From Gemmatimonadetes bacterium T265 (GTDB lineage Bacteria; Gemmatimonadota; Gemmatimonadetes; Gemmatimonadales; Gemmatimonadaceae), in contig BPUI01000001.1 of NCBI GenBank assembly GCA_019973575.1, positions 2,182,342 to 2,246,341 of the forward strand: DNA of 64,000 nt, written 5' to 3'. Under the pieces are notes generated by a model, which was not told where the DNA came from, did not search any database, and saw only the letters and a program-made list of their open reading frames with translations. The translations under genes were made by a program, and so were the position numbers. Every line of letters starts with the position of its first letter. Position 1 is the first letter of the stretch. This document shows, piece after piece, positions 1 through 64,000 of the stretch.

Positions 1-288
1 CTGCCCCAGCCCGACCTCCCGGCCGCGCGCGGACGCGTCGTGACCCCACACTGAGGTCGGCGCCGATCGTGCCTTGCCTCCCACGTGACGCGGTCGTCCA
101 CGCCGCGCGCGGCCGCCGGGCCGAGCTGCCCCGGCACACCGCGCGGCCCTTTCCCAACGTGGCGCCGTCGTTCGCGATGCCTCCGATCGACACGCGCACG
201 ACGCGGCCGATCCCGCCCGCGCAGCCGCGGGTGTGCGCGGAGCCTTGTTGAGCACCAGCTCCGGATGACCCCTCCCACGCCGACCCCC

Positions 289-1677
289 ATGCCGCGCCTC
301 CACACGCTCGCTCGCCGTCGGATGTGCGCGGCCGTGGCGTGCGTCGTCGCGGCGGCGGGGCTGGCCGCGGGCCGAGCGGGGGCACAGTCCGACGCGAACG
401 CGTGGGCGCGGCGCCTCGCCGCCTACCCGCCCGCGCGCGAGCCGGACGAGACGACCGACGCGTTCCGCGCGCGCCGTCTGCGCGCCGCGGCGGGCGGCGA
501 CACGATGCGGGTGTTTACGGTGCCCGCGGCCGACAGCAGCTTCACCTGCGGCGTGTCGGTGCGGTACGCCGCCGATTCCGGCGTCGCGTTCGTGAGCGTG
601 TTCACGCCCAGCGTGCGGCCGGCCGACGACCGGCTCGTGGTCGCGCCGCTCGCCTGTGCGACGCGCGACGGGCGCCGAGACGGCGGACGCACGGCGCGCG
701 GCGCGACCACGCGCGGCCGGCCGTTCGTCAGCGAGGAGACGGTCGCGGCCGTCCCGCAGGCGGGGGCCGGCATTCTCAGGGCATGGCGAGTCCTGCTGGA
801 TCCCGCGACGGCGCGCGCCGTGGTGCCGTCGCTGCGGGTCCGAGCCGTGGTCGTGCTCGGGGCGGATCTCGACCGGCGCCTCGTCACCACCGTGCGCGAC
901 TCCCTCGCGCCGACGTACGCCGATCGGACCGATTACACGCGCGTCGTGCATGTCGTGCGGGCGCGCACCGTGTCGCTCACGGTGGTGGACGTCCGCACCG
1001 GCGTGGTCTACGGCCGGGGCCCCGACCCGACCGCCGCGCAGCCGACCGCACAGCCGGCCACGCTCGCGGGGCCGGCCGGCGCGTCCGACGAGGTCCGCTG
1101 CGTGGACCTCCCGCCGGGCGCCGCACCGCCCGCGGTCGGCTGCGTCAACCTCGCGCACCGCGGCGGGCTGACGTTCCCGGACTTCCTCGTCACCTGGCGA
1201 CTGTACCGGTTCCCGACCCGCGGCGCGGCCGAGGCGGCGCGCTCCCCGACGGGCCTCGTCGCGGAGGCGGGCGGCGCCGTGTGGCTGAGCGAGGTCGCCC
1301 CGGCGCGCGAGCCGGTCGCGGCCCCGCCCGGCGGGACGCTGGTGACGGAGCGCGGCCCGCTGGTCCTCGCGCCGGCCCCCGCGTACGCGGCGAGCCTGGC
1401 GTACGCGGTGATGCGCCCCGGCATGCGGTCGCGCGTCCACGTGCACGCGGGGCCGGAGGCGTTCTACGTGCTGGCCGGCGCGCAGTGCCTCGAGACGCCG
1501 GCCGGGGCGGCGCGCACGCGCGCGGGGGAGGCGGCGGACGTCGCGGCCGGGGTTCCGATGGTGCTCGTGGCGGCCGGCCCGGGCGAGCGGCGCGCGCTCG
1601 CCCTCGTGCTGCACGACGCCGGGCGGCCGCAGGCCGAGGCCGCCGCGTGGCGCCCGGCCGGGGCGTGCGCGCCCTGA
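289..1677 (+). CDS. secreted cupin-domain protein
   Basis: The protein is about 462 residues if started at ATG 289, and an in-frame ATG lies at 265. Translation from 289 gives a basic stretch, a hydrophobic Ala/Val/Gly run and an AGAQ-like cleavage site, so export is likely. The last ~100 residues resemble a cupin barrel: a His-rich strand (VHVHAGPEAFYVLAGAQ) is followed by Gly- and Val-rich strands. The middle has no fold I recognise. The two halves differ enough that a fusion is possible. No neighbour suggests a substrate. Export is inferred, and cupin membership rests on the C-terminal pattern only. Confidence 0.6.
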   Translation: MPRLHTLARRRMCAAVACVVAAAGLAAGRAGAQSDANAWARRLAAYPPAREPDETTDAFRARRLRAAAGGDTMRVFTVPAADSSFTCGVSVRYAADSGVAFVSVFTPSVRPADDRLVVAPLACATRDGRRDGGRTARGATTRGRPFVSEETVAAVPQAGAGILRAWRVLLDPATARAVVPSLRVRAVVVLGADLDRRLVTTVRDSLAPTYADRTDYTRVVHVVRARTVSLTVVDVRTGVVYGRGPDPTAAQPTAQPATLAGPAGASDEVRCVDLPPGAAPPAVGCVNLAHRGGLTFPDFLVTWRLYRFPTRGAAEAARSPTGLVAEAGGAVWLSEVAPAREPVAAPPGGTLVTERGPLVLAPAPAYAASLAYAVMRPGMRSRVHVHAGPEAFYVLAGAQCLETPAGAARTRAGEAADVAAGVPMVLVAAGPGERRALALVLHDAGRPQAEAAAWRPAGACAP

Positions 1678-1845
1678 CGCGGTGCGCACGCAGCTCGGCG
1701 CGGGCGCGATGCGGGCGGACCCGGGGTCGACGCTCGTAATCCGCCCGGGAACGACGCGTCCGAGGTCCTCGTGCCGGCGCTGGCGTCCGATGTCGCGTGA
1801 GCGTGGGGACCCCGCGCGGGCCCGGAGTCTGCCTCGCCCGTCCCC

Positions 1846-2280
1846 ATGACCGTACCAGACCTGGACCTCCTCGCGGCCGTCCTCGTGGGCGCGCCCGACC
1901 CCGAGATCGTCGCCCTCGAGGCGCGGCTCCGGGCCGCCCAGTTGGCGGCCGATGTCGCGGCGCTCGACACCCTGCTTGCCGACGACCTGCTCTTCACGGG
2001 CCCCGATGGGCGACTCGGGACGAAGGCCGAGGACCTGGCCGCGCACGGGTCCGGCCGGGTCCGGATCCGCAGGCACGTGCCCGCGGAGCTGCAGGTTCGC
2101 CGCGTCGGGGCGGCCGCCGCGGTGGTCGCGCTCCGCACGCGCCTTGCGGTCGAAGTCGGGGGCGCGATGGTCGAGGGCACGTTCCGGTACACGCGGGTGT
2201 GGGCGCGCGAGTGGGACCGTCCGTGGCGCGTGGTCGGCGGCCACGTGAGCGCGGTCCCGCCGGCCGACGCCGACGCATGA
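1846..2280 (+). CDS. NTF2-like / SnoaL-type (DUF4440-like) protein
   Basis: A 144-residue soluble protein starting at ATG 1846. It begins with a helix of the form EIVALEARLRAAQLAADVAALDTLLADDLLFTG, typical of DUF4440/SnoaL proteins, in which a helical pair precedes a cone-shaped beta sheet. It continues with strands ending in a Trp-rich segment (WAREWDRPWRVVGGHVS), also typical of the fold. Members are small enzymes or ligand-binding proteins of varied function, and nothing here fixes a substrate. The gene stands alone on the plus strand. Confidence 0.65.
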   Translation: MTVPDLDLLAAVLVGAPDPEIVALEARLRAAQLAADVAALDTLLADDLLFTGPDGRLGTKAEDLAAHGSGRVRIRRHVPAELQVRRVGAAAAVVALRTRLAVEVGGAMVEGTFRYTRVWAREWDRPWRVVGGHVSAVPPADADA

Positions 2281-2397
2281 GCTACGTCCCCGCCCGCGCG
2301 TGACCGCCCTCCCCCACCGCGCGATCGCCCGCGCGTGCGCCGCGCGCTCCGCGCACGTGCCGCGCCCGGCGCGGGCATCCCTCGTCGGCTCCCGCTG

Positions 2398-2568
2398 ATG
2401 CCGCCCCACCTGCTGCTGCTCATGTTCGCGTGGGGCGAGGTCGCGGCGGGGATCACGGTCTCCGTGCTGCTCGCGCGCAAGGTGCTGCGGGGACGGCGCC
2501 TCCGGCAGGAGCGCCTGACCGCACCCGACGAGGAATGGCCGATCGAACCCGAGGCCGATCGACGCTGA
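2398..2568 (+). CDS. small single-span membrane protein
   Basis: From ATG 2398 this gives 56 residues; an upstream in-frame GTG-type start at 2335 would add an Arg/Ala-rich leader with no character of its own. The N-terminal half is one hydrophobic segment (LLLLMFAWGEVAAGITVSVLLA) followed by a basic patch and an acidic tail, which fits one transmembrane helix with the tail in the cytoplasm. No family is recognised. It lies directly upstream of the decayed Cys-rich mini-gene. Confidence 0.4.
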   Translation: MPPHLLLLMFAWGEVAAGITVSVLLARKVLRGRRLRQERLTAPDEEWPIEPEADRR

Positions 2569-2643
2569 CCCCGACCGCGCCGCGCGTCTCGATGCCGGCT
2601 CCCCTCCCACGTCCTCGCCCCTGCTGTCGCGCCCGGCGCTCCC

Positions 2644-2826
2644 GTGCTACCCGATACGGGGCGTCCTCCGCCCCCGCGCTCCTGCCCCTGCTGCCGCGTC
2701 CCGGATCCTCCCCTCGAGCGCGTCGCCGTCCACGGCCCGCGCGGGAGCGCCCTCGTCGTCTGACCGGCGCGCGCGGCGCGGATCCGCATGCAGCGGCCGG
2801 CCGCCCGCGAGTTGCTGCGCTGGTAA
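2644..2826 (+). pseudogene. decayed copy of the Cys-rich mini-protein found at 3897
   Basis: The frame reads CPCCR, then ERVAVHGPRG, then a TGA at 2761-2763, then IRMQRPAARELLRW and TAA at 2824. It aligns codon for codon with the intact mini-protein at 3897-4055 (CPCCRR, ERVAVHGPRG, CAAC, TIRMQQPAARALLRW). The TGA replaces the first Cys of the CAAC pair and the second Cys is now Arg, so both metal-binding residues of that pair are lost. I read this as a pseudogene rather than recoding. A GTG at 2644 could have been the start. Another partial CPCC-like stretch lies just upstream in a different frame. Confidence 0.65.
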
Positions 2827-2927
2827 CGCCAGGGCAACGCGTCTAGCGCGCGCGGCAGTTCTGCTACACGTTCAGGCGCCCGGCGTGACCCGCGCGCCGG
2901 GCGCCCGTGCCTGCCCGTGGAGGGTGC

Positions 2928-3284
2928 ATGCGCCGCCTCGCTCGGCCCGCCGCCGCCGCCCCCCGGGGCATGATGCCCGCGCTCCTGCGGGACGCCGTGG
3001 CCCGCGCCGCCCACGGCGGCCTCGCGGGTCTGCCCGGGCCGGGCGCCGCCCGGCTGCTCGACTACCTCACGGCCCTCGTGACGGCCCTGCCGCCCGACGA
3101 CCGGAGCGTGCTCCTCGCGCTGATCGCGCGCGGGGACCTCGCGCGGGCCGCGCGGTCGTGGTGCTGCGGCCGGAACGCGCCGAAGGCGCACGCCCGGCTC
3201 GACGCCGCGTGGCGGGCCGCGCTGGCCCGCGAGCGCCTGCCGTTCGTGCCGCTGCCGGCGCTCGACTGGCCGGCGCTCCCGTAG
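2928..3284 (+). CDS. unknown small helical protein, paralogue A
   Basis: ATG 2928 has a GGAGG ribosome-binding site at 2919-2923, so I prefer it over the GTG at 2907. The product is 118 residues. Its body (DYLTALVTALPPDDRSVLLALIARGDLARAARSW and the tail LPFVPLPALDWPALP) closely matches the next gene, so the two form a tandem duplication. No cysteine motif is shared between the copies, no transmembrane segment is seen, and I recognise no family. It is the first intact gene of a four-gene small-protein cassette. Confidence 0.55.
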   Translation: MRRLARPAAAAPRGMMPALLRDAVARAAHGGLAGLPGPGAARLLDYLTALVTALPPDDRSVLLALIARGDLARAARSWCCGRNAPKAHARLDAAWRAALARERLPFVPLPALDWPALP

Positions 3285-3305
3285 CACGCGCCCGGGCGTG
3301 CGCCG

Positions 3306-3635
3306 GTGACCGACCTCCCCGACTTCGCGATCGCGCGGACGTGCACCGCGCGGTTTCCCCACCTGCCGCGGCCGGCACTGGCGACCCTCGTCGGCCACCT
3401 CGACGGGCTCGCGGCCGCGCTGTCGCCGGACGACCGCTCGGTCCTCGTCGCGCTGCTCGCGGGCGGGGGGCTCGCGCCGGCGGTGCGGGCCTGGTGGGTC
3501 CAGCGGCGCCCCGCGCTGGCGCGCGCGTCGTTGGAGCGCGCGTGGGCGGCGGAACTCCGGCGTCAGGGCCTCCCGTTCGTGTCGCTGCCCGACCGGCCGT
3601 GGCCCGCCCTGCGGACGTGGGACGTGACGACGTGA
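3306..3635 (+). CDS. unknown small helical protein, paralogue B
   Basis: Starts at GTG 3306, 21 bases after paralogue A, and encodes 109 residues. It shares with paralogue A the core SPDDRSVLVALLAGGGL, a Trp-containing stretch, a second helix ending in AWAAELRRQGLPFVSLP, and the terminal PWPAL. The shared order and identical PDDRSVL motif show duplication and continued coding constraint. The conserved 'LPFV.LP' tail may be an interaction motif; that is inference. Function unknown. Confidence 0.55.
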   Translation: MTDLPDFAIARTCTARFPHLPRPALATLVGHLDGLAAALSPDDRSVLVALLAGGGLAPAVRAWWVQRRPALARASLERAWAAELRRQGLPFVSLPDRPWPALRTWDVTT

Positions 3636-3639
3636 CGCC

Positions 3640-3900
3640 GTGATCGATCCGCCAGCGCGCGGCGGCTGGCTCGTGTTCCTCACCCCGGACGGCGACCCGA
3701 TGGACCCGGAATACCGCGCGGCCTACACGCCCGACCTGCCGGCCGTCGGCCCGACCGCGGTCGGCTACTACTACGCGACCGGCGCGACGATCGACGAGGC
3801 CGAGGCGAAGGCGCGCGCGCGGTTCCGGGCGCACCGGAGCCGCGGCGAGGGCGACGGCGAGGGCTCGGCGCGGGCGCGGAAGCCGCGGCGGCCGGCGTGA
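3640..3900 (+). CDS. unknown small protein with basic C-terminus
   Basis: GTG 3640 lies four bases after the previous stop, so the genes are probably co-transcribed. The 86-residue product has a compact N-terminal part (GGWLVFLTPDGDPMDPEYRAAY, then GYYYATGATIDEAEAKARARFRAH) and a basic, low-complexity tail. The DEAEAKARARFRAH helix and preceding strands suggest a small alpha/beta fold, but I recognise no family. Its stop overlaps the GTG of the next gene (GTGA), the usual sign of translational coupling. Confidence 0.5.
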   Translation: MIDPPARGGWLVFLTPDGDPMDPEYRAAYTPDLPAVGPTAVGYYYATGATIDEAEAKARARFRAHRSRGEGDGEGSARARKPRRPA

Positions 3901-4055
3901 CCCCGCGCCGCTGCCCCTGCTGCCGCCGTGAGACGCCCGCACGCGAGCGCGTGGCCGTGCACGGCCCGCGCGGCCCGGCGCTCGTCGCCTGCGCGGCGTG
4001 CGCGGTCACGATCCGCATGCAGCAGCCCGCGGCGCGCGCGCTGCTGCGGTGGTGA
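3897..4055 (+). CDS. 52-residue Cys-rich (zinc-finger-like) mini-protein
   Basis: GTG 3897 overlaps the preceding stop. The 52 residues carry a CPCC pair near the start and a CAAC pair about 27 residues later, a spacing that suits one small zinc site. A C-terminal helix (TIRMQQPAARALLRW) ends the protein. A decayed copy lies at 2644-2826, at the other side of the paralogue pair. Conservation between the two copies of ERVAVHGPRG and RMQ.PAAR.LLRW argues that the frame is real. Function unknown. Confidence 0.5.
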   Translation: MTPRRCPCCRRETPARERVAVHGPRGPALVACAACAVTIRMQQPAARALLRW

Positions 4056-4155
4056 CCCGGCGGCGTAGGGCAGCCGCGCGCGGTGTTGCGCGTCCGAGAA
4101 TTCGGCGGTACTGTGGCGACCCCGGTCCCGCAGATCAACGCCGTACCCAGCCGCC

Positions 4156-4764
4156 ATGCGCCGCTTCGCCCTCCTCGCCGTTCTGCTGCTCGCCTCCGCG
4201 CACGCCCGTTCCGCCGCCGCGCAGTCGAGCGGGTACGGCCCCTACGAGGCGGGCTACGGGTACGCCGAGACGTTCGTGACCCCGGCGGGGGCGGGCCCGC
4301 TGCTGCTCCGCGGGCTCGACGCGCCCGGCCTGTTCGCGGCCGACTCGGCGGTCGTCGGGCTGTACGCGTGGCCGTACACCGGCGTGACCGGCGGCCTCGT
4401 CGGCCCCGCGCTGTTCCGCGTCGTGCTGTCGCGGCCCGTCTACGGCGTGGCGCTGGCCCCGGCCGTCCTGCTGCAGCCGAACACGACGTACGTGTTCACG
4501 TTCTTCCCGCCGGCGGGCAACCTGGGGCAATACGGCGTGGAGTACGACCCGGGCGCGGTGTTCGGCGGGGAATCATTGACCTGTTCCTCGGCGTACGGGT
4601 GCGATCGAGCCAACAGCAATGCGACGCCGATCCACATCACCGGGTTCGACGTGTCGTATGCCTCGACGTCGGCCCCCGAGCCCTCCACGGTGGCCCTCAC
4701 GCTCGCCGGGCTCGCGGTGGTCGGGGCGGTGGGGGTCGGGAGGCGGCGGAAGGCCCACCGGTAA
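4156..4764 (+). CDS. secreted PEP-CTERM sorting-domain protein
   Basis: A 202-residue exported protein starting at ATG 4156. It has a signal peptide (basic start, LLAVLLLASAHARS, then AAAQ) and a C-terminal PEP-CTERM signal: APEPSTVALTLAGLAVVGAVGVG followed by RRR. In known systems this tail directs proteins to an EpsH/exosortase for cell-surface sorting. The central ~150 residues are Gly/Tyr/Val-rich strands containing one Cys pair (TCSSAYGC). It implies an exosortase elsewhere in the genome; none is in the window. Confidence 0.75.
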   Translation: MRRFALLAVLLLASAHARSAAAQSSGYGPYEAGYGYAETFVTPAGAGPLLLRGLDAPGLFAADSAVVGLYAWPYTGVTGGLVGPALFRVVLSRPVYGVALAPAVLLQPNTTYVFTFFPPAGNLGQYGVEYDPGAVFGGESLTCSSAYGCDRANSNATPIHITGFDVSYASTSAPEPSTVALTLAGLAVVGAVGVGRRRKAHR

Positions 4765-4841
4765 CGGTTCGCGGTGAGTTCTAGTCCGGCTGGCCGCTAC
4801 CGATCTGCACTACACGTTCTGTCCCATGTCCCCCCGCGCTG

Positions 4842-5282
4842 ATGGAGCTTCGCTACGCCCACCTCGTAGACCACGTCACGTTCGATCCGCTCGGGAAGCC
4901 CATTCTCGTCGGCATCTTTGATGTCGTTCGCACGACGGCCGCGACGGAGATCCGGATGCCGCACGCATTCGTATTTGCATCGTTCAGCGCGTCACCGTTA
5001 GAGGGTACAGAGCAGACACTCGAGGTGCGGTTGACAGGACCGGACGGCGAAGACGCCGTCCCACGGCAAACGTTCGTGCTGCGCTTTCAGCCGACTGGTG
5101 CGCGCCGCGCGTTTGTCGGGCAGGCAGTAGTCAACATGTCGCAGATAACGCTGCAGAGTGAGGGCGAATACACCATCCGGTTCTATCACGGCGACACGCA
5201 GATCGGCGAGACAGCGCTGCGCGTCGAAACGGCTCCCACGCCACCCGTGCCGCCGGAAGCTCTTGGAGGCACCGAATCGTGA
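4842..5282 (+). CDS. DUF6941-like protein in a lower-GC island
   Basis: A 146-residue protein starting at ATG 4842. The opening (HLVDHVTFDPLGKPILVGIFDVV) and the alternating strands that follow resemble DUF6941, a family of unknown function. There is no signal peptide or membrane segment. Base use is clearly less GC-rich than in neighbouring genes, as in the two downstream genes, so the three may have arrived together. It sits 18 bases before the HicA-like gene. Function not known. Confidence 0.5.
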   Translation: MELRYAHLVDHVTFDPLGKPILVGIFDVVRTTAATEIRMPHAFVFASFSASPLEGTEQTLEVRLTGPDGEDAVPRQTFVLRFQPTGARRAFVGQAVVNMSQITLQSEGEYTIRFYHGDTQIGETALRVETAPTPPVPPEALGGTES

Positions 5283-5300
5283 TCAGCGGCGGGATCGAGA

Positions 5301-5573
5301 ATGGCGCGATGGGTTAAGCGGTGGCACGATATGGTCGAGAATCCCCGCGGTTGGTCCTACGCCGATGCGGCCACAGTGCTGCATGGGATCGGTTTCGTGC
5401 CCCCCTCGAAACCGTCGGGCTCGCACCGGTGGTGGCGGCACCCTATCGGCTGCCGCGTCGGGATCCCAGATTACGGACATGGACACGTACCGGTAGAGTA
5501 CATCAAAGACATGGTGCGCCTCGTTCGCACCGCGGGCCTTGAGCCCACCGCTTCATCTGAGGACACCGCATGA
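5301..5573 (+). CDS. hicA: HicA-like (YcfA) mRNA interferase toxin
   Basis: The product has 90 residues. The pattern GIGFVPPSKPSGSHRWWRHP, with its GSH catalytic histidine, then a strand (RVGIPDYGHGHVP) and a final helix is that of HicA-type double-stranded RNA-binding domain toxins, which cut mRNA or tmRNA when unopposed. It is slightly longer at the N-terminus than the shortest family members. Its stop overlaps the ATG of the next gene (ATGA), the usual toxin-antitoxin layout, and a hairpin terminator follows the pair. Toxin activity is inferred. Confidence 0.65.
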   Translation: MARWVKRWHDMVENPRGWSYADAATVLHGIGFVPPSKPSGSHRWWRHPIGCRVGIPDYGHGHVPVEYIKDMVRLVRTAGLEPTASSEDTA

Positions 5574-5917
5574 CAACCGCCCAGCGTATCTCGTACGCAC
5601 TCCGGCTCCCGTGGACCGTGCTCCCGACGACGGCCCCGGATTCGCCCCGCATGCTCCGGATCCGCGAGCTGCCGGAGTTTCTCGTTGTGGAACAGCCCGG
5701 CCGAAACTTCGAGGAAGACTTCTGGGACGCACTCGAGGGACTGGTGAGGTCGTATGTCGAGCACAACGACCCGATCCCGGAAGTAGGCAACGTGACGGTT
5801 GATGCCTTGCACGCACGCATGACTCCGTCATTGCCGATCCACGGCCGGATTGTTTCGGAGCGCACAGCCACGTTCGCAGGCGGAGACGTCATCCCTGCTG
5901 CATCTGTCCCGGTCTGA
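5570..5917 (+). CDS. hicB: HicB-like antitoxin
   Basis: ATG 5570 overlaps the hicA stop by four bases. Residues ~28-75 (RIRELPEFLVVEQPGRNFEEDFWDALEGLV, later NDPIP) resemble HicB antitoxins: an edge strand, a helix equivalent to 'TPEEALENA', and an acidic-Pro end. No clear DNA-binding domain is visible in the C-terminal 40 residues, so autoregulation is uncertain. Similarity is moderate, and the assignment leans on the pairing with the HicA-like gene. Codon use is lower in GC than the surroundings. Confidence 0.5.
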   Translation: MTTAQRISYALRLPWTVLPTTAPDSPRMLRIRELPEFLVVEQPGRNFEEDFWDALEGLVRSYVEHNDPIPEVGNVTVDALHARMTPSLPIHGRIVSERTATFAGGDVIPAASVPV

Positions 5918-5941
5918 CGAGTTCGCGTTCGAATCTCGCCG

Positions 5942-5981
5942 GTAACGGCTCTGCCAGATTTGGCGGGGCCGTTACGCTTTT
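5942..5981 (+). terminator. rho-independent terminator after the HicAB-like pair
   Basis: The arm GTAACGGC, with a further TGCCA, pairs with TGGC..GCCGTTAC around a short GATT loop, and the stem is followed by GCTTTTA. The hairpin lies 24 bases after the hicB-like stop. It marks the end of the lower-GC transcription unit. Confidence 0.7.
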
Positions 5982-6039
5982 ACGCCTCATGCTACGGTTG
6001 GCGTGTAGGACTGAGTAGACTGAAACAGCTCTCGTCCCC

Positions 6040-6453
6040 GTGCCCACCACCGCCCTCAACCCGACCGACGACACCGGCGGACTCGCCCACATGCTCTACC
6101 CCGAGCCTTCGACGTCAGGCCAGGTGATCGGCTACATCCTCGCGGTGCCCGCGGGGTTCGCGGTCGCGCGTACGCTGCACTACCTCCTCGCGCCCCTGCG
6201 GCGCAGCAATTTCGTCGCGCGCTTTGTGGCGCGGGTCGCGATCATCGGGGTGTTCTACACGACGTTCGCCGCGGTGATGGTCGGGATCGCCGGCCCCTAC
6301 GTGTTCACGCATCGTTCGCCTACCGGGGCGTGGAGTACGTCGCCCACGGACGCTGCCGAGATGATGGAGAGCGGCCTCGGAGCGGGGATCATCGGCGCGT
6401 TAGTCTGGCCCGTTGTTACACGAGCCAAAGGTCACAACGACTTCGGGATGTGA
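6040..6453 (+). CDS. small multi-span membrane protein, unknown
   Basis: Starts at GTG 6040 and encodes 137 residues. Three hydrophobic segments are visible: VIGYILAVPAGFAVARTLHYLLA, FVARVAIIGVFYTTFAAVMV and GAGIIGALVWPVV. A basic patch (RRSNFVARFVAR) separates the first two. No transporter or enzyme motif is seen. It stands alone between the toxin-antitoxin terminator and an unannotated stretch. Base composition is intermediate between the island and the rest. Confidence 0.5.
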   Translation: MPTTALNPTDDTGGLAHMLYPEPSTSGQVIGYILAVPAGFAVARTLHYLLAPLRRSNFVARFVARVAIIGVFYTTFAAVMVGIAGPYVFTHRSPTGAWSTSPTDAAEMMESGLGAGIIGALVWPVVTRAKGHNDFGM

Positions 6454-6762
6454 GCCCGCCGCCGAACGAGGCATGGTTGCGGGTATGCTGGCCAGTCCTG
6501 GTGCACGGCAAGCACCGCCTCGCCCTCGATTACGCCGCGCGCGACGCACTGCGGCGCTCGGGGGCGTTCGTCCCGAGACACGCCCACGCGACGACGGCCG
6601 GACTAACGCTGTCCGCGGCCGCGATCTCGGCGAGCGACCCGCCCGCGGCGTAGCGCGCGCGACGCGAGGAGGTCGGCGAAGGACGGGCGGGGAGGGTGTG
6701 ACATGCGAGAGGGTTCGGGATACCTTCGGGAATATAGCGCCGCCGCGATCTCCTTGAGCCCC
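6454..6762. other. gap without a gene I can support
   Basis: A reading frame entering from upstream covers part of this stretch and ends at 6653, but it overlaps the previous membrane gene antagonistically and shows no domain. I see no repeat, RNA gene or clear promoter here. Confidence 0.4.
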
Positions 6763-7128
6763 GTGCCCAGCACCGCCTTCTACCTGACCGACGACGCGGG
6801 CACGCGCTGGCGGGTCTACGACTACGTCCGGGGCGCGTCGCCGCAGCAGGGCGCGCGGCCCGCGCCGCCGGGTACGCCGGACGCGTGGCGGCGCATCTTC
6901 GTGCGCGAGGGCGACGGGTGGCAGTTCTCGTCCGGCATCCTGCCGGAGGAGGTGCACGACCTCCGGCCCGCCACGCTCGCCGCGCAGCTCGCCCGCGCGC
7001 TCACCGGGCCGCCGGACAAGCGCAAGGGCGAGGATTTGCACGCCTACGTCCACCGCCAGCACGCACACGCCCGGCAGTACCCGCGCCCCCGCGGGGCGCC
7101 GCGGCTGGACTACCCGCCGAACGCCTAA
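6763..7128 (+). CDS. conserved-looking small protein, unknown
   Basis: I place the start at GTG 6763 (MPSTAFYLTDDAGTRWRVYDYV); an in-frame ATG at 6703 would add a leader without character. The 121-residue product has strand-like Tyr/Trp-rich segments (RWRVYDYVRG, RRIFVREGDGWQFSSG) followed by a helical region (LAAQLARALTG) and a basic His-rich tail. No domain, signal peptide or membrane segment is recognised. Confidence 0.5.
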   Translation: MPSTAFYLTDDAGTRWRVYDYVRGASPQQGARPAPPGTPDAWRRIFVREGDGWQFSSGILPEEVHDLRPATLAAQLARALTGPPDKRKGEDLHAYVHRQHAHARQYPRPRGAPRLDYPPNA

Positions 7129-7142
7129 CGCGGCGCGCCGGG

Positions 7143-7316
7143 TCAGCGCGCGATGAGCGTGAGCGCCGCCGTCCGCTGTTGGGTCGTGCCGGACTGCACG
7201 ACGAGCTGCAGCGGCGTGCTGCCGGCCGGGAGGGCGTCGGCGGGGAGCACGACGCGGTAGCGCGCCGGACTCGGCTCGGACCAGAGCCGCCCCGGCGCGC
7301 CCACGTCGTCACACAT
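7143..7316 (-). CDS. short C-terminal fragment of a beta-rich protein
   Basis: A 57-residue minus-strand frame runs from ATG 7316 to TGA 7143. Its body (ARYRVVLPADALPAGSTPLQLVVQSGTTQQRTAALTLIAR) reads like the last strands of a beta-sandwich or Ig-like domain from a secreted protein, with its natural end but without the rest. It touches the SRAP remnant next to it. I take it as a remnant, though a genuine small protein cannot be excluded. Confidence 0.35.
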   Translation of the reverse strand: MCDDVGAPGRLWSEPSPARYRVVLPADALPAGSTPLQLVVQSGTTQQRTAALTLIAR

Positions 7317-7443
7317 CGCTCGGTGACGGGGCGATCACGTCCGGCATGTCGTGGCGTGGGTCGTTGACGAGTCGCGAGACCGGGTACGCGCGCATTGCCT
7401 CGGGGCGGTACGGCGCGAGCAGCGCCTTCGCCCCGTCGCGTGG
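7309..7443 (-). pseudogene. C-terminal remnant of an SRAP/YedK (HMCES-type) peptidase
   Basis: The minus-strand frame ending at 7309 reads ALLAPYRPEAMRAYPVSRLV, then NDPRHDMPDVIAP. This is the characteristic C-terminus of SOS-response-associated peptidases (SRAP), which cross-link to abasic sites in single-stranded DNA. The catalytic N-terminus with the MCGR start, Glu and His is missing; upstream sequence in this frame is unrelated Arg/Gly/Pro-rich DNA. Only about 45 codons remain, so this is a truncated gene. Confidence 0.65.
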
Positions 7444-7525
7444 GAGCGCGGGGGCGGCGCTGGCGCCGCCACCCGCCGGACGGCACCTTGGGCGTGCGTC
7501 CCCACTCTCTCCGCCGAGGCCCGCC

Positions 7526-7942
7526 GTGCCCCCCGTCCTGTCCGCCACCTCCCAGACCGTCTCGGCCCCCGACGCGGTGATGCCCGCGCTGCCGAGCCGC
7601 GGGCTTGACGAGACGCAGGCGTTCTACGGGGCGGCCGGCTTCGCGCTCGTGCGCCGGTACGACGCCGAGGGCTACTTCATCGTGCGGCGCGGCGCGGTGG
7701 AGCTGCACTTCTTCCGCGCCGACGTCGACCCCTACGCGTCGTACGCGGGGTGCTACCTGCGCGTGGCCGACCTAGCGGACTGGCGCGCGGCGTTCGCCGC
7801 CGCGCTCGCGCCGTCCGGGGGGTCGGCCGAGGGCATCCCGCGCCTCAAGGACGACGGCGCGCGGCCCTGGGGGCTGCGCGAGTTCCACGTCGTCGACCCG
7901 AGCGGCAACTTGCTCCGCGTCGGCGCGCCGATCGGCGCCTAA
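7526..7942 (+). CDS. VOC-family (bleomycin-resistance/glyoxalase-like) protein
   Basis: From GTG 7526 this is 138 residues (ATG 7580 is an alternative). It has a single VOC-type layout: MPALPSRGLDETQAFYGAAGFALVRRYD, then FIVRRGAVELHFF, then a second motif ending in GLREFHVVDPSGNLLRVG, the hallmark of bleomycin-resistance proteins. Relatives bind antibiotics such as bleomycin as dimers, or act as dioxygenases or lyases. The residue pattern fits the antibiotic-binding type better than a metal enzyme, but the ligand is unknown. Confidence 0.75.
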   Translation: MPPVLSATSQTVSAPDAVMPALPSRGLDETQAFYGAAGFALVRRYDAEGYFIVRRGAVELHFFRADVDPYASYAGCYLRVADLADWRAAFAAALAPSGGSAEGIPRLKDDGARPWGLREFHVVDPSGNLLRVGAPIGA

Positions 7943-8322
7943 CGAGTGGCGCCGCCCGCCGCTCCCCACCCGTCGTCCCCGCCGCGGTACGTGACGCCGT
8001 TCGGCGCGTAGTCCGCCCGGACCGCCGACCCGGTAACGTCCGCGCGGCTGGGCGCGGGCGCGACCTCCGAGTGCAGGGCCACCGGCGCACGGCCGTTGTC
8101 CGCCCAGGTCCACGCGCGCTCGGCCGCCCACGCGGCGAGGAGCCCGTGCGCGGCCCGTCAGGTCACGTCGGCGGCGAGGGCGGCGACCCCCCGGAAGACG
8201 TGGCGGAGCGGCCGCGGGGCGCCGCCGGCCTGCTGCTCCCACTGCATGGCGAAGCCCGAGGCGGGGCCGAGGACGAAGAGCGCCCCGGTGTCGGCGCGCT
8301 GGAGGAAGTGCACGGGACGCAT
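7939..8322 (-). pseudogene. minus-strand gene interrupted by an in-frame TGA
   Basis: From ATG 8322 the frame reads MRPVHFLQRADTGALFVLG and onward to FRGVAALAADVT, then TGA at 8158-8160. The same frame then continues as AHGLLAAWAAERAWTWADN through SRADVTGSAVRADYAPN to TAG at 7939. Both halves look protein-like and are in phase, which suggests one gene of ~125 codons broken by a nonsense change. Two separate small genes are possible, but the second half has no convincing start. No family is recognised. Confidence 0.4.
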
Positions 8323-8713
8323 CGGCCGCCGGTCGGAGGCGAGGTCACGGAATCGGACCCGGGACGACGCCGTGGGCGGGCCGTCACGCCGTGCGAGAGG
8401 CGCGGGCGGCCGGGCGGCGGGATCGCCTACCGTCGGGGCTGTCGGGCGCCGACGGGCGCCGTCGCGAGGTAGGCACCCCTGTCGCGGCCGGGCGGCATGT
8501 TCGCTGCGCAGTGTGGCGTCGGCATTACTCTCTGGGGGTCCTCGGGTGCGCGGTAACCGGGTCCGCGGCGGCGCGCCGTTCCGCCGGGGCTCTCGCCCGG
8601 CAGCGCGCCCGCTCTGGCATGCCGCGTCGCGTAACTTGGGCGGGCCGCGGTGCGCACCCCCCAAGAGCCAACTCGCCACCCGTGCGCCCGTTCTCGCCGA
8701 CCTTCGCGCCCAC
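8323..8713. other. gap without a recognised gene
   Basis: Long open frames cross this stretch on both strands, but all are Arg/Gly/Pro-rich with no domain, as expected for GC-rich non-coding DNA. No repeat, RNA or hairpin stands out. Confidence 0.4.
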
Positions 8714-8938
8714 ATGCCGACGCCCACGTGCCCGAAATGCGCGACCCCGATGGAATCGGGGTTCATCATCGACAAGGGCGTGCCCACGGGCTCGGTCTCC
8801 GCGCCGGAGTGGGCGGAGGGTCCGCCGGAGCGTTCCTTCTGGACCGGGCTGCAGCTCCGCGGGCGCGAGCGCCACGCGGTGACCACGTTCCGCTGCCCGG
8901 CCTGCGGCTACCTCGAGTCGTACGCCCCGTCGGCGTAG
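8714..8938 (+). CDS. zinc-ribbon protein, DUF6487/PF20097-like
   Basis: A 74-residue protein from ATG 8714. CPKC at residues 5-8 and CPACGY near the C-terminus frame a middle segment (SGFIIDKGVPTGSVSAPEWAEG) typical of the short zinc-ribbon family PF20097, of unknown function. The pair of CxxC motifs would bind one zinc ion. It is complete at both ends and stands alone on its strand. Confidence 0.7.
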   Translation: MPTPTCPKCATPMESGFIIDKGVPTGSVSAPEWAEGPPERSFWTGLQLRGRERHAVTTFRCPACGYLESYAPSA

Positions 8939-9268
8939 GCGCGCCGGTCGACGCCGCCGCGATTACTGCAGCGTGCGGGGTCGGCAACCCGGCGGTGTGC
9001 TGCTGTGGGCCGCGTAGCTGCCTACCCGCAGCCACGCGTTGATCGCGCCCGCAGCAGCATGGACATCAGGCCACCCCGAACCTCCAGCATGCCATGACTC
9101 CCCCGATCGCTTCCCGGTTCGACGGTTCACAGGCTGGGGTGCGGACTAACGCCATGGTCGCGGTTGGGCTCGCGCGCGCCGCGGTCGACTGCCACGACGC
9201 GTGGCGCAGGTAGCCGATGCATCGGCAGCGCCCGCGAAGCCGGCCACCCCGAAGCCGCGGAGGAACCC
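8939..9268. other. gap without a recognised gene
   Basis: No frame with domain character was found. The only clear signal is a GGAGGA ribosome-binding site at 9259-9264, which belongs to the next gene. Confidence 0.4.
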
Positions 9269-9580
9269 ATGACGCCGACCAGCCGCACGCCGCACTGCCC
9301 CCGCTGTCGGGGCGCCGTCGCCTTCGCCCGGGGATCGCGCACACACTTCCGGTGTCTCCGGTGCGGCTACGACTCGCAACACCACGTCACGCGGCCGGCC
9401 GAATCCGCGCCGCCCGGTCCCGAGACGCCGGACACCGAGCGTGCGCTGACGTTCGACGTCTCGAGCGTCGCGGAGGGCTTCTTCGAGTCGCCGAGCCCAC
9501 CGTCGTCCGAGCCGGCGAGCGGGTTCGACTTCGGCGGCGGTGGCGGGTTCAGCGGCGGCGGCAACAGTGACGACGTCTGA
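9269..9580 (+). CDS. zinc-ribbon protein with Gly-rich tail
   Basis: ATG 9269 is preceded by GGAGGA at 9259-9264, which decides the start. The 103-residue product begins with a two-CxxC zinc ribbon (CPRCRG, then FRCLRCGYD), followed by a Pro/Glu linker and a C-terminal low-complexity stretch (FDFGGGGGFSGGGNSDDV). Ribbons of this size often bind nucleic acid or another protein; none is identified. Its end overlaps the start of the next gene, so the two are probably translationally coupled. Confidence 0.6.
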   Translation: MTPTSRTPHCPRCRGAVAFARGSRTHFRCLRCGYDSQHHVTRPAESAPPGPETPDTERALTFDVSSVAEGFFESPSPPSSEPASGFDFGGGGGFSGGGNSDDV

Positions 9581-9866
9581 CGCGGCGCCGCGCGCCCAAG
9601 CCGCCGTCGACACCCTCACGCGCGAGGGCTGGACGTACCGCGAGGCGGCGGACGCGCCATCCCCCATGTGGGTGCCGCCGGTCGACGTGCCGCCGGTATT
9701 CCTCGACCGGCGGCTGGTCGCGTACGGCCAGCGGGACGCGATGCGTACCGCGGTGGTCACGTTGCGGCGCGAGTGCGAGGCCGCGCAGGCGCGCGGCACG
9801 GACCTCGACGCCGACTGGTGTCTCGCGCTCGTCCGCGCCGCGCTGGCGGCGCCGGGGGCAAGCTGA
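9567..9866 (+). CDS. small unknown protein coupled to the zinc-ribbon gene
   Basis: GTG 9567 overlaps the previous stop. The 99-residue product has a body AAVDTLTREGWTYREAADAPS, WVPPVDVPPVFLDRRLVAYGQRDAM and a helical end (ADWCLALVRAALAA). It is soluble and no motif or family is recognised. Overlap with the zinc-ribbon gene suggests a two-gene unit. Confidence 0.5.
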   Translation: MTTSDAAPRAQAAVDTLTREGWTYREAADAPSPMWVPPVDVPPVFLDRRLVAYGQRDAMRTAVVTLRRECEAAQARGTDLDADWCLALVRAALAAPGAS

Positions 9867-9998
9867 GGGATCGTGCATGGATGGCGGCCGGCACTGCCAC
9901 GCCTCGCGCGATCAGCGCGCCGCAGCACTCACGCGGCGTAGGGGCCGACTCCCTTCTGCAGCGCATTCCGCCCGATACACCACACCGCCCGACGTAAG

Positions 9999-10268
9999 GT
10001 GACACCCGTGCCACCGATTCCCGATCTTCGCCGCATTTGGGTCAGCGGGCGCGCAGAGCCAATTATCGTCTCGGCCGAGGAGATGGTGCGATTCGCTGAG
10101 CTCATGCGGAAAAGCGCGAGAGGGTTTGTTCGGGTAACCCCGACCGTCGGACACCCGTGTTCGGTCCGCGTCGAGCTCGTGGTGGCAATGGAGGATGACG
10201 CATTACCGTCTAGGGCGGAGGTTCCGACGGCTGCTCCCAGTTCCGCGCCTCGGTATCCGGCCTCATGA
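9999..10268 (+). CDS. possible small protein, unknown
   Basis: GTG 9999 (or GTG 10008) opens an 89-codon frame: PIPDLRRIWVSGRAEPIIVSAEEMVRFAELMRKSARGF and onward. The helix-strand character and a local GC content lower than the surroundings favour coding, but there is no domain, and overlapping frames exist on the minus strand. Support is weak. Confidence 0.35.
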   Translation: MTPVPPIPDLRRIWVSGRAEPIIVSAEEMVRFAELMRKSARGFVRVTPTVGHPCSVRVELVVAMEDDALPSRAEVPTAAPSSAPRYPAS

Positions 10269-10587
10269 CGCACGCCGCCGACTCCTGCAGCGCCCGCCTC
10301 CCACGCCTGGCCCTCACGCGCGGCGGCCGCCGGCGCGCGGTCGCCGCCACACGAACACCGACGCGGTGGGTGTGTCCAATTTGAGTCCGCGCGACCGGCG
10401 AAACCCGGCAGAGAGGGCGGCGGAAGTCGGCAGAGCAGGGGCACGTAGGGCGTGGCTGGTCCACCCTTCCGGTCCAGTTCCGGCCGGAACAGGGCGCAAC
10501 GTGGGACCGCCATTCGCAATCCCGACAGGCCATGGCTAGAGGCATGCGGGGACAACTGCAACGAGTTACAATGATCCGCAAACGGCC
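10269..10587. other. gap without a recognised gene, upstream of tRNA-like sequence
   Basis: No domain-bearing frame was found on either strand. Local GC is lower than average. The stretch ends at a tRNA 3'-half-like sequence, so it may be the edge of an inserted element. Confidence 0.35.
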
Positions 10588-10640
10588 CCGGAGAACTGCA
10601 AAACCTCCATTCGTCGGTTCGATTCCGACCGGTGCCTCTC
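10588..10640 (+). repeat. tRNA-like 3' half (Cys, GCA loop), possible attachment-site remnant
   Basis: The sequence contains CTGCAAA, the classic anticodon loop of tRNA-Cys(GCA), flanked by GGAG and CTCC. It continues into a perfect T-arm (GTCGG TTCGATT CCGAC, 10613-10629) and an acceptor-like end (TGCCTCT). A matching AGAGGCA lies ~95 bases upstream, but no D-arm is formed between them and the anticodon stem has mismatches, so a working tRNA is doubtful. Tyrosine recombinases use exactly this half of tRNA genes as attB. A near-identical 26-base copy of the T-arm end is at 13558-13583. Confidence 0.45.
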
Positions 10641-10719
10641 GAAATTCGCCGCAGCGGGTGAGGGTTTCTCGCCCGTTGCCGGCGTGGCTCTGCGGCCGCG
10701 CGCCTAACGCACTGTCCTC

Positions 10720-11547
10720 ATGGCACAAGGCGCGATCCGCTTCGACGACGGGGCGGGCTACGAGCGGTTCATGGGGGCGTGGAGCCGGCTCGCCGGCGCC
10801 CCGTTCCTCGACTGGCTGGCCGCCCCGCCCGGGCTCGCCTGGCTCGACGTCGGCTGCGGCAACGGGGCGTTCACCGAGCTGCTCCTTCAGCGGTGCGCGC
10901 CGGCCGCCGTGCACGGGGTCGACCCGTCCGCGGCGCAGCTGGCCTACGCCCGGACGCGGTTCGCCGTGCGGGGCACTCCGCCGGTCCCCGAGTTCCGGGC
11001 CGGCGACGCGCGGGCCCTGCCGTACGCCGCCGCGGCGTTCGACGCGGCGGTGATGCCGCTCGTGATCTTCTTCGTGCCCGAGCCGGCCGTGGGCGTCGCG
11101 GAGCTGGCGCGCGTGGTGCGCCCGGGCGGCCTCGTCGCGGCGTACGCGTGGGACCTGCCCGGGGGCGGCTTCCCGTACGCGGCCGTGGAGGCGGCGCTGC
11201 GCGCGGCGGGGCGCGACGTCCCGGGCCCGCCGCGCCCGGAGGCGTCGAGCGCCGACGCGCTCCGCGCCCTCTGGACCGGGGCCGGGCTGGAGGGGGTCGA
11301 GACGCGAGAGATGCCCGTCTGCCGCACGTTCGCCGGCTTCGACGACTACTGGGCGACGGTCCTCGAGGGCCCGGCCTTCGGGCCGGCGCTCGCCGGGCTC
11401 GCCGCCGAGGAGCGCGCGGGGGTCCAGGCGCGGTTGCGCGAGCGCCTGCCGGCGCCCGACGCCGGGGGGCGCCTGACCGTGAGCGGCCGGGCGAACGCGG
11501 TGCGGGGCCGCGTCCCGCGACCCGGGAACGCGGCGGCCGCCGCATAG
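10720..11547 (+). CDS. class I SAM-dependent methyltransferase
   Basis: The 275-residue protein from ATG 10720 begins RFDDGAGYERFMGAWSRLAG. Motif I is WLDVGCGNGAFTELL (residues ~45-60), then VHGVDPSAAQLAYAR, FRAGDARALPYAAAAFDAAV and LARVVRPGGLVAAY. This is a complete Rossmann-type Methyltransf_11/25 domain of the UbiE-like group. The substrate is not evident, because no pathway gene is adjacent. It lies between two copies of a tRNA-like repeat and may be cargo of a former insertion. Confidence 0.8.
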   Translation: MAQGAIRFDDGAGYERFMGAWSRLAGAPFLDWLAAPPGLAWLDVGCGNGAFTELLLQRCAPAAVHGVDPSAAQLAYARTRFAVRGTPPVPEFRAGDARALPYAAAAFDAAVMPLVIFFVPEPAVGVAELARVVRPGGLVAAYAWDLPGGGFPYAAVEAALRAAGRDVPGPPRPEASSADALRALWTGAGLEGVETREMPVCRTFAGFDDYWATVLEGPAFGPALAGLAAEERAGVQARLRERLPAPDAGGRLTVSGRANAVRGRVPRPGNAAAAA

Positions 11548-11651
11548 CGCGTCGCGTCGCGGTCACGACGGCTCGGCGGCCGCGCCACGTTCGCTGCCGA
11601 GGCGCGGCGCAGCGTCGCCCCGCCTCCGTCGCCGGCCGCCGACGGCGACTG

Positions 11652-11905
11652 TTAGGCGTCCGCGGCCCCGCCCGCCTCGGGCGCCGGCGCGAGCGCGCCT
11701 TCGTCCAGTTCGAGCAGCTCGACGGTCCCGGTGCGCACGCCGAGGCCGTGCGCGATCAGCAGGTTGAGCAGCTTCTCGCCGTCGATGAGCGTGATCGGCG
11801 CGACCCCGGGCTCGAACGCGTACGGGTCGAGGGTCGCCAGCCGCGCCCGCAGCGCCACGCACACGGCGTCGCGCTGCGCCTTTACGAGGTCCCACAGCCG
11901 CCGGC
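11652..11905 (-). pseudogene. internally deleted Mrr-type restriction endonuclease
   Basis: The minus-strand frame ending at 11652 reads ALRARLATLDPYAFE, which resembles the start of the Mrr catalytic domain. It jumps directly to APITLIDGEKLLNLLIAHGLGVRTG, the well-known end of Mrr-like domains (LIDG.KL..LMI.H..GV), then a short tail. The catalytic core between these (the D...ExK region) is absent and no start codon is evident. Intact relatives cut modified DNA. The deletion points to a dead defence gene. Confidence 0.6.
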
Positions 11906-11978
11906 GGCGCAACCACACCTGGCGGGGTCTCGGGCAGCATTGTACGTTCGCCGCGCCCCCGCTCCCAGAGCCTGGCCG

Positions 11979-13514
11979 ATGCACACTCGCGCCCCCGTAG
12001 TCGCAATCTCCGTCGCCGCACTGACGCTCGGGGCCCACGTGGCAGCCGGCCAGCAGCCCACGGCCCTGCCGGCGGCCACCCGACCGCCCGCGGCCCCCGC
12101 GCCCACGCCCGCCGGGGCGCTGGGCGCGGTGCGCGGCGTGGCGTATGACTCGCTCACGCCCGGGCCGCTCGCCGGGGCGACCGTACAAATCGCGCGCGCC
12201 CCGGACCTGCTGGGGGGCCGCGCCGTGGTGGCCGACTCGGCGGGGGTGTTCCGGATGGACTCGCTCGCGCCGGGGCGGTACCTCGTCGGCGTTGAGCACC
12301 CGCTCCTCGACCTGCTGCACGTCGAGGTCCGGCCGCGGCTCGTCGAGCTCGGGCCCGGCGGCGACACGGTCCGCGTCGACCTCGCCCTGCCGGCCCTCGC
12401 CCGCATGCGCCCGGTGCTGTGCGGGAGCCCGCAGGCGCCGTCCGACTCGACCGGCCTGCTCGCCGGGCGCGTGCGCGACGCGAGCGACGACGCGTCCGTC
12501 GCGAACGCCACGGTCGTCCTCGCTTGGTCGGAGCTCGCGGTCGGGGCCGGCGGGGTGCACACCGAGCACCGCCGCGTTCCCGTCGTGACCGGCCCGGGTG
12601 GCACCTACGTGGCGTGTGGCGTACCGGCCGGGGTGGAACTCGCCCTGAGCGTGGCGGCCCCGGGACGCGCGGGCGGCCCGGTCGCGCTGGAGCTGCCGCC
12701 CCGCGGGTTCGTGGTGCGCGACCTCACCCTCGGCGATACGGTCTCGGTCGTGACGGCGGCCGCCGCGCTGCCCGGTAGAACGGCCGCTCGACCGACGGCC
12801 GGTGCCGCCGCCCGTGACACGGCCACCGCCGCCGTGGCGCGCGGCACCGCGCGCCTGACCGGGACCGTGCGCGATTCGGCAGGGCGCCCCGTGCGCGGGG
12901 CCCGGGCGTTCGTCTGGGGCACGGCCGCCGCGGCTACGGTCGACGCCGACGGGACGTTCACCCTCGCCGGGCTGCCGGCGGGCACGCGCACGCTCGAGGT
13001 ACGGGCGATCGGGTTCGCGGTGCGCCGGGTCGCCGTCGACCTCGCCCCCGGCCGCGCCGGCACGGTGGACGTGCGGATGAACGGCACGGTGGCGAGCCTC
13101 GACCCGGTGACGGTCTACGGCAAGGCGTCCCCGGCGTCGCTGCAGCTCCGCGAGTTTCTCGAACGCCGGCGGCACAGCGCGTTCGGCCGGTTCCTCACGG
13201 CGGAGGACCTCGAGCGCTGGCACCCCGTCCAGGTCACCGACGCGTTGCAGGGGATGCCGGGGCTGCAGATCGCCCCGAACGGACGCCTCGGCAACACGAT
13301 CCTCGGCCGTGGAAAAAATGGGAGCGGGAGCTGCCGGGCGACGGTCGTCCTGGACGGCACAGCCCTCCCGCCCGGCGACGAGATCGACCAGTATCTGAGC
13401 CCGCAACAGGTGGGCGGCATCGAGGTCTACGCCGACCCGGCCTTCGCCCCGCCGGAGTACGGTGACGCGCGCATGACCGGTTGCAGTATCGTGCTGATCT
13501 GGACCCGGCGGTAG
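11979..13514 (+). CDS. secreted carboxypeptidase-regulatory-like / TonB-plug domain protein
   Basis: A 511-residue protein from ATG 11979, with a signal peptide (VVAISVAALTLGAHVAAGQ). Two carboxypeptidase-regulatory-like repeats follow: GAVRGVAYDSLTPGPLAGATV and, at residues ~288-370, LTGTVRDSAGRPVRGARAFVWG. The last ~130 residues resemble a TonB receptor plug (LTAEDLERWHPVQVTDALQGMPGLQI, then a Cys pair and QVGGIEVY). No beta-barrel follows, so it is not a receptor. Stand-alone plugs of this kind are frequent in Gemmatimonadota. It probably acts in the periplasm or outer membrane. Confidence 0.75.
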   Translation: MHTRAPVVAISVAALTLGAHVAAGQQPTALPAATRPPAAPAPTPAGALGAVRGVAYDSLTPGPLAGATVQIARAPDLLGGRAVVADSAGVFRMDSLAPGRYLVGVEHPLLDLLHVEVRPRLVELGPGGDTVRVDLALPALARMRPVLCGSPQAPSDSTGLLAGRVRDASDDASVANATVVLAWSELAVGAGGVHTEHRRVPVVTGPGGTYVACGVPAGVELALSVAAPGRAGGPVALELPPRGFVVRDLTLGDTVSVVTAAAALPGRTAARPTAGAAARDTATAAVARGTARLTGTVRDSAGRPVRGARAFVWGTAAAATVDADGTFTLAGLPAGTRTLEVRAIGFAVRRVAVDLAPGRAGTVDVRMNGTVASLDPVTVYGKASPASLQLREFLERRRHSAFGRFLTAEDLERWHPVQVTDALQGMPGLQIAPNGRLGNTILGRGKNGSGSCRATVVLDGTALPPGDEIDQYLSPQQVGGIEVYADPAFAPPEYGDARMTGCSIVLIWTRR

Positions 13515-13554
13515 CACGACCGGGCCACTCTCGTGTGGGCGCGGGCCGGTGGCG

Positions 13555-13583
13555 CCGGTCGGTTCGGTTCCGACCGGTGCCTC
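13555..13583 (+). repeat. tRNA T-arm-like repeat / hairpin between convergent genes
   Basis: Bases 13558-13583 repeat 10613-10638 with one mismatch in 26 (T-arm plus acceptor end of the tRNA-like sequence). Here the arms are extended into an 8-bp perfect hairpin, CCGGTCGG - 7-base loop - CCGACCGG (13555-13577). It lies between the plug-protein stop and the convergent puhE stop, so it may also terminate transcription. It could be the second boundary of a former insertion. Confidence 0.45.
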
Positions 13584-13608
13584 GTACGTGCCGTTGCGTC
13601 GCGTGTCC

Positions 13609-14535
13609 TTACGGCGTGCTCGGGCGGGCGTTCTGACGGTCCGGTGCGAGGGCGTGATGCGCGGGTTGTTCGCGCCAGCCGACGAACGCGTCCCACCACT
13701 CCGGCGGCGTGCGCACGCCGAGCATCGCGTGTTCGAACGTCGCGAGCGCGAGGACCCCGGCGAGGAGTGCGAGGCCGGTGCGGCGGGCGGACGCGGGATC
13801 CGCGCGCCGCGCCCGGACGGCCAGCGCGGCCGCCGCCGCACCGAGCGCGACCACGCTCGCAGCGAGCAGCGGCGAATTGCGCGCCGGCCCGAAGAACTGA
13901 CGGAAGTGGGCGAGGTACGCCGGCAGGTACGCCGCGCCGGGACTCGCGACGCCGAGGAACACGTTGAGCTTCGCGAGCTCGTGGGCCGCCCAGAGCGTGG
14001 CGAACGCGATTGGCCCGTAGCGGCCCGCGGCCGACGTTTGCGTTAGGCCCCGGCCGCGCGGCCCGCGCGCCGCCCGGACGGCGACGAGCAGCAGCGCCGC
14101 AGCGAGCAGGCTGCTGTACGCGGTGGCCGCGACGGCGGCGGCCGCGCGCGCGAGCGACGGGGCGCCGGCCCCGGCGTCGGCCGGGGCCACGGTGCCTAAC
14201 GGCGCCGGCCCGACCACCCACCCGCCGTAGAACGTCGCCGACACGCACACCCAGAGCAGCGCGCCGCCGAGCACGGCCCGCGCGGCGGCGCCCGCCCCGG
14301 CGCCCCGCGCCCCGGCGCGGACGCACGCGGCGCCCGCGACGGCCGCGGCGACGGCGAGGCCGAGCGCGAGCAGCCGGGTCGCGTCGCTGCGTTCGAGGGC
14401 GAGGAGGAGGCCCGTCGCGCCGTACCAGAAGGCGAGCACGCCCGCCGCGGCGGCGAGCGCGCGTCGCCACCGGCCGGTCCCTCGCCGCCGCGCACCGGGC
14501 ACGCGGGCGAGCGACGCCTCTGCCATGGCGCTCAT
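13609..14535 (-). CDS. puhE: PuhE, photosynthetic complex assembly protein (DUF3623)
   Basis: A 308-residue integral membrane protein with about eight hydrophobic segments. The diagnostic stretch is ATLWAAHELAKLNVFLGVASP followed by AYLPAYLAHFRQFF, matching the LNVFLGV...LP..L.....F core of PuhE. In Rhodobacter, PuhE affects the amount of LH1-RC complex; the mechanism is not settled. ATG 14535 overlaps the bchD stop (ATGA), making it third in a bchI-bchD-puhE operon. In purple bacteria puhE usually lies by puhC or acsF, so this position is a rearrangement. The C-terminus has a short polar tail. Confidence 0.8.
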   Translation of the reverse strand: MSAMAEASLARVPGARRRGTGRWRRALAAAAGVLAFWYGATGLLLALERSDATRLLALGLAVAAAVAGAACVRAGARGAGAGAAARAVLGGALLWVCVSATFYGGWVVGPAPLGTVAPADAGAGAPSLARAAAAVAATAYSSLLAAALLLVAVRAARGPRGRGLTQTSAAGRYGPIAFATLWAAHELAKLNVFLGVASPGAAYLPAYLAHFRQFFGPARNSPLLAASVVALGAAAAALAVRARRADPASARRTGLALLAGVLALATFEHAMLGVRTPPEWWDAFVGWREQPAHHALAPDRQNARPSTP

Positions 14536-16400
14536 GCGCGCGGGACGGCGCGGCGCGCGGGCGCGTCAGCGAGCGCGTCGCGCACGACGCCGTGCAGCGC
14601 GTGCGCGGACGCGTGCGGGAGCGCGACGTAGCGTCCCCGCGCCGCCGCGGCGAGGTCGCGCGCTTCGGCGCCGCCGCGCACCGCGGTGTCGACGACGACG
14701 GCGAGGCCGCGCGCCGCCCCGAGCGTGGCGGCGAGCGCACGCGCCGCGCGCTCGGCGTCGGCGCGCGCGCGCTCGCGGCCGGGCGCGCCGTCGAGGGCGA
14801 CGTTGGCGCGGCCGTCGGTGAGCAGCACGACGGCGGGGCGCGCGCCCGCGCGGGCGGCGCCGCGCGCGAGGTCGGCGGCGGCGACGAGCGCCGCGGCGAG
14901 CGGGGTGCCGCCGCCGGCCGGCAGCGCGCTCACGACGCGGCGCGCCCGCGCGAGCGCGCGCGTCGGCGGCAGCAGGACGCTCGCCGCGCCCCCCCGGAAC
15001 GCGACGAGCGCGACCTGGTCCCGCCGCGCGTAGCTCTCCGCCAGCAGCAACTCGGCCGCCCCCTTTGCTTCGGCGAGTCGGCCGAGCGCGGCCGACCCCG
15101 ACGCGTCGACGACGACGACGGTCGTCGTGCCTAACGCGCGCCGGCAGCGCTCGATGCGCAGGTCGCCGAGGCGGACGGCGAGGGAGCCGCCCGGCGTGCG
15201 GCCGCGTGCGCCCTGCCACGGCGCCGCGGCGCGGAGCGTCTCGACGAGGTCGAGACGGCTGCCCCCGCCGGGGCGCCCCGGCCGCATGCCGACGCGGCGG
15301 CCGCGCCGGTCGTCGGCGGACCGTCCGGCGCGGGCCGCGCGCCCCGACGCGCCGCGCGCGGTGCTCGCGCGGGCAGCCCCGCCGGCGCCGGCCGCGTCCA
15401 GCAGATCGGGTGGCAGCGCGGCCCGGGCCGCGGCGACGAGCAGTTCGCGCGTCGCGAGTTCATCCGCCGCCCGTGGCACGTCCTCGCCCGACGACCCGTT
15501 CGCGGACTCGCGCTTGGGGGACGCCGTGGGATTCGGGGGCGGCGCGTCGGCAGGGCCGACGTCGTCGGGTGGTGCGGCTGCGGGGCGCGGGTCCGGTTCG
15601 GGCTCCGCCTCCGGCCGCGACGGCTCGTCGGCCGGGACGCGCACCGCCCGCGGCGCGAGCACGAGCTGCACGGCGGCCGCGAGGTCGTCCTCGTCGGGTG
15701 CCGCACGCTCGGCGGCGCGCGCGAGCGCGCGGGCCACCCGCATCGCGAACACCATCGCGCGCGTCGAGACGATCCCGAACGCGTCGGCGACGTCGCACAG
15801 CGCCGCTACGGCAGCCCGGGCGGGCGCGCGCGGCGCGTCAGCGTCCGCTGTGGGTGCGTCACCTTCGTAGGCTTCCCATACGCCTTCCACGGCCGGCGCA
15901 TACCCGGCCGGCAACCACACGTGGAGCCCGAGTCGCTCGGTGAGGAGCGACGGCACCGCGGCGCGCTCCTCGTCGCCGCAGACGACGGCGACGACCGCGA
16001 GCCGACCGCCCTCGATCGCGTCGGTGACGCGCGCGAGCGTGGCCGTGCGCGCGGCCGCCGCGCGTGGCAGGACGAGCACGCCGCCGTCCGCCTCCGCCAG
16101 CAGTCCGCGTGTTTCCACGCGCGCGCCGGCCGCGAGCGTGGCGACGACGTCGAGCCCGCCCACGAGTCGGTCGTCGCTCACCGCGCTCGGGACGACACGC
16201 CACGGCGCGAGCGGGCGGCGCGCGGCGAGCGCCGCTCGTAACGCCGCGACCCAGCGCTCGCCCTCTTCGGCCCCGGGCGCGACGACCAGGGCTCCGCCCA
16301 GTGCCGCCGCGCCGTCGTCCGCGAGGAGCGCGATCGCGAGGTCGGGGAGCGTCACGCCGGAAGCCGTCACGCCGTCGGCCGTCACACCACGAGCGGTCAC
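14532..16400 (-). CDS. bchD: magnesium chelatase subunit D
   Basis: BchD forms the AAA+ ring with BchI that drives Mg insertion into protoporphyrin IX by BchH. I start it at GTG 16400, which overlaps the bchI stop (GTGA), giving 622 residues. The N-terminal AAA-like domain lacks a proper Walker A, as is usual for BchD. A Pro/Glu-rich linker (residues ~255-295) follows. The C-terminal von Willebrand A domain has its MIDAS start VVVVDASGSAAL and a LLTDGRANV strand. The opening residues repeat GVTA/GVTAS three times, a small in-frame tandem repeat. Confidence 0.93.
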   Translation of the reverse strand: MTARGVTADGVTASGVTLPDLAIALLADDGAAALGGALVVAPGAEEGERWVAALRAALAARRPLAPWRVVPSAVSDDRLVGGLDVVATLAAGARVETRGLLAEADGGVLVLPRAAAARTATLARVTDAIEGGRLAVVAVVCGDEERAAVPSLLTERLGLHVWLPAGYAPAVEGVWEAYEGDAPTADADAPRAPARAAVAALCDVADAFGIVSTRAMVFAMRVARALARAAERAAPDEDDLAAAVQLVLAPRAVRVPADEPSRPEAEPEPDPRPAAAPPDDVGPADAPPPNPTASPKRESANGSSGEDVPRAADELATRELLVAAARAALPPDLLDAAGAGGAARASTARGASGRAARAGRSADDRRGRRVGMRPGRPGGGSRLDLVETLRAAAPWQGARGRTPGGSLAVRLGDLRIERCRRALGTTTVVVVDASGSAALGRLAEAKGAAELLLAESYARRDQVALVAFRGGAASVLLPPTRALARARRVVSALPAGGGTPLAAALVAAADLARGAARAGARPAVVLLTDGRANVALDGAPGRERARADAERAARALAATLGAARGLAVVVDTAVRGGAEARDLAAAARGRYVALPHASAHALHGVVRDALADAPARRAVPRA

Positions 16401-17479
16401 ACCACGGCCGCGCCGAACAGCTCGCCCACGGCCCGCTCGACGCGCGCGCTCGAGCCCGCGTCGTCGAGCGGGTCGCGCCGCAGGCGGTGGCGGAGCGCCA
16501 TCGACGCCACGCGGCGGAGGTGCCCGTCGTCGACGACGGACGCGCCGTCGTACGCCGCCGTCGCCCGCGCGGCACGGAGCAGCGTGAGCTCGCCGCGGAC
16601 GCCGTCGGTGCCGAGCCGGGCGCAGAGCTCCGCGCCGCGGCGGAGGACGGCGTGCGGCACCGCGACGGCGCCGATCCGCGAGCGCGCGTCCGTGACGCGG
16701 CGTCGCACCGTGGCTTCCGCGCGCGCCCATTGCCGCGCGAAGCCCTCCGGGTCACGGTCGAACGCGTCGCGCCGCAGCACCGCCTCGACGCGCGCGTCCG
16801 GATCCGCCGGCGTCGTCACCTCGACCGAGACGCCGAAGCGGTCGAGGAGCTGGGGGCGCAGGTCGCCCTCTTCCGGGTTGCCGCTGCCGACGAGGACGAA
16901 GCGCGCGGGGTGGCGCACCGAGAGCCCCTCGCGCTCGACGACGTTCTCGCCCGACTGCGAGACGTCGAGCAAGAGGTCGACGAGGTGGTCCTCGAGCAGG
17001 TTCACCTCGTCGACGTAGAGGAACCCGCGGTGCGCGCGCGCGAGGAGGCCGGGCTCGTAGGCCTTCTCGCCGGTGCGGAGCGCGCGCTCGAGGTCGAGGG
17101 CGCCGACGACGCGGTCCTCGGTGGCGCCGAGTGGAAGGTCGACGACCGGGACCGGGGCGCGGCGCGCGCGAGCGCGGGCGCCGGCGTGCTCGCGCGCGTG
17201 ACACTCGTCGCAGCGGGCGCCGTTCGCGGTCGGGTCGCAGCCGTAGCGGCAGGCCGCGTCGACGACGAGCGGGGGGAGCACGCCGGCGAGCGCGCGCACC
17301 GCGGTGCTCTTGCCCGTGCCGCGGTGTCCCTGGACGAGCACCCCGCCGATGCCCGGGTCGACGGCCGCGATGAGGAGCGCCGCCTTCATCTCGTCCTGCC
17401 CGACGATCGCGGTGAACGGAAAACGCGCGTGCACGGGGCGGGGGGCTTCGGGGTGAGGCAGGTCGGCGCGCGTCGCCAC
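16397..17479 (-). CDS. bchI: magnesium chelatase ATPase subunit I
   Basis: A 360-residue AAA+ ATPase, full length for the family. Walker A is GHRGTGKST (residues ~50-58) and Walker B is FLYVDEVNLL. A Cys cluster (CRYGCDP, CDEC) lies between them, as in other BchI. It hydrolyses ATP in the hexameric ring that works on BchD and BchH at the first committed step of the pathway. It is first in the leftward unit, transcribed from a promoter at 17519-17547 that overlaps a PpsR-type palindrome. The start at ATG 17479 leaves a 40-base leader. Confidence 0.96.
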   Translation of the reverse strand: MATRADLPHPEAPRPVHARFPFTAIVGQDEMKAALLIAAVDPGIGGVLVQGHRGTGKSTAVRALAGVLPPLVVDAACRYGCDPTANGARCDECHAREHAGARARARRAPVPVVDLPLGATEDRVVGALDLERALRTGEKAYEPGLLARAHRGFLYVDEVNLLEDHLVDLLLDVSQSGENVVEREGLSVRHPARFVLVGSGNPEEGDLRPQLLDRFGVSVEVTTPADPDARVEAVLRRDAFDRDPEGFARQWARAEATVRRRVTDARSRIGAVAVPHAVLRRGAELCARLGTDGVRGELTLLRAARATAAYDGASVVDDGHLRRVASMALRHRLRRDPLDDAGSSARVERAVGELFGAAVV

Positions 17480-17518
17480 GCGCCCGCGATGGATCCCGAT
17501 CGGGATCCCGCTCGCGCT

Positions 17519-17547
17519 ACAGTAGGGGGCGGAACGGGATGTCGCAA
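17519..17547 (-). promoter_or_regulatory. sigma-70-like promoter for bchI-bchD-puhE
   Basis: Read on the minus strand: TTGCGA (-35, 17547-17542), 17-base spacer, TACTGT (-10, 17524-17519). It mirrors the divergent crtF promoter. The -35 lies inside the TGT-N12-ACA palindrome at 17540-17557, a typical repressor position. Confidence 0.7.
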
Positions 17548-17582
17548 TCCGTTGACACTCGCTTTGTCAACGACTCTTGACA
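17540..17582. promoter_or_regulatory. pair of PpsR/CrtJ-type operators (TGT-N12-ACA)
   Basis: Two perfect matches to the PpsR consensus are visible: 17540-17557 (TGTCGCAATCCGTTGACA) and 17565-17582 (TGTCAACGACTCTTGACA). They are 7 bases apart, and each covers the -35 of one of the divergent promoters. Paired sites fit the known cooperative binding of PpsR/CrtJ tetramers. Expected result: repression of bchID-puhE and crtF-bchCXYZ under oxygen. Confidence 0.8.
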
Positions 17583-17605
17583 GTTGTCGGACCCGCCCCT
17601 ACTAT
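17577..17605 (+). promoter_or_regulatory. sigma-70-like promoter for crtF-bchCXYZ
   Basis: TTGACA (17577-17582), exactly 17 bases, TACTAT (17600-17605), a near-consensus promoter. Its -35 is the right arm of the operator at 17565-17582. Confidence 0.75.
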
Positions 17606-17659
17606 CGCGCTCGCCGGATCCCCGGGGCGCGTGCGCCGCGACGGGACCACCGGTCACCC

Positions 17660-18955
17660 GTGCACGCCGTCGTCCCCGGCGTTCACGAGCGCCCTCGTGC
17701 CGGAGCGACCCCCTTGACGCTCGCCGGGCCCTTGCCGTCTTCCGCGAACCCGCGCGCCGAACGCGTGGGCGGCGCGCGCGCCGCGCCCGAAGCGCCCGAG
17801 CCCGGCCCGGCGCCCGCGCGCGCGGCGGCCACGTGGGCCGAGCGGCTGGAGGACCGGGCGCTTGGCGCGCGGGACCGGCTGTACGCGAGCGCGACGTTCC
17901 AGCGGTGGGCGGCGCGAGTGCCCGTGGTGCGCGGCATCGCGCGGCGGCGCTCGCGCGCGGTGTTCGACCTCGTCGCGGGGTTCGCGTACACGCAGACGGT
18001 CGCCGCGTGCGTGCAGTGCGGGCTGCTGACCCTGGTCTCCGATGGGCCGGTCCGGGAGGACGCGTTGCTCGAGCGGCTCGAGCTGCCGACCGACGGCGCG
18101 CGGCGGCTGCTCGCCGCGGCCGCCGCGCTCGGCCTCGTCGAGCGGCGCACGGGCGGGCGGTGGGGCCTCGGCGCGACGGGCGGCCCGCTGCTCGCGAGCC
18201 CTGGGCTCGCGCAGCTGGTCGAGCACAACGCCCTGCTCTACGACGACCTGCGCGACCCGCTCGCGCTCCTCCGCCGCGCGCCGGGTGACGACCAGACCGC
18301 GCTCGCCGCCTACTGGCCCTACACCGACGCGCCCCGCCGCGCGCGACTCGGCGCCGCGGACGTGTCCGGCTACTCGGCGCTCATGGCGGCCACCGTGGCC
18401 CCGCTCTCCGACGAACTGCTCGACGCGGTGCCGCTCCGCGACCGGCGCGCGCTGCTCGACGTCGGCGGCGGCGACGGCGTGTTCGTGCTCGCCGCCGCGC
18501 GGCGGCACCCGCGGCTCGCCTGCACGCTGTTCGACCTCGCCCCGGTCGCGGCGCGGGCGCGGCGGCGGGTGGCGGAGGCGGGGCAGGGCGCCCGCGTGCA
18601 GGTCGTCGGCGGCGACTTCCAGCGTGATGCCTTGCCGGCGGGGGCCGACGTCGCGACGCTCGTCCGCGTCTGCCTCGACCACGACGACGCGACCGTGAGC
18701 GCCCTGCTCCGCCGCGTGCGCGCGTCGCTCGCGCCTCATAGCATGGTCGTCATCGCGGAGCCGCTTGCCGGCGTGCGCGGGGCGGAGGCGGTGGGCGACG
18801 TGTACTTCGCCTACTACCTGCGCGCGATGGGGCGCGGGCGCGCCCGCACGGCGGCCGAGTTCCGCGCGCTGCTCGAGGGCGCGGGCTTCCGGCGCGTGCG
18901 CGTGCGGCCGACGCGGTACCCGGTCGTCGCGGGCGTGATCACGGGGGAGCTGTGA
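17660..18955 (+). CDS. crtF: CrtF, demethylspheroidene-type O-methyltransferase
   Basis: CrtF methylates the tertiary hydroxyl of acyclic carotenoids. I start at GTG 17660 (431 residues); TTG 17714, with GGAG nine bases upstream, is an alternative. Conserved features are YASATFQRWAARVPVVRGIARRR, the N-terminal dimerisation helices, LLDVGGGDGVFVLAAARRHP (SAM motif I), GGDFQRDALPAGADV, and a DHDDATVSALL motif near the catalytic region. The related C-20 methyltransferase BchU is the main alternative, but the order crtF-bchCXYZ is canonical for crtF. It is first in the rightward operon, under PpsR-type control. Confidence 0.8.
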   Translation: MHAVVPGVHERPRAGATPLTLAGPLPSSANPRAERVGGARAAPEAPEPGPAPARAAATWAERLEDRALGARDRLYASATFQRWAARVPVVRGIARRRSRAVFDLVAGFAYTQTVAACVQCGLLTLVSDGPVREDALLERLELPTDGARRLLAAAAALGLVERRTGGRWGLGATGGPLLASPGLAQLVEHNALLYDDLRDPLALLRRAPGDDQTALAAYWPYTDAPRRARLGAADVSGYSALMAATVAPLSDELLDAVPLRDRRALLDVGGGDGVFVLAAARRHPRLACTLFDLAPVAARARRRVAEAGQGARVQVVGGDFQRDALPAGADVATLVRVCLDHDDATVSALLRRVRASLAPHSMVVIAEPLAGVRGAEAVGDVYFAYYLRAMGRGRARTAAEFRALLEGAGFRRVRVRPTRYPVVAGVITGEL

Positions 18956-19968
18956 CGGCGGCGACGACGGACGTCCCGCGCGCGGCGGCGTACGACGCCC
19001 GCACTCCCGCCGTCCCGTTCGAGGCGCTCGCCGTGGTCCTCGAGGCGCCCGGGACGCTCTCGCTCCGCCCGGTGGCGCACCGCGCGCCGGGGGACGCCGA
19101 CGCGGTCGTCGAGGTCGAGTGGACGGGGATCAGCGCCGGCACCGAGCGGCTGTTCTGGCGGGGGACGATGCCCCAGTTCCCCGGCCTGCGGTACCCGCTG
19201 ATCCCCGGGTACGAGACCGTCGGGCGCGTCGTGTGGGCCGGGCCGGGGTCGGGGCGCGCGTTAGGCGACCGGGTCTTCGTCCCCGGCGCATACAGCGCCA
19301 TCGAGGTCGCCAACCTGTTCGGCGGGGCGTGCCGTCGGCTCGTCGCGCCCGGCGCGCGCCTGGTGGCGCTCGACGCCGAGCGCGGCGCGGAGGCCATCCT
19401 CCTGGCGCTCGCGGCGACGGCGCTGCACGCGGTGCGCGGCGGCGCGGCGCTCCCCGACCTCATCGTCGGGCACGGCACGCTGGGCCGGCTCGCCGCGCGC
19501 CTCGTCGTCGCGTTAGGCGGCGCGCCGCCGACGGTGTGGGAGGTCGACGAGGCGCGCCGCGGCGGCGCGGCCGGCTACCCCGTCCTCACCTCCGACGCGG
19601 ACGCGCGGCGCGACTACGCGTGCGTCTGCGAGCTGAGCGGGTCGGGCGCGCTGCTCGACGCGCTGATCGGGCGGCTCGCGAAGGGGGGCGAGGTCGTGCT
19701 CGCCGGCTTCTACGCGGCGCCGCTCACCTTCGAGTACGTCCCCGCGTTCATGCGCGAGGCGCGGGTGCGCGTCGCGGCGGGGTGGGCGCCGGAGGACCTG
19801 GCCGACGCGCGCGCGCTCGTCGCGCGCGGCGCGCTCTCGCTCGGCGGGATCGCCACGCACGCGGCCGACGTGTCGTTAGGCACCGCGGCGGTGCGCGACG
19901 CGTACGCGACGGCGTTCGACGACCCCGCCTGCATCAAGATGATCCTCGACTGGAGGTCCTGCCCGTGA
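18952..19968 (+). CDS. bchC: BchC, 3-hydroxyethyl (bacterio)chlorophyllide a dehydrogenase
   Basis: BchC oxidises the C-3 hydroxyethyl group to acetyl, late in bacteriochlorophyllide a synthesis. The 338-residue product is an MDR-type dehydrogenase without the structural zinc Cys cluster: VEWTGISAGTERLFWRGTMP at residues ~48-67, PLIPGYETVGRVV, and a Rossmann part (LIVGHGTLGRLAARLVVALGG). GTG 18952 overlaps the crtF stop and its own stop overlaps bchX, so crtF-bchC-bchX are translationally coupled. Confidence 0.92.
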   Translation: MTAATTDVPRAAAYDARTPAVPFEALAVVLEAPGTLSLRPVAHRAPGDADAVVEVEWTGISAGTERLFWRGTMPQFPGLRYPLIPGYETVGRVVWAGPGSGRALGDRVFVPGAYSAIEVANLFGGACRRLVAPGARLVALDAERGAEAILLALAATALHAVRGGAALPDLIVGHGTLGRLAARLVVALGGAPPTVWEVDEARRGGAAGYPVLTSDADARRDYACVCELSGSGALLDALIGRLAKGGEVVLAGFYAAPLTFEYVPAFMREARVRVAAGWAPEDLADARALVARGALSLGGIATHAADVSLGTAAVRDAYATAFDDPACIKMILDWRSCP

Positions 19969-21008
19969 CGGCCGTCGCCCTGCCCCCGACCGTGAGCACC
20001 CCCGCGTCCCCGCTCGTCCAGATGGGCCGCCGCCTGCGCGCCGAGGCGGCGGTAGAACCCGACGCGCCGCCCGCCGGCCAGGCGTCGGCCGGCGAAGTGA
20101 CGAAAGCGACGCAGGTGATCGCCATCTACGGCAAGGGCGGCATCGGCAAGAGCTTCACGCTCGCCAACCTGTCGTACATGATGGCGCAGCAGGGCAAGCG
20201 CGTGCTGCTCATCGGCTGCGACCCGAAGAGCGACACGACGTCGCTGCTCTTCGGCGGCCGGGCGTGTCCGACGATCATCGAGACGTCGAGCCGCAAGAAG
20301 CTCGCGGGCGAGGAGGTGTCGATCTCCGACGTGTGCTTCAAGCGCGACGGCGTGTTCGCGATGGAGTTAGGCGGCCCCGAGGTCGGCCGCGGCTGCGGCG
20401 GCCGGGGGATCATCCACGGCTTCGAGCTGCTCGAGAAGCTCGGCTTCCACGAGTGGGGCTTCGACTACGTGCTCCTCGACTTCCTGGGCGACGTCGTCTG
20501 CGGCGGCTTCGGGCTCCCGATCGCGCGCGACATGTGCCAGAAGGTGATCGTCGTCGGCTCCAACGACCTGCAGTCGCTCTACGTCGCCAACAACGTCTGT
20601 TCGGCCGTCGAGTACTTCCGCAAGCTGGGCGGGAACGTCGGCGTGGCGGGGCTCGTGGTGAACAAGGACGACGGCACGGGCGAGGCGCAGCGCTTCGCCG
20701 ACGCGGCCGGGATCCCGGTGCTCGCGGCGATCCCCGCGCACGAGGACATCCGGCGCAAGAGCGCGAACTACGAGATCATCGGACGCCCCGGCACGCGCTG
20801 GGCGCCGGTGTTCGAGCAACTCGCGACCGCGGTGGCCGAGGCGCCGCCGGAGCGTCCGCGGCCGCTGTCGCAGACCGCGCTCCTGGACCTGTTCGCGGCC
20901 GAGGCGGTGGGGCGGGACGTGGTGCTCGACCCGGCGACGATGGCCGACATGTGCGGGCGCGAGCCGGTCGCGCGGCCGTCGCTCGAAGTCGTCTACGACG
21001 CCGTCTGA
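19965..21008 (+). CDS. bchX: BchX, chlorophyllide reductase iron protein
   Basis: A NifH-like ATPase that passes electrons to BchYZ for reduction of the chlorin B ring. It starts at GTG 19965, overlapping the bchC stop, with TGGAGG upstream, and is 347 residues long. The P-loop is [10 protein letters not shown]. The two [4Fe-4S] cysteines that bridge the dimer are in GRGCGGRG and GDVVCGGFG. The first ~45 residues are a variable leader before TQVIAIYGKGG. The Phe after the P-loop Ser distinguishes BchX from BchL (KST), which is also present. Confidence 0.96.
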   Translation: MTAVALPPTVSTPASPLVQMGRRLRAEAAVEPDAPPAGQASAGEVTKATQVIAIYGKGGIGKSFTLANLSYMMAQQGKRVLLIGCDPKSDTTSLLFGGRACPTIIETSSRKKLAGEEVSISDVCFKRDGVFAMELGGPEVGRGCGGRGIIHGFELLEKLGFHEWGFDYVLLDFLGDVVCGGFGLPIARDMCQKVIVVGSNDLQSLYVANNVCSAVEYFRKLGGNVGVAGLVVNKDDGTGEAQRFADAAGIPVLAAIPAHEDIRRKSANYEIIGRPGTRWAPVFEQLATAVAEAPPERPRPLSQTALLDLFAAEAVGRDVVLDPATMADMCGREPVARPSLEVVYDAV

Positions 21009-21017
21009 GGCGCGCCG

Positions 21018-22556
21018 GTGACCACCCTCGTCGCGTCTAACACGACCCCGTCCGCGGCGGCCGGGGCGGACGGCCTCGGCTGCCACGCCGGGGCCGAGCA
21101 GCTGCACGCGGCCGCGACCGCGGCGGGGAAGGGCGAGGTGCTCGACGGGTTCGCGCGCGACTACCCCAAGGGCGCGCACGACCGGCCGCAGAGCATGTGC
21201 CCCGCGTTCGGTTCGCTGCGCGTCGGGCTGCGCATGCGGCGCACGGCGACCGTGCTCTCGGGGAGCGCGTGCTGCGTGTACGGGCTCACGTTTACGAGCC
21301 ACTTCTACGGTGCGCGCCGCACGGTGGGCTACGTGCCGTTCAACTCCGAGTCGCTCGTCACGGGCAAGCTGTTCGAGGACATCCGCGACGCGGTGCACGC
21401 GCTCGCCGACCCGGCGCAGTACGACGCGATCGTCGTCACCAACCTGTGCGTGCCGACGGCGTCGGGCGTGCCGTTGCAGCTGCTGCCGAAGGAGATCAAC
21501 GGCGTGCGCGTGGTCGGCATCGACGTGCCGGGCTTCGGCGTGCCGACGCACGCGGAGGCCAAGGACGTGCTCGCGGGCGCGATGCTCCGCTACGCGCGCG
21601 GCGAGGTCGAGCAGGGCCCGGTGCGCGCGCCGCGCACGGGCGTGAGCGCGAAGCCGACGGTCACGCTGCTCGGCGAGCTGTTCCCCGCGGACCCGGTCGT
21701 CATCGGCCGCCTGCTGGAACCGTTAGGCCTCGCGGCCGGCCCCGCCGTGCCGACGCGCGAGTGGCGCGAGCTCTACGCCGCGCTCGACGGCGCGGTCGTG
21801 GCGGCGCTGCACCCGTTCTACGTCGCGTCGGTGCGCGAGTTCGAGGCCGCGGGGCGCCCGGTGCTCCCCTCGGCGCCGGTCGGCGTCGAGGGCACCGCGG
21901 CCTGGCTTGAGGCGGTCGGCGCGGCGACCGGCGCGGCGCGTTCGGCCATCGACGCGTCCAAGGGCGTGCTCTTCCCGATGCGCGCCGCGCTCGCGGCCAA
22001 CCCGGTGAAGGCGCGCGTGACGATGTCCGGCTACGAGGGCTCGGAGCTGATCGTCGCGCGGCTGCTGGTCGAGAGCGGGGCCGACGTGCGCTACGTCGGC
22101 ACCGCGTGCCCGCGCACGCCGTGGAGCGAGCCGGACCGCGCGTGGTTGGAGTCCCGCGGCGTCCACGTACAGTACCGCGCCTCGCTGGAGCAGGACCTCG
22201 CGGCGTTCGAGGAGTTCCGCCCCGACGTGGCGATCGGGACGACGCCCGTCGTGCAGCACGCGAAGGAGCGCGGCGTGCCCGCGCTCTACTTCACGAACCT
22301 CATCTCCGCGCGCCCGCTCATGGGGCCGGCGGGGGCGGGGGCGCTCGCGCCCGTCGTGAACGGTGCGGTGGCGAACCGCGCGCGCTTCGACACGATGCGC
22401 GAGTTCTTCGACGGGGTGGGGGAGGGGGCCGCGGCGGGGGTGTGGGAGGCCGGCGGCCTCGCGAAGGCGCCCGAGGACCGGCCGGAGTTCCGGGAGCACT
22501 ACAAGCGCCAGCTCGTGAAGCTGGCGCGGGCGCGCAAGGCGGAGGAGATGGTGTGA
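21018..22556 (+). CDS. bchY: BchY, chlorophyllide reductase subunit
   Basis: A 512-residue NifD/NifK-type subunit that, with BchZ, forms the catalytic heterotetramer of chlorophyllide a oxidoreductase. Cys ligand positions are visible in SMCPAFGSLRVG (~residue 60), SGSACCVYGL and VTNLCVPTASG. C-terminal nitrogenase-like motifs include VTMSGYEGSELIVARLL and RPDVAIGTTPVVQHAKE. It starts at GTG 21018, nine bases after bchX. An inverted-repeat element separates it from bchZ. Confidence 0.95.
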   Translation: MTTLVASNTTPSAAAGADGLGCHAGAEQLHAAATAAGKGEVLDGFARDYPKGAHDRPQSMCPAFGSLRVGLRMRRTATVLSGSACCVYGLTFTSHFYGARRTVGYVPFNSESLVTGKLFEDIRDAVHALADPAQYDAIVVTNLCVPTASGVPLQLLPKEINGVRVVGIDVPGFGVPTHAEAKDVLAGAMLRYARGEVEQGPVRAPRTGVSAKPTVTLLGELFPADPVVIGRLLEPLGLAAGPAVPTREWRELYAALDGAVVAALHPFYVASVREFEAAGRPVLPSAPVGVEGTAAWLEAVGAATGAARSAIDASKGVLFPMRAALAANPVKARVTMSGYEGSELIVARLLVESGADVRYVGTACPRTPWSEPDRAWLESRGVHVQYRASLEQDLAAFEEFRPDVAIGTTPVVQHAKERGVPALYFTNLISARPLMGPAGAGALAPVVNGAVANRARFDTMREFFDGVGEGAAAGVWEAGGLAKAPEDRPEFREHYKRQLVKLARARKAEEMV

Positions 22557-22585
22557 TGCGCGCGCGTCACTGGAACGGTACGGCG

Positions 22586-22709
22586 TGTCATCCTGAGCGG
22601 AGCGAAGGATCGCTGTCCTCGGGAAGACACGTCGTACGGCCAGCGTCCGCGGGATGGTCGCCTCGGATAGCGATCCTTCGCCTGCGCTGCGCTCCGGCTC
22701 AGGATGACA
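22586..22709. repeat. inverted-repeat element, copy 1 (bchY-bchZ gap)
   Basis: The left arm begins TGTCATCCTGAGCGGAGCG and the right arm ends in its near-complement, CGGCTCAGGATGACA. The two ~26-base arms enclose ~70 bases. The element fills most of the bchY-bchZ spacer, so the message could fold into a long hairpin there. Its centre shares GCTGTCC and GTCGCCTCGGATAGC with copy 4. It contains no open frame. Confidence 0.85.
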
Positions 22710-22761
22710 GCCGCTGCTTCTCGTCCGCCGCTCCTTCCCTGGTCGCCGCGGAGGCGCGCCC

Positions 22762-24261
22762 GTGTTAGTCCTCGACCACGACCGCGCCGGCGGCTACTGG
22801 GGCGCCGTGTACGTCTTCACGGCCGTGAAGGGTCTCCAGGTCGTCATCGACGGCCCGGTGGGCTGCGAGAACCTCCCGGTCACTTCGGTCCTCCACTACA
22901 CCGACGCGCTCCCCCCGCACGAGCTGCCGATCGTCGTCACCGGGCTCGGCGAGGAAGAGTTGGGCCAGCACGGCACCGAGGGCGCGATGCGACGCGCGCA
23001 CCGCGCGCTCGACCCGGAGCTCCCGGCCGTCGTCGTCACGGGCTCGATCGCCGAGATGATCGGCGGCGGCGTGACGCCGGAGGGCACCGGGATCCAGCGC
23101 TTCCTCCCGCGCACGATCGACGAGGACCAGTGGCAGAGCGCCAACCGCGCGATGGCCTGGCTCTGGACCGAGTACGGCCTCAAGCGCGGCGTCGCGCCCA
23201 AGCCGCGCGAACGTGCCCCCGGCGAGCGCCCGCGCGTGAACATCCTCGGCCCCGCCTACGGCACGTTCAACCTGTGGAGCGACCTCGCGGAGATCCGCCG
23301 CCTCGTCGAGGGGATCGGCGCGGAGGTGAACCTCACCTTCCCGCTCGGCTGCCACCTCGCCGACGTGCCGCGGCTGGTCGACGCCGAGGCGAACGTGGTG
23401 ATGTACCGCGAGTACGGGCGGCTGCTCGCCGAGGCGCTCGGGCGCCCGTACTTCCAGGCGCCGATCGGCCTGCACTCGACGACCGCCTTCCTGCGTGCGT
23501 TAGGCGCGGAGCTCGGCCTCGACCCCGAGCCGTTCATCGCGCGCGAGAAGCACACGACGGTGAAGCCGCTCTGGGACCTGTGGCGGAGCGTGACGCAGGA
23601 CTTCTTCGGCACCGCGTCGTTCGCCGTCGTGGCGAACGAGACCTACGCGCGCGGGCTGCGGCACTTCCTGGAGGAGGAGCTCGGGATGCCGTGCACGTTC
23701 GCGGTCGCCCGGCGCCCCGGGCAGAAGACGGACAACGCCGCCGTGCGGCAGATGGTCCGCGAGAAGCCGCCGCTCGTGCTCTTCGGCTCGTACAACGAGC
23801 GGATGTACCTCGCCGAGTCGGGCGGCCGGGCGACGTACGTCCCGGCCTCGTTCCCGGGCGCGGTCGTGCGGCGGCACACGGGCACGCCGTTCATGGGCTA
23901 CGCCGGCGCGACGTACCTCGTGCAGGAGTGCTGCAACGCGCTCTTCGACGCCCTCTTCCAGATCATCCCGTTAGGCACGGAGCTCGACGCGATCGAGGCG
24001 ACGCCCGCGCGGGCGGGCGCCGCGGCCGGCTCGTCGGGGGCGGCCGAGGCCTCGCTGCGCGACGGGCCGCTCCCGTGGGACGACGCGGCGCGGGCGGGGC
24101 TCGACGAGGCGGTCGAGGCCGCGCCGTACGTGGCGCGGATCTCGGTCGCGAAGCAGGTGCGCGACCGCGCCGAGGGGGAGGCGCGGCGGGCGGGCGCGGC
24201 GGCGGTCACTCGCGCGTTCGTGGACGCGGCGCGCGGCGCACCCGTGGGGGCCGGACGGTGA
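22762..24261 (+). CDS. bchZ: BchZ, chlorophyllide reductase subunit
   Basis: A 499-residue partner of BchY. It opens with [21 protein letters not shown] and [23 protein letters not shown] (cluster Cys), followed by [15 protein letters not shown] and a NifK-like second domain ([20 protein letters not shown]). The start is GTG 22762. It ends 14 bases before the stop of the convergent bchO, with no obvious terminator between them. It completes the crtF-bchCXYZ unit; puf is not continuous with it because bchO intervenes in inverted orientation. Confidence 0.95.
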
Positions 24262-24275
24262 CGACGCGCCCGCGG

Positions 24276-25208
24276 TCAGGCGGCGGCCTGCGCGCCGTGC
24301 TCCGCGCCCGCGCGCAGCACGCGCTCGGCCGTGGCGTCGCCCGCCTCCTCGTGCATGAGGTGTCCCTGCCGCTCCCACACCTCGAAGGCGGAGCCGGGGA
24401 CGTAGGCGGCGACGCGACGCGCCGCGCTTGGCGGAACCCAGCGGTCGGCCGCGCCGGCCAGGAGCAGCGTCGGGACGCGGAGCCGGTGCACGTCGCGGAG
24501 CAGCGGCTCGAGTTCCCACCGGGTCATCATCGTGAGCGCGGAGCGGACGTGGCGCTCGCTCGTCGCGAGCCCCTCGTAGCAGCTGACGAGGAGCGGCGGC
24601 ACGCGCGAGCCGCTGGAGCGGAGCAGCGCCTCGACGACGCCCGCGCGCGCGGCGTACTGCGCCGCGAGGCGCGAGACGAGGCCGCCGGCGAACAGCCCGC
24701 GCAACCACGGGCCGGCGAAGAAGCGGTACAGCTCCGGCGGCGGCACGATCGCGGCGTTGATGCCGACGAGCGCCCGCGCCTCGGGAAGCGCGCCGTCGAG
24801 CGCCATGCGCACGAGCACGGCGGCGCCGGCGGAGTGCCCGGCGGCGAGCTGCGGCGCGACGCCGAGGACGGCGAGGAGCGCGGCGACGTCGGCGGCCATG
24901 CCGGGGAGCGTGAGGCGCTCCGGCGGCGGTGCGGCGGTGAAGGCGTGGCCGGGGAGGTCGCAGGCGACGACCGTGTACCGCGCGGCCAGGCGCGGCAGCA
25001 CGCGGAGCCAGCTGTGCGTCCCGCCGCCCGTGCCGTGGAGGAGCAGGACCGCCGGGCCGCGCCCGGCGACCTGGACGTGCCAGGTGTAGCCCGCGGCCTC
25101 GACGAAGCGGCTCGCCGCCGCGTTCGGCCAGCGGCCGCGCCACTCGGCCCAGTCCGGCCCCGCACCCGGGGCCGGCGGGCCGGTCACATCGTTAGGCGCG
25201 CCGGTCAC
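24276..25208 (-). CDS. bchO: BchO, alpha/beta hydrolase of the Mg-chelatase gene group
   Basis: The product has ~310 residues from GTG 25208 (GTG 25187 also possible). It has an alpha/beta-hydrolase fold with oxyanion LLLHGTGGGTHSW, nucleophile elbow AAGHSAGAAVLVRMAL, an acidic strand (LLLAGAADRWVPP) and the final His in ERQGHLMHEE. The N-terminus WPNAAASRFVEAAGYTWHVQ is typical of BchO, which usually follows bchID and whose biochemical role is unproven. Here it lies on the opposite strand between bchZ and pufB. An ATG at 25331 would overlap the pufB start, so I reject it. Confidence 0.85.
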   Translation of the reverse strand: MTGAPNDVTGPPAPGAGPDWAEWRGRWPNAAASRFVEAAGYTWHVQVAGRGPAVLLLHGTGGGTHSWLRVLPRLAARYTVVACDLPGHAFTAAPPPERLTLPGMAADVAALLAVLGVAPQLAAGHSAGAAVLVRMALDGALPEARALVGINAAIVPPPELYRFFAGPWLRGLFAGGLVSRLAAQYAARAGVVEALLRSSGSRVPPLLVSCYEGLATSERHVRSALTMMTRWELEPLLRDVHRLRVPTLLLAGAADRWVPPSAARRVAAYVPGSAFEVWERQGHLMHEEAGDATAERVLRAGAEHGAQAAA

Positions 25209-25230
25209 GGCGCGCGATCCCCGCGGCGCG

Positions 25231-25253
25231 CGCGCGTGTTCGGGACACGCGCG
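25231..25253. promoter_or_regulatory. perfect inverted repeat in the bchO-pufB divergent region
   Basis: CGCGCGTGT - TCGGG - ACACGCGCG forms a 9-bp perfect palindrome in the 116-base region between the divergent bchO and pufB genes. It contains TGT-N5-ACA, not the PpsR spacing. It may be an operator for puf or a leader hairpin. No clear -35/-10 pair was found for puf. Confidence 0.5.
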
Positions 25254-25324
25254 GCGCCGCCCACCACGCCGCCCGCGGCCGGCCGGGTCCGGCGCGTGGC
25301 GGCCACCACCCTCCGGAGGTCGGA

Positions 25325-25648
25325 ATGACATCCCCCTCGCAGTCGACCCTCTCGTCCGCGCCGCCCTACGGGTCGGGGTACGGCGACCTGACGGCGCGCC
25401 CCTCCACGCCCACCTCGGGCCTCAACGAGGACGAGGCGCGCGGGTTCAACAGCGTGTTCTTCGCGAGCTTCGTCGGCTTCACGGTGATCGCGGCGATCGC
25501 GCACTTCCTCGTCTGGCAGTGGCGGCCGTGGATCCCCGGCGCCGCCGGCTACCCGACGCGCACGGCGCAGACCGCGCCCGCGGTCAAGGCGGAACCCGCC
25601 GCGCACCCGGCCGTGCAGCTCGCGGCCGCCACCCCCACGCCGCGTTAG
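25325..25648 (+). CDS. pufB: LH1 antenna beta subunit
   Basis: The light-harvesting 1 beta polypeptide, which binds bacteriochlorophyll with alpha in the ring around the reaction centre. ATG 25325 has CCGGAGG upstream. The LH1-beta core is GLNEDEARGFNSVFFASFVGF, then AIAHFLVWQWRPWIPG with the axial His in AIAH. At 107 residues it is about twice the usual 48-60. The extra residues are a Ser/Pro/Thr-rich N-terminal leader (~33 residues) and an Ala/Pro/Thr-rich C-terminal tail (~35 residues). Confidence 0.92.
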   Translation: MTSPSQSTLSSAPPYGSGYGDLTARPSTPTSGLNEDEARGFNSVFFASFVGFTVIAAIAHFLVWQWRPWIPGAAGYPTRTAQTAPAVKAEPAAHPAVQLAAATPTPR

Positions 25649-25657
25649 GAGACCGTC

Positions 25658-25837
25658 ATGCATCGCATCTGGATGATCTTCGACCCGCGGCGCACGCTCA
25701 TCGCGCTGTTCACGTTCCTGTTCGTGCTCGCGCTGGTGATCCATTTCATCCTCCTGAGCACCAACCGGTACAACTGGCTCGACGCGAACGCGCGCGCCTC
25801 GGCCGCGGAAATCTCGCCGCTCCCCGGCGGGCGTTAA
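25658..25837 (+). CDS. pufA: LH1 antenna alpha subunit
   Basis: A 59-residue polypeptide: [18 protein letters not shown], a transmembrane helix ending [11 protein letters not shown], then RYNWLDANA. The His before FILL is the bacteriochlorophyll ligand, and the Trp in YNWL is conserved in LH1-alpha. ATG 25658 lies nine bases after pufB with TTAGGAG upstream. The last codons lie in the first unit of a 15-base tandem repeat. Confidence 0.95.
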
Positions 25838-25900
25838 GCCGGCGGGCGCTAACCCGGCGGGCGCCGGCCGACCGGAGGGGGCGCCTGCCCGGGCCCCCTC
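25825..25900 (+). promoter_or_regulatory. pufA-pufL intercistronic repeat and stem-loop
   Basis: Three tandem 15-base units (CGGCGGGCG plus six variable bases) at 25825-25869 run from the pufA end. A strong hairpin follows: GAGGGGGC - 10-base loop - GCCCCCTC (25875-25900). In Rhodobacter a hairpin at this place stabilises the pufBA message and helps give excess LH1 over reaction centre. The same role is inferred here from position and structure. Short direct repeats (GTTCGTTCACCCG twice) lie between the hairpin and pufL. Confidence 0.7.
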
Positions 25901-25996
25901 GCACGCTCCCTCGCACGTTCCGTTCTTTCCCCGTTCGTTCACCCGGTTCGTTCACCCGCGGCGGCCGCCCCTGGCGGCCTGTGGAGGGCCCAACGC

Positions 25997-26821
25997 GTGG
26001 CCATGCTCAGCTACGAGGCCAAGTACCGCGTCCGGGGCGGCACCCTGATCGGCGGCGACCTGTTCGACTTCTGGGTCGGGCCCTTCTACGTCGGCTTCTT
26101 CGGCGTCACGACCATCTTCTTCGCCGTCGTCGGCACGCTGCTCTGCGTCTGGGGCGCGGCGATCGGCGGCACGTGGAACCTCTGGCAGATCAACATCGCC
26201 CCGCCCGACCTGAAGTACGGGCTGGGCCTCGCCCCGCTGCGCGCGGGCGGGCTGTGGCAGCTCATCACGATCGCCGCGACCGGGGCGTTCGTGAGCTGGG
26301 CGCTGCGGCAGGCCGAGATCTCGCGGAAGCTCGGGATGGGGATGCACGTCCCGTGGGCGTACGGCGTGGCCGTCTTCGCCTACGTCACGCTCGTCATCAT
26401 CCGCCCCTTCCTGCTCGGCGCCTGGGGGCACGGCTTCCCCTACGGCATCCTCAGCCACCTCGACTGGGTGAGCAACGTCGGGTACCAGTACCTGCACTTC
26501 CACTACAACCCGCTGCACATGATCGCGGTGTCGCTCTTTTTCACGACGACGCTCGCGCTCTCGATGCACGGGTCGGTGATCCTCTCGATGGTGAACCCCA
26601 AGAAGGGGGAGCCGGTGAAGACGAACGAGCACGAGAACACGTACTTCCGCGACGTGCTCGGCTACTCGATCGGCGCGGTCGGCATCCACCGCCTCGGGCT
26701 CGGGCTCGCGTTAGGCGCCGGGATCTTTTCGGCGCTCTGCATCGTCGTGAGTGGGCCGCTCTGGACCAAGGGCTGGCCCGAGTGGTGGGACTGGTGGCTC
26801 AACCTCCCGATCTGGCGCTGA
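25997..26821 (+). CDS. pufL: reaction centre L subunit
   Basis: A core subunit of the type-2 reaction centre, 274 residues, five transmembrane helices. Starts at GTG 25997 (ATG 26003 is possible). Conserved features are [68 protein letters not shown] (special-pair and iron/quinone-side His) and [24 protein letters not shown] (Fe ligand His, Q-B pocket). Length is standard. It lies 160 bases after pufA, beyond the stem-loop. Confidence 0.97.
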
Positions 26822-26831
26822 GGGCCTGACG

Positions 26832-28271
26832 ATGGCGACCATCACACGACCGACCGCGACGACCGCCCCCGAACCGATGGACCCGGTGACCGGGCTCCTG
26901 CCGCGGCTCGAGTACCAGAACCTGTTCACCGGCGTGCAGGTGCGCACCGCGCCCGACTGGGGCGTGCCGGTCGCGCAGCGCGTCTTCACCCGGCAGGGCG
27001 CGCCGGGCTTCTCGTACTGGCTCGGCAAGATCGGCGACGCGCAGGTCGGGCCCATCTACCTCGGCGCGACCGGGGTCGCGTCGCTGATCTTCGGCTTCAC
27101 GGCGTTCGAGATCATCGGCCTCAACATGTTCGCGTCGGTGAACTGGAACCCGATCCAGTTCGTACGGCGCCTGCCGTGGCTCGCGCTCGAGCCGCCGCCG
27201 CCCGCCTACGGGCTGCACATCCCGCCGCTCAACCAGGGCGGGTGGTGGCTCATGGCCGGGTTCTTTCTCACCACCAGCATCATCCTCTGGTGGGTGCGCA
27301 CCTACCGCCGCGCGCGCGCGTTAGGCCTGGGCACGCACCTGCCGTGGGCGTTCGCCTCGGCGATCTTTCTGTACCTGTCGCTCGGCTTCATCCGGCCGGT
27401 GCTCATGGGGAGCTGGGGGGAGGCGGTGCCGTTCGGCATCCTGCCGCACCTCGACTGGACGGCGGCGTTCAGCATCCGCTACGGGAACCTGTTCTACAAC
27501 CCGTTCCACATGCTGAGCATCGTCTTCCTCTACGGGTCGACGTTGCTCTTCGCGATGCACGGCGCGACGATTCTCGCGGTGAGCCGCGTGGGGGGTGAGC
27601 GCGAGATCGAGCAGATCACCGACCGCGGCACGGCGACCGAGCGCGCGGCGCTCTTCTGGCGCTGGACGATGGGGTGGAACGCGACGATGGAGAGCATCCA
27701 CCGCTGGAGCTGGTGGTTCGCGTTCCTCACGACGTTCACCGGCGCGATCGGGATCCTGCTCACCGGCACGGCGGTCGACAACTGGTACCTGTGGGGGCAG
27801 AAGCACGGCCTCACGCCCCAGTACCCGGCGACGATCGTGATCGCGCCGCAGAAGGCGCGGGACCTACGGGGCTACTACCAGGGCACGCCGCCCGACACGT
27901 TCCCGGGCGCGACGCGCGGGCAGCACATCGGGCGGCTCCAGCAGCCGACGTCCGTGCTCCAGACGCCGACGGTCGCCAACCCCGCCGCGGGCGCGATGCC
28001 GAACGCGAGCACCAACCCGAGCGCGCAGCCCAACCCCGCCGGCGCGACGACGACGAGCCCGTACCCCGGGCAGAACCCGACGCAGCCGATGGGCGCCGCG
28101 CCACCGGCCAACGCCGGCACCGCGCCGCTGCCCAGGGGCGCGCCCGCGCCCTACTATCCGAACAACCCGGCCAACGCCAAGCCCCGCGTGACGCCGCCCC
28201 CCGGCGCGTCGCGCAACGAGGCCCCCACGCAGGGCACCACGCCGGCCCCCAAGGCAGGGAGGACGCCATGA
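26832..28271 (+). CDS. pufM: reaction centre M subunit with long C-terminal extension
   Basis: Partner of PufL; it carries the Q-A site and part of the special pair. Starts at ATG 26832, 10 bases after pufL, and is 479 residues against ~306-330 in typical PufM. The core is standard: [23 protein letters not shown], the His-rich helix D ([15 protein letters not shown]), AMHGATIL and [19 protein letters not shown]. After about residue 330 a ~150-residue Pro/Asn/Ala/Thr-rich, apparently disordered tail follows ([20 protein letters not shown]). Its stop overlaps the pufC start. Confidence 0.96.
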
Positions 28272-29476
28272 CGCTCCGCCTGCGGACGACCGTCGCCCTC
28301 CCCCTGGCCGCCGCGGCGCTCGGGGCGTGCCAGCTCGGGAAGAAGGAAAGCGCGCAGCTCGGCTACCGCGGCGTCGGCGAGGAGCAAAACATCGACGTGC
28401 GCAACGAGCGCGCGGTGCTCGCGCGCAACGTGGCGCTCCCCCCGCTGCCGCCCGCGCCGCCCAACACGCCGGTCGGCAACTGGCAGAACGTGCAGGTGCT
28501 CGTCAACCTGCCGGCCGGCGAGTTCACGCGCACGATGCAGGCGATGACCAACTGGGTGTCGCCCAAGACGGGGTCGCAGGCGGGGTGCATCTACTGCCAC
28601 AACCCCGCCAACTACGCGTCCGACGAGAAGTACGCGAAGGTCGTCTCGCGGCGCATGCTGCTCATGACGCGCGACCTGAACACCAACTGGCGCGCGCACG
28701 TGAAGCTGACGGGCGTGACCTGCTACACCTGCCACTACGGGGCCCCGGTCCCGCGCGCCGGGCTCTGGCACCAGACGGACGAGAACCAGTACCTGCGCGC
28801 CTACCTCGACCGCTCCGACGTGCGCGTGCAGGCCTACACGGTCCCCCACACCGCGCTCGACAACTCGTCGATCCGCCAGGCCGACTGGACGTACGCGCTC
28901 ATGATCAACATGAGCAACTCGCTCGGCGTCAACTGCACGTTCTGCCACAACAGCCGCTCGTGGGCGAGCTGGCAGAACGCGCCGTGGACGCGCGTGTCGG
29001 CGCTCTACGGGCTCCGGATGACGCGCCACATCAACCAGACCTACATCGGCCCGCTGGGGACGGTGCTCCCCGCCGTCCGGCTCGGCGAACGCGGCGACCC
29101 GCCGATGGTCGGCTGCGCGACGTGCCACAACGGCGTGCACAAGCCGCTCGCCGGGGTGAGCATGGTGAAGGACTACCCCGCGCTCTGGGGCCACCCGGGG
29201 CCGTGGAACGCCCGGATCGCCTCTGACACGGCGTACGACGGGATCATCGACCGCCGCGACCCGGCATCGGGCGTGCCGACCGACTCGTCGTCACGGCCGA
29301 CCCCGGACCCGTACCCGCGCTCGCGCCCCGCGCCGGTGCCGCCGCGCGCGGCCGCGGTCTCGGGACTGGACGCGGCGGAGCAGCTCCTCACGGTCCGCCC
29401 GACGCCGGTCGGGCCGGTGTCGGGGGCGCGCGTCGCCTCGCGGGTCGGCGCGCGGCCCGTGGCGGGCGGCGGCTGA
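28268..29476 (+). CDS. pufC: tetraheme cytochrome c subunit of the reaction centre
   Basis: Re-reduces the photo-oxidised special pair. ATG 28268 overlaps the pufM stop (ATGA). It has a lipoprotein signal ([10 protein letters not shown]), so the N-terminal Cys is probably acylated. Four CxxCH heme sites are present: CIYCH, CYTCH, CTFCH and CATCH. Axial Met candidates lie in [11 protein letters not shown] and RRMLLM. At 402 residues it is slightly longer than usual because of a Pro/Arg-rich C-terminal tail (~80 residues) after the last heme. Confidence 0.96.
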
Positions 29477-29518
29477 CGTAAGGCGCTCGCGCGTTAGGCG
29501 CCCCGTGGCCGTGCCCGC

Positions 29519-29803
29519 GTGACGGCGGCCGCGCTCCTCCGCCCCGCGCTCGTCGACGCCGTCCTGGCGCTGCTCGCCCTCGAGTCGGTGTGGCTTGGGT
29601 GGCGCGGGCGCCGGACGGGGGCGCCGGGGGCGGGGTTCGTGCTGTCGTTTGCGGGCGCCGGGGCGGGGCTCCTGATCGCGCTGCGCGCCGTGCTCGCGGG
29701 GTGGCCGGCGTGGGTGGCGCTCGCCGGACTGGCGGCTGCCGGGGTATCGAATCTGCTGCATATCGGGGGAGCAGCGGCGCGGGGCGCACGGCGTTACATA
29801 TGA
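29519..29803 (+). CDS. small hydrophobic membrane protein after pufC
   Basis: GTG 29519 gives 94 residues with three predicted membrane segments: ALVDAVLALLALESVWLG, FVLSFAGAGAGLLIALRAVLAG and AWVALAGLAAAGVSNLLHIG, with basic patches at the ends. No family is recognised. It lies 42 bases after pufC on the same strand and so could be co-transcribed with puf. Extra small membrane subunits are known in some reaction-centre complexes; a link here is only positional. Confidence 0.55.
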   Translation: MTAAALLRPALVDAVLALLALESVWLGWRGRRTGAPGAGFVLSFAGAGAGLLIALRAVLAGWPAWVALAGLAAAGVSNLLHIGGAAARGARRYI

Positions 29804-29885
29804 TCTGGTTGATGCACGCAGCGCCCGCGCCAACACCACGCGCGGCGTGCGGCGCGCGCGGCACATCCGGACGTTGGGGGCGCCA

Positions 29886-31820
29886 GTGGACACACACACA
29901 CCTACACGCAGCACGGTGACGGCCGGCGGCCCGTTGTCGGCGTTCGCGGTTCCGGTCGCCCGCCTGGCTGCCCTGTCGCGGTGGGCCGAGGCGGCGGGCT
30001 ACGACTTCGAGCAGTTAATCCGCCGCACGCCGTCGGCCGACGTCTACCTCGCGGTGCTCCGTGCCACGCGCGCCTACCGGGACATCGTCGTCGTGCACCA
30101 CCTGCCGGACATCGACCCGGCCGCGTTGCGCCGCGCGGTCGGCGCGCAGGTGTTCGCGGCGAGTGCGATCAAACACCCGGGCGTCGCGCCCGTCGAAGAC
30201 GTGGGGTTCACGAGCGACGGGCGCCTGTACATCGCGACCGCGCGTCCCGACGGCTCCTCGTTGAGCGAAGTCCTCGCCGACGACGGCGCGTTGCCGGCGC
30301 GGCGGGCGCTCGATCTCGGGCTGCAGCTCGCCGACGCGCTGGCCGCGGCGCACGGGCTCGGCGTGGTGCACGGCCGGCTCACGCCCGACAGCGTGGTCCT
30401 CGTCCCGCGGCAGCGGGGACGCCCGGAACGCGCCGTCGTGCTCGGCTTCGGCACGGCGGCGGCGCAGGACGCCGTGCGGCTCGTGCGCGGGGTCGCTCCG
30501 GAGGAGCCGCAACCGTTCGCGAGCCCGGAGCGCGCCGCCGGAGGACCACCGACGTTCCGGGACGACGTCTTCGGCCTTGCCTCGGTGATGCTGAGCATGC
30601 TCGCGGGCGGCCCGCCGCCGGTGGTGCGCGCGGCCGCGGATCCGCCGCAGCCGGCCCCGGCCGACGTCGCGCCGAAGGACGCGACCGAAGTGCTGCAACG
30701 AGCGCGCGCGGCCGATCCCACCCAACGCTACGCGTCGGGGCTCGAGTTCCGGGACGCGCTGCGCGCCGCCGGCGACGCGCGGACGGTCCGGTCGGCGATG
30801 GTCCGTGTTCCGCCCGCGAACGAGGGCGCGTCCGCCGCGCTCGTCCGGTCGGAGTTCCCGACGCAGGTCGCGACGCGCGACGCGCGCGCGCTCCCGGGCG
30901 TCCACCGCACCCGCGCCCGCACGCTCATCGCGGCCGGGGTGACCGGCACGCTCGCGGCGTGGGGCGCGGCGTCCGCGTGGAACAGTCGTACGCCGGCCGA
31001 CGTCTCGTCGCCCTTGAACGCGACCGCCCGCGTGTCCCGCCGGGCCGCGGTAATCCTTCCGGTCCCGGATTCCGCCGTCGCATCGGCACCGCCGACGTCC
31101 GCACCGCCAACGTCAGCACCGGCCGCCGCGGTCCCGCAAGCCGAGCCCGGACCGGCCGCGGCGCTCGCGACCGTTCCGGTGACGCGCCAACCGAGGACGG
31201 GCGCTGGCGCGGTGGCGCGCGGAGCGGAGCGCTCCGGCGCGACCGCCGGCGCGACGCCCACGCCGCGTCTAACGACGGGCGCGTCGAGCGTCGCGCCCGC
31301 GAGCGTTGCGGTCGCGGGCGTCGGACCGCGGGACAGTGCGGCGCCGGGCGTCGCGCCGGCGGCGCGGTTCCCCGTGACGACCACCGCGGCCGGCGACGTC
31401 GCGGCGGGCCCGCCCGCCGCGCGGACCGCGACGACCGCCGGGCCCGCGAGCGCCAACGTCGGCGCTGCGGACGCCGCCCGCGCCGACGCCGCGACCAGCG
31501 CGGCCGGTGTCCGGGCGGCGCTCGCCGAGTACGCGCAGGCGATCGAGGCGCGCGACCTCGCGTCGCTGCGGCGCGTCTACCCCGGCATGACCGAGGAGCA
31601 GCGGCGCGCGTGGGTCGCGTTCTTCGGCGGGGTCTCGGACCTACACGCCCGGCTCGTCGTCGGCGACGTCACGAGCGCGGGCGGGACGGCGCAGGCCCGC
31701 GTGCGCGGCACGTACGAATACCAGAACCTGCACCCGCACCGCACCGAGCGGTCGCCGGTCAGCTTCACCGCCACTCTCGCCCGGGACGGATCCGGCTGGC
31801 GGGTCCGCACGGTCGAGTGA
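29886..31820 (+). CDS. membrane-anchored pseudokinase with NTF2-like C-terminus
   Basis: Starts at GTG 29886, 644 residues. Residues ~30-300 have the Ser/Thr kinase fold, but catalytic positions are changed: the HRDLKPEN loop reads HGRLTPDS, DFG reads GFG, and the VAIK lysine strand reads IVVVHHLP. It therefore should not phosphorylate. A membrane span follows (LIAAGVTGTLAAWGAASAW, ~residue 350), then ~200 Ala/Pro/Thr-rich residues, and a final domain (AALAEYAQAIEARDLASLRRVYPGMTEEQ) resembling NTF2/SnoaL folds. It lies after the puf operon, possibly as a scaffold or sensor. Confidence 0.75.
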   Translation: MDTHTPTRSTVTAGGPLSAFAVPVARLAALSRWAEAAGYDFEQLIRRTPSADVYLAVLRATRAYRDIVVVHHLPDIDPAALRRAVGAQVFAASAIKHPGVAPVEDVGFTSDGRLYIATARPDGSSLSEVLADDGALPARRALDLGLQLADALAAAHGLGVVHGRLTPDSVVLVPRQRGRPERAVVLGFGTAAAQDAVRLVRGVAPEEPQPFASPERAAGGPPTFRDDVFGLASVMLSMLAGGPPPVVRAAADPPQPAPADVAPKDATEVLQRARAADPTQRYASGLEFRDALRAAGDARTVRSAMVRVPPANEGASAALVRSEFPTQVATRDARALPGVHRTRARTLIAAGVTGTLAAWGAASAWNSRTPADVSSPLNATARVSRRAAVILPVPDSAVASAPPTSAPPTSAPAAAVPQAEPGPAAALATVPVTRQPRTGAGAVARGAERSGATAGATPTPRLTTGASSVAPASVAVAGVGPRDSAAPGVAPAARFPVTTTAAGDVAAGPPAARTATTAGPASANVGAADAARADAATSAAGVRAALAEYAQAIEARDLASLRRVYPGMTEEQRRAWVAFFGGVSDLHARLVVGDVTSAGGTAQARVRGTYEYQNLHPHRTERSPVSFTATLARDGSGWRVRTVE

Positions 31821-31844
31821 CCGCCGGCGGATCGTCGCCGGCGG
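31821..31844. terminator. hairpin between convergent genes
   Basis: A perfect 9-bp inverted repeat, CCGCCGGCG - 6 bases - CGCCGGCGG, directly after the pseudokinase stop and before the convergent outer-membrane protein stop. It has no T-tract, so I call it a possible bidirectional terminator on position and symmetry only. Confidence 0.45.
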
Positions 31845-31860
31845 ACGACGCTCACCGCGC

Positions 31861-33099
31861 TCAGAACGCCCGTTCGAGCCCGACCGTGTAGGCGAAGTCG
31901 GGGCGCGGTCCGCCGCGCGTGAACGGGGCGAGCACGTTGAGCGTGAGACGGTTATTCCGCACGGCGAGCTTGGTGCCGAATGCGATGCTGAGCGCGTCGT
32001 CGCGAATCTCCGGGATGTTGGTCAGCGAACGCCCTGCATCCCCGGCGGGGAGCCGGTACGCGCTCGCACCCGCGTGACGTTGGCCGAGCACGCTGAGCGA
32101 GACGGTCGCCCACCGCGCCATGTCGACGTCGGCGCCGACCGTCGCGAGCAGCGCGTTGTTGATCGTCGAGTCCGCGAAGTACACGTAGCCCGCGTTGGCG
32201 TAGGGCACGAGCGCCCCGAAACGGCCCGAATAGACGGCGAGCGCGCGCGCCGAGAACGTGCCGCTGCCGAGCAGGTTGTCCGCGTCTCCGGTGGGGAAGC
32301 GCAGGTCGGTCACGAGGCCGACGCCGCCGGCCGGGCGGTCGACGAGATTCAGCTTCGCGCGCAACGCGACGTCGCCGATCCCGGACGCGCGTCCCGAGAT
32401 GTTCTGCCGCGACGAGGTGAGGGGCGCGGCGGCCGTGCCGCCAAGCACGACGGACGACACGCCCGCCGACCCGGCGACCACGTTAGCGGTGCTCTGGCCC
32501 GTGAGCCGGCTCCGCACGAACGGCACGACCACGCCGACGTCCATCCGGTCGAAGACCCCGACGGTCGCGAACAGCGCGGTAACCGCCATCTGGTAGTCCA
32601 GCGACAGCGCGACGTTGATCGCGTCCGCCGTGCTGGCCGCCGCACCGTTCTGCGTGAGCGTGAGGCGCACGGCGTCGAGCGGGACGCCCCGGACGCGCGA
32701 GAACTGGACGCCGGTGTAGTTGACGCCCGCGAGCACCGCGCCGCGCCCGAGCGTCGTCGCGCGCTCGCCGAAGATCGGCCCGGGCGCCGGCTGGTCTTCG
32801 ACCGGCACGCCGCCCGCGAACCGGAAGACCCGCCCGCCGCCGGTCGACGCGAGGGGCGTGCTCGACGCGCTCGCGGTCATCCAGTTCACGAGGAACGACC
32901 CGAACTCGGCGTTCGCTGCGCTGGCGCGGAACGCGTCGTTCGGCACGACCGTCCCGTCCGGGGCGACCGAGCCGACGCGCAGCGGCACGCCCCAGTCGCC
33001 GAACGTCAGCAGGCTGCCGAGCTGGTCGCGGAGCTTCTGGGCGGCGGCGCTCGACGCGCACGCCGCGACGGTCGCACAGGCGAAGAAGAGACGACGCAC
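31861..33099 (-). CDS. outer-membrane beta-barrel protein, phenol-MetA-like
   Basis: GTG 33099 has GGAGG five bases upstream and starts a good signal peptide (RRLFFACATVAACASSAAAQ), giving ~412 residues. An earlier in-frame ATG at 33201 adds a non-signal leader, so I reject it. The mature protein is a series of amphipathic strands (RMDVGVVVPFVRSRL, GIGDVALRAKLNLV, GLVTDLRFPTGD) and ends in Phe (VGLERAF), the outer-membrane insertion signature. The pattern resembles the transporter/MetA-pathway barrel family. It lies 185 bases downstream of puhC on the same strand. Confidence 0.7.
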   Translation of the reverse strand: MRRLFFACATVAACASSAAAQKLRDQLGSLLTFGDWGVPLRVGSVAPDGTVVPNDAFRASAANAEFGSFLVNWMTASASSTPLASTGGGRVFRFAGGVPVEDQPAPGPIFGERATTLGRGAVLAGVNYTGVQFSRVRGVPLDAVRLTLTQNGAAASTADAINVALSLDYQMAVTALFATVGVFDRMDVGVVVPFVRSRLTGQSTANVVAGSAGVSSVVLGGTAAAPLTSSRQNISGRASGIGDVALRAKLNLVDRPAGGVGLVTDLRFPTGDADNLLGSGTFSARALAVYSGRFGALVPYANAGYVYFADSTINNALLATVGADVDMARWATVSLSVLGQRHAGASAYRLPAGDAGRSLTNIPEIRDDALSIAFGTKLAVRNNRLTLNVLAPFTRGGPRPDFAYTVGLERAF

Positions 33100-33284
33100 G
33101 ACAGCCTCCGGGAGGTCGGGACGGGGTTCACGGGCACGAGCGATCACGCCGGCCGTCGTCGGCCGGACGCCGCCGTGCAAATGTACCCCGCGCTGTAGCA
33201 AGCAGCGTGCGCGGGAGGGAATGCGTCAGTCGTGCTACGCGCGCCCGCGGGCGGCGGAGGAGTCCCGGACCGCCGGCCGCCGCC

Positions 33285-33890
33285 TTACCGGGACCCCGGC
33301 CCCGGGGCCGCGGGGAGCAGTCCGGCGAAGGCCGCCTCGTTCGTCGGCCCGAACGCGCGCAGTTCCAGGTGCGCCCCGGTCGACGCGTCGTCGAGCGTGA
33401 GGCGCCCGTCCGCGTAGCGCGTGAGCCGGAACGGCGCGTGTTCGACCGCGCTCGCGTTCCCCTCGGCCGCGCCCGACGCGTCGAGGCGGCGTCCGCGCGC
33501 CAGCGCCCGCAGCGTGCCGCGCACGAACATCCCCTCGCCCGCGTGCAGCGTCGCGACCGTCGAGTCGGCCCCGCCCGCCGTCCGCGTGCGCACGACGACG
33601 ACGCCCGCGGGCGCGTCGTCGAACCACAGGTCGCGGGCGGCGACGACCGCCGAGTGCGGCGGCTCGACGTGCCCCGCGCCGGTCCGGCGTGCGACGCCGG
33701 CGCCGATGATCGTCACGACCGCGAACACGCCCGCGGCGAGGAGGACCGGCCGCGGCGGCGACGGCCCACCCGCCTCGCGCGGCCGTCCGTCGACGCCGCG
33801 CCCGGCGAACTGCCGCCCGGCGGATTGTCCGTCGCGTCCGCTGCGTCCGCCCGCCCCGCCCGTGATGCGCACCGCGACCGCGCCGCTCAT
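33285..33890 (-). CDS. puhC: PuhC, photosynthetic complex assembly protein
   Basis: A 201-residue membrane-anchored assembly factor. It has one N-terminal transmembrane helix (VLLAAGVFAVVTIIGAGVA) and a periplasmic domain with the PuhC pattern: ARDLWFDDAPAGVVVV, GEGMFVRGTLRALARGRR, PFRLTRYADGRLTLDD and LRAFGPTNEAAFAGLL. In Rhodobacter, PuhC promotes LH1-RC assembly. ATG 33890 overlaps the puhB stop by four bases. It is the last puh gene of the leftward operon. Confidence 0.9.
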   Translation of the reverse strand: MSGAVAVRITGGAGGRSGRDGQSAGRQFAGRGVDGRPREAGGPSPPRPVLLAAGVFAVVTIIGAGVARRTGAGHVEPPHSAVVAARDLWFDDAPAGVVVVRTRTAGGADSTVATLHAGEGMFVRGTLRALARGRRLDASGAAEGNASAVEHAPFRLTRYADGRLTLDDASTGAHLELRAFGPTNEAAFAGLLPAAPGPGSR

Positions 33891-34594
33891 GCGGCGGCCG
33901 CGTGCGGCGCGGGCGCCGGCATGCGCCGCGGCGGCTCGGCCGGCTCTGCCGACTCCGGCGTCGCTAACCCCGGGCCCTGCGCTGCCCGCACCGCCTGGGC
34001 GAGCGCGACGCCCGCGGCGTCCGCGTCGCGCACGCCGCGGAACGTCGGACGCGGGCGCGTGACGTGCCACGGGCGCGCGTGCGGCCAGAGCAGCAGGTAG
34101 GCGACGCGCACGTCGCCGCCTAACGTGACCTCGACGTCGCCGGCCCCGTCGCGCCCGCGGCGCAGGTCGACGGAGGCGACCCGGTCGAGCGGGACGTTGA
34201 GCACCGCCGGCACCGCGACCCCGGCGCGCACCACCACGCGCCGGTCGGTGACTGCGTACAGCGTCGCGCGGGCGACGAGCGCCGCGTAGACGCCAGCGAA
34301 CGCGAGCACGGCGGCGCCCATCGCCGCGACCGTGAGCGCGTCCGCCGCGGCGACGGCCGCCCCGACCGCCGGCGACCGCACGGCGAAGGTGAGCGCGGCG
34401 AGGAGCGCGAAGTACGCCGCGAGCCCGCGCACGTGGAACGCACGCCGCGCGAGCGCCGCCGGATCGGGCCGCCCCACCCAGCGCACGCGCTCGCCCGCCG
34501 GCAGCGGCTCCCCGACCCCCGGCAGCCACGTGCGGCCGTCGGTGTCCACGCGCACCGCGTCTCGGCGCACGACGTCGAGGCGCGCCGCGGTCAC
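33887..34594 (-). CDS. puhB: PuhB, photosynthetic complex assembly protein (PH-domain family)
   Basis: A 235-residue protein starting at GTG 34594, overlapping the preceding puhA stop. It has the family opening LPAGERVRWVGRPDPAALARRAFHVRGLAAYF, two to three membrane helices, then the bacterial PH-like core TLYAVTDRRVVVRAGVAVPAVLNVPL. PuhB assists reaction-centre assembly in Rhodobacter. The C-terminal ~40 residues are a Pro/Ala-rich tail. Confidence 0.9.
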   Translation of the reverse strand: MTAARLDVVRRDAVRVDTDGRTWLPGVGEPLPAGERVRWVGRPDPAALARRAFHVRGLAAYFALLAALTFAVRSPAVGAAVAAADALTVAAMGAAVLAFAGVYAALVARATLYAVTDRRVVVRAGVAVPAVLNVPLDRVASVDLRRGRDGAGDVEVTLGGDVRVAYLLLWPHARPWHVTRPRPTFRGVRDADAAGVALAQAVRAAQGPGLATPESAEPAEPPRRMPAPAPHAAAA

Positions 34595-35157
34595 AGGAGC
34601 GGCTCCGACCGCGCCGGGGTCGCGTACAGGTACCCGCCCGCGTAGTACGCCATGATCTTGTCCTCTTCGAGCAACGTCACGCGGTCGGGCGCGCGCGTCG
34701 CCGGCACGTTCGCGAACTGGCGCGCGAGCACCGATTTCGTGCGCACCACCCCGCGCCGCCGGTCGACCTTGCAGACGGCGAACGGGATCAGTACGCGGCG
34801 CCCCGCCGCGCCCGCGGCCGCCGCGGCACCGGCCGGCAGTTCGACTTCGAAGTAGCGCACCTGCGGCTCGGCGCGGTCGACCCAGACGTCGGCGACGACG
34901 CCGGCGACCTCGTCGTCGCAGCCGAGCATGCGCATGCCGCGCGGGTCGGGGTCGCGCGGCTCAATGTAGAAGTTGGGCGCGACGCGCATCGGGACGATCT
35001 TCGGCTCGCCGTGCACCGTGAGGTCGGGCGCGTCCGCGCGGTCGGCCCAGGCGGCGGGGCCGAGCCCGCTCGTGAGCGGGTCGCCGGCGGGCTGGAGGGG
35101 CGCGCCGGGCTGGTCGAGCGCGGGCGCGTAGGTGACGGGGTTGGCGGCGGTGGCCAT
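34591..35157 (-). CDS. puhA: reaction centre H subunit, cytoplasmic (PRC-barrel) part as a separate gene
   Basis: ATG 35157 has GGGAG eight bases upstream and gives 188 residues. It contains only the soluble half of PuhA: DLTVHGEPKIVPMRVAPNFYIEPRDPDPRGM, then the PRC-barrel (CDDEVAGVVADVWVDRAEPQVRYFEVEL), RVLIPFAVCKV and ITLLEEDKI-like VTLLEEDKIMAYY. The membrane helix that normally begins PuhA is missing here and is encoded by the separate upstream gene at 35208-35492, in another frame and 50 bases away. H caps L and M on the cytoplasmic side and helps proton delivery to Q-B. Confidence 0.9.
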   Translation of the reverse strand: MATAANPVTYAPALDQPGAPLQPAGDPLTSGLGPAAWADRADAPDLTVHGEPKIVPMRVAPNFYIEPRDPDPRGMRMLGCDDEVAGVVADVWVDRAEPQVRYFEVELPAGAAAAAGAAGRRVLIPFAVCKVDRRRGVVRTKSVLARQFANVPATRAPDRVTLLEEDKIMAYYAGGYLYATPARSEPLL

Positions 35158-35207
35158 GCGGGGGACTCCCGGCGTGGGACTGGTGTTAGGCACCGGTTAG
35201 GCGGCCG

Positions 35208-35492
35208 TCAGGCGACGGGCGGGACCGGCGGCGCGGCGGACGACGCGGCCGCGTCGGCGGGGGTGTCGACCGAGGATCCCGAGGGGGCGTCCGCGACGGC
35301 CGGGCGGTGGATGAAGCGCTTGGGGCCCGGCGTGCGCGGGAACCCCTGGATCACGCCCCCCGGCCCGTCGGAGACCATCGGGTACCCCTCGCGCTTGTCC
35401 TCGCGGCGCAGGTAGTAGACGAGGCCCGCGAAGAAGAGCCAGAACGCGTAGATCGCGACCTGCGCGACGTCGATGGACCGTGCGAAGTTCAT
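35208..35492 (-). CDS. reaction centre H subunit, N-terminal transmembrane part as a separate gene
   Basis: A 94-residue protein from ATG 35492 with an upstream GGAGGGTCGCCTC leader. Residues 5-40 are the PuhA N-terminus: [20 protein letters not shown], then [28 protein letters not shown] follows, still in the PuhA pattern, then an Ala/Pro/Ser-rich tail and a stop. The rest of H lies in the next gene, so H is made as two chains. It is downstream of lhaA and upstream of the soluble half, the normal puhA place. Confidence 0.9.
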
Positions 35493-35537
35493 GAGGCGAC
35501 CCTCCGGTGGTGAGAAGTGGACGCGGCCCGGCGGCGC

Positions 35538-37019
35538 CTAACCGCCGGGCAGCTCGGCGAGCCCGAAGCGGGGGCGCGGGCCGGCCGGGCGCACCGCCCC
35601 CCGCGGCGCGCCGCGGCGCGCGACGAGCGGCCCGAGCGCGACGAGCGTCGCGAACAGCAGCCCGACCTCCGCGTGGTACACGACGCTGTACGGCACGCTC
35701 GGCGCCGCCATCCCGCCGGTGAGCGTGCCGTTGCGCACCAGCGCGGCGAGCGCGTCCTTCACGACGCCGCTGAGCGCGAGCGCGGCGCCCTCGCTCGTCG
35801 CGAACACCGCGCCCCACGCGCCGAGCGCGATCCCGTGCTCGTCGGCGGGGGACCCGTCACGGGAGGCCCGGAGGCTCATCGCGCTCGTTAGCGTGCCGAC
35901 CGCGAAGCACCCCTCGCCGAAGCCGATCAGCGCGCTGCCGATACGAAAGAGCGTGACGTCGGCGAGCGGCGACGCGAAGATCACGGCGACGAAGCCGAGC
36001 ATCCCGCACCCGACGCCCGCGGCGGCGACGCGGATCGGGTCGCGCCCGGCTTCGAGCGCGCGCGCGCTCGCGCCGAAGGCGGCGAGCATCCCCGCCGCGA
36101 ACAGCGCGGTGAGCGCGGTGGTTCCCGCGACCGACAGGTGCAATACCTCGCCGCCGTAGGGCTCGAGCAGGACGTCCTGCAGGTTGAACGCGAACGTGCC
36201 CAGCCCGACGGCGGCGAGCAGCCGCGCCGCGCGCCCCGCGCCGACGAACGCCCGCCACCGCGCCCGGAACGGCGGCCGCGGCGCCGCGGCCACCTCCGCG
36301 CGCGTCATCGGCCGCCGGGGCTCCTGCTTCCAGAGCGCGACGACGTTGAGCGCGAGCGTCACGACCGCCGTCCCCTGGATGACTTGGATGAGGCGGATCT
36401 GCGAGAAGTCCCGCAGCGCGACCCCGAAGGCGAGCGCGCTGACGAACGTGCCGACGAGCAGCATGAGGTAGAGCAGCGCCACGACGCGCGGCCGCGCCGA
36501 CTCGGGCGCGAGGTCGGTGGCGAGCGCGAGCCCCGCGGTCTGCGTCGTGTGCATCCCCGCGCCGACGAGGAAGAAGGCGAGCCCGCTCGCCGCGACCGCC
36601 CCCGCGCGCGACCCGTGCGTGTCGCCCGAGAGCAGAATCAGCGCGAACGGCAGGATCGCGAGCCCGCCCCACGACAGCATCGTCCCGAACCAGACGTAGG
36701 GCACGCGCCGCCAGCCGAGCACCGAGGCGTAGAGGTCCGACTTGTGGCCGACGAGCGCGCGGAACGGCGCGACGAAGAGCGGCAGCGCGAGCATCCACCC
36801 GACGACCGAGGCCGGCACGCGCAGCTCGACGATCATCACGCGGTTGAGCGTGCCCGTGAGCAGCGTGAGCGCCGCGCCGACCGTCGCCTGGAACAGTCCG
36901 AGGCGGAGCAGACGGCCTAACGGCAGCTCCGCCGTCGCCGCGTCGGCGAACGGCAGCCACCGCGCGCCGAGCCGCATCCACGCCCGCGTCCACGGCGCGG
37001 GCTTCGCCACGTCGGTCAC
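35538..37019 (-). CDS. lhaA: LhaA, LH1 assembly factor (PucC/LhaA MFS family)
   Basis: A 493-residue protein with about 12 transmembrane helices. Family markers are PLGRLLRLGLFQATVGAALTLLTGTLNRVMIVEL, FRALVGHKSDLYASVLGWRRVPYVWFGTM, and the helix NLQDVLLEPYGGEVLHL. LhaA is thought to insert bacteriochlorophyll or antenna subunits during LH1 assembly. It starts at GTG 37019, between acsF and puhA, in the leftward bchFNBHLM-...-puh superoperon. The PucC paralogue often found between bchG and bchP is absent here. Confidence 0.93.
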   Translation of the reverse strand: MTDVAKPAPWTRAWMRLGARWLPFADAATAELPLGRLLRLGLFQATVGAALTLLTGTLNRVMIVELRVPASVVGWMLALPLFVAPFRALVGHKSDLYASVLGWRRVPYVWFGTMLSWGGLAILPFALILLSGDTHGSRAGAVAASGLAFFLVGAGMHTTQTAGLALATDLAPESARPRVVALLYLMLLVGTFVSALAFGVALRDFSQIRLIQVIQGTAVVTLALNVVALWKQEPRRPMTRAEVAAAPRPPFRARWRAFVGAGRAARLLAAVGLGTFAFNLQDVLLEPYGGEVLHLSVAGTTALTALFAAGMLAAFGASARALEAGRDPIRVAAAGVGCGMLGFVAVIFASPLADVTLFRIGSALIGFGEGCFAVGTLTSAMSLRASRDGSPADEHGIALGAWGAVFATSEGAALALSGVVKDALAALVRNGTLTGGMAAPSVPYSVVYHAEVGLLFATLVALGPLVARRGAPRGAVRPAGPRPRFGLAELPGG

Positions 37020-37032
37020 CGGGCCGCGCGCC

Positions 37033-38142
37033 TCACCAGACGGGCTGGAGCCGCACGTCCGCCGGCAGCGCGTTGCGCACCGGGCGCTGCAGGTACGCGC
37101 GCGCGAACGTGACCGCGCAGTCGACGCGGAGCGCGGCGGCCTTGAGCGCGTTCACGACGCCGCCCGCCTTGGCCGCCGCGCCGATCGCCTCGGTGTTCCG
37201 GTGCAGGCGCGCGAACAGCGCCCACAGGTGGTCGTTGTCGAGGTCGAGCACGACCGGGAATACCTGCCGGCTGATCTGGTTCGTGAGCGCGAGCACCCGC
37301 CGGTCGTAGTCGTCCACGTCCATCCCCATCGCTTCGAAGAACGGGCGGCGCAGGTGGTCGCGTACGTACATCGTCGCGAACACGGCGGTGAGGAAGAAGC
37401 GGATCCAGAGCTTGTTGGTCCCCGCGAGCGTCTCCGGGTTCGCGCGCATGAGCACCGCGAACGCCTCGCCGTGGCGGAACTCGTCGTGGCACCAGTTCTC
37501 GAACCACTTGAAGATCGGGTGGAACCGCTTCTCGGGCTGGCGCTCGAAGTTGCGGAAGATCGTGATGTAGCGGGCGTAGCCGATCTTCTCGCTCAGGTAC
37601 GTGGCGTAGTAGATGAACTTGGGCTTGAAGTACGTGTACTTCTTGGCCTTCGTCAGGAAGCTGAGGTCGACGGCGACGTCGAAGTCCTTCAGCACGTGGT
37701 TGATGAACCCGGCGTGGCGCCCCTCGTCGCGGCTCATGAAGCCGAACAGCTCGCGGACGTCGGGGTTGGTCACCCGCTTCTTGATCTCCGCGTAGAGTAC
37801 GCACCCCGAGAACTCCGCGGTCACCGAGCTGACGAGGAAGTCGACGAACTGCCGGCGGAGTGCCGGGTCCATGTCCGAGAAGTCGGCGTCGAACTCGGCG
37901 GTGCGCTTGAAGTGGTCCTTGTTCGGGTCCCGCCGGAACTCGTCGACCATCGCGTCCCACAGCGCGCGGTGGCGCTCGACCTGCAGCCGGTCCAGCTCGG
38001 CGAAGTCGGTCGTGTAGAAGCGCGGGGTGAGGACCGCGTCCTCCTGCGCCTGGCGGGTGGCGTCGTTAGGCACGCGCGGGGCGGGGGGCGACGCGGCGGG
38101 CGGGGCGTAGCCGGCGAGCGGCGGGCGGGCGGTGGTGGTCAT
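37033..38142 (-). CDS. acsF: AcsF, aerobic Mg-protoporphyrin IX monomethyl ester oxidative cyclase
   Basis: The O2-dependent di-iron cyclase that forms the isocyclic E ring. ATG 38142 has GAGGT upstream; 369 residues. Di-iron ligands appear in [27 protein letters not shown] and [15 protein letters not shown] (E...EXXH twice). The sequence matches AcsF over its full length, with an Ala/Pro-rich ~25-residue leader. No bchE (anaerobic cyclase) is in the window, so pigment synthesis here depends on oxygen. An inverted-repeat element separates it from the next upstream gene. Confidence 0.96.
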
Positions 38143-38188
38143 GGGGGTGACCTCAGGTGGGACGACAATCGACGGTGTGCGCAGAGGC

Positions 38189-38303
38189 TGTCATCCTGAG
38201 CGCAGCGAAGGATCGGTCTGTTGTGCGCGCGGAGTGCGGCCTTGGCGTGGGGCCGGGCCTCTCGCGCGCCTCGACGCGATCCTTCGCTGCGCTCAGGATG
38301 ACA
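38189..38303. repeat. inverted-repeat element, copy 2 (upstream of acsF)
   Basis: Left arm TGTCATCCTGAGCGCAGCG and onward; the right arm ends in its perfect complement. The ~26-base arms enclose about 63 GC-rich bases. The centre differs from the other three copies. It fills the gap between the small gene at 38326 and acsF. Confidence 0.85.
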
Positions 38304-38325
38304 GCGCCGCGAGTCCCTGCGCCCG

Positions 38326-38661
38326 TCACCCCTCGAACCCCACTTCGTAGAGCGAGCTGATCTCGCTCACCCCCACGACCCGCGTCCACCACCGCCGCGG
38401 CGCGCTCGCGTGCGCGACCGCCGCGCGCGTGTGCACGACCCGCTTCTCCCCGGGCGCGATGTGCGACGGCGCGTCGAACAGCTGCACGGCGTCCCCCTCG
38501 TGCACCACGGCGCCGTCGAGCACCGCGTGCGCGTGGAAGTGCTCCGGCGTGCTCTCGAGGTCGAGCGTACACGGCACCTCCTCGCGCCGCCGGAGCGCGA
38601 ACCAGCCGGCCAGGGGGAGGGCGGCCGCGAGCGCGCCCGCGGCGATGGCAGTCGGAGTCAT
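38326..38661 (-). CDS. small membrane-anchored PGC protein, unknown
   Basis: ATG 38661 overlaps the bchM stop, giving 111 residues. A short N-terminal hydrophobic helix (AIAAGALAAALPLAGWFAL) is followed by RRREEVPCTLDLESTPEHFHAHAVL, DGAVVHEGDAVQLFDAPSHI and an end ISSLYEVGFEG. I believe similar small proteins lie near acsF and the puh genes of purple bacteria, but I cannot name the family with certainty. The two His in HFHAH could bind a metal or pigment. Position between bchM and acsF, which act in consecutive steps, suggests a link to the cyclase reaction. Confidence 0.7.
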   Translation of the reverse strand: MTPTAIAAGALAAALPLAGWFALRRREEVPCTLDLESTPEHFHAHAVLDGAVVHEGDAVQLFDAPSHIAPGEKRVVHTRAAVAHASAPRRWWTRVVGVSEISSLYEVGFEG

Positions 38662-39421
38662 GCGACGGTCTCCAGTGCGGGATCGGACGAGTCGTCGTGG
38701 CGCAGCTCGAGCGCCTGCGACGTGTAGAAGCCGTGCGCAACGCGCGCCGAGCGCGCCCACCGCCACCCCGCGAGCCGCGGGTCGTCGCCGACCATGCCGC
38801 GGACGGCCGCGCGCAGCGCGCCCTCGCCGACCGGCTCGATCGCCGGCGCGCGGTCCGCGCGCGGAAAGAGGCGGCCGGTCGCGTGCATCGCGCGGAGCAG
38901 CGGCGTGGCCGGCGCGAAAGTCGCGAGCACCGCGCGCGAGACGGCCGCCGCGAACACACCGAGCGAGCGCGCCGTGGCCGCGGCGTCGTAGTAGAGCAGC
39001 GAGTCCATCGCGACGACGTAGTCGTGCCGGCCGAGGGCGGGGTCGAGCATGTCGCCGACGTGCCAGACGACGCGGTCGGCGCCCGGGCGCCCCGCGGCGC
39101 GCTCGCGCGCGAGCGCGACGAGCGTCGGCGAGAGGTCGACCGCGGTGACCGCCGCGCCGCGCGCCGCGAGCTCCATCGCCAGCATCCCCGGGCCGCACCC
39201 CGCGTCGAGCACGCGCGCGCCCGCGAGGTCCTCCGGGAGCCAGGCGAGCAGCTGCGCGCGCATGCGGGCGCGCCCCTCGCGCACGGTCGCCCGCACGCCG
39301 CTCACCGGCGCGTCGCCCGTGAGCCGGGCCCACGCGCCCGCCGCCGTGCGGTCGAAGTACTCCTGCACCCGCCCGCGCCGCGCCGCATACCCGGCGCCTA
39401 ACGAATCCAGAACTGCCGGCA

Positions 39422-39422
<1 letters not shown>
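38658..39422 (-). CDS. bchM: BchM, Mg-protoporphyrin IX methyltransferase
   Basis: Uses SAM to methylate the C-13 propionate of Mg-protoporphyrin IX, just before AcsF acts. 254 residues from ATG 39422, which overlaps the bchL stop. It opens with YFDRTAAGAWARLTGDAPVSGVRATVREGR, then motif I VLDAGCGPGMLAMELAARG, VTAVDLSPTLV and DYVVAMDSLLYYD. The C-terminus AHGFYTSQALEL is typical of BchM. Fifth after bchF in the leftward operon. Confidence 0.94.
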
Positions 39423-44322
<4,900 letters not shown>

Positions 44323-44333
<11 letters not shown>

Positions 44334-45948
44334 GCGCCCCCGCCTGGGGTGTGCCGGAATGGGGTGTGCTGGAGAAGTGCGCCTTCGCCTCGTACAGCAC
44401 CTCGACCGAGATGTCCGCCACGCCGCGCTCGGCCGCGAAGCGCTCCGTGTTGCGGCGCGCCTTGGGGCGGACGAAGAACGGGATCTTCCGCAGCTCCGCC
44501 TCGGCGTCGGCCTGCCAGCGCGGCGCTCCCGGCGCCGGCGCCGCGACCGCCGCCGCGGGGGCGACCTGCGCCGCGGCGGGCACGCCTAAGGCCGCGACCG
44601 GCGCGCGCGCGCCGAGGTGCGACGGCGCGGCCCCGTCGTGGAACTCGAAGTCGTCGCGGAACATGCCGAGCAGGTGCTCCTCGAGCCCCATCATGAGCGG
44701 GTGCACCCAGGCGTCGAAGATCACGTTCGCGCCCTCCCACCCGACCTGCGGCGAGTGGCGCGCGGGCACGTCCTGCACGTGCAGCGGGGCGGAGATCACC
44801 GCGCACGGCACGCCGAGCCGCTTGGCGGTGTGGCGCTCCATCTGCGTGCCCAACACCAGCTCGGGCGCGGCGGCGGCGACGCGCGCCTCGACGTCGAGGT
44901 AATCGTCACTCACGAACGCCTCGACGTCGTACTTGGTCCCGGTCGCGCGCACCTCGCGCGCCAGCTCGCGGCTGTAGGTGCCGAGGCCGACGAGGTCGAG
45001 GCCGAGTTCCTCGACGGCGACGCGGGCGGCGGCGCAGGCGTGCGTGGCGTCGCCGAAGACGAAGACGCGCTTGCCCGTGAGATACGTCGAGTCGGCCGAG
45101 CGCGAGTACCACGGCAGGCGCGAGGCATCGTGGCGGACGTTAGGCGCGTCGAGCCCGGCGGCCGCGGCCAGCTCGCGCAGGAAGTCGCCCGTCGCGCCGA
45201 CGCCGATCGGCACGGTGCGTACGACGGGCTGTCCGAAGGTCCGCCGCAGCCACTCGCAGGCCGACAGCGCGGTCTCGGGGGCGTAGCACACGTTGAGGTC
45301 CGCCTCGGGGAGCCGCCGCAGGTCCGCGACGGTCGCGCCGAGTGGGGCGACGACGCCGACGTCCACCCCGGCCTCGGCCATCAGCGCACGCAGCTCGCGC
45401 ACGTCGTCGCGCGCGCGGAAGCCGAGCGCCGTGGGGCCGAGGACGTTCGCGACCGGGCGGCGGGCGGGGTCGCGCGGTGGGCGCGGCGTGCCCGGGGCCG
45501 GCACGTTAGGCAGGAGCGTCGCGCGGACGAGCTGGTAGAACGTCTCCGCCGCGCCCCAGTTCTCCTTCTTCGAGTAGGCCGGCAGCTCGAGCGGGACGAC
45601 GGGGATCGCGAGGCCGAGGCTCTTCGCGAGCGCGCCGGCCTGGTCCTGGATGAGCTCCGCCGTGCACGACTCGCCGACGAGCAGCGCGTCGGGGGCGAAG
45701 CGCGCGGCCGCGTCGCGCACGGCCTCGATCACGAGCCCCGCGGTGTCGCCGCCGAGGTCGCGGGCCTGGAAGGTCGTGTAGGAGACCGGCGGGCGGTGGT
45801 CCGCGCGCTCGATCATCGTGAACAGCAGGTCGGCGTACGTGTCGCCCTGCGGCGCGTGGAGCACGTAGTGCACGCCCGCCATCGACGCGGCGACGCGCAT
45901 CGCGCCGACGTGCGGCGGGCCCTCGTAGGTCCAGAGGGTCAGCTGCAT
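44323..45948 (-). CDS. bchB: BchB, protochlorophyllide reductase subunit B
   Basis: 541 residues. It opens [20 protein letters not shown] and has [18 protein letters not shown], where Asp36 is the unusual oxygen ligand to the [4Fe-4S] cluster shared with BchN. The C-terminal DPOR domain is present ([22 protein letters not shown] and [11 protein letters not shown]). An Ala/Pro-rich linker (~30 residues) precedes it. Repeat copy 4 lies upstream, between bchN and this gene. Confidence 0.97.
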
Positions 45949-45983
45949 GGTGTGGCCTCGGCTGCGTCGACGACGGTCGGAGC

Positions 45984-46096
45984 TGTCATCCTGAGCGCAG
46001 CGAAGGATCGCTGTCCCTGGGTCGATCCCTCACGGGTGCAACGATCGAGGAGTTGGTCGCCTCGGATAGCGATCCCTCGCTGCGCTCGGGATGACA
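45984..46096. repeat. inverted-repeat element, copy 4 (bchN-bchB gap)
   Basis: Arms TGTCATCCTGAGCGCAGCG and a near-complement with small changes (GCGCTCGGGATGACA). The centre shares GCTGTCC and GGTCGCCTCGGATAGC with copy 1, so these two are closest relatives. It fills most of the bchN-bchB spacer. Confidence 0.85.
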
Positions 46097-46138
46097 GCCC
46101 GGCGCGATTCCTTCGGTCGCCCATTCCCGACACTTCCC

Positions 46139-48160
<2,022 letters not shown>

Positions 48161-48162
48161 CT

Positions 48163-48191
48163 ACAGTAGGGGTGACACCACGGACTGTCAA
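48163..48191 (-). promoter_or_regulatory. sigma-70-like promoter for the bchF superoperon
   Basis: On the minus strand: TTGACA (48191-48186), 17 bases, TACTGT (48168-48163). The -10 is identical to that of the bchI promoter. The -35 is one arm of the operator at 48186-48203. It should drive bchFNBHLM through puhC. Confidence 0.75.
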
Positions 48192-48219
48192 GCCAGGTTT
48201 ACGTCAGCCCGTATTGACA
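48186..48219. promoter_or_regulatory. two abutting PpsR/CrtJ-like operators
   Basis: 48186-48203 (TGT-N12-ACG) and 48202-48219 (CGT-N12-ACA) each match TGT-N12-ACA with one change, at the shared centre where they overlap by two bases. Each covers the -35 of one of the two divergent promoters. A further palindrome, TGACA-N8-TGTCA, spans 48173-48190. Autoregulation of aerR-ppsR is the expected outcome. Confidence 0.65.
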
Positions 48220-48242
48220 GGCGGCGTACCGCGCTCCATACT
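48214..48242 (+). promoter_or_regulatory. sigma-70-like promoter for aerR-ppsR
   Basis: TTGACA (48214-48219), 17 bases, CATACT (48237-48242). The -35 lies in the right operator. A start near 48249 would leave a ~30-base leader to GTG 48279. Confidence 0.65.
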
Positions 48243-48278
48243 GGCGCCGCGCCATCCATCCGCACGAGATCGCGGTGT

Positions 48279-49124
48279 GTGGCTAAGCGTGAGTTGCCGG
48301 CGTGGGACGCGGGGGGGCCCGTGGGTCACGGGGAGTTACGCTGGACCGAACCGCAGGCGGCGCCACCGCCGGCCGCGCCGCGCGCGCCGAACCCGCGCCC
48401 CGCCGCGTACCTCGGCGACGCCGACCGCCGGCCCGACGGACACGCCCGGCGCGTGCGCGACGGCGACCGCGCCCGGTTCCTCGAGCTCGTCCTCGGCCCC
48501 GACGACGCCGCGTCGACGGCCTTCGTCGACGTGCTGCTGCGACGCGGCGTCGAGGTCGGGGCCATCTACCTCGACCTGCTCGGGCCGACCGCCGTGACGC
48601 TCGGCGAGATGTGGGTCGAGGACACGTGCGACTTCTTCGACGTGACGGTGGCCGTCGGCCGGCTCCAGCGCGCCGTGCGCGAGCTCGGGCAGGGCTTCGT
48701 CATGTCCGGCGACCCGGCGCACCCCGACGCGGCCGGGGCCGGGCGCGTGCTCCTCTCCTGCGTGCCGGGCGACCAGCATACGTTAGGGATGTACATGGTC
48801 GCCGAATTCCTCTTACGCGACGGGTGGGGCGTGCGCGTCGGCACGCCGGCCACCGCCGACGAGCTCGGCGCGCTGCTGCGCGACGAGTGGTTCGACGTGG
48901 TCGGCTTCTCGGCCGCGTGCGACGCGCGGTTGCTCGCACTCCGGCACGAAGTCGCCGCCGTGCGCCGGCACTCCCGCAACCCCCACGTGCGCGTCCTGGT
49001 CGGTGGACGGATCTTCGTCGAGCATCCGGAGCTCGCCGCGCGCGTCGGCGCCGACGGATTCGCCACCTCGGCCGCGGACGCCGCGGGCCGCGCGCGCGCG
49101 CTCCTCGGCACGCGTCCCGACTAA
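48279..49124 (+). CDS. aerR: AerR/PpaA-type B12-binding antirepressor
   Basis: 281 residues from GTG 48279. After a Pro/Ala-rich leader comes a helical cap (FLELVLGPDDAASTAFVDVLLRRGVEVGAIYLDLLGPTAVTLGEMWVED), then a B12-binding Rossmann domain: LLSCVPGDQHTLGMYMVAEFLLRDGWGV, with the His of GDQHTLG as likely cobalt ligand, then VVGFSAACDARLLAL and VLVGGRIFVEHPEL. In Rhodobacter AerR binds adenosylcobalamin in a light-dependent way and modifies CrtJ/PpsR binding. It lies 13 bases before ppsR. Confidence 0.88.
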   Translation: MAKRELPAWDAGGPVGHGELRWTEPQAAPPPAAPRAPNPRPAAYLGDADRRPDGHARRVRDGDRARFLELVLGPDDAASTAFVDVLLRRGVEVGAIYLDLLGPTAVTLGEMWVEDTCDFFDVTVAVGRLQRAVRELGQGFVMSGDPAHPDAAGAGRVLLSCVPGDQHTLGMYMVAEFLLRDGWGVRVGTPATADELGALLRDEWFDVVGFSAACDARLLALRHEVAAVRRHSRNPHVRVLVGGRIFVEHPELAARVGADGFATSAADAAGRARALLGTRPD

Positions 49125-49137
49125 CGGCCACGCGTCC

Positions 49138-50640
49138 GTGCCGCCGACTGCGAGCAGCGCCGCCGCCGCCGTGCGCAACGGCCGACCGTTCGGTCTGCCC
49201 GGCCGCGCCGCGCTCACCCGCCTCGGCGGCGACGGCGCGGCCGCCCTGCTCAGCGCGCACGACCTCGCCGTCGTGGTCGACGCGGCCGGGATCGTCGTCG
49301 ACGTCGCGGCGGGCGTCGGCACCGCCGCGCGCGCCGCGGCGGCCGACGCGGGATACGCGGACGCGGTCGAGGGGTGGGTCGGCCGCCGGTGGGTCGACAC
49401 CGTGACGTCCGAGTCGCGGGGCAAGATCGAGCTGCTGCTGCGTGAGGCGGCCCCCGCGGGGCTCACGCCGCGGCGCCAGGTCAACCACGTCGCCCCCGAC
49501 GGCCACGACTTCCCGGTCGCGTACACGGCGGTCCGCCTGTCCGACGGCGGCGTCGTGGCCGCGGGGCGCGACATGCGCGCGACGGCGGCGCTGCAGCAGC
49601 GCCTCGTCGAAACGCAGCAGGCGCTCGAGCGCGACTACTGGCAGCTGCGGCACGTGCAGACCCGCTACCGGCTGCTCTTCGAGCGCTCGGCCGAGGCGGT
49701 GCTCGTCGTCGACGCGGCGACGCGCAAGGTGGTCGACGCCAACCCGGCGGCGCGCGACGTCTTCGGGCCGAATGCGGACCGTCTCGTCGGGCGCGCGTTC
49801 CCGCCGGAGATGGCCGCGCCGTCCCGGCAGGCGCTCGACGACCTGCTCGTCGCGACGCGTCTCGACGCGCGCGGCGACGACATCGAGGTCGCGCTCGCCG
49901 ACGGGCGCCGGCTGCGCGCGGCCGCGTCGTGCCTGCGGCAGGACGCGCAAACCCTGTTCCTCGTGCGCTTCGGCGAGGCGGAGGGCGCGACCCCGCGCGA
50001 GGCGGGCGGCCGTTGGGCGGGCCAGTCGCTCGACGCGCTCCTCGACGCCGCGCCCGACGCGTTCGTCGTCACCGACGCCGACGGCCAGGTGATCGTCGCC
50101 AACCGCGCCTTTCTCGATCTGGCGCAACTCTCCGACGCCGCGCAGGCGGAAGGGCATTCGCTCGCCGAGTGGGTCGGGCGGCCGGGCGCGGACCTCCCGG
50201 TGCTGCTGACGATGCTGCGGCAGCACGGCGTCCTGCGCCTCGTCGGCACCTCGGTGCGGGGCGAGCACGGCACGGCGACCGACGTCGAGCTGTCGGCCGT
50301 GCGTGCGCCCGACGGCGCGTCGGCCGGGCCGGCGGCGATGGCGTGGACGATCCGCGACGTCGGGCGGCGCGTGGGCGGCGGGACCGGCGGGGCGCGCGAC
50401 CTCACGCGCGCGGTCGAGCAGCTGACGGGACTCGTCGGCAAGGTCTCGCTCCCCGACCTCGTCCGCGACACGATCGAGATGGTCGAGCGCCACTTCATCG
50501 AGGCGGCGCTCGACCTCACCCGCGACAACCGGACCGCGGCGGCCGAGGTGCTGGGGCTGTCGCGCCAGTCGCTCTACCTCAAGTTGCGACGACATCGACT
50601 GCTGCCGGCGGAGCCCGCTGACGCCGACTCGAGCGGCTGA
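49138..50640 (+). CDS. ppsR: PpsR/CrtJ photosynthesis repressor
   Basis: 500 residues from GTG 49138. It has an N-terminal domain followed by PAS domains (YRLLFERSAEAVLVVDAATRKVVDANPAARDVFG and LDALLDAAPDAFVVTDADGQVIVANRAFLDL), a Q-linker helix (QQRLVETQQALERDYWQLR) and a C-terminal Fis-type HTH (ALDLTRDNRTAAAEVLGLSRQSLYLKLRRHRLL). It represses bch, crt and puf genes aerobically in purple bacteria. The only Cys is in RAAASCLRQD; the HTH cysteine used for redox sensing in Rhodobacter is absent. Matching operators occur at three places in the window. Confidence 0.92.
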   Translation: MPPTASSAAAAVRNGRPFGLPGRAALTRLGGDGAAALLSAHDLAVVVDAAGIVVDVAAGVGTAARAAAADAGYADAVEGWVGRRWVDTVTSESRGKIELLLREAAPAGLTPRRQVNHVAPDGHDFPVAYTAVRLSDGGVVAAGRDMRATAALQQRLVETQQALERDYWQLRHVQTRYRLLFERSAEAVLVVDAATRKVVDANPAARDVFGPNADRLVGRAFPPEMAAPSRQALDDLLVATRLDARGDDIEVALADGRRLRAAASCLRQDAQTLFLVRFGEAEGATPREAGGRWAGQSLDALLDAAPDAFVVTDADGQVIVANRAFLDLAQLSDAAQAEGHSLAEWVGRPGADLPVLLTMLRQHGVLRLVGTSVRGEHGTATDVELSAVRAPDGASAGPAAMAWTIRDVGRRVGGGTGGARDLTRAVEQLTGLVGKVSLPDLVRDTIEMVERHFIEAALDLTRDNRTAAAEVLGLSRQSLYLKLRRHRLLPAEPADADSSG

Positions 50641-50698
50641 GGCGCCCGGCGCTCCGCGGCAGCGGTCCGACTGACACTTCCTCTCGCGTTCTCTTCTG

Positions 50699-50724
50699 CC
50701 CCGGCCGACCGGGGCTCCTCTTTG
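50699..50724 (+). terminator. hairpin terminator after ppsR
   Basis: CCCCGG - CCGA - CCGGGG (50699-50714), followed by a T-rich run (CTCCTCTTTG). It separates aerR-ppsR from bchG and implies a separate bchG promoter. Confidence 0.6.
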
Positions 50725-50731
50725 CCCCTGG

Positions 50732-50749
50732 TGTCAACCGAACATGACA
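50732..50749. promoter_or_regulatory. PpsR/CrtJ-type operator at bchG
   Basis: TGTCAACCGAACATGACA is a perfect TGT-N12-ACA. It is followed by a second palindrome, TGACATCTGGTAGTGTCA (50745-50762). The annotated ATG of bchG (50744) lies inside the operator. No strong -35/-10 pair is visible; TTGCCC-N17-TGACAT is a weak candidate. Confidence 0.7.
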
Positions 50750-51709
50750 TCTGGTAGTGTCACGATCACCACACGACCGCGCGGCCCGACCGTCAGAGCG
50801 CCGGCCCTGCGCCGCGTGCCGGAGCCGCGCGCGGTGGCAGAGTTGCTCAAGCCGGTGACGTGGTTCCCGCCGATGTGGGCGTTCGCGTGCGGCGTCGTTT
50901 CGGTCGGAGCGGCCGCGGGCGCCGGGCGCGGCGCGACGCCCGCCGCGCTCGCGCTCGGCGTGTGCGTCGCGGGGCCGCTCGTCTGCGGCGCGAGCCAGGC
51001 CGTGAACGACTGGTTCGACCGGCACGTGGACGCCGTGAACGAGCCAGCCCGTCCGATCCCGTCGGGGCGCGTGCCGGGCGCGTGGGGGCTCGGCGTCGCG
51101 GTCGCGTGGTCGGCGCTCGCGTTAGGCGCGGGGCTGCTGCTCGGCCCGGCGGGCGGCGCGGCGACGGCGCTCGCGGTGCTGCTCGCGTGGGCGTACAGCG
51201 CGCCGCCCGCGCGGCTCAAGGCGAACGGGTGGTGGGGAAACCTCGCCGTGGGCGTGTGCTACGAAGGCGTCGCCTGGACGACCGGCGCGCTCGTCGCCGC
51301 GGGGGGCGCCCTCCCCGGACCGCGCGTGCTGCTGCTCGCGCTGCTCTACAGCCTCGGCGCGCACGGCATCATGACGCTCAACGACTTCAAGTCGGTCGAG
51401 GGCGACCAACGATTCGGGGTGCGCTCGCTCCCCGTGCAGCTCGGCGTCCCGCGCGCGGCGTGGACCGCGTGCGCGGTGATGCTCGCGCCACAGCTCGGCG
51501 TCGTCGCGCTGCTCGCCGGCTGGCACGCGCGGGGCGCGGCGGGCGCGGTCGCACTGCTCGTCGTCGTGCAGCTCGTGTTGATGCGGCGTTTTCTGCGGGC
51601 CGTGACGCCGCGCACCGCGCTCGTCTACAGCGCGGTCGGCGTGCCGTTCTACGTGTTGGGCATGATGGCCGCCGCCGTCGGCGTGCGGCTCCTCGCTTCG
51701 GGGGTGTGA
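50744..51709 (+). CDS. bchG: BchG, bacteriochlorophyll a synthase
   Basis: A UbiA-family prenyltransferase that attaches the geranylgeranyl or phytyl tail to bacteriochlorophyllide a. 321 residues from ATG 50744, about nine membrane helices. Motifs are VPEPRAVAELLKPVTWFPPMWAF, the Asp-rich NDWFDRHVDAVNEPARPIPSG and the second NDFKSVEGDQRFGVRSLPV. Since the ATG lies within an operator, GTG 50816 (at VPEPR) is an alternative start. It is first in the bchG-bchP-hemA-hemF-hemJ unit. Confidence 0.95.
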   Translation: MTSGSVTITTRPRGPTVRAPALRRVPEPRAVAELLKPVTWFPPMWAFACGVVSVGAAAGAGRGATPAALALGVCVAGPLVCGASQAVNDWFDRHVDAVNEPARPIPSGRVPGAWGLGVAVAWSALALGAGLLLGPAGGAATALAVLLAWAYSAPPARLKANGWWGNLAVGVCYEGVAWTTGALVAAGGALPGPRVLLLALLYSLGAHGIMTLNDFKSVEGDQRFGVRSLPVQLGVPRAAWTACAVMLAPQLGVVALLAGWHARGAAGAVALLVVVQLVLMRRFLRAVTPRTALVYSAVGVPFYVLGMMAAAVGVRLLASGV

Positions 51710-51710
51710 C

Positions 51711-52934
51711 GTGAGTGATCGGTCGAGCGAAGTCCTGTACGACGCCGTCGTGGTCGGCGGCGGGCCCGCGGGCGCGACCGCCGCGCACGAACTCGCGAAG
51801 CGCGGCCGGCGCGTGGTGTTGCTCGACAAGGCCGGGCGCGTGAAGCCGTGCGGGGGTGCGGTCCCACCGCAGCTCCTCGTCGACTTCGACGTCCCGCGCT
51901 CCACGCTCGTCGCCGAAATCGGGTCGGCGCGGATGGTCTCGCCGAAGGGGCACGCGGTGGACATCCCGGTCGGCGACGGGTTCGTCGGCATGGTCGACCG
52001 TGGCCGGTTCGACGAGTGGCTGCGCGCGCGCGCCGCGGGCTTCGGCGCCGAACGGGTGACGGGGCGCTACGAGCGCCTCACGCGCGAGGGCGACGGGACC
52101 GCGGTCGTCTGGTACCGCGAGGGGGCGTCACGCGCGGGCGCGCTCCGCTCGGTGCGCGCGCGCTTCGTCGTCGGCGCGGACGGCGCGCTCTCGGCGGTCG
52201 CGCGGCAGGAGATCCCGGGTGCGGCGCGGATGCGCCACGTCTTCGCCTACCACGAGATCGTCGAGCGCCCCGACGGCGCGGCCGCGGGAGCCGCGTACGA
52301 CGACGCGCGCTGCGACGTCTACTACCAGGGGCGGCTCTCCCCCGACTTCTACGCCTGGGTGTTCCCGCACGGCCCGCTCTGCAGCGTCGGGACGGGCAGC
52401 CTGCGCCAGGGGTTCGACATGCGCGGGGCCGTGGCGGCGCTCCGCGAGACGGCCGGCCTCGCCGGCGTGCGCACCCTCAAGCGCGAGGGCGCGCCGATCC
52501 CCCTCACGCCGCTGCGCCGCTGGGACAACGGCCGCGACGTGATCGTGACGGGCGACGCCGCGGGGCTCGTCGCGCCCGCGTCGGGCGAGGGAATCTTCTA
52601 CGCGATGACCGGCGGGCGGCGCGCGGCCGAGGCGGTCGAGGAGGCGATCCGGGCGCCGTCCGCGCGCGCGCGGGCCGCGGCGCTCGCCGGGGCGCGCCGC
52701 CGCTTCACGCGCGAGCACGGCGCCGTGTTCTTCGTGCTCGATGTGATGCAACGCTTCTGGTATAGCGGCGACGGCCGCCGCGAACGTTTTGTAGCAATCT
52801 GTCGCGATACCGACGTGCAGCGCCTTACGTTCGACGCCTACATGCGCAAGCGTCTCGTCCGCGCGAAGCCCCTGTCGCACGCGCGGATCTTCGTGAAGAA
52901 TTTGGCCCACCTGAGCGGCCTCGCCGCGACCTGA
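51711..52934 (+). CDS. bchP: BchP, geranylgeranyl reductase
   Basis: Reduces the geranylgeranyl tail to phytyl. 407 residues from GTG 51711, one base after the bchG stop. FAD-binding motif VVGGGPAGATAAHELAKRGRRVVLLDKAG, the family signature KPCGGAVPPQLL, and the C-terminal GDAAGLVAPASGEGIFYAMTGGR. Length fits the family. The pucC-type gene usual between bchG and bchP is not here. Confidence 0.95.
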   Translation: MSDRSSEVLYDAVVVGGGPAGATAAHELAKRGRRVVLLDKAGRVKPCGGAVPPQLLVDFDVPRSTLVAEIGSARMVSPKGHAVDIPVGDGFVGMVDRGRFDEWLRARAAGFGAERVTGRYERLTREGDGTAVVWYREGASRAGALRSVRARFVVGADGALSAVARQEIPGAARMRHVFAYHEIVERPDGAAAGAAYDDARCDVYYQGRLSPDFYAWVFPHGPLCSVGTGSLRQGFDMRGAVAALRETAGLAGVRTLKREGAPIPLTPLRRWDNGRDVIVTGDAAGLVAPASGEGIFYAMTGGRRAAEAVEEAIRAPSARARAAALAGARRRFTREHGAVFFVLDVMQRFWYSGDGRRERFVAICRDTDVQRLTFDAYMRKRLVRAKPLSHARIFVKNLAHLSGLAAT

Positions 52935-52967
52935 CGCGCGACCGCCTCCGTCCCCCGCCGCCTCCGC

Positions 52968-54452
52968 ATGCTCCTCTCCCTCGCCGTCGACTACCGGCAC
53001 GCCGACGTGGCCACGCGTGAGCGCTTCCACCTCACGCCGGAGCGCCTGGCGCACCTGTACGTGCGCGCCGCCGCGGCCCCGGCGCCGGCCGGGGGGCCGC
53101 CGCACGGGCTCGCGCCCGTCGCCGTCGCGCCGACGGAGCGCGTCGCGCTCGCGACGTGCAACCGTAGCGAGGCGTACGCGTGGGCGCCGGCCGCGGCTGC
53201 CGGCGGGCGCGCGCTCGAGGCGCAGTACGTCGCGCTCGCGCGCGCGTGGATGGGGGGCGAAACGGGGGCGCGCCAGCTCCTCGCGGCCGCGCGGCGCCGC
53301 GCCGGCGACGCGGCCGCGCGCCACCTGCTGCGCGTCGCCGCCGGGCTCGAGTCCCAGGTGCTCGGCGACTCCCAGCTGTTAGGCCAGCTGCGCGCCGCGC
53401 ACGCCGCGGCCGGGGCCGCGGGCGCGACCGGCACGGTGCTCGGGCGGCTGTTCGAGAGCGCGCTGCACGTGGGCAAGCGCGTGCGGGCCGAGACGACGCT
53501 CTCGAGCGGCCGCCACTCGGTCGGCGCGGAGGCCGCGAACGTCGCGATGCGGCGCTTCGGGTCGCTCGCGCACGCGCGGGTCGTCGTCGTCGGCTGCGGG
53601 ACGACGGGCGAGCGCGTCGCGCGGCAGCTCGCCAAGCTCGGCGCGCGCGACCTCGTGCTCCTCAATCGCTCGCCCGAGCGGGCCGAGCGGCTCGCGGCCG
53701 CGGTCGGCGGGCGCGCGGCGCCGCTCGGCGCGCTCTACGGCGAGCTCGCGCTGGCCGACGTCGCGGTCGTCGCGGCGTCGTCGACCGAGCCCGTGGTGTA
53801 CGCCGACCCGCTCGTCTCGGCGCGCCGCCGGTGTGCCACCGCGCAGTACCCGCTGCTGCTGATCGACCTCGGCGTGCCGCGCAACGTCGACCCCGCGCTC
53901 GGCTCGGTGGCTGCGGTGACGATCGTCGACCTCGACGCGCTCCGCCCGGTCGTCGCGGCGGGGGAGCGCGAGCGCGGCGCGTCGGTGCCCGAGGCCGAGC
54001 GGATCGTCGAGGAGGAGCGCGCCGCGCTCGCGGCGTGGGTGCGGGACGCGGCCGCGCGCGAGGCGGTGCGCCCGTTCTGCACCGCGCTCGCTGCGGTCTG
54101 CCGGCGCGAGGTCGCCTACGCGGTCGGGATGGCCGGCGCGGACGCGGCGACGCGCGACGCGGTGGCCGAGCGCGCGGCGGGTCGCGTCGTGGCGAAGCTG
54201 CTCGCGGGCCCGATGCAGACGCTGCGCGCCGCGGCCGCGGACGGCGAATCGTGCGACGCGCTGGTCGCCGCGCTCGCGCGGCTCTTCCCGGCCGAGGCGC
54301 CGAACGTGGCGGGTACGCGGTCGTTGCGTCCGCGGCGACGGCGCGCGTCCGAGGCGCGCGCCGGGGCGGCCCAGCTCGCGGGCGTGGGCGCGGACGCCCC
54401 CGCCACCGCGCACGCGCCCCACGGCACCGACCGGAGGTTGCGGTGCATCTGA
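52968..54452 (+). CDS. hemA: HemA, glutamyl-tRNA reductase
   Basis: First enzyme of the C5 tetrapyrrole route, giving glutamate-1-semialdehyde. 494 residues from ATG 52968. The catalytic Cys is in VALATCNRSEAYAW; other markers are LLRVAAGLESQVLGDSQLLGQLR, SSGRHSVGAEAANVAM and the NADPH site VVVVGCGTTGERVARQLAKLG. The dimerisation domain is complete and a basic Ala/Pro-rich tail of ~45 residues follows. The presence of hemA here shows that precursor supply is encoded with the pigment genes. Confidence 0.95.
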   Translation: MLLSLAVDYRHADVATRERFHLTPERLAHLYVRAAAAPAPAGGPPHGLAPVAVAPTERVALATCNRSEAYAWAPAAAAGGRALEAQYVALARAWMGGETGARQLLAAARRRAGDAAARHLLRVAAGLESQVLGDSQLLGQLRAAHAAAGAAGATGTVLGRLFESALHVGKRVRAETTLSSGRHSVGAEAANVAMRRFGSLAHARVVVVGCGTTGERVARQLAKLGARDLVLLNRSPERAERLAAAVGGRAAPLGALYGELALADVAVVAASSTEPVVYADPLVSARRRCATAQYPLLLIDLGVPRNVDPALGSVAAVTIVDLDALRPVVAAGERERGASVPEAERIVEEERAALAAWVRDAAAREAVRPFCTALAAVCRREVAYAVGMAGADAATRDAVAERAAGRVVAKLLAGPMQTLRAAAADGESCDALVAALARLFPAEAPNVAGTRSLRPRRRRASEARAGAAQLAGVGADAPATAHAPHGTDRRLRCI

Positions 54453-55519
54453 CGGCGACCATCCCGACCCCGGCGTCCGCGCGGCGCGCGCCGTACACGC
54501 GCCCGCCCGCCGACGCCGCCGACGACCGCGCGCGCGCCGGCGCCTGGACCGTCGCGGTGCACGACGAGATCACGCGCCTGCTGACGGAGCTCGACCGGGG
54601 CGGCCGGTTCGCGGAAGAGCGGTGGGAGCGCGCGGGCGGCGGCGGGGGCGTTTCGCGGCTGCTCGCCGACGGGGCGACGTTCGAGAAGGCGGGGGTGAAC
54701 CGGTCGACCGTGTTCGGCGCGCTGCCGGACGAGGTGCGCCGCATGCTGGTCAGCACTTCAGCAGGCGGGCGGGCGTCGGCCGGCGGGGCGGGGCCGCTCG
54801 ACTTCTTCGCGACCGGCGTGAGCGTGGTCGTCCACCCCCGCAGCCCGATGGTGCCGACGGTGCACCTCAACGTGCGCTACTTCGAGCTGGCCGACGCGGC
54901 GGGGGAGCGGGTCGACGCGTGGTTCGGCGGCGGCACGGACCTCACGCCCACGTACCCGCGCCCCGCCGACGCGCGGCACTTCCACGCGGCCCTCGCGGCG
55001 GCGTGCGCGCCGTTCGGCCCCGCCGTCTACGCGCGCGGCAAGGCGTGTTGCGACGACTACTTCGCGAACGCCCACCGCGGGGGCGAGCGGCGCGGCGTGG
55101 GCGGCATCTTCTACGACCACGTGCGCCCGGGCGAGGGCGTCGCGGAGCACCTCAACACCGCGGCGCTGCACGGCCTGTCGGCGGCCGTGGGCACCGTGCT
55201 GGCGGCCGCCTACGCGCCGGTCGTCGAGCGCCGGCGCGACGAGCCGTACGGCGACGCCGAGCGCGCGCTGCAGCTCGAGCGGCGCGGCCGGTACGCGGAG
55301 TTCAACCTCCTGCACGACCGCGGCACGCTGTTCGGCCTGCGCACGCACGCGCGCGTCGACAGCGTCCTCATGTCGCTGCCGCCGATGGCGGCGTGGGGCG
55401 CGTCGGGCGCGCACGCGCCGGGGAGCGCGGGGGCGCGGCTCGCGGCCATGCTCGCGCCGCGCGACTGGCTCGCCGCCGGCGCGGGCGACGACGTGTTAGG
55501 CACCGAGGTCCTCGCGTGA
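54443..55519 (+). CDS. hemF: HemF, oxygen-dependent coproporphyrinogen III oxidase
   Basis: 358 residues from GTG 54443, which overlaps the hemA end and has GGAGG upstream. Markers are GPLDFFATGVSVVVHPRSPMVPTVHLNVRYFE, FGGGTDLTPTYP, GGIFYDHV and the C-terminal GRYAEFNLLHDRGTLFGL. It performs the O2-dependent double decarboxylation to protoporphyrinogen IX. Together with AcsF this makes the pathway aerobic. A ~60-residue N-terminal leader is longer than in many relatives. Confidence 0.95.
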   Translation: MHLTATIPTPASARRAPYTRPPADAADDRARAGAWTVAVHDEITRLLTELDRGGRFAEERWERAGGGGGVSRLLADGATFEKAGVNRSTVFGALPDEVRRMLVSTSAGGRASAGGAGPLDFFATGVSVVVHPRSPMVPTVHLNVRYFELADAAGERVDAWFGGGTDLTPTYPRPADARHFHAALAAACAPFGPAVYARGKACCDDYFANAHRGGERRGVGGIFYDHVRPGEGVAEHLNTAALHGLSAAVGTVLAAAYAPVVERRRDEPYGDAERALQLERRGRYAEFNLLHDRGTLFGLRTHARVDSVLMSLPPMAAWGASGAHAPGSAGARLAAMLAPRDWLAAGAGDDVLGTEVLA

Positions 55520-56097
55520 GCACCGCGTACCTCTGGGCCAAGACGCTGCACATAGTGGCGGTGGTCGCGTGGTTCGCGGGACTGTTCTACCTGCCGCGCC
55601 TGTTCGTGTACCACGCCGAGGCGCTCGCCGGGCCGGAGCCCGCGCGCGCGGTGCTGCACGCGCAGTTCGCGCGCATGGAGCGCGTCCTCGAGCGCGCGAT
55701 CATGCGCCCCGCGCTCGTGCTCGTCGTCGTCGCGGCGGGCGGAATGCTCGCCGCGCGTCCCGGGCTGCTGGCCGCGGGGTGGCTGCAGGCGAAGCTCGCG
55801 CTCGTCGCCGGGGTCGCCGCGTACCACTGGGCCTGCGTGCGCTGCGCGACGCGCCTCGCGGCCGGCACGTCGCCGATGACCTCGCAGCAGTTCCGCCTCT
55901 TCAACGAAGCGCCGACAGTCCTGCTCGTGCTGATCGTGTTTCTCGTCACCTTCCAGCACCAGGCGAGCCCGCGCGCGGCGGCCGCGCTCGCGGCCGGGTT
56001 CGGAGTGCTGCTCGCGGCCGGCGTGGCGGGCGCGGCGCGGCGGCGTACGGCGCGGCGGCGCACTGCGCTCGTCCCGTTCCAGGGAGCGCGGGCATGA
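55516..56097 (+). CDS. hemJ: HemJ-type protoporphyrinogen IX oxidase
   Basis: 193 residues from GTG 55516, overlapping the hemF stop. The UPF0093/HemJ signature is clear: TAYLWAKTLHIVAVVAWFAGLFYLPRLFVYHAEA, then GWLQAKLALVAGVAAYHWACVR and FRLFNEAPTVLLVLIVFLV. It has four membrane helices and conserved His residues that bind heme. It makes protoporphyrin IX, the branch-point substrate for Mg-chelatase. The last ~30 residues are a basic tail. Its stop overlaps the next gene. Confidence 0.93.
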   Translation: MSTAYLWAKTLHIVAVVAWFAGLFYLPRLFVYHAEALAGPEPARAVLHAQFARMERVLERAIMRPALVLVVVAAGGMLAARPGLLAAGWLQAKLALVAGVAAYHWACVRCATRLAAGTSPMTSQQFRLFNEAPTVLLVLIVFLVTFQHQASPRAAAALAAGFGVLLAAGVAGAARRRTARRRTALVPFQGARA

Positions 56098-57635
56098 AGC
56101 AGGTCGCCGAGTCCGCCGCGTGGCCGCGACTCGCCGCAGCGGCGCGCGCCGCCGTCCCCGAGGCGTTCGGGCCTAACGGCGGCGCGCTCAACCTGATCGG
56201 CGGCGCGTGGGGCCGGCCGGGGACGCCGCGCCCGTACACCTCGCCCGTCGACGGGTCCGAGCTCGGCGCGCTCCCCGCCGTGGACGTCGCGGCCGCGCAC
56301 GCCGCGGTCGAGGGCGCGGCGGCCGAGGCGGCCGAGTGGGCGCGCGTCGACCTCGACGAGCGGCGGCGCCGCGTGAGCGCGTGCCTCGACGCGCTGCGGG
56401 CGCACCGCGACCTCATCGCGCGGCTGCTGATCTGGGAGATCGGCAAGCCGCTCGCGCAGGCGGAGACCGACGTCGACCGCTGCGTCGACGGCGTGGCGTG
56501 GTACGTCGACCAGATCGAGCCGATGCTCGCCGGGCGCGCGCCGCTCGGCGTGGTCTCGAACATCGCGTCCTGGAACTACCCGTACTCGGTGCTCGTGCAC
56601 GCGGTGCTCGTGCAGGCGCTCGCCGGCAACGCCGTGGTCGCGAAGACGCCCACCGACGGCGGGCTGTTCGCGCTCACCGTCGGCTTCGCGCTCGCGCGCC
56701 GCGCCGGGCTGCCGGTGACGCTGCTGAGCGGGTCGGGCGGGGAGTTAGGCCCGGCGCTGGTGCGCGGCGAGGGCGTCGACTGCCTCGCCTTCGTCGGCGG
56801 CCGGTCGAGCGGGCGCGCGGTGGCCGCCGCGCTGCTCGACGGGCGCAAGCGGCACATGCTCGAGATGGAGGGCGTGAACGCGTACGGCGTGTGGGACTAC
56901 TCGGACTGGTCGCGGCTCGCCGAGCAGATGAAGAAGGGGTTCGACTACGGCAAGCAGCGGTGCACCGCGTACGCGCGGTTCGTCGTCGGGCGGCGGCTCT
57001 TCCCGCGCTTCCTCGAGACGTACCTGGCGACGGTGAAGGCCGTGCGCGTCGGCAACCCGGTCGCGGTCGACACACCCGACGACGCACTTCCGAAGCTCGA
57101 CTTCGGGCCGCTCATCAACCGCGGGCAGGCCGCCGCGCTGCGCGCCTCGACCGCCGCGGCGGTCGACGGCGGCGCGGTGCCGCTCTACGCGGGCGCGCTC
57201 GACCCCGACCGCTTCATCCCCGGGCAGGACGACGCCGCGTACCTCGCGCCCGCCGCGCTCCTCGGCGTGCCGCGCAGCAGCCCGCTCTACCACGCCGAGC
57301 CGTTCGGCCCGGTCGACACGATCGTGCTCGTCGACTCCGTCGAGGAGTTGGTCTCCGAGATGAACGTGTCGAACGGTTCGCTCGTCGCGTCGATCGCCTG
57401 CGACGACGCGGCGGTCGCGTCCGAGATCGCGGGCCAGGTCCGGGGCTTCAAGGTCGGGATCAACGCCGTGCGCTCGCGCGGCGACCGCGACGAGGTGTTC
57501 GGCGGGATCGGGCAGTCGTGGCACGGATGCTTCGTCGGCGGGGCGTACCTCGTCCAGGCCGCGACGCGCGGCGCGCCCGACGAGCGGCTGTTCGGCAACT
57601 TCCCCGACTACACACTCGTCCCGGCGCGGCGGTGA
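56094..57635 (+). CDS. aldehyde dehydrogenase family protein in the heme-bchl operon
   Basis: 513 residues from ATG 56094, overlapping the hemJ stop (ATGA). ALDH fold: GVVSNIASWNYPYSVLVHAVL (substrate-channel Asn in WNYP), VAKTPTDGG, LLSGSGGELGPAL (cofactor loop), the general-base Glu segment KRHMLEMEGVNAYGVW, catalytic Cys in GKQRCTAYARFVV, and AEPFGPVDTIVLV. NYGQ-type details differ from common ALDH classes, so I cannot name the substrate. Coupling to hemJ suggests use by phototrophic cells, for example on a carotenoid, isoprenoid or tetrapyrrole-related aldehyde. Confidence 0.85.
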   Translation: MKQVAESAAWPRLAAAARAAVPEAFGPNGGALNLIGGAWGRPGTPRPYTSPVDGSELGALPAVDVAAAHAAVEGAAAEAAEWARVDLDERRRRVSACLDALRAHRDLIARLLIWEIGKPLAQAETDVDRCVDGVAWYVDQIEPMLAGRAPLGVVSNIASWNYPYSVLVHAVLVQALAGNAVVAKTPTDGGLFALTVGFALARRAGLPVTLLSGSGGELGPALVRGEGVDCLAFVGGRSSGRAVAAALLDGRKRHMLEMEGVNAYGVWDYSDWSRLAEQMKKGFDYGKQRCTAYARFVVGRRLFPRFLETYLATVKAVRVGNPVAVDTPDDALPKLDFGPLINRGQAAALRASTAAAVDGGAVPLYAGALDPDRFIPGQDDAAYLAPAALLGVPRSSPLYHAEPFGPVDTIVLVDSVEELVSEMNVSNGSLVASIACDDAAVASEIAGQVRGFKVGINAVRSRGDRDEVFGGIGQSWHGCFVGGAYLVQAATRGAPDERLFGNFPDYTLVPARR

Positions 57636-57655
57636 GTGCCTAACGAAACCCGCAC

Positions 57656-58750
57656 ATGCCCGTCACGCGACTCGCGTCCGTCCTCCTCCTCGCGGGCGTC
57701 CCGCTCGCGCGCCCGCGGCCGGCGCCCGCCCAGGACGCGACGCCGGCCGCGGCGCTGCTCGTCCTCTCGAAGGCCGAGCGCGCGCTGAGCATCGTCGACC
57801 CGGCGACGCGCGCGGTCCTCGCGCGCGTGCCCGCCGGCCCGGACCCGCACGAGGTGATCGCGTCCGCCGACGGTCGGACGGCGTACGTGTCCAACTACGG
57901 CGGCGGCGCGTACCACACGATCACCCCCGTCGACCTCGTCGCCCGGCAGGCGCTCCCGGCCATCGACCTCGGCGCACTCGGCGGCCCGCACGGCCTCACC
58001 TTCGTCGGCGGCAAGCTGTGGTTCACGGCCGAGGGCGCGAAGGTCGTCGGCCGGTACGATCCGGCCACGCGGCAGGTGGACTGGGTGCTCGGCACCGGGC
58101 AGGATCGGACGCACATGGTGTTCGTGGCCGCGGACACGCAGCGGGTCGTCACGACCAACGTCGCGTCGGGAACGGTGAGCGTGATCGAGCGGAGCAGCGG
58201 CCGTGGCGGGCCGCCGGGCGCACCCCCGGGTCCGCCGCCCGCCGGCACGCCGGCCGGAGGTCCGCCGGGCGGAGGTCCGCCGCCGAGCGGTCCGCGCGCC
58301 GACTGGCGCGAGACGGTGATCCGCGTCGGCCCCGGCGCCGAGGGGTTCGACGTCTCGCCCGACGGCCGCGAGGCGTGGGTGGCGAACGCGGGCGACGGCA
58401 CGATCTCCGTCATCGACCTGGCCGCGAAGCGCGTCACGCAGACGCTCGACGCCAGCGTGCGCGGCGCGAACCGGCTCAAGTTCACGCCCGACGGCGCCCT
58501 CGCCTTCGTCTCGACGTTAGGCGGTCCGGACGTCACGGTACTCCGCGTTGCGACGCGCGAGGTCGTGAAGCGAATCCCGGTCGGGCGCGGGGCGGCGGGG
58601 ATCCTCGTCCAGCCCGACGGCGCGCGCGCCTACGTGGCCTGCACGCCCGACGACTACGTCGCGGTGATCGACGTGCCGTCGCTCGCCGTCGTCGGGCGCG
58701 TCGCGGCGGGGCGGGAGCCCGACGGGCTCGCCTGGGCCGTGCGGCGGTAG
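57656..58750 (+). CDS. secreted YVTN/YncE-type beta-propeller protein
   Basis: 364 residues from ATG 57656, with a signal peptide (LASVLLLAGVPLARPRPAPAQ). The repeats are of YVTN type: LLVLSKAERALSIVDPATRAVLARVPAG, ASADGRTAYVSNYGGG, FDVSPDGREAWVANAGDGTISVIDLA and VQPDGARAYVACTPDDYVAVIDV. A Gly/Pro-rich insertion (residues ~180-215) splits the propeller into halves. Such proteins are periplasmic binding or scaffold units without a set reaction. It lies 20 bases after the aldehyde dehydrogenase, so co-transcription is possible. Confidence 0.8.
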   Translation: MPVTRLASVLLLAGVPLARPRPAPAQDATPAAALLVLSKAERALSIVDPATRAVLARVPAGPDPHEVIASADGRTAYVSNYGGGAYHTITPVDLVARQALPAIDLGALGGPHGLTFVGGKLWFTAEGAKVVGRYDPATRQVDWVLGTGQDRTHMVFVAADTQRVVTTNVASGTVSVIERSSGRGGPPGAPPGPPPAGTPAGGPPGGGPPPSGPRADWRETVIRVGPGAEGFDVSPDGREAWVANAGDGTISVIDLAAKRVTQTLDASVRGANRLKFTPDGALAFVSTLGGPDVTVLRVATREVVKRIPVGRGAAGILVQPDGARAYVACTPDDYVAVIDVPSLAVVGRVAAGREPDGLAWAVRR

Positions 58751-58769
58751 GCGGCCCGGCCCCGCGCGC

Positions 58770-61700
58770 CTAACGCGTGATCGTGACGGGCGGGCCGCCC
58801 GCGGCGTCGCGCGTGCGCGCGAGCCCGGCGCGCACGGCGGTGACCTGCGGCGCCATCGCGGGGTCGGCGGCCTGCCAGTACGCGAGCGCCTGCGCGTAGC
58901 TCGCCGCGGCGCGCGCCCGGTCTCCGGTCTGCTCGTAGAGGGCGGCCCGGGCGAGGAGCGTGCGCGCGTAAACGGCCCACCCGGTTTCGAATCCCCCGAA
59001 GCTCATGAACCGCCGCGGGTCGAGCATTTCGTAGAGCGCGAGCGCGCGCCGCGGGTCGCCCGCGCGCGCGAAGAACTCGGCGCGCGCGGCGGTGCGGAGC
59101 CCGCTGTACATGAGCGGCGCCGTCGTGTCCGGAGGCGGGAACTGCCGCGCGAGGCCCATCGCGCGCGCCGTATCGCCTCGCGCGAGTGCGGCGAGCGCGT
59201 CGAGTTCCGGGAGTGGGGGGGCGCCGCCACGCGCCGCCCACCGCGCCGTCACGTCGAGGAACGCCGAGTCGCCGGTCGCGAGGTAGGCGACGTACGGGAT
59301 CGGGATCGCACTCGTGATCGCCGTGCCCGACGCCGCGGCGCCCGCCGCGGCGGTGACGTTGGCTTCGAACGTGCGCGCGCCGGCGAGGAGCAGGCGCCGG
59401 GTCGCCGGGCTCGCGGGCACGCCGGCGGCCGTCTCGAGCGCCGCGCCGTACCACCGCAGCAGCGCGTCGGCGGGGAGCGCGCCGGCGGCCCCGAGCGCCG
59501 TATACGCGGGGCGCGCACGCGCGGCGGCGGCGAAGGTCGCCCGCATGTCGTCGAAGCGGCCGACCGCGGCGGCGGCCTCGCCCGCATTGCCGATCGCGTA
59601 GGAGGCGTTCCCGTCGAGCGCCGGGCGCAACGAGTCGGCGGGGTAGCGGGTGAGGGCGGCGCGGAGGGCGGCCGGCACGCCCGCCGGGTCGGCGAGCAGT
59701 TGCGCGCCCACGGCGCCGTAGGCGACCTGCGGCGCCCGCAGGTTCGGCCGCGCGAGCGCGCGGCGCGCCGCCGCCACCGCCGAATCGGGTAGGCCCGCGC
59801 CGACGTACGCGTCGAGCAGGGACGCCTGTGCCGTTTCGACGTCGGGGTCGGCCGCGGCCCAGCCGCGCGCCGCGGCCAGCAGCGCGACGCGCGCGCGGTC
59901 GCGCGAGGCGGCGATCCGCGCCGGCCCGACCGCGCGCCGTGCGGCGCTGTCCGACACCGCGACGAGCGTGTCGCCGTCGAGGACGACGGTCGCCGTCGGC
60001 GACGCGATCGACTCGTAAACCCGCAGCAACATCGGGTAGGCGAGGTGGAACGTCGAGTCGAGCGCGATCGTCCGTTCGAGCGCGCGCCGCGCCCCCGAGA
60101 ACGCGTGCGTCGAGCGCACGCCCGCGCTGCGCAGGATCGGCCGCGCGGCCGCGGGCTGCCCGGAAAGCGCCGCAAGGCGCTGCTGCATCTGCAACTGCTC
60201 GGCGAAGGCGAGGAGCACCCAGGCCTGCCCGAGCCCGAACCAGGCTTCGGCGGCCGTGCTGTCGCGCGCGACGACACCCTCGTACCGCGCGCGTGCCGTG
60301 TCGAACAGCGCGGCCATAGCGGCCGGCCCCTGACGCGACCCGGCGACGAGCCCGCGCACGAGCGCGTCGTAGGCGCGCACCACGCCCTGCTCGCGCGGGC
60401 CGAGCCGGTCGGCGTTCGCGATCGCGCGGGCCATGTAGCCGAGTTGCGTCGAATCGCCCTGGTTGGCCCACCCGCGGCCGAGCGCGCGCTTGTACCACGC
60501 GAGCGCGAACGTCGAGTCCTGCGCGACGGCGCGGCCGAAGAGCGAGTCGGCCCGCGCGAGCTGCCAGCCGTTGAGTGCGCGCACGCCGTCCAGATAGTCG
60601 CGGTAGGCGCCGAGCGACGCGGTCGTCGTGCGGGTGAGCTGCGCCGTGCCTTCCGGCGCGCCCGAGACCGCGACGAGGTTCAGCAGGTCGCGCGCGAGCG
60701 CGTCGAACGCGGCGCGCGGGTCCGCGCGCACGGGGGCCGCGCGTTGGGCCGCGTCGATCTTGCGGCCGGAGGCGACGTCGTACAGGCTCGCGACGACGAC
60801 GAGCGAGTCGCCCGTGCTCTGCACGCGCCCCGTGATCACGGTGGCCGCGCCGGCCCGCCGCGCGAACCGGCGCGCGTCGTCGAGCCCGAGGGCGCGCGCG
60901 CCGTCGAGCCCCGCGGCGCGCAGGACGTCGAGCGTGTGCTCGTAGTCGACGACGTGCACGTCCTCCCACTGCGCGAGGTCGAGGGTGAGCATGCTCACGC
61001 TCCCTTCGCGCAGCCAGGCGAGCGCGGGGTCGGGGCTGAGGACGTCGAACGGTGCAACTGCGATCGAGCGGTGGGGGGCGGCGCCTCCGCGCGCGCGGTG
61101 CGCGGCCGCGAGCGCGGCGCCGCCGAGCGCGGCGAGCGCGAGCGCCGCGCCGACGAGCACCCGGCGGCGTCGCCTCCGCGTCGGCGCGGCGGGGGCGATC
61201 GGCACGAGGGTCGGCGCACCGGACGCCACCTCGGTCGCCGAGGCGGGCGTCGCCTCCCCGCGGAGCACCGCGTCGAGCGCGTCGCGCATCGCGGCCGCGT
61301 CGGCCCACCGCTCGGCCGGGTCCTTGCGGAGGGCGCGCTCGACCACCGCCGCGAGCGCGGGCGGCGCCCCCGGCGCGCGAAGGGCGAGCGGCGGCGGGGG
61401 CTCCGTCAGCTGCCGCACGAGGAGCGCCGCCGGAGTCCCCCCGGCGAACGGCGGCGCCCCCGCGAGCAGCTCGTAGCCGACGAGGCCTAACGCGTAGATG
61501 TCGCTCCGCGCGTCGACGTCGCGGTCGCCGGCCGCCTGCTCGGGGCTCATGTAGCGCGGCGAGCCCACGGCCACGCCCGCGCGCGTCAGCCGGTCGTCGC
61601 CCGCCCCGGCCGGCTGCAGCGCCCGCGCGACGCCGAAGTCGGTGAGCAGCGCGCGCCCGGTGTCGGCCTCCACAAGGACGTTCTCGGGCTTGACGTCGCG

Positions 61701-62141
61701 ATGCACGACCCCCGCGGCGTGCGCGGTCGCGAGCGCGTCGGCGAGGTCGCGCAGCAGGCGGGCGGCCGCGTCCGGCGGGGCGGGGCCGTCGCGCTCCAGC
61801 CGCTCGCGGAGCGACGCGCCGCGGACGTACTCCATCGCGAACCAGAGCAGCCCCGCCGCCTCGCCCGCCGCGTAGACGCCGACGATGTGCGGGTGCCGCA
61901 GGCGCGCCACCGTCCGCGCCTCCTGCAGGAAGCGCTCGCGGAACACCGCGCTCGTCGTCAGCTCCGGCGCGATGACCTTGATCGCCACCGGGCGGTCCAG
62001 CCCCTCGTCGCGCGCGAGCCAGACGCTGCCCATCGCGCCGGCGCCGATCGACCGCTCGACGGCGTAGCGCCCGGCGAGCGCGGCGCGCAGCCGCGCCCCT
62101 AGCGCGTCGAGCGTGCCCTCGGCGGCAGGATCGGCGGACAC
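58770..62141 (-). CDS. Ser/Thr protein kinase with transmembrane helix and long repeat-rich sensor domain
   Basis: 1123 residues from GTG 62141. The kinase domain (~residues 20-290) is intact: GAGAMGSVWLARD, VAIKVIAPE, VVHRDVKPENVLVE, LTDFGVARAL, SPRYMSPEQAAG. After a basic patch a helix crosses the membrane (VLVGAALALAALGGAALAAA). The outer ~780 residues begin with a TolB-like strand (IAVAPFDVLSPDP) and continue with TPR-like helices (RADSLFGRAVAQDSTFALAWYKRAL). This layout is very common in Gemmatimonadota. It is convergent with the propeller gene. Confidence 0.9.
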   Translation of the reverse strand: MSADPAAEGTLDALGARLRAALAGRYAVERSIGAGAMGSVWLARDEGLDRPVAIKVIAPELTTSAVFRERFLQEARTVARLRHPHIVGVYAAGEAAGLLWFAMEYVRGASLRERLERDGPAPPDAAARLLRDLADALATAHAAGVVHRDVKPENVLVEADTGRALLTDFGVARALQPAGAGDDRLTRAGVAVGSPRYMSPEQAAGDRDVDARSDIYALGLVGYELLAGAPPFAGGTPAALLVRQLTEPPPPLALRAPGAPPALAAVVERALRKDPAERWADAAAMRDALDAVLRGEATPASATEVASGAPTLVPIAPAAPTRRRRRRVLVGAALALAALGGAALAAAHRARGGAAPHRSIAVAPFDVLSPDPALAWLREGSVSMLTLDLAQWEDVHVVDYEHTLDVLRAAGLDGARALGLDDARRFARRAGAATVITGRVQSTGDSLVVVASLYDVASGRKIDAAQRAAPVRADPRAAFDALARDLLNLVAVSGAPEGTAQLTRTTTASLGAYRDYLDGVRALNGWQLARADSLFGRAVAQDSTFALAWYKRALGRGWANQGDSTQLGYMARAIANADRLGPREQGVVRAYDALVRGLVAGSRQGPAAMAALFDTARARYEGVVARDSTAAEAWFGLGQAWVLLAFAEQLQMQQRLAALSGQPAAARPILRSAGVRSTHAFSGARRALERTIALDSTFHLAYPMLLRVYESIASPTATVVLDGDTLVAVSDSAARRAVGPARIAASRDRARVALLAAARGWAAADPDVETAQASLLDAYVGAGLPDSAVAAARRALARPNLRAPQVAYGAVGAQLLADPAGVPAALRAALTRYPADSLRPALDGNASYAIGNAGEAAAAVGRFDDMRATFAAAARARPAYTALGAAGALPADALLRWYGAALETAAGVPASPATRRLLLAGARTFEANVTAAAGAAASGTAITSAIPIPYVAYLATGDSAFLDVTARWAARGGAPPLPELDALAALARGDTARAMGLARQFPPPDTTAPLMYSGLRTAARAEFFARAGDPRRALALYEMLDPRRFMSFGGFETGWAVYARTLLARAALYEQTGDRARAAASYAQALAYWQAADPAMAPQVTAVRAGLARTRDAAGGPPVTITR

Positions 62142-62340
62142 GGCGGCGCGGCGGCCAGGGTCAGCGCGGCGCGGCGGCCGCCGCGGGCGGGGGAGTCGTT
62201 GACATCGGTGGGCGGGCGACTGCTGGCGAAGGTAGCACCCCGGCCAACGCCCGCGGGGGCGGCGCGGGTCCGGTGACGTCCGTCCCGCGTCGGCCGTCGA
62301 TGGTTGGCTACAGAAGGACCTCCCGTCTCCCCGCCCTCCG

Positions 62341-64000
62341 ATGACCGCTCCCCACCGGGACGCCGCGGCGGCCGTTCGCGACACGGCGCGCCTCGCGGCC
62401 GTCCGCCGGACCGCCCTCCTCGACACCGCCGCCGACGAGGCGTTCGACCGCTTCACGCGGCTCGCGGCGCGCTTGTTAGGCACCCCCGCGGCGGTCGTCA
62501 CGCTGGTCGACGCGGAGCGGCAGTTCTGCAAGAGCGCGGTCGGGCTGCCGATGCCCGCGCCCCCGGCGCCCGCGCCGTCGCTCCCCTTCTCGCACTCGTT
62601 CTGCCAGCACGTCGTCGCGGCCGGCGCGCCGCTCGTCCTCGGCGACGTGCGCGACCACCCCGTCCACCGCGAGAACGGCGCGGTGCGCGACATGGGCGCG
62701 GTCGCGTACGCGGGCGTCCCGCTCCGCACGGCGGAGGGGCAGGTGGTCGGCACGTTCTGCGCGGTCGACGACACGCCGCGCACGTGGGACCCCGCCGACG
62801 TCACGCTGCTCGAGGACCTCGCGCGCGCGGTCGTCGCTGAGATCGAGCTCCGCACCGTGCTGCGCGAAACCGAGGCGGCGCGGCATACCGCGCGGGTGCT
62901 GCTCGACGCGAGCCCGGACGCGTTCACCGCGGTGGACGCCGAGGGGCGCGTCACCTACATGAGCGACCTCGCAGGCCGGATCCTCGGCTGCGACCCCGAC
63001 GCCGTGCTCGGCGCGCCGCTCGACCAGCAGCTCCCCGCGGACGCCCGCGACGGGATGCGCGCGCTGCACGGGCGCGTGCGCGCGACCGGCGCGCCCGCGG
63101 ACGTCGAGCACTGGTCGACCCCGCCCGGCGGCGGCGTGGGCCGCTGGCTCGCGGTGCACGCGGTGCCGAGTGGGGCGGGCGGGGTCGCCGTCGCGCTGCG
63201 GGACGTCACCGCGCGCCGCGACGCCGAGGCCGCGCTCCGGGCGAGCGAGGCGCGCCTGCGCGCGATCACGGAGACCGCGAACGACGCGATCATCACCGCC
63301 GACGGCGCCGGCCGCATCACCTACTGGAACGCGACCGCCGAGCGGATGTTCGGCTACTCCGAGGCCGAGGCGGTCGGGCGGCCCGTGTCGCTCATCATCC
63401 CCGAGGGGTACCGTCGCGGGCACGAGGCCGGCATCGCGCGCGTCGCCGCGGGCGCGCCGAGCCGGCTCGCCGGGCACGTGCTCGAGCTCGAGGCGCGGCG
63501 TCGGTCCGGGCAGGTGTTCCCGATCGAGCTGTTGATGAGTTGCTACGAAGTGGACGGCGCGCCCTACTTCACGAGCTTCGTCCGCGACGCGACCGCGCGC
63601 CGGGACGCGGAGCTCCAGCTGCGCGCGAGCGAGGCCCGCTACCGCGCGCTGACCGAGCACTCCCCCGAGCCGATCTACCTGCACCGCGACGGGCGCGTGC
63701 TGTACGCCAACCCCGCGGGCGCGCGGCTGCTCGGCGCGCCCGGCCCCGACGCGCTCGTCGGCGCGACGGTGATGAACGTCTTCCACCCGGACGACGCGGT
63801 GCGCGCCCGGCAGGACCTCGACTTTCTCACCCGCGGCGAGGCGCAGCAGGACCTCTTCCGCTACCGCCTGCTCCGCCGCGACGGCTCGGAGGTCGAGGTC
63901 GAGTCGATCTCGGCCCTCGTCCAGCTCGACGACGCGCCCGCGCTGCAGACGCTCTTCCGCGACGTGACCGAGCGCAACGCGCTCGAGCGCAAGCTGACCT
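62341..64000 (+). CDS. GAF-PAS-PAS-PAS sensor protein, cut by the window end
   Basis: Starts at ATG 62341 and is still open at base 64000 (553 codons). Domains in order: GAF (RLLGTPAAVVTLVDAERQFCKSAVGLP, SFCQHVV, YAGVPLRTAEGQVVGTFCAVD), then PAS 1 (LLDASPDAFTAVDAEGRVTYMSD), PAS 2 (ITETANDAIITADGAGRITYWNATAERMFGYSE) and PAS 3 (LTEHSPEPIYLHRDGRVLYANPAG). The last residues (RDVTERNALERKLT) look like the linker before a histidine kinase or GGDEF output, which lies outside the window. The ligand is unknown; PAS 2 is of the common FixL-like type. Confidence 0.85.
   Translation, partial: MTAPHRDAAAAVRDTARLAAVRRTALLDTAADEAFDRFTRLAARLLGTPAAVVTLVDAERQFCKSAVGLPMPAPPAPAPSLPFSHSFCQHVVAAGAPLVLGDVRDHPVHRENGAVRDMGAVAYAGVPLRTAEGQVVGTFCAVDDTPRTWDPADVTLLEDLARAVVAEIELRTVLRETEAARHTARVLLDASPDAFTAVDAEGRVTYMSDLAGRILGCDPDAVLGAPLDQQLPADARDGMRALHGRVRATGAPADVEHWSTPPGGGVGRWLAVHAVPSGAGGVAVALRDVTARRDAEAALRASEARLRAITETANDAIITADGAGRITYWNATAERMFGYSEAEAVGRPVSLIIPEGYRRGHEAGIARVAAGAPSRLAGHVLELEARRRSGQVFPIELLMSCYEVDGAPYFTSFVRDATARRDAELQLRASEARYRALTEHSPEPIYLHRDGRVLYANPAGARLLGAPGPDALVGATVMNVFHPDDAVRARQDLDFLTRGEAQQDLFRYRLLRRDGSEVEVESISALVQLDDAPALQTLFRDVTERNALERKLT

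Follow-up and report, generated by a model that had tools for sequence, protein, structure and literature searches.

A predicted double PpsR operator between divergent bchI and crtF promoters in Gemmatimonadaceae

The photosynthesis genes of Gemmatimonadota came from purple bacteria. The published view holds that most of their regulation has disappeared and that the cluster has a single PpsR site. The region between bchI and crtF of Gemmatimonadetes bacterium T265 raises a testable question: which signal controls PpsR after transfer? It lies in a 64,000 nt stretch of DNA which was analysed as a whole and is referred to as the window. We consider it likely that positions 17519-17605 of the window represent a double PpsR operator common to two divergent photosynthesis promoters, which one tetramer would shut in both directions in response to a non-redox signal. 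Instead of being lost, the operator code is widely kept across the family and extended to an apparently lineage-specific divergent promoter pair, and the presumed oxygen-sensing residue of the regulator is gone. The feature in T265 is real, conserved and belongs to a known class, the paired PpsR operators; it combines a divergent layout that seems lineage-specific with a regulator that has lost the usual redox residue.

The gene bchI (Mg-chelatase subunit I; 16397-17479, minus strand; TIGR02030, 497 bits, above cut-off) is the first of a bchI-bchD-puhE run. Its start codon is uncertain (GTG at 17479 or an internal GTG). The gene bchD (14532-16730, minus strand) matches models of Mg-chelatase subunit D best, with scores that stay below the cut-offs. 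On the plus strand the frame 16064-18955 ends in a methyltransferase matching a BchU/CrtF-type model, and relatives in the same divergent position are 45-50% identical, the closest 64% (tblastn). Based on the methyltransferase match and the divergent homologues, the gene is assigned as crtF-type methyltransferase (17714-18955, tentative TTG start). It is followed by bchC (18952-19968, plus strand; TIGR01202, 381 bits, above cut-off). Promoters were assigned by sequence only. For crtF they consist of TTGACA (-35, 17577-17582) and TACTAT (-10, 17600-17605) on the plus strand, for bchI of TTGCGA (-35, 17542-17547, read 17547-17542) and TACTGT (-10, 17519-17524) on the minus strand, both with a spacer of 17 bp. 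The bchI leader additionally contains, between -10 and start codon, a perfect 18-bp palindrome (GGATCCCGATCGGGATCC, 17491-17508), which is absent from those bchI leaders of relatives that were looked at. Rfam and tRNA scans were empty.

Between the two genes there are two predicted PpsR operators of the form TGT-N12-ACA. The one on the bchI side (TGTCGCAATCCGTTGACA, 17540-17557) overlaps the bchI -35, and the right half of the one on the crtF side (TGTCAACGACTCTTGACA, 17565-17582) is the crtF -35. They are separated by 7 bp with centres 25 bp apart. The initial annotation had placed both sites correctly to the base, and its statement that each covers the -35 of one divergent promoter with a 17-bp spacer is confirmed in the sequence. 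Its description as perfect palindromes holds for the six fixed letters but not for the remainder, as only 4 of 9 (site 17540) and 6 of 9 (site 17565) position pairs are self-complementary.

The six-letter motif TGT-N12-ACA by itself is neither rare nor enriched. It occurs 5 times in the window versus 1.9 expected (at least 5 in 4 of 100 shuffles) and 306 times in the genome (5.63 Mb) versus 286 for the reversed control. Hence the count was not used as evidence alone. Two sites in one short intergenic stretch do exceed chance (~0.0004 per 250 bp in shuffled bchI upstream regions of the family). Far stronger evidence than letter counting comes from conservation and from a matrix which was built from 13 sites identified by PpsR ChIP-seq in R. 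sphaeroides (PMC4344238, Table 2). The five best 18-mers of the 64 kb start at 17565 (23.3 bits), 50732 (23.1), 48186 (18.2), 48202 (16.6) and 17540 (15.2), followed by a sixth with 10.7. The crtF-side operator thus ranks first, and the bchI-side operator, the weaker member of the pair, ranks fifth. All five are located at promoters of photosynthesis-cluster genes: two belong to bchI/crtF, two to bchF/aerR and one to bchG. Among 200 Markov windows the top score overall was 19.9 and no third-ranking score was above 13.6, as compared to 15.2 for the fifth of the window. A narrow sequence pattern matches only the crtF-side site across the genome.

Conservation was evaluated in 41 Gemmatimonadaceae genomes with readable upstream sequence, including that of T265. 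In all 41, crtF is divergent from bchI. A perfect crtF-side site is present in 37, most commonly as TGTCAAGAAAAGTGTACA; the script returned 38 perfect TGTCA-N10-ACA first sites, but the one at locus L114 is the bchI-side site, the crtF-side site being TGTCAAGAGACCCAGACG there. The bchI-side site is perfect in about 20 of the 41 genomes, mostly TGTCANNNNNTTGCGACA, and imperfect in about half; read on the bchI strand it appears in relatives as TGTCANNNNATTGCGACA, and many of the others are one letter off (GCGACG/GCGACC). Where both sides are recognisable, the centre distance is either 35 bp or within 24-27 bp, 25 and 26 being the usual values, and never 28-34 bp; spacing values of 20 in a few rows are meaningless, resulting from an unrecognisable second site. 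The crtF promoter (TTGACA-N17-TANNNT) is found in 30 of 41 loci, always with a spacer of 17, and the bchI promoter (TTGCGA-N16..18-TANNNT) likewise in 30, with a spacer of exactly 17 in 29. The shuffled rate for these patterns is 0.0005 or less. The conservation of TTGACA and TTGCGA is partly owed to the promoters themselves, and since the genomes are related the counts are not independent events. The operator pair is kept in relatives carrying ppsR, with exceptions in the genera g4 and g19, where sites are altered or lost. Loss or rearrangement of sites in some genera is seen at L173, L174 and L176. In a subclade of the group with 35 bp between the centres (L130, L132, L133, L135-L137 and L183) both PpsR sites are intact and no crtF -10 is recognisable at 16-18 bp.

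Where does this layout come from? We rejected that the pair was inherited ready-made from purple bacteria, as the 400 bp upstream of bchI contain two tandem-spaced perfect sites in none of 66 proteobacterial loci. Several of these loci have one site near bchI, and one (L038) has three scattered sites, 43 and 81 bp apart. Proteobacterial crtF, where found, lies downstream of bchI on the same strand. Given that the 66 regions lack a close pair, the arrangement seems lineage-specific: judged by sequence, the divergent bchI/crtF operator looks like an arrangement of the Gemmatimonadaceae composed of purple-bacterial letters.

Paired operators have been described for other systems. At R. capsulatus bchC, CrtJ binds cooperatively to palindromes at -47/-30 and -21/-4, whose centres are 26 bp apart, and blocks the promoter (PMC5362033). 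Similar to T265 there are two TGT-N12-ACA sites, one of them over the -35. In contrast, both serve the -35 and -10 of one promoter, whereas in T265 each covers the -35 of a separate divergent promoter. Moreover the gap is 8 bp in R. capsulatus, compared to 7 bp in T265 and 17 bp in part of the Gemmatimonadaceae. Gaps of 7-8 bp are reported for C. litoralis (PMC2654016). The crtI and pucB pairs of Rubrivivax gelatinosus, which belong to the same class, have gaps of 8 versus 9 bp, and spacing affects cooperativity and redox response (PMC4452267); it varies by one bp there but by about one helical turn in Gemmatimonadaceae. The bchF/ppaA region of D. shibae resembles T265 in that its photosynthesis promoters diverge and have elements covered by PpsR sites, and a bchF-lacZ fusion is derepressed upon operator mutation (PMC10890935). 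It differs by other genes, four predicted sites and a PpsR that is light-controlled through LdaP and PpaA (PMC10890935). For Gemmatimonas phototrophica a PpsR site was predicted (Prodoric) at bchID-puhE, the single one in the whole PGC (PMC11406998). The operon is that of the T265 pair, and the locus almost certainly corresponds as well.

The protein presumed to bind the operators is encoded in the same cluster, at a distance of 32 kb. The ppsR gene (49138-50640, plus strand, frame 49003-50640) passes the curated TIGR02040 cut-off with 428 bits, and its product contains a C-terminal Fis-type HTH (RHFIEAALDLTRDNRTAAAEVLGLSRQSLYLKLRRH). The HTH core (NRTAAAEVLGLSRQSLYLKLRRH) retains the recognition-helix motif SRQSLY common to proteobacterial PpsR. 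It is the only PpsR of the genome above the family cut-off. Most of the Gemmatimonadaceae genomes have retained ppsR alongside the PGC with an unchanged HTH core.

In Rhodobacter, redox control is mediated by a cysteine in the HTH (C420 of CrtJ, C424 of PpsR; PMC5362033, PMC3949515, PMC4452267). This residue, identified by its position and as the sole cysteine there, is present in the five sequences from Thiodictyon, Novosphingobium, Sulfitobacter, Roseobacter and Roseinatronobacter (CIEAA or CIETA). In the window PpsR and every aligned PpsR of Gemmatimonadaceae the position is occupied by phenylalanine (RHFIEAAL). The PAS1 cysteine (RsPpsR C251) aligns with valine in the window PpsR (4hh2 alignment), which accordingly carries neither of the two cysteines expected for a redox sensor of the Rhodobacter type. 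A different cysteine (ASASCxRQ) is found in PpsR of most relatives. All matches of a PDB search were PAS-domain constructs of RsPpsR that lack the HTH, hence the DNA contacts are covered by no solved structure. The HTH cysteine is also missing from some working proteobacterial PpsR, e.g. R. palustris PpsR2 as cited in PMC4452267, and its loss is therefore no proof of redox blindness. In G. phototrophica, oxygen does not repress the PGC, strong light lowers its expression only transiently (about 2-fold), and ppsR transcription is unchanged (PMC11406998). The absent oxygen repression is as would be predicted for a PpsR without the cysteine, a fit in a relative that leaves the cause unproven.

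A natural candidate for the input to PpsR is the aerR/ppaA-type gene (48279-49124, plus strand), which encodes a B12-binding protein (PF02310). Its place, upstream of ppsR with bchF on the other side, matches that in purple bacteria. The initial annotation considered the purple-bacterial PpsR code intact. This is appropriate for the DNA code, as seen from the ChIP matrix and SRQSLY, but is not supported for regulation, considering the exchange of the HTH cysteine for phenylalanine, a layout that is not purple-bacterial and a relative without oxygen repression (PMC11406998). The DNA code is kept; the redox input probably is not.

For the locus we infer binding by PpsR, bridging by a tetramer, repression and AerR as input. 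Each 18-bp site would take up one PpsR dimer, and with the -35 inside each site bound PpsR would block RNA polymerase both ways. The centre distance of 25 bp would allow a single PpsR tetramer to grip both sites cooperatively, such that bchI-bchD-puhE and crtF-bchC(XYZ) would be switched together. That a tetramer may hold both sites and close bchI and crtF is proposed by analogy with R. capsulatus bchC and D. shibae bchF. A pair of tetramers closing both directions had been suggested initially; the operators do cover both -35 elements, but a pair is not needed, as one tetramer (two dimers) can fill both sites. Release of PpsR would probably occur via the neighbouring AerR-type B12 protein, responding to light or cobalamin, and not via oxidation of an HTH cysteine.

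The sites might alternatively be relict operators, PpsR scarcely regulating bchI and crtF and conservation reflecting promoters with -35 elements that resemble PpsR half-sites. Indeed TTGACA doubles as -35 and PpsR half-site, a subclade retains the -35 TTGCGA while its bchI-side sites have degenerated to ACG/ACC, and PGC expression in G. phototrophica is almost unresponsive to oxygen or light (PMC11406998). However, half-sites that are not part of the promoters are conserved as well (the inner TGTACA/TTGACA on the crtF side, the outer TGTCA on the bchI side). They keep the N12 spacing and centre distances of 25/26 or 35, and the retention of ppsR with the PGC likewise argues against relicts, an explanation we regard as decidedly unlikely.

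Also unlikely in our opinion is that PpsR chiefly serves at these promoters as an activator that depends on AerR, or as a dual regulator, and not as a plain repressor blocking the -35. Such a role would suit the position of the AerR-type gene immediately 5' of ppsR; AerR-CrtJ of R. capsulatus extends binding and relieves repression (PMC5362033), and PpsR of Rvi. gelatinosus is reported to be both repressor and activator in work cited by PMC4452267. Yet both sites lie over -35 elements, where a bound protein normally obstructs polymerase, and no upstream activating site was seen. The genome also encodes further Fis-type HTH proteins, and one of them or another TGT/ACA-binding regulator could use the sites instead of PpsR. 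This is hardly probable, given the single PpsR above the family cut-off, the exclusive location of the top five ChIP-matrix matches at photosynthesis-cluster promoters and the presence of PpsR in most PGC-bearing relatives. A double operator closed by one PpsR tetramer remains the preferred reading.

The remaining top matches are located at bchG and between bchF and aerR. The predicted operator at bchG (TGTCAACCGAACATGACA, 50732-50749, rank 2) has similar counterparts 5' of bchG in most relatives. Since it covers the most upstream ATG of the bchG frame (50744), the true start of bchG probably lies further downstream. The other two matches form a predicted fused double operator of 34 bp (48186-48219, TGT-N12-ACGT-N12-ACA), i.e. 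two operators overlapping by two bases, whose outer half-sites fall on -35-like hexamers of bchF and aerR. All ten of its fixed letters are present in 24 of 27 family loci spanning bchF/aerR; further variants comprise one with one mismatch and one that is 1 bp longer. When one mismatch is tolerated, 38 of 46 bchI-carrying proteobacterial genomes contain the pattern, usually once (control 0-1). Thiodictyon has it and, with one mismatch, Novosphingobium. Most of the 30 proteobacterial loci fetched for this pattern sit between bchF and aerR; L188, L215 and L216 display it with no bchF/aerR shown. On the three Rhodobacterales plasmids examined the bchF/aerR sites are separate, hence the fused form may easily be missed in classic models.

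In both phyla, centre distances between paired matrix hits cluster at 16, 25-26 and 35-36 bp, which can be interpreted as about 1.5, 2.5 and 3.5 helical turns; 16 bp would correspond to the fused operator and 25-26 bp to the classic tandem. Shuffled sequence yields no pairs at the same threshold, and a looser threshold adds scattered distances. A close-pair class of 13 bp was not counted, as it seems to stem from half-sites shared within pairs of 26 bp. Within Proteobacteria only a few loci, from Bradyrhizobium and allied records, show the 35-36 bp class. Such pairs lie downstream of bchO at L049, L071, L072, L093 and L102, apparently independent of the Gemmatimonas case. The ladder offers a testable rule for the grip of the PpsR tetramer on DNA. 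A text search of the open literature found neither a helical rule nor overlapping palindromes described, which is not proof of absence. As a tentative picture, for which we see just short of an even prospect, the ladder would reflect a fixed rotational grip of the tetramer and the fused bchF/aerR operator would be an ancient and widely retained form; Gemmatimonadaceae would have kept the code and built a new operator at bchI/crtF, read by a PpsR without the HTH redox cysteine.

A relative with a complete genome (G079) shows matrix matches at bchG, bchF/aerR and bchI/crtF as well as at two further places in the cluster. In contrast to the one site published for the PGC of G. phototrophica, it has two perfect sites at bchI/crtF in addition to the fused operator and the bchG site, hence the published number probably reflects a strict scan. 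Further matrix matches of G079 (L168-L170) comprise a pair 26 bp apart (C1:1587711 and 1587737) and an unpaired match at C1:1593844.
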